A stretch of DNA of 33,561 nt, from positions 1 through 33,561 of the forward strand of contig JAICMG010000016.1 of the NCBI GenBank assembly GCA_025929365.1. The letters are read 5' to 3'. Positions 1-33,561 of the stretch are shown one piece after another; position 1 is the stretch's first letter; each line of letters begins with the position of its first letter. The DNA comes from Frankiaceae bacterium. GTDB lineage: Bacteria > Actinomycetota > Actinomycetes > JAFAQI01. The notes under the pieces were generated by a model. That model saw nothing but the letters and a program-made list of their open reading frames with translations. It did not search any database and was not told the origin of the DNA. A program made the translations under genes and the position numbers.

Positions 1-1
1 C

Positions 2-277
2 TCGCCCGAGGAGTCCGGGATCGCCTCCGGTGTCGTCAACACCTCGTTCATGATGGGCGGCGCGCTCGGGCTGGCCGTGCTGGCCAGCGTCGCGGCGGCA
101 CGGACCGGCAACCACACCGACCCGGGCTCGCTGCTGTCCGGTTACCACCTCTCGTTCGCGATCGGCGCCGGCGCCGCGCTTGCTGCCGCGCTCATTGGCT
201 GGTGGCGCATCCGCGAACCGCAGATCACCGACGACGAGCTCTACGAAGAGGACTTCCTCGCCGACGCGATCAGCTAA
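2..277 (+). CDS. MFS transporter (EmrB/QacA-like), C-terminal fragment, truncated by window start
   Basis: Open frame from nt 2 to TAA at 275-277 (SPEESGIASGVVNTSFMMGGALGLAVLASVAAARTG...); the 'GIASGVVNTSFMMGGALGLAVLASVA' pattern is typical of the late TM region of DHA2-family drug transporters. Confidence 0.8.
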   Translation, partial: SPEESGIASGVVNTSFMMGGALGLAVLASVAAARTGNHTDPGSLLSGYHLSFAIGAGAALAAALIGWWRIREPQITDDELYEEDFLADAIS

Positions 278-279
278 CG

Positions 280-295
280 GGTGGAGCTGAGGGGA
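280..295 (+). repeat. 16-nt perfect match to the start of the island att core / tRNA-Ala 3' end (possible relic)
   Basis: ggtggagctgagggga at 280-295 is identical to 4421-4436 and 18070-18085, in the same orientation. Confidence 0.4.
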
Positions 296-417
296 CAGCC
301 CGTTGCGATCCGACCTCGTCCTCCCGCCCACCTTGTAACGCTTTGCGTCCGCGCACCGATCACTAAGTAGCAGGACCTGATCTGGCGAGGTTCACCCGCC
401 TGCGGAGAGACGCGGAA

Positions 418-957
418 ATGACGATCGATCCTGCGCGACCGAATCACCCCGCTGACACTCCGGTCTTTCTCGATGCGAGCGGGCGACGGCATCGCAGAGT
501 TCGGACAACCGGGTGGGTCCTCGCGGTCGTCGTGCTCGGGTACATGGTGCTGCTCGGAATCAGCCTGTCGGCGTCGCCGGGCTTCCTGCCGTTCTCGTTC
601 GGCGGAGCGAAGATCCTCCCCAACGCGGCGGCGCCGAAGATCCCCAGCGCACGCCCCTCGAGCAGGCCGCTCGAGCCGCCGTCATCTCCGGGCGTCAACG
701 GACCCGCTCCCGCCGGCGGCTTCGGCCTTCCCACCACGGCGAGTCGCGGGACAAGCCACCGGACGGTCCCAACAAGAGGTCCGCGTCACGCCGGCTCGCT
801 CACCCCCCGTCCCGGTACGCCGCCCCCGCATCCGACGCCGACGCACCCGTCCCATACCGGCAAGCCGAGCGCGCATCCGACGACGACGCATTCCTCTCAG
901 TCGGGCAAGCCGAGCGCACACCCAACACCGGCGCGGACCCCGCGCAGCGGGAACTGA
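418..957 (+). CDS. Hypothetical membrane-anchored protein with Pro/Thr/His/Ser-rich repeat C-terminus
   Basis: ATG with upstream ggagag; one TM helix (WVLAVVVLGYMVLLGISL); low-complexity tail with a repeated GKPSAHPT motif; stop directly before the deacetylase/GT gene. Confidence 0.65.
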   Translation: MTIDPARPNHPADTPVFLDASGRRHRRVRTTGWVLAVVVLGYMVLLGISLSASPGFLPFSFGGAKILPNAAAPKIPSARPSSRPLEPPSSPGVNGPAPAGGFGLPTTASRGTSHRTVPTRGPRHAGSLTPRPGTPPPHPTPTHPSHTGKPSAHPTTTHSSQSGKPSAHPTPARTPRSGN

Positions 958-959
958 GC

Positions 960-3089
960 GTGGGGGCGGCGAGGCGCCGCATGTCGTCTCCGGCGGGACA
1001 CTGGGTGCTCTTCGTGGTGATCATGACGGCGGTATGCGCGGGACTTCTGCTCCAGGGATACGCCCACCAGAGCATCGGCGGTTCAGGGACAGCCCTCGCG
1101 AACAGCGGCGCGGCCTCGGCGGCACCAACCGGCGGCCCGTTGATCTCCGCGGCTCCACGCGGGCTGGCGGCGCGTGGGTTGCCCAGCCACACCGTTGCCT
1201 TGACGTTCGACGACGGACCCGATCCCACATGGACGCCGCAGATTCTCGCCGTCCTCCACCGCGAGCATGTTCCGGCCACCTTCTTCGTCGTCGGCACACG
1301 TGTGGCGGCGCATCCCGACCTCGTTCGACAGGAGCTTGCCCAAGGCAACGAGGTCGGCATCCACACGTTCACCCACGCGAACTTGTCGACCCTGCCCGCG
1401 TGGCGAGAGAACCTGGAACTGTCGCTGAGCCAGCTCGCCCTCGCCGGGGCGACCGGCAAGTCGACGACATTGCTTCGGCTGCCCTACTCCTCGACACCCG
1501 CGGCGGTAAGCCCCCGCGATCTCGTCACCATCCGGCAGGCCACCGGCGAGGGCTACCTCGTCACGCTCGCCGATCGAGACAGCGAGGATTGGCGCCGGCC
1601 AGGAGTGGCAGAGATCGTGGCCAACGCCTCCCCCGTCGGCGATGCCGGCGCCGTCGTGATGTTCCATGACGCCGGCGGCGACCGAGCCCAGACCGTCCAA
1701 GCCGTCGAACAGCTCATTTCGTCCTTGCGAGCCCGGGGCGATCGCTTCACCACCATCACTGGCGGGCTCGGGCTGCCGGCACAGGCGGCCGACCAACCGG
1801 CGAATGGGGTCACTCACCTTCAGGGCGTTGCTCTCATGGTGGCATTGCAGGTGAGCAGCGGGCTGAGCAGCTTCGTTAGCTGGGTGGTCATACCGCTGGC
1901 CGCGCTGGCGGTACTGCGGACCCTCCTCATGATCGGGCTCGCCGGTCGTCACAAGCGGCTCGCCCGACACCGCATCGGTGACGGAAGCTACCTGCCACCC
2001 GTCACAGTCGTCGTCCCTGCCTACAACGAGCGCGTCGGCATCGAAGCGGCGGTCCGATCGCTCGCCGCGTCGGACTACCCCGACCTCGAGATCATCGTCG
2101 TCGACGACGGTTCCACCGACGGCACGGCCGACCTCGTGGAGTCCCTCGACATCCCCGTCGTACGAGTTGTGCGGCAGGTCAACGCGGGCAAGGCGACCGC
2201 GCTCAACACCGGCGTAGCGGCCGCAACGCACGACGTCCTCGTGCTGGTCGACGGCGACACTGTGTTCGAAGCCGACACCGTGCGTCACTTGGTGCAGCCG
2301 CTTCGAGCGCCTGAGGTCGGCGCGGTCAGCGGTAACACCAAGGTGGGCAACCGACGCGGCCTGCTGGGACGCTGGCAACATCTGGAGTACGTCGTCGGAT
2401 TCAATCTCGATCGTCGGATGTACGACCTGTTCGGTTGCATCACGACGGTGCCTGGCGCCATCGGGGCGTTCCGTCGCGACGTGCTCACCCTGGTTGGCGG
2501 AATCAGCACCGACACGCTCGCCGAAGACACCGACCTGACCATGGCGATCAACCGCGCCGGCTACCACGTGGTCTACGAAGAGCGGGCTCGCGCGTGGACC
2601 GAGGCGCCGGACTCGCTCGCTGATCTTTGGCGGCAACGCTATCGATGGTGCTACGGCACGATGCAGGCGACGTGGAAGCATCGTGGCGCAGTGTTCGACA
2701 CCGGCCATGGTCGACGGCTCGGCCGGATCGGCCTGCCTTCGCTGTTGCTGTTCCAGGTCCTCATGCCCTTGCTGTCTCCCTTCATCGACCTGTTCGCGCT
2801 GTTCGGAGTGCTCTTCCTGGACCCATGGCGGGTGATCGCGTTCTGGCTCGGCTTCATGGTGTTGCAGCTGCTTACTGCTGCTTACGCGCTACGGCTGGAT
2901 GACGAGCGGCTATCGCCACTGTGGGCGTTGCCGCTCCAACAAGTCGTATACCGCCAGCTCATGTATCTGGTCGTCATTCAGTCCATCGTCAGCGCCTTTT
3001 CCGGAATCCGTCTTCGGTGGCACAAGATGGAACGCACCGGCGGCGCCGGCGACGCACTCGGCCGCGAGACGTCGACCTCGACCGCGTAG
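960..3089 (+). CDS. Bifunctional polysaccharide deacetylase (NodB-like) / family 2 glycosyltransferase
   Basis: N-terminal TM; NodB motifs 'VALTFDDGPDPTWTPQIL' and 'GIHTFTHANL'; GT2 motifs 'VTVVVPAYNE', 'IIVVDDGSTDGT', 'LVDGDT', 'EDTDLT', 'QRYRWCYGT'; C-terminal TM segments. Start GTG 960 or ATG 981. Confidence 0.88.
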   Translation: MGAARRRMSSPAGHWVLFVVIMTAVCAGLLLQGYAHQSIGGSGTALANSGAASAAPTGGPLISAAPRGLAARGLPSHTVALTFDDGPDPTWTPQILAVLHREHVPATFFVVGTRVAAHPDLVRQELAQGNEVGIHTFTHANLSTLPAWRENLELSLSQLALAGATGKSTTLLRLPYSSTPAAVSPRDLVTIRQATGEGYLVTLADRDSEDWRRPGVAEIVANASPVGDAGAVVMFHDAGGDRAQTVQAVEQLISSLRARGDRFTTITGGLGLPAQAADQPANGVTHLQGVALMVALQVSSGLSSFVSWVVIPLAALAVLRTLLMIGLAGRHKRLARHRIGDGSYLPPVTVVVPAYNERVGIEAAVRSLAASDYPDLEIIVVDDGSTDGTADLVESLDIPVVRVVRQVNAGKATALNTGVAAATHDVLVLVDGDTVFEADTVRHLVQPLRAPEVGAVSGNTKVGNRRGLLGRWQHLEYVVGFNLDRRMYDLFGCITTVPGAIGAFRRDVLTLVGGISTDTLAEDTDLTMAINRAGYHVVYEERARAWTEAPDSLADLWRQRYRWCYGTMQATWKHRGAVFDTGHGRRLGRIGLPSLLLFQVLMPLLSPFIDLFALFGVLFLDPWRVIAFWLGFMVLQLLTAAYALRLDDERLSPLWALPLQQVVYRQLMYLVVIQSIVSAFSGIRLRWHKMERTGGAGDALGRETSTSTA

Positions 3090-3091
3090 CG

Positions 3092-3120
3092 GGTGGGGCT
3101 GAGTGTCGGTGACCCCTTGC
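3092..3120 (+). repeat. Degenerate tRNA-Ala 3'-end-like segment (possible relic)
   Basis: ggtggggctgag (3092-3103) and tgaccccttgc (3110-3120) match the two ends of the att core ggtggagctgag...tgaccccttgc, with a shortened and divergent middle. Confidence 0.3.
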
Positions 3121-3272
3121 CGATCCGGCAGCGACGGTCAGGCGGAGCCGAGGGGTAGTGCCGCCGCGATTCCGTCCAACACCATGAGAGACTTCCTCGA
3201 ACGCTTCGACGAGGCGCGCGAGCTTGCCAGGACCTATGGACGGCGCCTGGTGGACTGGTTTGCCTGCGACGA

Positions 3273-4163
3273 CTACTTCAGGCTGACGATTCGATACATC
3301 CCGTACTCATAACTCGGGATGCCAGTCTTGGGGTTGGGGAAGAAGCAGTACTCGCCGTACTCGCCCTTCGGCAGGGAGTAGGAGATCGTCTCCGACCTGC
3401 CGGGTCGGAGCGCATCGGTGCCGCCGGTGCCGAACCGCATGATCCCCGACAACTTGTTGTCGCGAAGCGCCGCGCCGAACTCCTTGCGGGTAGTGCCGTT
3501 CTTGAGGTGCTGAAGAACCAGAAAATGCGGATCTGCTTTCGAGTGGTTGATCACCGCGATCGTTCCCTTCGCAGGCAACGTCTTGGCACCGCCGAAACGC
3601 TCCCGGCTTGCTTTCATCGTCACGGTCGCTCGGCTCACGGGTGCGGGCGCGGCAGGCACGGCCGGGCCGGTCACCTTGATAGTCCTCGGCCGAGCCGGCA
3701 ACGCTCCCGTGTCGTCGAGCAGGGTGTACTTGCCCGGCGGCAGGACAACGGTCTCGGTCGAGGGCCGATGCGGCTCCGCGTCGACGCCGCCGAAGAGCCC
3801 CACGTTGCGGATCAGCCGATGAAGACGACGAAGCGCTGACTTGGACGGCCGTCCAGCACTGTTGGTGTGCGATCCGAAGTAACGAATGTCCCGCTTCTCA
3901 TCCGCAAGCGTGTACCCGTGCATGAACTTCACAACCTGCAGCACGCGCTCGCCGCCTATCGCAGTCAAAGTGATCGTTACGCGGTTCGACGGGAACGACC
4001 GATCACCGGTGAGCTTGAAGCCATGCGAACTGATCCGTGCGTGCAGCGTCGGTGTAACTGCCGAAGTAGGCACGCCTGGACCTGCGGACACCGGTGAGGC
4101 GCCTGCAAGCCCGGTCGCGGCGACTAGCACCAGTCCCGCGCCTATCGTTGAGTGTCGTCTCAT
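3273..4163 (-). CDS. Secreted protein of unknown function (possible cupredoxin-like C-terminal region)
   Basis: ATG at 4163 gives signal peptide MRRHSTIGAGLVLVAATGLAGASPVSA; the C-terminal stretch 'TIAVINHSKADPHFLVLQHL...GRSETISYSLPKGEYGEYCFFPN' has a beta-rich, cupredoxin-like pattern (weak inference). Confidence 0.65.
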   Translation of the reverse strand: MRRHSTIGAGLVLVAATGLAGASPVSAGPGVPTSAVTPTLHARISSHGFKLTGDRSFPSNRVTITLTAIGGERVLQVVKFMHGYTLADEKRDIRYFGSHTNSAGRPSKSALRRLHRLIRNVGLFGGVDAEPHRPSTETVVLPPGKYTLLDDTGALPARPRTIKVTGPAVPAAPAPVSRATVTMKASRERFGGAKTLPAKGTIAVINHSKADPHFLVLQHLKNGTTRKEFGAALRDNKLSGIMRFGTGGTDALRPGRSETISYSLPKGEYGEYCFFPNPKTGIPSYEYGMYRIVSLK

Positions 4164-4418
4164 GCCACTCCTTCTCATCGCAGGCGACGGCATCGAACGC
4201 CGCTCAGACAAGCCGGGTGATACCCATCGACCGTAGACCTTATGAGCGTCGCACCTGCGAGATGCCCTCGTGAGACAGCCATAGCCGACGCCAACGTACC
4301 CACACTGGCCCGCGTCCACCACGAGATCGAAGAAGCCGCTCACCGGGGAAACCCGACGGGCGGCTCCGACGGCGACCCCCGCCGCGTTCACCAGGGGCAG
4401 CGTTCACATACGAACACT

Positions 4419-4464
<46 letters not shown>

Positions 4465-4570
4465 TGGCTTCCCACGGGTGTCCCGGTGTCCGCCGAGGTC
4501 CGGGATTCCTTGCTATTCCTAGGATTCTGTCCATCCACGTCCACCGCCTTCCGTCAAAACTCGCCCCGGA

Positions 4571-4592
4571 TGTGCCTCAGTATGTGCCTCAG
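4571..4592 (+). promoter_or_regulatory. Candidate integrase arm-type site, left end
   Basis: tgtgcctcagtatgtgcctcag; 18/22 identical to 17994-18015 at the other end. Confidence 0.5.
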
Positions 4593-4605
4593 CCAGCCGG
4601 GCGGC

Positions 4606-5343
4606 TCACTGCTTGAACCAGACGTGCGGCACAAGCTGATCGTGCCACTCTTCTCCCGCGTCGAGCCAGGTTGTCGCCCGCAACTCGGAGCTCAGCGCAT
4701 GCAGGACGTCGGCTTCCGGCGGCTCGAGCTCGTCGAGCTGGTTCAGGACCACAAGCAGATTCCAAAGAAACACGGTCAGCAAGAGCGCTAGTCGCTCGGC
4801 CTTGTCCTGATCGAACGACCCAGAACCAATCGCAGCAAGCATCTGTCCTTCGGCCGCCGTCGGCCGCTGAAAGGCCAGCGTCCATTGGATCAAATCCGGC
4901 GAGCAATGCGAGTAGGGCTGCAGCGCACGAGCCATCGACGTCATGTGTTGCGACCAACTGATTCCCCAGGGCGTATCCGGAAGCGACGGCCACAGGTCGA
5001 GGGCGAGACGACGACGAAGGTCGCCCTGCCGCAGCGTGTCTGCAGTCCATGCGCCCAGCAGTTCACTCGCCGTCTCCGAAGGCAATAGCCCTATCTCGAT
5101 CACACTGCTTGCCTCCAGGCACTGTCGGGCCATACTCAGCGCCACCGAGTGCCGGCCGGCCTCATTCGCGGCCAAGCCAGATTCTCGACTGGCGGCGAAG
5201 TGCGAAGCCGCCAGCATTGGAAGGAAGCGGAGGTCGTCGGGAAGATCAACCCGCCGAGCGCTTTGTACGCGGTCGAGTGCTCGATAGGCGAGCGTGCCGT
5301 ACGCCGCGGGCACATGCTGCCAACGATCGTCCGGGCGCGGCAC
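4606..5343 (-). CDS. Uncharacterised, mostly helical protein encoded directly downstream of hsdM
   Basis: GTG start 5 nt after the hsdM stop; 245 codons; alpha-helical composition; no motif I can assign with confidence. Confidence 0.75.
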   Translation of the reverse strand: MPRPDDRWQHVPAAYGTLAYRALDRVQSARRVDLPDDLRFLPMLAASHFAASRESGLAANEAGRHSVALSMARQCLEASSVIEIGLLPSETASELLGAWTADTLRQGDLRRRLALDLWPSLPDTPWGISWSQHMTSMARALQPYSHCSPDLIQWTLAFQRPTAAEGQMLAAIGSGSFDQDKAERLALLLTVFLWNLLVVLNQLDELEPPEADVLHALSSELRATTWLDAGEEWHDQLVPHVWFKQ

Positions 5344-5348
5344 AGTGA

Positions 5349-6848
5349 TCAGTCCGATTCGTGGCCGAGCGTCGTTCCCGCCGTCGTCTCAAGGGCCGAC
5401 GCGACAGCCTCGAACTCGGCGAGTGCGGCGGTGAGGTCTTCGACGATCTCGCGGGCTATGACCTCCGGCGCCGGAAGGTTGTCGAGGTCTTCAAGAGACT
5501 CGTCGCGGAGCCAGGTGATGTCGAGGTTCACCTTGTCTCGCGCGATCAACTCGTCATAGGCGAAGGAGCGGAACCGCTCGGACTCGACTCGCTCGGACCG
5601 CGACAGCCCCGAGAGGTAGCACTCCACAAATTCGTCGAGGTGGGCTCGGCGTAGCGGATTCTGCTTCAGCGTGAAGTGCTGATTCGTACGCAGGTCGTAC
5701 ACCCACAACCGCTCGGTCCACGGCCGCTCACTAGCCGGCTTCTTGTCGAAGAACAACACGTTTGCCTTCACGCCCTGCGCGTAGAAGATCCCGGTCGGCA
5801 GGCGCAGCAGTGTGTGCACGTCGAAGTCGTTGAGAAGCCGACGGCGCAGCGTCTCCCCCACGCCGCCCTCGAAAAGCACGTTGTCCGGCACAACGACGGC
5901 GGCACGGCCGTTGATGTCGAGGATCGTCGCGATGTGCTGGACGAAGTTCAGCTGCTTGTTTGCCGTCGTCACCACGAAGTCAGGCCGTTCGATCTCCCGG
6001 TCCTCGCGTGCCTCGCGACCATCAGCACCGACCATCGTGATCGAGGACTTACGGCCGAAGGGTGGATTCGACAGAACGACGGACCAACGGTCGCCGGGGT
6101 CAGCGAGCAGCGAGTCCTTGACCTCAATCAGACTGTCGCCATCCGGTCGGCCGATGCCATGCAGCAAGAGATTCATCGCCGCCAGTCGCGCCGTGCCGTC
6201 GACCAGTTCAACGCCGTGGACGAATCCGTCACGGAGATGGTTGCGCTGGTCCGGCGTCAGACTCTCCGCGTCGCGGGCTGCATGCTCGTGCGCAACCAGC
6301 AGGAAGCCGCCGGTACCGGCCGCCGGGTCGACTACCTTGTCCTTCGCAGACGGGTCGACGCAATCGACGACCGCTTCGATCAGCGCACGCGGCGTGAAGT
6401 ACTGACCGGCCCCGGACTTGATGTCCTCGGCGCCCTTGCTGAGCAGTTCCTCGTATGCATCGCCCTTGATGTCGACGCCGGCCGCCGACCAGTTCTCCTT
6501 GTCGATCAGGTCGACGATCAGCCGCTTGAGCTTGGCCGGGTCCTGGACCCGGTTCTGCGCCTTGCGGAAGACCACGCCGAGCGTCCCGGGCTGGCGAGCG
6601 AGTTGCTCGAGGATGTGCCGGTACGTCGTCTCGAGCTCGTCTCCGTCGGCATCGAGCAACCTCTGCCACGAGCACTCCGCCGGGACGATTCGCTCCGGCT
6701 TGAGCGGACGGGTCTCCCGCTCATGCGCCATCTTTAGAAAGAGCAGGAAAGTCAATTGCTCGGTGTACTCGATGGTCGAGACGCCGTCGTCTCGCAGCAC
6801 GTTGCAGTACGACCACAACTTGTCGACCAAGCGTCGCGCGTCAGACAC
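5349..6848 (-). CDS. hsdM: Type I restriction-modification system, N6-adenine methyltransferase subunit M
   Basis: Motifs 'GQYFTPRALIEAVVDCVDPSAKDKVVDPAAGTGGFLL' and 'NPPFGRKSS' (NPPF); likely GTG start at 6848 overlapping the hsdS stop (an upstream ATG at 6869 is possible). Confidence 0.95.
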   Translation of the reverse strand: MSDARRLVDKLWSYCNVLRDDGVSTIEYTEQLTFLLFLKMAHERETRPLKPERIVPAECSWQRLLDADGDELETTYRHILEQLARQPGTLGVVFRKAQNRVQDPAKLKRLIVDLIDKENWSAAGVDIKGDAYEELLSKGAEDIKSGAGQYFTPRALIEAVVDCVDPSAKDKVVDPAAGTGGFLLVAHEHAARDAESLTPDQRNHLRDGFVHGVELVDGTARLAAMNLLLHGIGRPDGDSLIEVKDSLLADPGDRWSVVLSNPPFGRKSSITMVGADGREAREDREIERPDFVVTTANKQLNFVQHIATILDINGRAAVVVPDNVLFEGGVGETLRRRLLNDFDVHTLLRLPTGIFYAQGVKANVLFFDKKPASERPWTERLWVYDLRTNQHFTLKQNPLRRAHLDEFVECYLSGLSRSERVESERFRSFAYDELIARDKVNLDITWLRDESLEDLDNLPAPEVIAREIVEDLTAALAEFEAVASALETTAGTTLGHESD

Positions 6849-8169
6849 CAGCCAGCTCCACCGGCTCATCGAGCTCACTTGCCATGCCCGTAAGTCCGCC
6901 ACCGAATGCTGCGGCCAGCAGGCTTCGCCTCAACGCGTCACCACGTTTGCTTGCGGCCTCCACCTGCGCGCGCAGCTGCAGACCGCTGTCCGACAGGGAG
7001 CTGAGCCGATCAACGATTCTCGGCTGTTCTGCGAGCGGCGGCACAGGAATGGGCATCAGCTTGATCTTCGAGAGGCTGATCGAAGCCAGGTTGACGCTCT
7101 GCCGACCGTTCCTCTCACACCATCGCCCACCGATTGAGTTCGCAGCCCAGGACAGGAGATACGGATCGATCGAGCCGTCACGCACTCGCGCACGAAATAC
7201 GTGGTTCTGATGGATGCAGTTGTCGACTTGCCCCTCCCACACCCAGCCGCGACCGAGCTTGTCCCGGTCGCCACCCTCGTTCAATAGGACGTCACCAGCG
7301 ACGAGTTGCAGTTTCGACGCGGTCGGTTCGGGCACGCGGATCGTCGTCACGGTGCCGAGGTTGAGGAAGCCTCGTTGCACGTTCGCGACGCGCAGGTACG
7401 GCCTTTCGACGAACGACGGGTCCGACTGCCTAGAAGCATCTTTGGTTACGCCACCAACGACGTCCGCGAGGTCGCCTAGCCTCGTCCACCCCCAGCCTGT
7501 GGGGAGTCGTGCCAGCGCGCCGTCATCGACGCCTTCGTCTGCGAGCCCTGGATGCGCGCGTCGCTCTCCGGCGATCCCCGCGCCCGTCAGCTGACCCTCG
7601 AGAACGCTCTGCCAAAGAGATGACCATCGGGATGCGGCCGTCCGGAGCAAAGTCGCGGCAGCATCGAGGCGGGAGAGGTGATCTTCGAGGATCTCGACGA
7701 TGCGCCGCTGCGTCTCCGCCGGCGCGACGGGAACGGGTAGCGCGTTAAGGCCGCGAACATTGATCTTCGGCAGCACCGTGCGGGCTTGCTCTCCAGCCGC
7801 TAGTCGCGTGAACTCCCGGGTGAGCATCCACCACTTCAGATATCTGGGCTCAAGATCCGTATCGATCGGGTATATGTCTGCGCTGCACAGACCGTCGAAC
7901 TCCGCAACGATGACCTTGGCTAGATAGGGGCGAATCTTCGAATAGAGCACCTGCCCGGCGCGGAAGCCGTGTTTGGCGCTGGTCACACCGTCCGCCGCAA
8001 CCGTCGAGTACGGCAGGAGACGACCTGTCTCCGACTCGATGTGGTTCGGTGCGATGTGCGGCAAGTCTGGATACTGCGTTGGCCCGACCAGGTTGCTGGC
8101 GACCTTTGCGACCTCATCGAAGCGAGCCCAGCGCCAAAGTGGCGGGAGAGACCACGGCTCGGCAGTCAC
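6841..8169 (-). CDS. hsdS: Type I restriction-modification system, specificity subunit S
   Basis: Two half-repeats, each with a target-recognition domain and a conserved helix ('PAETQRRIVEILEDHLSRLDAAATLL' and 'PLAEQPRIVDRLSSLSDSGLQLRAQVEA'); GTG start overlaps the hsdR stop. Confidence 0.93.
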   Translation of the reverse strand: MTAEPWSLPPLWRWARFDEVAKVASNLVGPTQYPDLPHIAPNHIESETGRLLPYSTVAADGVTSAKHGFRAGQVLYSKIRPYLAKVIVAEFDGLCSADIYPIDTDLEPRYLKWWMLTREFTRLAAGEQARTVLPKINVRGLNALPVPVAPAETQRRIVEILEDHLSRLDAAATLLRTAASRWSSLWQSVLEGQLTGAGIAGERRAHPGLADEGVDDGALARLPTGWGWTRLGDLADVVGGVTKDASRQSDPSFVERPYLRVANVQRGFLNLGTVTTIRVPEPTASKLQLVAGDVLLNEGGDRDKLGRGWVWEGQVDNCIHQNHVFRARVRDGSIDPYLLSWAANSIGGRWCERNGRQSVNLASISLSKIKLMPIPVPPLAEQPRIVDRLSSLSDSGLQLRAQVEAASKRGDALRRSLLAAAFGGGLTGMASELDEPVELAGV

Positions 8170-10940
8170 GCTGTCAGCGCCACGTTGAGGCGCTCGAGGT
8201 AGTTCGCCGCCTCGTTCCCTAGATCCCGGATGGCACCGTCGACCCCGCCCCGCTCGACAAATGGCGCGTTGTCGAGGTCATCCGCACTGACGGCCGCCGA
8301 CGTCGCAATCACATCGGCGATCTTGTCGAGCCACCAGCGTTCGCGGTCGTTAAAGGTCACGCCGGCCTGCTCCTGCTGCGCGAGCCAGGTCGCATAGCGC
8401 TCGCGAACCTTGTCGGCGTACGGGACGAGTTCGTCATCGCTACCGAGTGTGAATCGGACCAGTGACACCAGGTCGGTAACTGTGTGGCGGTCCGCATGGC
8501 GGACTCGATCGACCTCGATCGCCTCGTAGGCGCTCCAGATCAGGTCGGGTGTCCAGTTGTACGGCGGGCGCTTGATCCGCTCGGCGAGTTCACGCAGCTC
8601 GTCGAAGGAGACCCGGCCGGGCTGCGGCTGCTCGTAAAGCACGTGGAGCGCGGTGATCTCGTCACGGTGCTCGTCCAGGTACGTGCGCCAAGACTCGACC
8701 ACCGACCGCGCACGTTCGGCGTCGACGACGCCGTGTGCGTTGAGAAGGACATCGACGCTGACTTCGTCAATCACCTGGTCGTGGGTGGCGCGCAGGTCGA
8801 GAATGCGCTGCCGCAGCACGGGGTTCGAGGCGACTGGGCGAACGGCGTCGTCGATCAGCCGCTGCCGCACAACGTCAGAGTCTTCGCCTGGCGCGGCCGC
8901 GGCGGCACTGGCTTGCTCATCGGGATCGACCGCGGCGACGAGTCGCCGTACGACGTCCTTGAGCGGCTCGCCGGCGACACCGTCCAGCTCCTCGCGCTCG
9001 GCGGTGCTCAGCTGCAGTTCGAGTTTCGCGAGCCGAGAGGCGAGCGTTGCAGTCTCGTCCTCCGTAAGAGTGAGGGCGGCGGCCTTGTCGAGCAGCTTCT
9101 TCAACGAGACGGACTTGGCGCGTTCCAGCGGCGCAGCGTCGACGTAGTCGTGCTCGGTGACGCCGATCGCGTCGACCAGTACGAATCGCGTCTTGGTTTC
9201 CGCGTCCGGGGTGACGGCCTGGAAGTCCGACGGCGAGATGGTGCGGGCGCCGCGGCCCTTCATCTGCTCGAAGTACGACGCGGACTGCACGTCGCGTAGG
9301 AAGAAGACACACTCCAGCGGTTTGACGTCGGTGCCTGTCGCGATCATGTCGACGGTGACCGCGATCCGCAGCGTCGGTGAGGTGCGGAACTCCTGCAGCA
9401 GTTGCTTCGGGTCGCGGCGTGAGTTGTAGGTGATCTTGGCGGCGAAGTCGTTGCCCTTGCCGAACACCTCGCGGGCGAGCGTCACGACCTGCTCGGCGTG
9501 GTTGTCGTCCTTGCAGAAGATCAGCGTCTTGGGGACGGTCGAGCGACCCGGGAAGATCTCGGTGTACAGCCGGTCGCGGAACGTTTCGAGGACCAGGCGG
9601 ATCTGCTCGATCGAGGTGACCGCGCGGTCGAGTTGGGTCGCGCTGTAGGTGAGGTCGTCCTCGAGCGTCTCGTACCGCTCGACCCGGGTACGCCGGTCGC
9701 GGACCGGGACGACCGTGCCGGCGTCGACGGTCGAGCCCTGCTCGGTGATCTGGGTCTTGATCCGGTAGACGTCGAAGTCGACGTTGACGTTGTCGGCGAC
9801 CGACTGCGGATAGGTGTATTCGGAGACGAGGTTCTGCCGGAAGAAGCCGAACGTCTGTTTCACCGGGGTCGCGGTGAGCCCGACGATGTGGGCGTCGAAG
9901 TATTCGAGTACGCCGCGCCAGACTCCGTAGATCGAGCGGTGCGCCTCGTCCACGATCACCAGGTCGAACGCCTCAGGTGGCATCTGCGGGTTGTAGGCGA
10001 CCTCGACCGGGCGCTCCGGCGTATAGGTGTCGAGGTTCGGGTCGTCGGCGTCGGCAACCTGCTCGCCGCGCAGCGCGGCATAAACGCGCTGGATGGTCGA
10101 AATGACGACGTGCGAGGAGTCGACCATGCCGGCCCCGGTGAGCTTGTCGGCGTTGTAGAGCTCGGTGAACCGCCGGCCGTCGTCAGGGGTCGCATAGTTC
10201 TGGAACTCGCGCAGCGTCTGATCGCCCAGGTTGTTGCGGTCGACGAGGAACAGCACGCGTCGGAACCCGGCGTGCTTGAGCAGCCGGTAGGACTCGGTGA
10301 CGGCGGTGTAGGTCTTGCCGGCGCCGGTCGCCATCTGCACGAGCGATCGGTCGCAGCGCTGCTCGGCGAGGCTGCGCTCGATTCCGAGCACGGCCTCGAT
10401 CTGCGCCGGCCGCAGGCCCTCGGTGTGCAGGTCAGGCATGTGCGCGACCTTGGCACGCCAGGTTGGGACGTCGGGCTTGTCGTCGGCGTCGCGCATGATT
10501 CGGGCGAGGGTCTCCGGGCGCGGGACGTTGAAGATCCGCCGGGCGCGCGGTGCCGGGTCGAAACCATTCGTGAAGTGCGTCTCCGAGCCGGAGGCCTCGA
10601 AGATGAACGGCAAGCGCCCGTCCGTGGTGAGCGCCTTGAGCTGAACCTCGGCAGGCAGGCCCTCGGCGTACATCGCGGACTGCCACTCGACGCCCGACAG
10701 CGTGGTGCCCTCGGGCTTGGCCTCGATCGCGCCAACCGTCCGCTGGTCAACGTAGAGCAGGTAGTCGGCGCGGCCGTGACCGGCAGCCATGATGACCTCA
10801 CGGACCGCGACGCCCTGGCTTGCGAACAAGTTCAGTCCGGACCGGTCCTGCACCGACCAGCCGGCGTCGGTCAGCTGGCGGTCGATGAGCACGCGAGCGC
10901 GCTGCTCGGCGGTCAGCTGTCCCCCGTCCACAGCCCGCAA
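8166..10940 (-). CDS. hsdR: Type I restriction endonuclease subunit R (EcoEI-like DEAD/DEAH helicase-nuclease)
   Basis: PD-(D/E)xK-like 'RADYLLYVDQRTVGAIEAKPEG'; Walker A 'MATGAGKTYTAV'; 'DEAHRS'; C-terminal EcoEI-type helical region. Start TTG 10940 or GTG 10931. Confidence 0.95.
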   Translation of the reverse strand: MRAVDGGQLTAEQRARVLIDRQLTDAGWSVQDRSGLNLFASQGVAVREVIMAAGHGRADYLLYVDQRTVGAIEAKPEGTTLSGVEWQSAMYAEGLPAEVQLKALTTDGRLPFIFEASGSETHFTNGFDPAPRARRIFNVPRPETLARIMRDADDKPDVPTWRAKVAHMPDLHTEGLRPAQIEAVLGIERSLAEQRCDRSLVQMATGAGKTYTAVTESYRLLKHAGFRRVLFLVDRNNLGDQTLREFQNYATPDDGRRFTELYNADKLTGAGMVDSSHVVISTIQRVYAALRGEQVADADDPNLDTYTPERPVEVAYNPQMPPEAFDLVIVDEAHRSIYGVWRGVLEYFDAHIVGLTATPVKQTFGFFRQNLVSEYTYPQSVADNVNVDFDVYRIKTQITEQGSTVDAGTVVPVRDRRTRVERYETLEDDLTYSATQLDRAVTSIEQIRLVLETFRDRLYTEIFPGRSTVPKTLIFCKDDNHAEQVVTLAREVFGKGNDFAAKITYNSRRDPKQLLQEFRTSPTLRIAVTVDMIATGTDVKPLECVFFLRDVQSASYFEQMKGRGARTISPSDFQAVTPDAETKTRFVLVDAIGVTEHDYVDAAPLERAKSVSLKKLLDKAAALTLTEDETATLASRLAKLELQLSTAEREELDGVAGEPLKDVVRRLVAAVDPDEQASAAAAAPGEDSDVVRQRLIDDAVRPVASNPVLRQRILDLRATHDQVIDEVSVDVLLNAHGVVDAERARSVVESWRTYLDEHRDEITALHVLYEQPQPGRVSFDELRELAERIKRPPYNWTPDLIWSAYEAIEVDRVRHADRHTVTDLVSLVRFTLGSDDELVPYADKVRERYATWLAQQEQAGVTFNDRERWWLDKIADVIATSAAVSADDLDNAPFVERGGVDGAIRDLGNEAANYLERLNVALTA

Positions 10941-10972
10941 TCTACCGAGATCGGAGCCGGTGATCCGGGCGC

Positions 10973-11947
10973 TCAGCCATGCCGGCCACCCCGAGCCACC
11001 GAGCCATCAGCCGCCGCGATCCATTCGTTCACTGCCGCAACAGCGTCGGCCATTGAGAGCTCGACGTCGGCGGAGGTGGCGGCACGCTGGAAGTCGTCGG
11101 ACCAGTGCAGATGACCGTCCACGGTTGGCGGCCACGATCGCGAGGGCAGGCCGAGTTGTTGCGCCTCGTGCGCGCGCGCTTCGAACAGTGCGATACCGGC
11201 CGCGCGGATCTCGGCGAGAGTCGGCCTGCCCGTGGCCGCCGCCAGGTCACGGAGCAGCAGGAGGTCGACGACATCGCGGGCGCGGTCGTTGATCGCAGCC
11301 GGCGGGTCATGTGGATCGGACACCGCGTGCAGCTTCTGCGCGATTTGGAAGCGCATCGCGATCCCGACGAGTGTCGCAGGATCCGGCAGCCCGAAACCAC
11401 TGAGCGGCGGCGGTTCGATCGCCTCGAAGTCGCTGCCGATTCCGGCCTCGTCGGCCGATACCTCGAACTGGATGCGTCGCCACGTGACACCGCGTAGCTC
11501 CAGGATGATGTCGAATCGCCGCGGCTTCACGATCTTGGTCGGGGTGTTGATGACCTCGACTTCACCGCGACGCAAGGTTAGCGGTCCCCATGGTTCGGCG
11601 AGCGCGTTCTCGAGCGCGACGAAGAACGTGTCGAGATCACCGCGGATCAGACCGTCTACATCCTTGGTCGTGCGGGCGGTCGAGTTCAGCCGATGTTGAA
11701 GCAGCGTTCCGCCCTTGAGCAGGAAGAGGTGCCGCCCTTCGGCGTCGATCGCCCGCTGCACCGCGGCGATCGCCACCGACGATGCGACCAGCCAGCCGAG
11801 TCGTCCGCCCCGCGCTTCGTCGCCGAGCTTGCCTTCGGCTTGGGCGATCCACGTTTCGAGGACTCGTGTCGAGTGCGGTTGCTTGGTTTTCGGCGCGAGC
11901 GTGCGGAGCAACGCCGCGAGCCGCGAGCCGATGTGTTCAGTCGCCAC
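10973..11947 (-). CDS. abiEii: AbiEii-type nucleotidyltransferase toxin
   Basis: 'FLLKGGTLLQHRLNSTARTTKDVDGLI' nucleotidyltransferase motif; 'AQKLHAVSDPHDPPAAINDRARDVVDLLLL'; GTG start at 11947 overlaps the upstream abiEi stop at 11937. Confidence 0.9.
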   Translation of the reverse strand: MATEHIGSRLAALLRTLAPKTKQPHSTRVLETWIAQAEGKLGDEARGGRLGWLVASSVAIAAVQRAIDAEGRHLFLLKGGTLLQHRLNSTARTTKDVDGLIRGDLDTFFVALENALAEPWGPLTLRRGEVEVINTPTKIVKPRRFDIILELRGVTWRRIQFEVSADEAGIGSDFEAIEPPPLSGFGLPDPATLVGIAMRFQIAQKLHAVSDPHDPPAAINDRARDVVDLLLLRDLAAATGRPTLAEIRAAGIALFEARAHEAQQLGLPSRSWPPTVDGHLHWSDDFQRAATSADVELSMADAVAAVNEWIAAADGSVARGGRHG

Positions 11948-12506
11948 GGCGTACCGCCAGAGCTTGCGCGAGGGCGTCTTGTTCAGCGGTCTTGAGGTAG
12001 CCCTGGGCGTGTCCGCGTTCGATCGCCTGACGCAGCAGATAGGTCGGCGTGCCGTAACCGATGCACTGCTCGATCGCCGTGCGCGCGGTGACGATGGGGA
12101 CCTCCTGCCACCAGCCGACATCCGCCGGGGCGAGGTCCTCGTAGTGGATGACGTACGCCTCTCCCCCGGCGCGGCGCAGCCGGCGCTCTTTGCCGACCGT
12201 GACGTGGATCCGGTTCGGATTGACGTCGCTGATGCCGTAGGCGTCCAGGGCGGTCTCATGGCTCAGGCACGCCTCTGGGGCGCGGGTCCACAACACCGCC
12301 AGCATGTAAGGGTCGTACTGGCTGGCCGGGTACTTCGGGAAGCGGTACACGCCGAACCCCGCGCGCTCTACGGTTCCGCGATGTACCAGCATCTGCAGCG
12401 CGGTCTTGTGAATGCCGAGGTCTGCGGCCTGCTGGGCCGTGACGAAGCCGTGCTGGGCGGCAGCGACCTCCCACAGCTCATCCCGGCCCAACACCTTTCC
12501 GGTCAT
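11937..12506 (-). CDS. abiEi: AbiEi-type antitoxin / transcriptional regulator
   Basis: N-terminal winged helix 'LWEVAAAQHGFVTAQQAADLGIHKTALQMLVHRGTVERAGFGVYRFPKYP'; overlapping start of the AbiEii gene. Confidence 0.9.
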   Translation of the reverse strand: MTGKVLGRDELWEVAAAQHGFVTAQQAADLGIHKTALQMLVHRGTVERAGFGVYRFPKYPASQYDPYMLAVLWTRAPEACLSHETALDAYGISDVNPNRIHVTVGKERRLRRAGGEAYVIHYEDLAPADVGWWQEVPIVTARTAIEQCIGYGTPTYLLRQAIERGHAQGYLKTAEQDALAQALAVRRGD

Positions 12507-12540
12507 GGCAAAAGTATAACGGAACCGTGATACTTCTGCC
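12507..12540. promoter_or_regulatory. 34-bp imperfect palindrome overlapping the abiEi promoter (candidate AbiEi operator)
   Basis: ggcaaaagtat-aacggaaccgtg-atacttctgcc; outer arms 10/11 complementary, with inner ACGG-aa-CCGT; contains a TATACT -10-like hexamer (minus strand) 6 nt before the ATG. Confidence 0.6.
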
Positions 12541-12546
12541 AGACAC

Positions 12547-13167
12547 TCACCGCAAGATCTCGAGGCCGCTACGCAGCGCCGGCAGGGCCTTCGGGAAGTG
12601 CTCGGCCATCTGCATCAGCTGGGCCGGTGAGGAGCCCGGACGCCGCAGCCATCGCTTGAGCGCCTCGTACGCGATGTCCGTGCCCTCGCGGTGCCGCAGC
12701 CGGAACGCATCGATGATCGAGCGCTCCGCTCCGTACAGGCCGATCTGCTCCGTCGCGGTCAGCCGCAGTGATTCGCGGCCGATCTCGAACGTCGCAGGAT
12801 CGAACGCATGCCATCTGACCGGCGCGGCGGTGGGTGGTCGGCGCGTCCCACGTGGGATCGCGATGTCGATGCGACTGGGGATCGCATCAGTGAGGTCGTG
12901 TTTGACGAGCGCGCTGGTCAGACACAGGGTGGCTCTGGGCGCGCGCGCGGCGATCTCGATGAGGTCAGGGTCGGCGCCCGGCTCGATATCCGTGGATCGG
13001 TACGTGCCCTGGGCAAGCGGCTCGATCAATCCGTGGTCGCGAAGCCAGTAGATGCGGCGGTTACTGAGACCTGCCTGCCGCGCCTGTCCGTAGGAGAAGA
13101 TCGGAGGCAGAGTCGTCAACGCGAGGCGCGCGGCGTCCTCGCGAGTCAGCTCGCTGGTGGTTGCCAT
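12547..13167 (-). CDS. Second AbiEi-family antitoxin-like protein with no adjacent dedicated toxin
   Basis: ATG 13167 with GGAGGTGG RBS; winged helix 'PIFSYGQARQAGLSNRRIYWLRDHGLIEPLAQGTYRSTD'; 'CLTSALVKHDLTDAIPSRIDIAIPRGTRRP' as in AbiEi-like proteins. Confidence 0.85.
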   Translation of the reverse strand: MATTSELTREDAARLALTTLPPIFSYGQARQAGLSNRRIYWLRDHGLIEPLAQGTYRSTDIEPGADPDLIEIAARAPRATLCLTSALVKHDLTDAIPSRIDIAIPRGTRRPPTAAPVRWHAFDPATFEIGRESLRLTATEQIGLYGAERSIIDAFRLRHREGTDIAYEALKRWLRRPGSSPAQLMQMAEHFPKALPALRSGLEILR

Positions 13168-13178
13168 CTTCCACCTCC

Positions 13179-13225
13179 GGATAGAAGTGTAGACACATAT
13201 GGCCGATGTGTAAACAGTTCTATCC
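13179..13225. promoter_or_regulatory. 47-bp inverted repeat covering a sigma70-type promoter for the second AbiEi-like gene
   Basis: Arms ggatagaagtgtagacacat / atgtgtaaacagttctatcc, 17/20 complementary, 7-nt spacer; minus-strand TTTACA (13209-13214), 17-nt spacer, TACACT (13186-13191). Confidence 0.7.
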
Positions 13226-13302
13226 GCTATCGAATTGGATACCTCCCTATCGGATCCCATAACGACGTACGGGCGGGCAGATTCAACGCCGATAAGCCAG
13301 TC

Positions 13303-14145
13303 GTGAAGCGTCTCGCTCTCCGACGACCGGACACCTGCGCATCGTGCGCCACGGATCTGGCGGTCGGCGCCTGGGCGTACTGGGACGCGACCACTCGCGT
13401 CGTCACGTGCACCGCGTGCGTGGACGGCGCTCCGACGGCGCCGCGCGCGCTCGACGTCCTGCCTGCGCCCGTGGTGGCGCCCGCTCCGTCTGCCGGCGCG
13501 TCCGCCCAGCGGGAGTTCGAGCGCCGGGTGCAGCGCCGCGACGAGACTGTCCGTGCGGCGCACCCCAAGCTCGGCGGGCTGCTGCTCGCGCTGTTCAACG
13601 AGCCGGCCAGCACCCGCGTTTGGGCACAGGGCGCGAGCGGTGAACGTGCCATCGCCGCGAAACTCGCCGAGCTCGAGGGCGAGCACGTCACCGCGCTGCA
13701 CGACCGGTCGATGGTGGACGCCAACGGACGCCGGACGCGGGCGAACATCGACCACATCGCCGTCGCCGCAACCGGGGTGTGGGTGATCGACGCCAAGACC
13801 CACCGAGGTGCCCTGCAGGTGCGCCGCTCCGGCGGCCTGTTCGCACCCCGGGTCGAGAAGCTGTTCATCGCCGGCCGTGACAAGACCTCGCTCCTCGAGG
13901 GGCTTGCTCGTCAGGTCGAGTCCGTCTCCTCGCATCTCGCGTCGGTGAGCGCGGCAGTCCCCGTCCGCGGGGCGCTCTGCTTCGTCGGGACGGAGTTGCC
14001 GTGGTTTGGCGAGTCGATCCGCGGCGTACCGCTCGTCGGCCGGCGGGGGTTGGCGAAGCTGCTCAAGCAGCCGGGCGAGTTCGGCAGGGATGACCGGGAG
14101 GCACTCGCGACCTTCCTCGCCACCCGGTTCCCGAGCGCCGTCTGA
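13303..14145 (+). CDS. NERD (nuclease-related) domain protein with N-terminal zinc-ribbon-like CxxC pairs
   Basis: GTG start; 'TCASCATDL...VVTCTACVDG' cysteine pairs; 'GEHVTALHDRSMVDANGRRTRANIDHIAVAATGVWVIDAKTHRG' matches the NERD core. Confidence 0.83.
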   Translation: MKRLALRRPDTCASCATDLAVGAWAYWDATTRVVTCTACVDGAPTAPRALDVLPAPVVAPAPSAGASAQREFERRVQRRDETVRAAHPKLGGLLLALFNEPASTRVWAQGASGERAIAAKLAELEGEHVTALHDRSMVDANGRRTRANIDHIAVAATGVWVIDAKTHRGALQVRRSGGLFAPRVEKLFIAGRDKTSLLEGLARQVESVSSHLASVSAAVPVRGALCFVGTELPWFGESIRGVPLVGRRGLAKLLKQPGEFGRDDREALATFLATRFPSAV

Positions 14146-14362
14146 GGCCCCGGCGCAAGCCCTCGGATCGGTAGATCTAACTGTGTGCGTCCCGTTGATC
14201 GTGGGTGTGGCGAGCGGTCCGGAGGCTCGACGCCAACGTCCGGGGGGTGGCCCCGGTGAGCCGGGACAGCGAGCGTTCCGGCACTCTCGTCGCAGCAACC
14301 AACCAGGGCACGCACACACTTGTCTCTTACGAGATCTGCCGACCGACTTTGGCCGTCCCACG

Positions 14363-14385
14363 GCTCGGGGGACGCTCGGGGGGAC
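14363..14385. repeat. Short head-to-tail tandem repeat upstream of the excisionase-like gene
   Basis: gctcgggggac immediately followed by gctcggggggac. Confidence 0.5.
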
Positions 14386-14436
14386 ACCAGCGCGCACGGT
14401 AGCCACCGTCAAGCCACGAGGCAGGAGGCCGCGCGA

Positions 14437-14706
14437 ATGTCCGTCACGACGATTCCGCTGTTCGACGATCCGCCGCCGGCGCGGCGACCGCGGCCGCTCC
14501 CCCAACGGGACCGCACCGCGGGCGAGCCGGAAACGCTGCTCACGGCGGCCGAGGCAGCCGCCGTACTCAGGATCGGTCGCAGCAAGCTTTACGAGCTGAT
14601 GGCCCGCGGCGCTATCCACTCGGTGAAGCTCGGGCGATGCCGCCGGTTCCGGCGCTCCGATCTTGACCGGTTCATCCGGACGCTGAAGGCAGAGCCCGCC
14701 AGCTGA
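14437..14706 (+). CDS. Excisionase-like helix-turn-helix (MerR/BldC-like) DNA-binding protein
   Basis: 'LLTAAEAAAVLRIGRSKLYELMARGAIHSVKLGRCRRFRRSDLDRFI'; strong RBS gcaggagg; directly upstream of the integrase. Confidence 0.88.
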   Translation: MSVTTIPLFDDPPPARRPRPLPQRDRTAGEPETLLTAAEAAAVLRIGRSKLYELMARGAIHSVKLGRCRRFRRSDLDRFIRTLKAEPAS

Positions 14707-14788
14707 GCGACGCTGACTTGTCCCCAGCTTGCGGACTACCGCTTCGTCGTACGCCGGTGTCGTCGGACCCTCGCGGTAGAGGTGACTG

Positions 14789-15964
14789 ATGCCGAAGAAG
14801 CGCGGACAGGGCGAAGGCTCGCTGTACTACTCCGAGCCGCGCCAGCGATGGGTCGCCGTTCTCGACCTCGGCCGCGGGCCGGATGGGGTCCGCCGTCGGG
14901 TGAAGATGTCCGGCAAGACGCGCGCCGAGGTACGACGCAAGCTCGAGGAGGCGCAGAAGGCGGCCACCGCCGGACTCACCTGGGACGACCAGCGCACGAC
15001 GGTCGCCGAGTTCTGCGCGTACTGGCTGAAGTACGGCATCCCCGCCGCGGTGCAGTCACCGAACTCACTATCGAACATCGAGTGGGCGGTCAACCGCCAC
15101 ATCGTGCCGCGGATCGGTCACCGTCGGCTACGCGAGCTGACCGCCGACGACGTCGACAAGCTGATGCGCGACATGGCGAGCACCGGCTACAGCAAGTACT
15201 CGATGGTCCGCGTCCATGGCGAGCTGGCGCGCATCCTGCGGTTCGCCGAACGCCGCGGCAAGGTGATGCGCAACGTCGCGACCCTCGTCGACGTCCCGGC
15301 CGGACCGAAGAAGCGAGGCCGGTCTCTCACCGTCGCCCAGGCGAAGGCGCTGCTCGAAGCCGCCGGGGGCGACCGACTCGAGGCGCTGTACGTGACGGGC
15401 CTGCTGATGGGTCTGCGGCCGGGAGAGCTGCTCGGACTGTCGTGGACGAACGTGGACCTCGACGATGGCCGGCTTCGGGTCTCTCAGTCGCTCAAGCGTG
15501 AGCACAACACGCTCGTGGTCGGGGAGCCCAAGACGCTGCGGTCACGTCGAACGCTCGACATGCCTGACCTTGCGATCGATGCGCTCAAGCGGCATCGCGA
15601 TCAGCAGGAGAACGAGCGGACCGACGCTGGCGACACCTGGATCGACACCGGCCTCGTCTTCACGACCACACTCGGTACGCCGATCGACCCGTCGAACCTC
15701 CGGCGCGAGTTCGACAAGCTGACACGGAAGGCTGGCATCGGCCACTGGCATCCGCATGAACTGCGGCATTCGGCGGCGTCTCTGCTGTCAGCGGCCGGCG
15801 TACCGCTCGAGCAGATCTCCGACGTCCTCGGCCACGAGGGACCTCGAACCACTGCCGCCGTCTACCGCCACCTCGTCAACCCGTCAGTCACCGCCGGCAA
15901 GGCGCCAATGGACGCTCTATTCACAGCGTCAGCCGAAGATGGGCCGCCCTCGCTAGGCAGTTGA
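14789..15964 (+). CDS. int: Tyrosine site-specific recombinase (integrase)
   Basis: N-terminal arm-binding and SAM-like core-binding regions; catalytic R 'GLRPGELLGL', 'HPHELRHS' (HxxR), 'LGHEG', and Tyr in 'AAVYRH'. Appears intact. Confidence 0.95.
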   Translation: MPKKRGQGEGSLYYSEPRQRWVAVLDLGRGPDGVRRRVKMSGKTRAEVRRKLEEAQKAATAGLTWDDQRTTVAEFCAYWLKYGIPAAVQSPNSLSNIEWAVNRHIVPRIGHRRLRELTADDVDKLMRDMASTGYSKYSMVRVHGELARILRFAERRGKVMRNVATLVDVPAGPKKRGRSLTVAQAKALLEAAGGDRLEALYVTGLLMGLRPGELLGLSWTNVDLDDGRLRVSQSLKREHNTLVVGEPKTLRSRRTLDMPDLAIDALKRHRDQQENERTDAGDTWIDTGLVFTTTLGTPIDPSNLRREFDKLTRKAGIGHWHPHELRHSAASLLSAAGVPLEQISDVLGHEGPRTTAAVYRHLVNPSVTAGKAPMDALFTASAEDGPPSLGS

Positions 15965-16014
15965 CCCGCCGTGCCGTTCGAAGTGCTGGCTGCACACCTC
16001 ATACTCCGCTACCC

Positions 16015-16269
16015 CTACGTAGCGCCGTCACAGCTTCCCGGGAGCGTTCTGGGAGGCTGGCCGAAGGCGTCGCAGAATGCCTGGAAATCGGCGGCGACGG
16101 GAAAGTGGTCGACGGCCTGATGCTCCTGCCGTAGTGCGTGCACCTGCGGCCAACCGCCCGTTAGGAACATCGTGAATGCGGGCAGGCCCTGGTCACCGCT
16201 AACAGTGAAGGATCCGTCTTCCTGTCCGCGGATTACGAGCCGCCCCTCGACGGGGTGCGCCAACGTCAC
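16015..16269 (-). CDS. Small hypothetical protein coupled to the TIR gene
   Basis: GTG 16269 (or TTG 16263 with GAGGAGG RBS) starts about 5 nt after the TIR-gene stop at 16275; product VTLAHPVEGRLVIRGQEDGSFTVSGDQGLPAFTMFLTGGWPQVH.... Confidence 0.6.
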   Translation of the reverse strand: MTLAHPVEGRLVIRGQEDGSFTVSGDQGLPAFTMFLTGGWPQVHALRQEHQAVDHFPVAADFQAFCDAFGQPPRTLPGSCDGAT

Positions 16270-16274
16270 CTCCT

Positions 16275-17189
16275 CTAAGCACGTTCTACTTGGTCCACGA
16301 TCTTGTCCCACAGAACTTCGAAGAAGCCTTCGTTCGACATTCGCCCGCGGCCATCACTCCCGAAGTTGGCCATATCGCTCACCTCGATCAGGCTCTCACC
16401 GGACTCCTTGTCGTAGGTAGGGCTGGCCCAGCCGTTCCAACTGTTGGATTGACTCCTATAGCCGACGCTCCAAGTGAGGTGGTCGTCTCCCATGTGCCGG
16501 CCCTTACTCACATCTAGCCCGGCCACGGTCTGCCCAGCACGCTCAACGCGGATGTTGATCTGATCTGTGGACGTACGCACTGTGCACGGGATCTGTTGGG
16601 CCCGCATTTGTTCGGCGGCTTCGCGGAAACGCTGCGCGAGGTAGTCGAAGCTGACCTCCAACTGTTCGTACCTGCTCCAGGTGGCTGGGACGATCATCGG
16701 TAGCCGAACGGCCAAGGCACGCTCGACGACGTCGCCAACCGGCTGCATCGGCTGACCCGAAGCCGTTGCCTGTCGCACCCTTGCTTCGATTTCGGCTGCT
16801 AACTGCTCGGGGGTGTAGTCCCTCGCGCGCAAATAGTGGATGTGCGGATGGAGCAGCTCGGGCGGGACAGCAACATCGTCCATGAGCACAGGCAGGATGT
16901 ACCCGTCGCCCTGATGCACTGCCGTCATCATCGCCGACGAGAACTCATCCATCGGAATCGGCTTGGCTATGTACTCGTGCGACAGGAAGGGGACGAAGTA
17001 GCGTGTCTGCGAGCTGTAAACAGACCGTTGCTGCCGGATGAAGTTGCCACCCCACCACTCGTTATTCTTGTCGCGGTCGTAGAAGACCCGGAGACCGCGC
17101 TCCTGGCAGGCGCGCACGGTCGCCTCCACGTAGTCACGGTGTTCTCCCGCGAACGAAACCGCTATGTCGTACGGCAAAGACTCAGACAC
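16275..17189 (-). CDS. TIR-domain protein with unassigned C-terminal domain
   Basis: 'YDIAVSFAGEHRDYVEATVRACQERGLRVFYDRDKNNEWWGGNFI' and 'RYFVPFLSHEYIAKPIPMDEFSSAMMTAV...YILPVLMDD' match the bacterial TIR fold pattern; ~140-aa C-terminal region not recognised. Confidence 0.88.
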   Translation of the reverse strand: MSESLPYDIAVSFAGEHRDYVEATVRACQERGLRVFYDRDKNNEWWGGNFIRQQRSVYSSQTRYFVPFLSHEYIAKPIPMDEFSSAMMTAVHQGDGYILPVLMDDVAVPPELLHPHIHYLRARDYTPEQLAAEIEARVRQATASGQPMQPVGDVVERALAVRLPMIVPATWSRYEQLEVSFDYLAQRFREAAEQMRAQQIPCTVRTSTDQINIRVERAGQTVAGLDVSKGRHMGDDHLTWSVGYRSQSNSWNGWASPTYDKESGESLIEVSDMANFGSDGRGRMSNEGFFEVLWDKIVDQVERA

Positions 17190-17267
17190 GCAAGTCCCCA
17201 GACTCTTGGACAGAGAGCCCGCCCCGCCATCAGTACGGGTTAGCAGGGCGGGCTTCCCGCTACACCG

Positions 17268-17576
17268 TCAGCATTCGACGACGACAGCTCCGATGCTCAT
17301 CCAACGGCCCCAGCCACGCCGGACCGCGTCAATCACCAAGCGCGTCAGGTCTGCGCCGGTAAGGCCGGCGCTGCACTCGCAACCCGTGAGCGTGCCGCCT
17401 CCATCGACGCCGCCGCCACCCGGAGAGCACCGGAGCTTCTCCGGTACCTCGCGGTCGACACGAACACAGAACGTCCGCTCACGGCCGTGGCGGCACGTCA
17501 GCCGGGCGTTCACCCAAACGTGTGGTCCCACGACCACCACCTCCTCTCCGAGCATGTCCGCCGGAGGGAAGGTCAC
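17268..17576 (-). CDS. Hypothetical Cys-containing small protein
   Basis: 102-codon ORF with CRHGRERTFCVRV and CSPGGGG...CEC; same strand as the TIR gene; coding status moderate. Confidence 0.5.
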   Translation of the reverse strand: MTFPPADMLGEEVVVVGPHVWVNARLTCRHGRERTFCVRVDREVPEKLRCSPGGGGVDGGGTLTGCECSAGLTGADLTRLVIDAVRRGWGRWMSIGAVVVEC

Positions 17577-17993
17577 CCAATGACGTACGTCAGGGCTTGC
17601 TTCGGTTAAGGTCCATCACGCATCCCACATGCAGATGAGCCCCGTTCCAACGGCAAGCACCAGCGCGTCGTCGGGCCGGGGCTCGTTGCTCTCTATCGGT
17701 CTAACACACGGCGCCGACGGAAGCCGGCGCGTCGACCGGCGTGTCGGAACTCCGATTCGCCGAGCGATTGCGATAACAGTCCAACCCCGCGAAAGGGTCG
17801 CTTGTTGACCCCACAAGCTCGTCTGGCAGGTCTCGACAGCGGCAGCTCGCCTGCTGACCTCGCTCGCGCCGAACGCGCGGCAGTACCGGATATGTGCGGT
17901 CCCGTTGCGGTCGCCGAGCGATGCGTTCGACCTGCCCTGCTGTCGACACAGACCCGAATGCACGTGCCCGTGTAGGACCTCCTGGGCCACGGG

Positions 17994-18015
17994 TGTGCCC
18001 CAGTATGTGTCCCGG
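17994..18015 (+). promoter_or_regulatory. Candidate integrase arm-type site, right end
   Basis: tgtgccccagtatgtgtcccgg; 18/22 identical to 4571-4592. Confidence 0.5.
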
Positions 18016-18069
18016 TCCGGCACAAGATCACCAGCGACAGCGCCGCAACGCTCTGACCTGCGGAAACTC

Positions 18070-18144
<75 letters not shown>

Positions 18145-18224
18145 GAATGAAGCGGCGCCGAGTCTAGCCGAGGCGCGATTGCCGCCTGGAGACGCTAGAA
18201 GGTCGTGAGACGGCAATGGGCGAG

Positions 18225-18875
18225 TTAGCGGGCGTCGTCGCCGGTTTCCTCCTCCGGCGGGCTACCGGCGTTGTGCTCCTCGATTCGCCAGCCACGACCG
18301 ATGTTCGCCAGCAGCGACCACCGGCAGTTCGACAGCGGCGCCAGCCGCCACCACGTGTCCGGGTGCATCCCGACCATCGTGCCGATCGTCGCCCGGGCGG
18401 CACTGCCATGCGTCACGGCGACGAGCAGAGAGCCTGGCCCGAGCCGCGCTTCCCACTCCTCGATGCATTCCAGACACCGGGCGCCCACCTCGGCGTACGT
18501 CTCCCCACCGCCCCGACGGGCGTCCTCACCGGTTTGCCACCGCGCGTACTCCTCCGTGAACTGCGCGCGTGCCTCTGCGCGGGTCAGCCCCTCCCACGCG
18601 CCCAGGTTGATCTCACGCAGCCGGGGGTCGACCGCAACCTCGAGGCCGCACTCCGCCCCCACCAACTTTGCGGTGTCGACGGCGCGGGACAGATCCGAGG
18701 AGACGATCGCATCCGGCTTCATCGGCGCTATTGCGACCGCCACCGCTTCGGCCTGCGCGCGTCCGATGACGTCGAGCTGCGACTCGGTCTGACCCTGGAA
18801 GCGCCCGGTCGCGTTCCACTCGGTCCGGCCGTGGCGCAGCAGCAGCACCTGCTGCATCTGCTGCATCTGTGTCAT
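18225..18875 (-). CDS. Histidine phosphatase family protein (phosphoglycerate mutase-like)
   Basis: 'VLLLRHGRTEWNATGRFQGQ' (RHG motif), 'LREINLGAWEGLT', 'VTHGSAARATIG'. Confidence 0.92.
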   Translation of the reverse strand: MTQMQQMQQVLLLRHGRTEWNATGRFQGQTESQLDVIGRAQAEAVAVAIAPMKPDAIVSSDLSRAVDTAKLVGAECGLEVAVDPRLREINLGAWEGLTRAEARAQFTEEYARWQTGEDARRGGGETYAEVGARCLECIEEWEARLGPGSLLVAVTHGSAARATIGTMVGMHPDTWWRLAPLSNCRWSLLANIGRGWRIEEHNAGSPPEEETGDDAR

Positions 18876-19273
18876 GAGGCAGCCGGCGGCTGTGTTGATC
18901 CTGCCGGCGGAAGCGCGTCAGCGGGCAGCGGCAGCGTCGGACAGTCCTTCCACAGCCGCTCGAGGGCGTAGTACGTCCGCTCCTCGGCGTGCTGCACGTG
19001 GACGACGATGTCGAGGAAGTCGAGCAGGACCCAGCGGCCCTCCGTCTGGCCTTCGCGGCGTACCGGCTTGGCCTTCATCGCCAGAAGGCGCGCCTCGATG
19101 GCATCGACGACCGATCGGACCTGGCGCTCGTTCGGTGCTGCTGCGAGCACGAAGCAGTCCGTGATGACGAGCTGCTCACTGACGTCGATGATCGCAAGAT
19201 CGGTTGCCAGCTTGTCGGCAGCCGCGCTCACCGCAGCCTCGGCGAGCTCGACACTGCGGGCGCTGGCGGTCAT
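18872..19273 (-). CDS. rsfS: Ribosome silencing factor RsfS
   Basis: 'AADKLATDLAIIDVSEQLVITDCFVLAAAPNERQVRSVVDAIE...EGRWVLLDFLDIVVHVQHAEERTYYALERLW'. Confidence 0.93.
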   Translation of the reverse strand: MTASARSVELAEAAVSAAADKLATDLAIIDVSEQLVITDCFVLAAAPNERQVRSVVDAIEARLLAMKAKPVRREGQTEGRWVLLDFLDIVVHVQHAEERTYYALERLWKDCPTLPLPADALPPAGSTQPPAAS

Positions 19274-20589
19274 GGCTTGTAGTCCGATCCGAGTATGACG
19301 ACGTACCGAGCAACGCTCTGGTTAACCGTGCTGCGCCGTACGTCGGAGGCCGGCAGGCCGAGCGCCCGCGCAAGGGTTCGCCCCTGGTCGGCGTCACTGT
19401 CACGGAAGATGTCGACCTCCGACCGAGCGTTGGAAAACGTCGGCCTATTGCCGCTGCCCACATACGTGAAACCGCTGCGCGCCAGCCGGGAGCAGGCCGT
19501 TCCCACCAACCCGGGCACACCGAGACCGTTGAGGAGGTACACCGACGCGTGCTGGCTGTTCGCGCTCGACGGCACCGAGTTTGACAGCCGTGTGCTGACC
19601 AGCTGCTTGATGCCGGTCGCGGAGTTGTCCACGCGATAGGACGGCGCCGATCCACCGGAGTCGATCGCCGTCACCGGCAGATCGGTCGGGAACACACCCG
19701 CCTCGGTCTGGTCGTACGTCCTGAGCTCGAAGAGCAGCTTCGCCAGCCGGTCGCTGCCGATCGTCGACTGCGAGCCCTTGGGAAGCTGCCTGGTCAGTGC
19801 CTCGACGGCGTTCAGCGTCCGTGGCAGCGCCTGGATCGTCGCGTCGATGACGCCCTGCAGCCGCGCGAGCACGCCGGCGGCGCCTTCCTGCCCCGGGCTG
19901 TACGTCGCGTACTCCAGCGCCTGCGTGCCGTTCAGCTTCTGCTGGCCGGGCGCGACAAGGACCCGCCCGCCACCCCCCGCGGTGCGCTGCACGACGGTGG
20001 TGTTGACGTCGACGTTGATGCCGCCGACCTCGTTGACGAGATTGGTCAGGTCGCGCTCACTGATGACCCATGAGCCGTCGATGCTCACGCCACCCAACAT
20101 CGTGGACAGCGCACTTCGCGAATCGGCGGCGCCGTTGGGCAGCGCGAGGATGTTGCCGAAGTTCTGCGAGCCGTACCCGCACACATCGGTGATCAGCCGG
20201 CTCGGGATCAGCACCTCGAGCCCCTGCTTGGCCGACGGGTCGGCAGCGAGCAGCACCGTCCCCGCCGCAGTGCGATCCGGCCCCTGCATCTGCAGCAGCA
20301 GTGTCTCCTGGGTCCGCTTACCGCCGCCGCTGTCCGTGACGACGTGCTGCACCCCGACGATCAGCGTCGCGATGCCGCCGATCGCCAGTGCCCCGATCCC
20401 GATCCCCCCGGCGAGGCCGATCTTCCTGCGCTGCTGCCGCTTGCGCATCCGCCGTTCCTCACGACGGCTCAGCGCCGGCTGGATGATCAGCTCCGGTGAC
20501 GTCGGCGGCGCGAGCGAGGGCGGCGGCAGCCGTGGGTCGCGACCCACTTCGCGCGCCGGGCCACGCCCAGCTCGGCGCTTACCTGCCAT
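19270..20589 (-). CDS. LCP-related / LytR C-terminal domain membrane protein
   Basis: ATG 20589; TM 'IGLAGGIGIGALAIGGIATLIVGV'; LCP-like 'LTNLVNEVGGINVDVNTTV...LNGTQALEYATYS'; LytR_C-like 'SVYLLNGLGVPGLVGTACSRLARSGFTYVGSGN'. Confidence 0.82.
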   Translation of the reverse strand: MAGKRRAGRGPAREVGRDPRLPPPSLAPPTSPELIIQPALSRREERRMRKRQQRRKIGLAGGIGIGALAIGGIATLIVGVQHVVTDSGGGKRTQETLLLQMQGPDRTAAGTVLLAADPSAKQGLEVLIPSRLITDVCGYGSQNFGNILALPNGAADSRSALSTMLGGVSIDGSWVISERDLTNLVNEVGGINVDVNTTVVQRTAGGGGRVLVAPGQQKLNGTQALEYATYSPGQEGAAGVLARLQGVIDATIQALPRTLNAVEALTRQLPKGSQSTIGSDRLAKLLFELRTYDQTEAGVFPTDLPVTAIDSGGSAPSYRVDNSATGIKQLVSTRLSNSVPSSANSQHASVYLLNGLGVPGLVGTACSRLARSGFTYVGSGNRPTFSNARSEVDIFRDSDADQGRTLARALGLPASDVRRSTVNQSVARYVVILGSDYKP

Positions 20590-21200
20590 CACGCCTTCCC
20601 CGCATACAGACCCCGTTTGGAGATGTACTGCACGACGCCGTCCGGCACGAGGTACCACACCGGCTCGCCCGCATTGACCCGTTCCCGGCAGTCCGTCGAG
20701 CTGATCGCGAGCGCCGGCACCTCCACCAGTGTCACCGACCCGTCCGGGAAGCCGGCGTCGGACAGGTGGTGCCCGGGCCGGGTCACCCCGATGAAGTGCG
20801 CCATCGCGAACAGCTCGTCGGAACGGTGCCAACCGAGGATCGCCTCGAGCGCGTCGGCCCCCGTGATGAAGAACAGCTCGGCGTCCTCGCCGTACCCGCG
20901 GCGAAGATCGTGCAGCGTGTCGATGGTGTACGTCGGGCCGGGACGGTCGATGTCGACGCGGCTGACCGAGAACCGCGGGTTGGAGGCCGTCGCGATCACC
21001 GTCATCAGGTAACGGTCCTCCGCGGGGCTGACGGGAGCGTGGGACTTCTGCCACGGCTGCCCGGTAGGGACGAACACGACCTCGTCGAGGGCGAATCGGG
21101 TGGCGACCTCACTGGCGGCGACGAGGTGACCGTGGTGAACCGGGTCGAAGGTGCCGCCCATGACGCCGACGCGACGCGGCGATGTGGGATGGCCGCTCAC
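20589..21200 (-). CDS. nadD: Nicotinate-nucleotide adenylyltransferase
   Basis: '[22 protein letters not shown]', '[21 protein letters not shown]', '[28 protein letters not shown]'; located beside rsfS as is usual. Confidence 0.94.
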
Positions 21201-21226
21201 GCCTTCGGAGGCTACCGGCGCAAACG

Positions 21227-21264
21227 ACGGTGGGGGCGTACCGAAGCCGGTACGCCCCCACCGT
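21227..21264. terminator. Strong hairpin between nadD and the LPxTG gene (likely intrinsic terminator)
   Basis: Perfect 15-bp stem cggtgggggcgtacc / ggtacgcccccaccg with 6-nt loop gaagcc, extendable by one A-T pair; tttt follows on the plus strand; sits downstream of the minus-strand gene at 21285-23087. Confidence 0.8.
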
Positions 21265-21284
21265 TTTGTGGGTCTTAGCTACTG

Positions 21285-23087
21285 CTAACTGCTACCGAAA
21301 GTACGGCGCCGCATGGCGAACAGTGACAGGCCGGTCGCCGCGAGCAGGCCACCACCGATCGGCAGCCAGGGCGAGGAGCCCGTGTTCGGCAGCTTCACGT
21401 GGGTGTTGGCCAGGCCCTGAACGGTCGGACCGTGCAGCGTCACCGTGCCGTTGAGGGACACGTTGGCGGTGCCGGTCGCCGTTGCCGAGCCGTTCGCGTT
21501 ACCTGTCGCACAGTCAGCGGTCACCGTGAGGGTGTCCTCGAGCTTCCCACTGGGCGAGTCGGCAGGCACGTTGACCGTGATCGTCACGTCGTCGTGGCCA
21601 CCCGGCTTGATGTCCGGGAGGTTGCTCCAGGTGACGTCGCTGTTCGTCGAGCTCTGGTCCGCGTTAGGCGTCGTGTCGCCGACCGTCCACTTCACATCGC
21701 CGACCTCGGACTGAATCGCGTCGTCGAAGTGCACGTGGGTGAGCGTGCAGTTGTACGGGTTGTCAGCCGACATGGTCACGGTGAACGGGTGACCCGCGGT
21801 GACAGTCTGGCTGCTCGGGGTCTTGCTCACCGGGATGTGGCACTCGATGCCGCCGGACGGAACCTCCGCGTTGGACTCGAAGTGGCCGACGCGGATGTCG
21901 GCGCCCTTCTTGATGCCCAGGCCGGTCAGTGCGCTGTCGAGCTGCTTGGTGACCGAATCGAGGCCACTGAGCACCGGCTGCAGGATCGGGTTGAGGACCG
22001 GAGCCAGCGGGCCACCGACGTTGGAGGCGGTGGTGTTGTTCAGGCTGATCACCTGAATGCTGATCAGGTCCGCCGTCGCCGACACCTTGTCGTTGCCGAC
22101 GCTGATGGTCGGCTTGCCGCCGATCTGGACCCGCAGCAGACCATCGACGTCAATCGTCAGACCCTCGGTGCCGAGGAGCTGCTCAACGGTCAGCGCGGAC
22201 GTCTGGCCGCCGGCCGTGATCGACAGGACGTCCTTCTGCTTGTCGCCGCTTCCGTAGGTCACGAACGACGAGTTGTCGCCGGCCGCGAACGCCTGCAGCG
22301 CGAGCGGGTTGAGGACCTTGATGTCGATCTCGGCACCCGGGATGCCCTTGAACAGCTGGATCTCCGCGGTGTGCAGCAGCGTCGTCGAGCTCAGGCCGAA
22401 GTTGCCTTCCTTGTTCGGCTCGAGCATCTCCAGCGAGTTGTTCTGCACGGTGCCATCAGCGGCGAGGACAGCCTGGCCGGTCGCGACCGGCAGCACCTCG
22501 GCGTTGGCGATGGTTGCCTGGCCGGCCGAGATCGGCGTGTCCGGCCCGAGGACGCAGAAGTCGCCGTTGCTCGGGGTATTGGCCGTGGCGATGTCCGGCT
22601 GGACGTCGACGTTGGCGAGCGGGGCAAGCGGCAGGTTGAGGATGCGAGCCGTCTTGACCTGCTTCGGCGGCGGCGAAGCGGCTTCGGCGTCGACCAGCTG
22701 GATCTGCGGAATGCTCGCGTCGCCTCCACCGAGGTTCACGCTGACGCCGGCAGCACGCCCGTAAGCGTTGTGCCCCGCGGTCTTGAGCGAGGTGAGCAGG
22801 TTCTCGCCGAGCGTATTCACAGTCTGCAGCTTGCCGTTGGACACACCCGAGGCGCTCTGCGCGAGACTGAGCTGCGCAAGGCTCATCGAGCCCGTGTTGA
22901 GAGCGTCAACGTAGGTGAAGTCGCCGTTGGAGAAGCCCTGGATTGTTCCATTGATCGGCGGGTTCGGGTCGTTTGTGACCGTCAGTGAACCGGCCGCCGC
23001 TGCCGAGCCGCTGAGCGCGAGGGGAACTACTGTCCCCGCAGTTGCGAGCAGCACCGTGAGGCGCGCCCGCTTCGCCGTCATACGCAT
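21285..23087 (-). CDS. LPxTG-anchored secreted surface protein
   Basis: N-terminal signal 'MRMTAKRARLTVLLATAGTVVPLALSGSAAAA'; C-terminal 'LPNTGSSPWLPIGGGLLAATGLSLFAMRRRTFGSS' sortase signal. Confidence 0.87.
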   Translation of the reverse strand: MRMTAKRARLTVLLATAGTVVPLALSGSAAAAGSLTVTNDPNPPINGTIQGFSNGDFTYVDALNTGSMSLAQLSLAQSASGVSNGKLQTVNTLGENLLTSLKTAGHNAYGRAAGVSVNLGGGDASIPQIQLVDAEAASPPPKQVKTARILNLPLAPLANVDVQPDIATANTPSNGDFCVLGPDTPISAGQATIANAEVLPVATGQAVLAADGTVQNNSLEMLEPNKEGNFGLSSTTLLHTAEIQLFKGIPGAEIDIKVLNPLALQAFAAGDNSSFVTYGSGDKQKDVLSITAGGQTSALTVEQLLGTEGLTIDVDGLLRVQIGGKPTISVGNDKVSATADLISIQVISLNNTTASNVGGPLAPVLNPILQPVLSGLDSVTKQLDSALTGLGIKKGADIRVGHFESNAEVPSGGIECHIPVSKTPSSQTVTAGHPFTVTMSADNPYNCTLTHVHFDDAIQSEVGDVKWTVGDTTPNADQSSTNSDVTWSNLPDIKPGGHDDVTITVNVPADSPSGKLEDTLTVTADCATGNANGSATATGTANVSLNGTVTLHGPTVQGLANTHVKLPNTGSSPWLPIGGGLLAATGLSLFAMRRRTFGSS

Positions 23088-23273
23088 GTGTGACCGACCC
23101 CAAGTCTAGGTAGGCATATCCGTGCGGAACTATTTGTACCGCACAACTTGAGAACGAGCATACCCGCCACGCGGATACGCATGCCTGCCGGGGGGCGACA
23201 TCCGGACCGGTCAAATGGGTTGTTTATGCGATTGCTCAAACGGGCAGGAAATGCTGTTTTTCCGCGGCATTGC

Positions 23274-24698
23274 TCAGACAGGCAGCAAGCCTTCCACGAA
23301 TTCTTGCAATTGCGCAACGTTGCGGCATTCCACCATCGGCATCACCTCGGCGTACGTCGCTGCGGCGGAATCCCCTGACGACCAGTACTGCCGAGGCTCC
23401 GGGTTCAGCCAGAAGGCGTGACGCGCCTGCCGCACCATGCTCCGCAGCGCCGGAAGCGCCGGCGCCCGGTAGTTCGTGCGGGCGTCTCCGAGCACGAGCA
23501 GTGACGTCTTCGGCGTCACCGCGTCCGGCCACTTCTGGGCGAACACCTCGAAGGAGTGGCCGTAGTCGCTGTGCCCGTCGTACCAGACGACGTCCGCCTC
23601 GCTCGACATGCGGGCGAGCGCGTCCACCACATCGCCGCCCCGGTCGAAGTAGTCCGTCACCTCGTCAGTGGTGTCGACGAAGGCGAACACGCGGACCTTC
23701 GCGAACTGCTCGCGCAGGGCAAACGCCAGCAGCACCGTGAAATGGGCGAACGCCGCGACCGAGCCACTGACGTCGCAGAGCACGACGAGCTCCGGCTTGT
23801 GCGGCTTGTGCGGCTTGAAGATCGTCGTCAGCGGAACGCCGCCGCTGGACAGCGACGCGCGCACGGTGCGGCGTACGTCGAGTCGGCCCCGGCGGCCGAG
23901 CCGGCGCTTTGCGGTCAGCCGGGTCGCGAGCCGCCGGGCGATCGGATGCACCTGGCGTCGCAGCTGGGCGAGGTCGTCGCGAGACGCACGGAGGAACTCG
24001 ACCTGCTCGACGAGCGGCTTCACCGCGGTCTTCGCGATCGCCTCGGCACCGCGGTCCTCCGCCAGCCGGCGGCGGACCTCGGACTCGACCATCTCCTCGA
24101 ACTGCTTGATCCGCTCGGTGAGCATCTGCCGCGCGACGCGCTCGCCAAGGCCGCCACGATCCTGGCCCTGCAGCACCGCCTCGAGCAGAGAAGCCATCAG
24201 CGTCTCCGGGTTCAGCGCCCGCAACACGCGGTAGGTGAACCACGACTGGCGCCCGGGCTGGCCGTCGGCGCGGCCGAGTCCGTTGACCGCCTCGCGAGCG
24301 AGCCGCCGCAGGGCCTCGTCATCGCCCGACAACAGCACGTCCCTCAGCCGGTCGCGCAGCTCGCTTCGGATCACGTCGAGGTCGGCGGGATCAACCTCCT
24401 CGAGCTCCTCGCCCTCACCTTCGCCGTCGCCGTCGTAGGCCTGCCCGTCTCCGATCGCGGGCGGCCACCAGAGGTCGAACAGCCTGTCGAACGCCGGGCG
24501 GTGCGCCGCGCGCTTGACGACGCAGGCGGCGTACGCCGCACGCAGCTGCTCGCGGTCCAGCAGGTCGATGGTCACCGCGGCGCGGCCGGCATCGAGCGAT
24601 TCCGCCATCGACACCGGCAAACCGGCGGCACGGAGCGCGCCGACGAACGACACGTGCCGGTCGAGCAGACCGGTGCCGGAGGCGGCGACGTCAGCCAT
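23274..24698 (-). CDS. VWA-domain (CoxE-like) protein
   Basis: 'ELVVLCDVSGSVAAFAHFTVLLAFALREQF' MIDAS DxSxS; overlaps the MoxR gene stop. Confidence 0.9.
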   Translation of the reverse strand: MADVAASGTGLLDRHVSFVGALRAAGLPVSMAESLDAGRAAVTIDLLDREQLRAAYAACVVKRAAHRPAFDRLFDLWWPPAIGDGQAYDGDGEGEGEELEEVDPADLDVIRSELRDRLRDVLLSGDDEALRRLAREAVNGLGRADGQPGRQSWFTYRVLRALNPETLMASLLEAVLQGQDRGGLGERVARQMLTERIKQFEEMVESEVRRRLAEDRGAEAIAKTAVKPLVEQVEFLRASRDDLAQLRRQVHPIARRLATRLTAKRRLGRRGRLDVRRTVRASLSSGGVPLTTIFKPHKPHKPELVVLCDVSGSVAAFAHFTVLLAFALREQFAKVRVFAFVDTTDEVTDYFDRGGDVVDALARMSSEADVVWYDGHSDYGHSFEVFAQKWPDAVTPKTSLLVLGDARTNYRAPALPALRSMVRQARHAFWLNPEPRQYWSSGDSAAATYAEVMPMVECRNVAQLQEFVEGLLPV

Positions 24699-25555
24699 CA
24701 GTTGAGGCCGAGCTCCTTGATCGCGCGGGTGTGATCGGTCGCGTGCTTCAGCACGACGCCGAGCGTCTTGGAAACCGTCTCCTCGTCGAGCGTGTCCAGC
24801 CCGAGCGCGACGAGAGTGCGGGCCCAGTCGATGCTCTCCGCGATGCTGGGCGCCTTCTTCAGCTCGAGCGCGCGCAACGTGCGAACGGTGCGGACGAGCT
24901 GCTCGGCGAGTGCCTCGACCACCTCGGGGACGCGGGTGAGCACGATCTGGCGCTCGCGATCGGCGTCCGGGTAGTCGACGTGGAGGAACAGGCAGCGCCG
25001 CTTGAGCGCCTCGGACAGCTCGCGGGTGGCGTTGGACGTGAGGACGACGAACGGCTTGCGGACCGCCTCGATCGTGCCGAGCTCCGGCACCGTGACCTGG
25101 AAGTCGCTGAGCACCTCGAGCAGCAGACCCTCGACCTCGACGTCGGCCTTGTCGGTCTCGTCGACGAGCAGCACCGTCGGCTCCTCGCGGCGGATCGCGG
25201 TCAGCAGCGGCCGGGAGAGGAGGAACTCGTCGGAGAAGATGTCGTCGTGGGTCTCCTCCCACGCCTGGTCACCCGCGGCCTGGATCCGCAGCAGCTGCTT
25301 TCGGTAGTTCCACTCATAGAGGGCGCGGGCTTCGTCGAGCCCCTCGTAGCACTGCAGACGGACCAGACCGGCACCAGCGGCCGTGGCGACGGCCTTGGCG
25401 AGCTCGGTCTTGCCGGTACCGGCCGGGCCCTCGACGAGCAGCGGCTTGCCGAGAGCGTCCGCGAGGAACACGGTCGTCGCGATCGCGTCGTCGGCGAGAT
25501 AACCGGTGGCGGCCAGCCGGGTCCGGACGTCGTCGGGCGAGGAAAAGAACGGCAT
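24698..25555 (-). CDS. MoxR-family AAA+ ATPase
   Basis: 'LLVEGPAGTGKTELAKAVA' Walker A; 'TVLLVDETDKADVEVEGLLLEVLSDFQVTVPELG' Walker B and following. Confidence 0.92.
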   Translation of the reverse strand: MPFFSSPDDVRTRLAATGYLADDAIATTVFLADALGKPLLVEGPAGTGKTELAKAVATAAGAGLVRLQCYEGLDEARALYEWNYRKQLLRIQAAGDQAWEETHDDIFSDEFLLSRPLLTAIRREEPTVLLVDETDKADVEVEGLLLEVLSDFQVTVPELGTIEAVRKPFVVLTSNATRELSEALKRRCLFLHVDYPDADRERQIVLTRVPEVVEALAEQLVRTVRTLRALELKKAPSIAESIDWARTLVALGLDTLDEETVSKTLGVVLKHATDHTRAIKELGLN

Positions 25556-25607
25556 CCGAGGCTCCCAGCTGACAGTTAGAACCCGATTCTATTGCCTAGC
25601 GGGTGCC

Positions 25608-26852
25608 TCAGGCGCGGATCTGGCCGTTGCCGGTGACGACCCAGGTGGTGCTGGTCAGCTCGGGCAGCGCCATCGGCCCGCGGGCATGCAGCTTCTGGTT
25701 GGAGATGCCGATCTCGGCCCCGAAGCCGAACTGCTCGCCGTCGGTGAACCGCGTCGAGGCGTTGATCATCACGGCTGCGGAGTCCAGACCGGCGACGAAC
25801 TGCTGCGACGCCTCGAGCGACCTCGTGACGATCGCCTCGGTGTGCCCGCTCCCCCACCGGCGGATGTGCGCCACCGCCTCCTGCAGCGAGCCGACGACGC
25901 CGACCGCGAGGTCGAGCGACAAGTACTCCGCCTCCCAGTCCTCGTCGGTCACGGGAAGCACCCCGTCGGCGTACGACGCGGTCCGCTGATCGCCGTGGAT
26001 CGTGACACCCGCCTGCTGAAGTGCCTGGAGTGCGCGCGGCAGGAACTGCGCCGCGATCGTCTCGTGCACGAGCATGGTCTCGGCGGCGTTGCACACGCTC
26101 GGCCGCTGCGTCTTGGCGTTGAGGATGATCTCGATGCCCATGTCGATGTCGGCGTCGGCGTCGATGTAGACGTGGCAGTTGCCGACGCCGGTCTCGATGA
26201 CCGGCACCGTCGACTCCTCGACGACACTGCGGATCAGGCCGGCGCCCCCGCGCGGGATCAGTACGTCGACCAGGCCGCGAGCGCGCATCAGGTGCTTCGC
26301 CGACTCGTGGTCGTGACCCGGCACCATCTGCACGCAACCGTCCGGAAGCCCGCTCTTCTGTGCCGACTCGGCGAGGATCGCGACCAGCGCCGCGTTGCTG
26401 TCGCGCGCACTCGAGGAACCGCGCAACAGCACCGCATTGCCGCTCTTGAGGCAAAGACCCGCGGCGTCGACCGTCACGTTCGGCCGCGCCTCATAGATGA
26501 TGCCGACGACGCCCATCGGGACCCGCACCTGGCGCAGCGTCAGCCCGTTCGGCAAGGTCGAGCCACGCACGACCTCACCGACCGGATCGGGCAGCTTCGC
26601 CACCTGCCGCAGGCCGTCGGCCATCGCCGCGACACGTCCCTCGTCGAGCCGCAACCGGTCGACCAGCGGGTTGTCGGGGTCGCGCGAGACGTCGGCCGCA
26701 TTGGCCGCCAGCACCTCGGCGGTCGCGGCCTCTAGTGCGTCGGCCATCGCAAGCAGCGCGGCATCCTTCGCGGCGCGCGTCATTGGTGCAAGCAGCGCCG
26801 CGGCCTCCCGAGCCTTCCGCGCAGTAGCGAGAACCTCGTCCGCGGTCGTCAT
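25608..26852 (-). CDS. proA: Gamma-glutamyl phosphate reductase
   Basis: ATG 26852; '[37 protein letters not shown]', '[10 protein letters not shown]', '[29 protein letters not shown]'. Confidence 0.95.
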
Positions 26853-26879
26853 ACGCCGATCGTAGGCCCCGAAATTCCC

Positions 26880-26940
26880 GGTGATCTTGACGTTATGGGC
26901 GTCTGGAGGCCCGCCAGACGCCAACTACGTCAAGATCACC
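26880..26940. repeat. Large two-part inverted repeat (hairpin) between proA and proB
   Basis: ggtgatcttgacgt-tatg-ggcgtctgg-aggcccg-ccagacgcc-aact-acgtcaagatcacc: 14-bp and 9-bp perfect stems separated by a 4x4 internal loop; no T-tract. Confidence 0.85.
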
Positions 26941-26945
26941 GCGGG

Positions 26946-28058
26946 TTAGAGGAGGGCGAGATCGTCGCGGTGCACGACCTCGCGGGAGTACGCCGCGCCG
27001 AGCTCCGCCACCAGGTCGTGCGTCGAGCGGCCGAGCAGCGGGGGCAGCTCCGCCGCGTCGTAGGCGACAAGACCACGCGCGACGACGCGCCCTTCGGCAT
27101 CGACCAGGTCGACCGGGTCGCCGGCCGAGAACTTCCCGTCGACCGCCGTGATCCCGGCCGGCAGCAGCGAGCTGCGCCGGTCGACCACCGCCTCGACCGC
27201 GCCCGCGTCGAGCCGCACGCTGCCGCGCCCGGTCGTCGCGTGCGCGAGCCAGAGCAGGCGCGCCGGCGCCCGTTTGCCGGTCGGGTGAAAGCACGTCCCG
27301 ACATCGCCTCCGGCGAGCGCGGACGCGACATCATCGGCATGCGCGAGGAGCGTGGGCACGCCCGCCCCCGCGGCGATCCGCGCCGCCGCAACCTTCGTCG
27401 CCATGCCGCCCAGACCCACGCCGGCTTTGCCGACGGCCCCGAGCCGCACGTGTGCGAGGTCCGCGTCACCGTGCACGTCGGACACGCGCGTCGCCGGGCC
27501 ATGACTCGGGTCGGTGTCGTAGACGCCGTCGACGTCGGAGAGCAGCACCAGCGCATCCGCGCTCACGAGATGGGTGACCAGCGCGGCGAGCCGGTCGTTG
27601 TCGCCGAATCGGATCTCCTCGGTGGCGACGGTGTCGTTCTCGTTGACGACAGGTACGACGCCCAAGCCCAGCAACCGCTCGAACGTGCGAGCCGCGTTTC
27701 GGTAGTGCGCCCGACGAACGACGTCATCCGCCGTCAGCAGCACCTGGCCGACGGTCAGACCGTGCCGGCCGAACGCCTCGGTGTAGCGCGCGACGAGCAT
27801 CCCCTGTCCGACGCTCGCTGCGGCTTGCTGCGTCGCGAGGTCCTTCGGCCGCTTCGCCAGGCCCAGCGGGCGCAGCCCGGCCGCGATCGCGCCTGAGGAC
27901 ACCAGGACCACCTGCGCGCCCGCGCCGACCCGCCCGGCGAGCGCAGCGACGATGGCATCAACGCGAGCAACGTCCAGTCCGCCGTGCGAGCTGGCAAGCG
28001 ACGACGAGCCGACCTTCACGACGAGTCGCTTCGCCGAGGCGACGACGTCGCGGCTCAC
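26946..28058 (-). CDS. proB: Glutamate 5-kinase
   Basis: '[14 protein letters not shown]', '[18 protein letters not shown]', '[25 protein letters not shown]', C-terminal PUA-like region. Confidence 0.95.
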
Positions 28059-29581
28059 GATCCATCAGCGCGCGGAGCGCGACACTCCCCCATGTGGTCA
28101 TCATCCGGGTGATCGCCGGCAAACGGATCGTCCGGCAGCCCTTCGACATCCGTGTCGTACGCCGACCGGCGGGCCCGCCGTGAGGCCTTCCGGTCCTCCG
28201 CCCTCGGCCGATGGTGGTCCTCGAGCCGCTCGTCGGTGCCGCGCCCGCCGTGCGCCGCCGACCCGCGCATCGCCAAGGTCGGGACCCAGTCGAAGGTGAC
28301 GTCGCCGATCGTGACCTCGGCGCCGGCCTTCGCACCGAGCCCGGCCAGCGCGTCCTCGACGCCGAGCCGGGCGAGCCGGTCGGCGAGGTAGCCGACCGCC
28401 TCGTCGTTGCTGAAGTCGGTCTGGTGGACCCATCGCCTCGGGCGATCCCCGGTCACGACGTAGGCCTGCTCGCCGACCGGCTCGACGCTGAACCCCTCGT
28501 CGCGGACCGCCGCGGGCCGCAGCACGATCCGCGTGGGCTCGGCGGCGGGCAGGCTCGCCCGCCACTGGGTGACGCGCTCGGCCATCGCGAAGCCCAGGTC
28601 GCGCAACCCGGTGCGGCTGGCCGCGGAGATCTCGAAGACGGGGGCCCCCAGCCGCTCGCCGACCTCGCCGCGCACCATGTCGGCGAGCTCGCGTGCGTCG
28701 GGAACGTCGATCTTGTTCAGCGCGATGATCCGCGGCCGTCCGGAGAGCCCACCGGCGACCAGCTCGTCGTACGCCTCGAGCTCCGCCTCGATCGTCTCGA
28801 GATCCGACAGCGGATCCCGGCCCGGCTCGACGGTTGCGCAGTCCACGACGTGCACGAGCACCGAGCACCGCTCGATGTGGCGCAGGAACTCCAGGCCGAG
28901 CCCGCGGCCGCTGCTGGCCCCCGGGACCAGCCCGGGTACGTCGGCGACGGTGAAGGTCACCTCGCCCGCCTCGACGACGCCGAGGTTGGGCACCAGCGTG
29001 GTGAACGGGTAGTCGGCGATCTTCGGCTTCGCCGCCGACATCGCCGCGATCAACGACGACTTGCCGGCGTTCGGGAAGCCGATCAGCGCGACATCTGCGA
29101 CGGTCTTCAGCTCGAGCGTTGCCTCGACCGCCTCGCCCGGCTCACCGAGCAGCGCGAATCCGGGAGCCTTGCGTCGCGACGACGCGAGCGCGGCGTTACC
29201 CAGCCCCCCGCGACCGCCCTTGGCGAGGACGAACCGCGTGCCGGCTCCCACGAGATCGGCGAGGAACTCACCGGTTTCGCTGTCACGGACCACGGTGCCG
29301 TCCGGCACCGCAACGACGAGGTCGCCACCCTCGGCACCGGAGCGCATCGAACCTTGGCCGGGCTTGCCGCTGCCGGCGCGCTGATGCGGATGGCGGTGGA
29401 CATCGAGCAACGTCGTGACGCTCGGGTCGACGACGAGGATCACGTCTCCACCACGGCCACCGTCGCCGCCGTCGGGCCCACCGAGCGGCTTGAACTTCTC
29501 GCGCCGAACCGATGCGCAGCCGTTGCCACCGTTGCCACCGGCCGCGTGGAGAACCGCGCGGTCGACGAAGATTGCGGCCAT
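28055..29581 (-). CDS. obgE: GTPase ObgE/CgtA
   Basis: '[43 protein letters not shown]' Obg fold; '[11 protein letters not shown]'; 'VADVPGL'; 'NKID'. Confidence 0.96.
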
Positions 29582-29600
29582 CGCGGCCGCCCTGACGCAG

Positions 29601-29858
29601 CTACTCGGCGGCGGTGGTGACGCTCACGACGCGGCGGCCGCGCTTGTGGCCGAACTCGACGGCACCGGCCGCGAGCGCGAACAGCGTGTCGTCGCCACCA
29701 CGGCCGACATTGTCACCGGGGTGGAAGTGCGTGCCGCGCTGGCGGACGAGGATCTCGCCCGCGTTGACCAGCTGGCCACCGAAACGCTTCACACCGAGTC
29801 GCTGCGCGTTCGAGTCCCGGCCGTTGCGGCTGGACGACGCACCCTTCTTGTGTGCCAT
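29601..29858 (-). CDS. rpmA: 50S ribosomal protein L27
   Basis: '[48 protein letters not shown]'. Confidence 0.97.
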
Positions 29859-29865
29859 GTCGCGA

Positions 29866-30183
29866 CTACTTCCCGGTCTCGATGCCGGTGACCCGCAGCG
29901 TCGTGAGCTTGGCGCGGTGGCCCTGACGCCGGTGGTAGCCGGACTTGTTCTTGAACAGGTGGATCGTGATCTTGGGGCCCTTGATGGCCTCGACGACCTC
30001 AGCGGTCACCGACGTCTTGGCGAGCGTGGCCGCGTCGGCCGTCACCGCGCCGGCGTCGTCGACCAGGAGCACGGCCGGCAACGTCACGGACTCACCGGGC
30101 GCACTCGCGATCCGGTCCACCGTGAGGGTGTCACCGACCGCGACCTTGTGCTGGTGGCCGCCGCTGCGGACGATCGCGTACAC
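29866..30183 (-). CDS. rplU: 50S ribosomal protein L21
   Basis: GTG 30183; '[25 protein letters not shown]...[24 protein letters not shown]'. Confidence 0.95.
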
Positions 30184-30211
30184 CGTCGTACTCCTTGGGA
30201 TTGGCCTGGAA

Positions 30212-30232
30212 TGGCGCGTCGCTTCCGCGCCA
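30212..30232 (-). promoter_or_regulatory. Hairpin in the rplU 5' leader
   Basis: Perfect 7-bp stem TGGCGCG/CGCGCCA with 7-nt loop GAAGCGA (minus strand), ~28 nt upstream of the rplU start. Confidence 0.4.
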
Positions 30233-30265
30233 GCCGTCGAGTCTACGGACGCGGGTGCCGCCGGA

Positions 30266-32539
30266 TCAAACCTCGACCGGCTCAGGCTCCGGCGCGGGAG
30301 CGGATACGGCCTTGTCGGGGGCCTTCTTCGCCGCCTGATCGCCCTTGCGCTTGTCACCCTTGCTGCTCTTCTCGCCCGCCGCCGCCTTCGGCGTCACGGG
30401 CTTGGGCGGTCGCTTCTGGCTCACCGGGTCGTGCGTGAGGATCACGCCGCTGCCGCCGCACTCCTTGCAGGTCTCGCTGAACGACTCGAGCAGCCCCTCG
30501 CCGACCCGCTTGCGGGTCATCTGCACCAGCCCGAGCGAGGTGACCTCCGCGACCTGGTGGCGGGTCCGGTCGCGCCCGAGACATTCGACCAGCCGCCGCA
30601 GCACGAGGTCACGGTTGCTCTCGAGCACCATGTCGATGAAGTCGATGACGATGATCCCGCCGAGGTCGCGCAGCCGGAGCTGACGCACGATCTCCTCGGC
30701 CGCCTCGATGTTGTTCTTCGTCACCGTCTCTTCGAGGTTGCCGCCCTTGCCGGTGAACTTCCCGGTGTTGACGTCGACGACCACCATCGCCTCGGTGCGG
30801 TCGATCACGAGGTAGCCGCCGCTCGGCAGCCAGACCTTGCGGTCCAGCGCCTTGGCCAGCTGCTCGTCGATCCGGTACGCAGCGAAGACGTCCTCGTCCT
30901 CGGTCCAGCGACGGGTGCGCTCGGCGAGGTCGGGGGCAACCCATCGCACGTAGGTGTCGATGGTGTCCCACTCGTCGATGCCCTGGACGACGAGGCCGTT
31001 GAAGTCCTCGTTGAAGATGTCGCGCACCACGCGGATGACGAGATCGGGCTCCGAGTAGATGAGACTCGGCGCCGACGCGGTCTCGGACTTCTTGTCGATG
31101 TCCTCCCACTGCGCCTTCAGCCGGTTGAGGTCGCGCTCGAGCGCCTCTTCCGACGCGCCTTCGGCAGCCGTGCGGATGATGACTCCGGCATCTTCCGGCG
31201 TGAGCCGCTTGAGGATGGTCTTGAGCCGCGTTCGCTCGGTGTCCGGAAGCTTGCGGCTGATCCCCGACAACCTGCCGTCGGGCACGTAGACCATGAAGCG
31301 ACCCGGCAGGCTGACCTGGCTGGTCAGTCGCGCGCCCTTGTGGCCGATCGGGTCCTTCGTCACCTGCACGAGCACCGACTGGCCGCTCTTCAACGCCTGC
31401 TCGATGCGCGGCGCGCCACCCTCGAGTGCGCTGGCGTCGTAGTTGACCTCCCCGGCGTACAGCACGGCATTGCGGCCGCGGCCGATGTCGACGAACGCCG
31501 CCTCCATGCTCGGCAGCACGTTCTGCACCTTGCCGAGGTAGACGTTGCCCACCATCGACGCGGCGTGCTTGCGGGTGACGTAGTGCTCGACGAGTACGCC
31601 GTCCTCGAGCACCGCGATCTGCGTGCGGTCCTCGCCCTGCTTCACCACCATGATGCGATCGACCGCTTCGCGCCGGGCGAGGAACTCAGCCTCGGTGATG
31701 ATCGACGGCCGGCGGCGTTGGGTCTCGCGGCCGTCGCGACGACGCTGGCGCTTCGCCTCGATCCGGGTCGAGCCCTTCACACCGCGGACGGAGTCCCCGC
31801 GGGCGCCGTCGTCGGCCGAGGGCCGCGGCGGACGCACGTGCACCACGGTGTTCGGGGGGTCATCGGGTGAGCTGCCGTCCTCGCCCTCGCCGGTACCGCG
31901 CCGGCGGCGGCGCCGGCGGCGAGTGCCGGCGCTGCTGCCGTCCTCGGCCGTGCCACCGTCGCTGTCGTCAGCCTCGGGGTCGGCTGTCGCGCCGTCCTCG
32001 TCGGATTCCTCATCCGCCCCGGCGTCGCCGACGCCGCTTGCCCCGCCGCGGCCACCCCGGCCACGCCGACCTCGCCGGCGGCGGGTCGACCGCGGCGCCC
32101 CGGGCTCGCCGTCGTCGTCGGTGTCGACCGAGTCGACCGGCTCGTCGGCGCTTGGGCCCGCCTCCTCGGCGGGTGCCGCGGTGGCCTTCGGCTTGCGTGG
32201 CGGCGCGAGCTCGGCGGGAGGCGGCTGGAAGACGACCGCCGCCGTCGGCGCCTTACGGACCCGCTTCGCGGGCGCGGCCGCTTCCTCGGCGGGCGCGCCG
32301 GGGTCAGGCTCCGCCGCTACCGCCTTCTTCCGGGTCCGCTTCACGGGAGGCGGCGCTTCCGCGGGATCCGCGGCCGCCGCCTTCGCGCCGTCGGCCGGAG
32401 CCGAAGGCGGGGCCTCGACCGGCGTCGGCGGGCCGGCGGGGCGGCGGGCGGCCCGCCTCCGAGGTGCGCCCTTGGCCCCTGCCGCGGGCTCGTCGTGTGA
32501 TTCGTTGGATGTTTCGGTGGTGCGCTCGTCGTCGAGCAC
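30266..32539 (-). CDS. rne: Ribonuclease E/G family protein with long low-complexity N-terminal extension
   Basis: GTG 32539; S1-like '[36 protein letters not shown]'; '[51 protein letters not shown]'; Zn-link 'CKECGGSG'. Confidence 0.94.
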
Positions 32540-32659
32540 GTGTACTCCTGTCCGCTCCCGGGAGCGCCACGGACACTGCTGCCCTGGCACCCCGCGCGGG
32601 GCGAGGTCGAGAAAGCCTGTGGCGACGGCGCCTGGATCGCGAACCAGGCGTTCGATCCG

Positions 32660-33394
32660 CTACTTCAGCGGGTCGAGCAAATGCCTCGCGGCCTGCGGCG
32701 GTGCCGCGTCGAGCAGGCCCTGCGCCAGCCTCGTCGCCACGGGGGCGGCGGGCGTCGACAGTCCGGCTGCGCGTCGCAGCGCTGTCACAACGTCGTCGGG
32801 TCGAACAGCGGGTGTGGAATGCCGAACAACCACGTCCAGTGTCGCACACGGGGGTCCATCGACCGTCTCAGCAGCCACAACCGCCGCTCGCGCGTCGACC
32901 TGCCGGCTGCCGTCCTTCGTCGGGCGGTCGACCAGCAGCGCGTCGAGGGCGAGAAAGACCGCCAGGGCGGCCGCGCCGTCCTCCGGCGACACCCCTGGGA
33001 GCTCGATCCGCCACGCCGAGGCCTCGATCCGGTCGGCCAGCCCGACCCCACCGGGCGCCGCCTCGACCACGGTGATCACGTCCAGGCCGGTAGGCAGCGC
33101 GGCGTCGAGCGCCGTGCGCACCCACTCGGGATCGCGTTGCTCGGCCAGCCCGATCTCGAGGTACTCGGCCTCGGACGCGGCACCCGTCGGTGCCGCGCCG
33201 GCGTAGGACACCTTCGGGTGCGGCGAGAACCCGGCGCTGAACGCGATCGGCACACCCGAGCGGTGCAGCGCGCGCTCGAAGGCGCGGGCGAAGTCTCGAT
33301 GGCTGATGAATCGCAGCCGGCCACGCTTCGTGTAACGGACCCGGAGCCGCTGTACGACGGGCGGCGGCGGCGGGCCTTCAGGTTGCCGCGACAT
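32660..33394 (-). CDS. TIGR03936 / DUF2344 family protein
   Basis: 'VRYTKRGRLRFISHRDFARAFERALHRSGVPIAFSAGFSPHPKVSYA'. Confidence 0.9.
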   Translation of the reverse strand: MSRQPEGPPPPPVVQRLRVRYTKRGRLRFISHRDFARAFERALHRSGVPIAFSAGFSPHPKVSYAGAAPTGAASEAEYLEIGLAEQRDPEWVRTALDAALPTGLDVITVVEAAPGGVGLADRIEASAWRIELPGVSPEDGAAALAVFLALDALLVDRPTKDGSRQVDARAAVVAAETVDGPPCATLDVVVRHSTPAVRPDDVVTALRRAAGLSTPAAPVATRLAQGLLDAAPPQAARHLLDPLK

Positions 33395-33561
33395 CAGACC
33401 GGGGTGAGGGGAATGACGCTGCGACCGGTCGGGCCGACCTGGGTCTCAGTGCCCATCGACGGGCACACGCCGCAGTCGTAGCAGGGGCTCCAGCGGCAGT
33501 CGTCCACTTCGGCCTCGCCGATCGCGTCCTGCCAGTCGCCCCAGAGCCAGTCCTTGTCCAG
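33394..33561 (-). CDS. B12-binding radical SAM protein (TIGR03960-like), C-terminal fragment truncated by window end
   Basis: Minus-strand reading ...LDKDWLWGDWQDAIGEAEVDDCRWSPCYDCGVCPSMGTETQ...PLTPV*; overlaps the TIGR03936 start. Confidence 0.85.
   Translation of the reverse strand: MDKDWLWGDWQDAIGEAEVDDCRWSPCYDCGVCPSMGTETQVGPTGRSVIPLTPV

Follow-up and report, generated by a model that had tools for sequence, protein, structure and literature searches.

Bacterial TIR proteins that resemble the one described here are known from several defense and model systems. SpbK is a solitary TIR protein encoded on the integrative element ICEBs1; its activator is the phage portal protein YonE, and the active protein depletes NAD+ (PMC8880864, PMC11984713). 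In Thoeris, the proteins ThsB1 and ThsB2 recognize capsid proteins, which shows that the sensing can be done by a TIR protein itself (PMC12578639). In AbTir, the catalytic glutamate is E208 (PMC11374754).

How does a TIR gene from a Frankiaceae bacterium compare with these? The gene lies in a stretch of 33,561 nucleotides, the whole of the DNA that was analyzed and referred to below as the window. It encodes a TIR domain followed by a second conserved domain, and it stands close to the right end of an integrated island (Table 1).

Table 1. Positions of the TIR unit and of the island features around it, numbered along the window
Feature	Position	Strand	Remarks
TIR protein gene	16275..17189	minus	304 aa, GTG start, TAG stop
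TIR domain, residues ~9-126	16812..17165	minus	TIR_2; PDB TIR matches by profile and by fold
E82 codon	16944-16946	minus	
C-terminal domain, residues 160-304 (start ~160)	16278..16712	minus	PDLC00420 family; predicted helix / 7 strands / helix
Shine-Dalgarno sequence AGGAGGTGA, perfect 9 nt	16266..16274	minus	directly after the TIR stop codon
Small ORF	16015..16263	minus	82 aa from TTG 16263; 84 aa from GTG (16015-16269)
Tyrosine-type integrase	14789..15964	plus	PF00589 1.1e-24; phrog_1 8.2e-70; convergent with the TIR unit
Left attachment repeat	4421..4464	plus	44 bp, identical to the tRNA-Ala 3' end
Right attachment repeat	18070..18113	plus	inside tRNA-Ala(GGC), 18070-18144, minus strand

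The TIR domain and its candidate catalytic glutamate

A first-pass annotation of the sequence read the N terminus of the protein as a bacterial TIR domain of the SFAGE type, and this has held up well. TIR_2 (PF13676) scores 47.1 bits over residues 9-126 (cut-off, 28) and is the sole Pfam match of the 304-aa protein; the SFAGE and WG positions are conserved among homologues in the alignment. AlphaFold2 models the full-length protein with a pLDDT of 77.8, and the fold matches of this model are TIR domains, including that of AbTir (7uxu) with a TMt of 0.77. The model also returned SPARTA TIR-APAZ proteins; across the whole span their rmsd was close to 25, and these matches were taken as TIR-only. 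An NCBIfam match to SCO5555 (E 0.029) lies under the cut-off and was ascribed to chance. Within 15900-17700, no sigma-70 promoter or intrinsic terminator patterns were found, these patterns being uninformative for this host.

The glutamate of the stretch PMDEFSSAMM, which had been put forward as the catalytic residue, is E82 of the TIR protein. It is unchanged in nine homologues, and when the protein is aligned by profile with TIR domains of solved structure, it falls opposite the glutamate of WTNYE in AbTir, which becomes E208 when residues are counted along the AbTir construct. By alignment, E82 is a conserved candidate catalytic glutamate at the position of AbTir E208.

Is the domain an active one? 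A complete WxxxE is usual in NADase TIRs, and membership in TIR_2 does not require it. The motif is incomplete here, reading I78-P-M-D-E82 with the tryptophan replaced by I78. The tryptophan is missing in the actinobacterial subclade, the three homologues nearest to the window protein having I, V, or Y at this position. The loss of this residue, shared by close relatives, could mean that the TIR domain has little or no catalytic activity, leaving a protein that acts as an adaptor through TIR-TIR contacts or a gene that is merely decaying cargo. We consider this very unlikely, as the reading frame is intact, E82 and the SFAGE and WG positions are conserved, and the tryptophan is not essential in every TIR protein: the W204A change in AbTir is inhibitory, while the equivalent change in TcpC has no effect (PMC11374754).

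The C-terminal domain and the ThsB label

The suggestion that a separate domain occupies residues ~165-304 was also sound; an independent domain extends to residue 304, past the "LIEV" that the first-pass annotation quoted. Modeled alone with AlphaFold2, it gives a confident structure (pLDDT 88.3, pTM 0.83) with a predicted topology of a long helix, seven strands, and a closing helix. A Foldseek search of the PDB with this model returned no chain at an E value of 0.001 (the best was 0.28) and a profile search of PDB sequences nothing convincing. Calycin- and START-type PDB matches were scattered, with TM values of about 0.2-0.35, and were not used as an assignment. No Pfam model was found for the domain.

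To what, then, is it related? The PADLOC model PDLC00420, which is named ThsB, matches residues 130-304 with an E value of 6.8e-7. A profile of 10 other TIR proteins, mostly plasmid-borne, finds the domain at 34.8 bits, and a C-terminal-only profile, from which the window protein and its close set had been left out, finds it at 38.9 bits. When the two sets of C-terminal domains were compared profile to profile with hhalign, the probability was 97.3% and the E value 1.7e-11. These profile comparisons put it in one family with the C-terminal domain of the PDLC00420 TIR proteins. Because it matches an existing PADLOC model, it is not wholly undescribed, but it carries no assigned function. We know of no activity or phage phenotype for any protein that carries this domain.

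A genome_contigs search with the single TIR protein sequence found nothing, and homologues came to light once SFAGE TIRs were aligned and used as the query. Full-length homologues in other phyla share 26-50% identity with the window protein. The combination of an SFAGE TIR with this C-terminal domain occurs in Nocardiopsis (49%), Amycolatopsis (48%), and Verrucosispora (38%), as well as in Eisenbacteria, Omnitrophota, Planctomycetota, and one unplaced bacterium. On plasmids, the domain is joined to a different TIR type, and almost all of its plasmid matches that have gene annotation are TIR proteins. Every protein read that carries the domain has a TIR domain too, and the order, TIR first, is the same in the homologues and in the PDLC00420 proteins. 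A Planctomycetota protein (L052) bridges both groups, since its TIR is of the SFAGE type and its C-terminal domain of the plasmid-group type. A TIR domain with an extra conserved domain is confirmed, and the pairing extends to a cross-phylum family. The domain was found in 8 of the 80 best SFAGE-TIR loci, and it is rare in the phylum, with 3 of 397 genomes carrying it, this one included. None was found in phages or viral contigs, and 11 genomes of the same genus or family lack the TIR gene. The two parts are separable units, because an Actinophytocola protein (L028) pairs a 60%-identical TIR with a different C terminus that has a P-loop-like stretch.

Does the ThsB label mean that the protein works as part of Thoeris? 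It would then act as a cyclase like ThsB, and the cyclic ADP-ribose it produced would signal to an unlinked effector. This would accord with the PDLC00420 match over the C-terminal part of the protein and with the sensing of phage capsids by ThsB1 and ThsB2, which are TIR proteins (PMC12578639). However, the island (4421-18113) holds no ThsA-like gene, a SIR2_2 search of the genome, which is 92% complete, found nothing, and an annotated ThsA neighbor is lacking in all eight plasmid relatives that are annotated (0/8). The control search for SIR2_2 was positive in two genomes; a STALD search of the same genome also gave no match, but its control was silent. Thoeris needs a ThsA-type effector. 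With none in the island, the locus does not make up a Thoeris system, and signaling of the Thoeris type is unlikely here, although a genome 92% complete may have a distant or type II effector.

The downstream reading frame and the island

What of the small ORF that follows the TIR gene? An ORF of ~84 aa starting some 5 nt past the TIR stop had been pointed out, and it is there if translation begins at GTG 16269. TTG 16263, which stands 5 nt behind AGGAGG and gives 82 aa, is the more likely start, so that the distance from the TIR stop is 5-11 nt depending on the codon chosen. The Shine-Dalgarno sequence AGGAGGTGA occurs once in the whole window, against 0.15 copies expected, and since a perfect and unique copy precedes the small ORF, the latter is probably translated. 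Its GC1/GC2/GC3 values (0.72/0.49/0.75) are coding-like, and its codon log-odds are weak at -0.07 per codon. The length of the frame carries no weight, because 39% of the start codons in this GC-rich window open frames of at least 82 codons.

The ORF was originally proposed to form a two-gene defense module with the TIR gene, in which the small protein, translationally coupled to a TIR toxin, serves as its regulator or immunity protein. The junction itself, with its single Shine-Dalgarno sequence, its short spacing, and the coding-like composition of what follows, is as one would expect of such a module. Apart from the weak codon log-odds, though, searches of plasmids, phages, viral contigs, the fetched loci, and 397 genomes of the phylum turned up no relative of the small protein (P0002), and no family was found for it among the Pfam, NCBIfam, PADLOC, and PHROG models. 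Nor is the pair conserved, for the ORF is absent downstream of every full-length homologue. In the three closest of these (L026, L027, and L029; gene calls from a simple GC-frame script), a convergent gene lies no more than about 45 nt from the TIR gene, which leaves no room for a partner, and the upstream genes are divergent. There is no conserved partner in these three loci, and since their TIR genes stand alone, the TIR protein evidently exists without the small one. We therefore regard the module as quite improbable; going by these sequence comparisons, the small ORF is probably translated but an orphan local passenger rather than a conserved partner.

In L087, the small protein had a match 4 kb away from that locus's TIR gene; its E value of 0.003 came from a tiny database, and it was dismissed as chance. 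Two loci have a different ORF, a 47-aa zinc-ribbon, on the 3' side of the TIR gene (L030, 1543-3390; L032, 1746-1889); in L030, the next gene encodes a reverse transcriptase.

The TIR gene is cargo of an integrative defense island at tRNA-Ala. The island measures 13.65 kb and is bounded by identical 44-bp tRNA-Ala repeats. Besides the TIR unit and the integrase, it carries HsdM, HsdS, and HsdR-like genes (type I restriction-modification [RM]), AbiEii/AbiEi, a NERD protein, and a helix-turn-helix excisionase-like (Xis-like) gene. In relatives, the tRNA-Ala is conserved together with the genes on its right; the left flank was not found beside the tRNA in the relatives searched, and no clean empty site was found. 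Repeats, integrase, and cargo nevertheless identify an integrated defense island. The AbiEi/AbiEii pair at 10973-12506 is complete, and adjoining it is a second AbiEi-like antitoxin without an AbiEii of its own (12547-13160, minus strand; AbiEi_4, 32.9 bits). Beside HsdM lies a gene for a 245-aa protein with no Pfam match (4606-5343, minus strand).

In a genome of the same family (L129; G403:C93:800-10300), copies of the same attachment repeat lie about 7 kb apart, with a type I RM system and an MNT/HEPN-like pair between them, named by eye from the translations. From these repeats, tRNA-Ala looks like a recurrent site for defense islands. Defense genes are also found in the loci of the TIR homologues, namely, more TIR genes, reverse transcriptase, HsdS, AlbA/Schlafen, and a phospholipase-D anti-phage protein. 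On a Microvirga plasmid (L018, 2515-4456), the gene immediately after one for a reverse transcriptase encodes a TIR protein with this C-terminal domain, and the two are possibly an RT-TIR defense pair or a retron. The Verrucosispora locus (L029, 1053-5879) has three TIR genes together, one of which encodes a TIR-AAA-TPR protein of 908 aa.

Proposed function and comparison with known systems

What might a TIR protein of this kind do? Because its tail domain is common to TIR proteins of many phyla, it is probably a self-contained phage alarm. We think it reasonably likely that it is a single-gene, SpbK-like abortive-infection (anti-phage) protein carried by the tRNA-Ala island. In such a protein, the C-terminal domain would most likely sense infection by binding a phage product and/or drive oligomerization. 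Once triggered, the TIR domains would assemble and, using E82, either hydrolyze NAD+ or form a cyclic ADP-ribose product, and this NAD+ chemistry would stop the infected cell. The role of sensor is drawn by analogy, as the C-terminal domain has no confident PDB relative. The loss of the WxxxE tryptophan in the actinobacterial subclade also speaks against this reading.

A broader and more doubtful speculation takes the C-terminal domain for a sensor of infection with an undescribed fold, which recombination has joined to two or more TIR subtypes and which has spread across phyla. If so, a large set of solitary TIRs now filed as "ThsB" or "TIR domain protein" would make up one new, ThsA-independent, one-gene defense family.

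Why does this matter? A single cross-phylum domain, with no Pfam entry and no PDB relative, marks a group of TIR proteins that a defense database files under Thoeris, and yet the loci read with this domain lack the Thoeris effector. Were the domain indeed the sensor, the consequences would be 2-fold. (i) It would be the part to swap or mutate in order to learn which phage product is detected. (ii) Some Thoeris counts may include solitary TIRs.

Placed beside the known systems, the window protein shares something with each of them. The PDLC00420 "ThsB" group (for example, the TIR proteins of Nitrosococcus oceani and P. aeruginosa plasmids; L015-L022 and L007) has a C-terminal domain of the same family, at about 20% identity, the same order of TIR first and C-terminal domain second, and likewise no conserved partner in the loci read; its TIR is of another subtype, whereas that of the window protein is of the SFAGE type. 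Thoeris ThsB is also a defense TIR protein and goes by the same PADLOC model name (PMC7272460, PMC12578639), but Thoeris has a ThsA-type effector, which is neither in the window island nor found in the genome. The retron-associated model Retron_TIR_antiphage (NF042941) has a related TIR sequence over residues 6-105, with a score of 36 against a cut-off of 600, while in the window no reverse transcriptase is fused to or adjacent to the TIR gene. AbTir (PDB 7uxu/8g83) has the same TIR fold and catalytic glutamate position; it retains the tryptophan of WxxxE, which the window protein lacks, and the accessory domain of the latter is C-terminal to the TIR. Finally, SpbK, whose activity has been demonstrated, whereas that of the window protein is predicted, has its TIR at the C terminus rather than the N terminus. 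It is the nearest working analogue, and the window protein would work as it does. In each case, a solitary TIR_2 gene on an integrative element encodes a TIR together with a separate domain.
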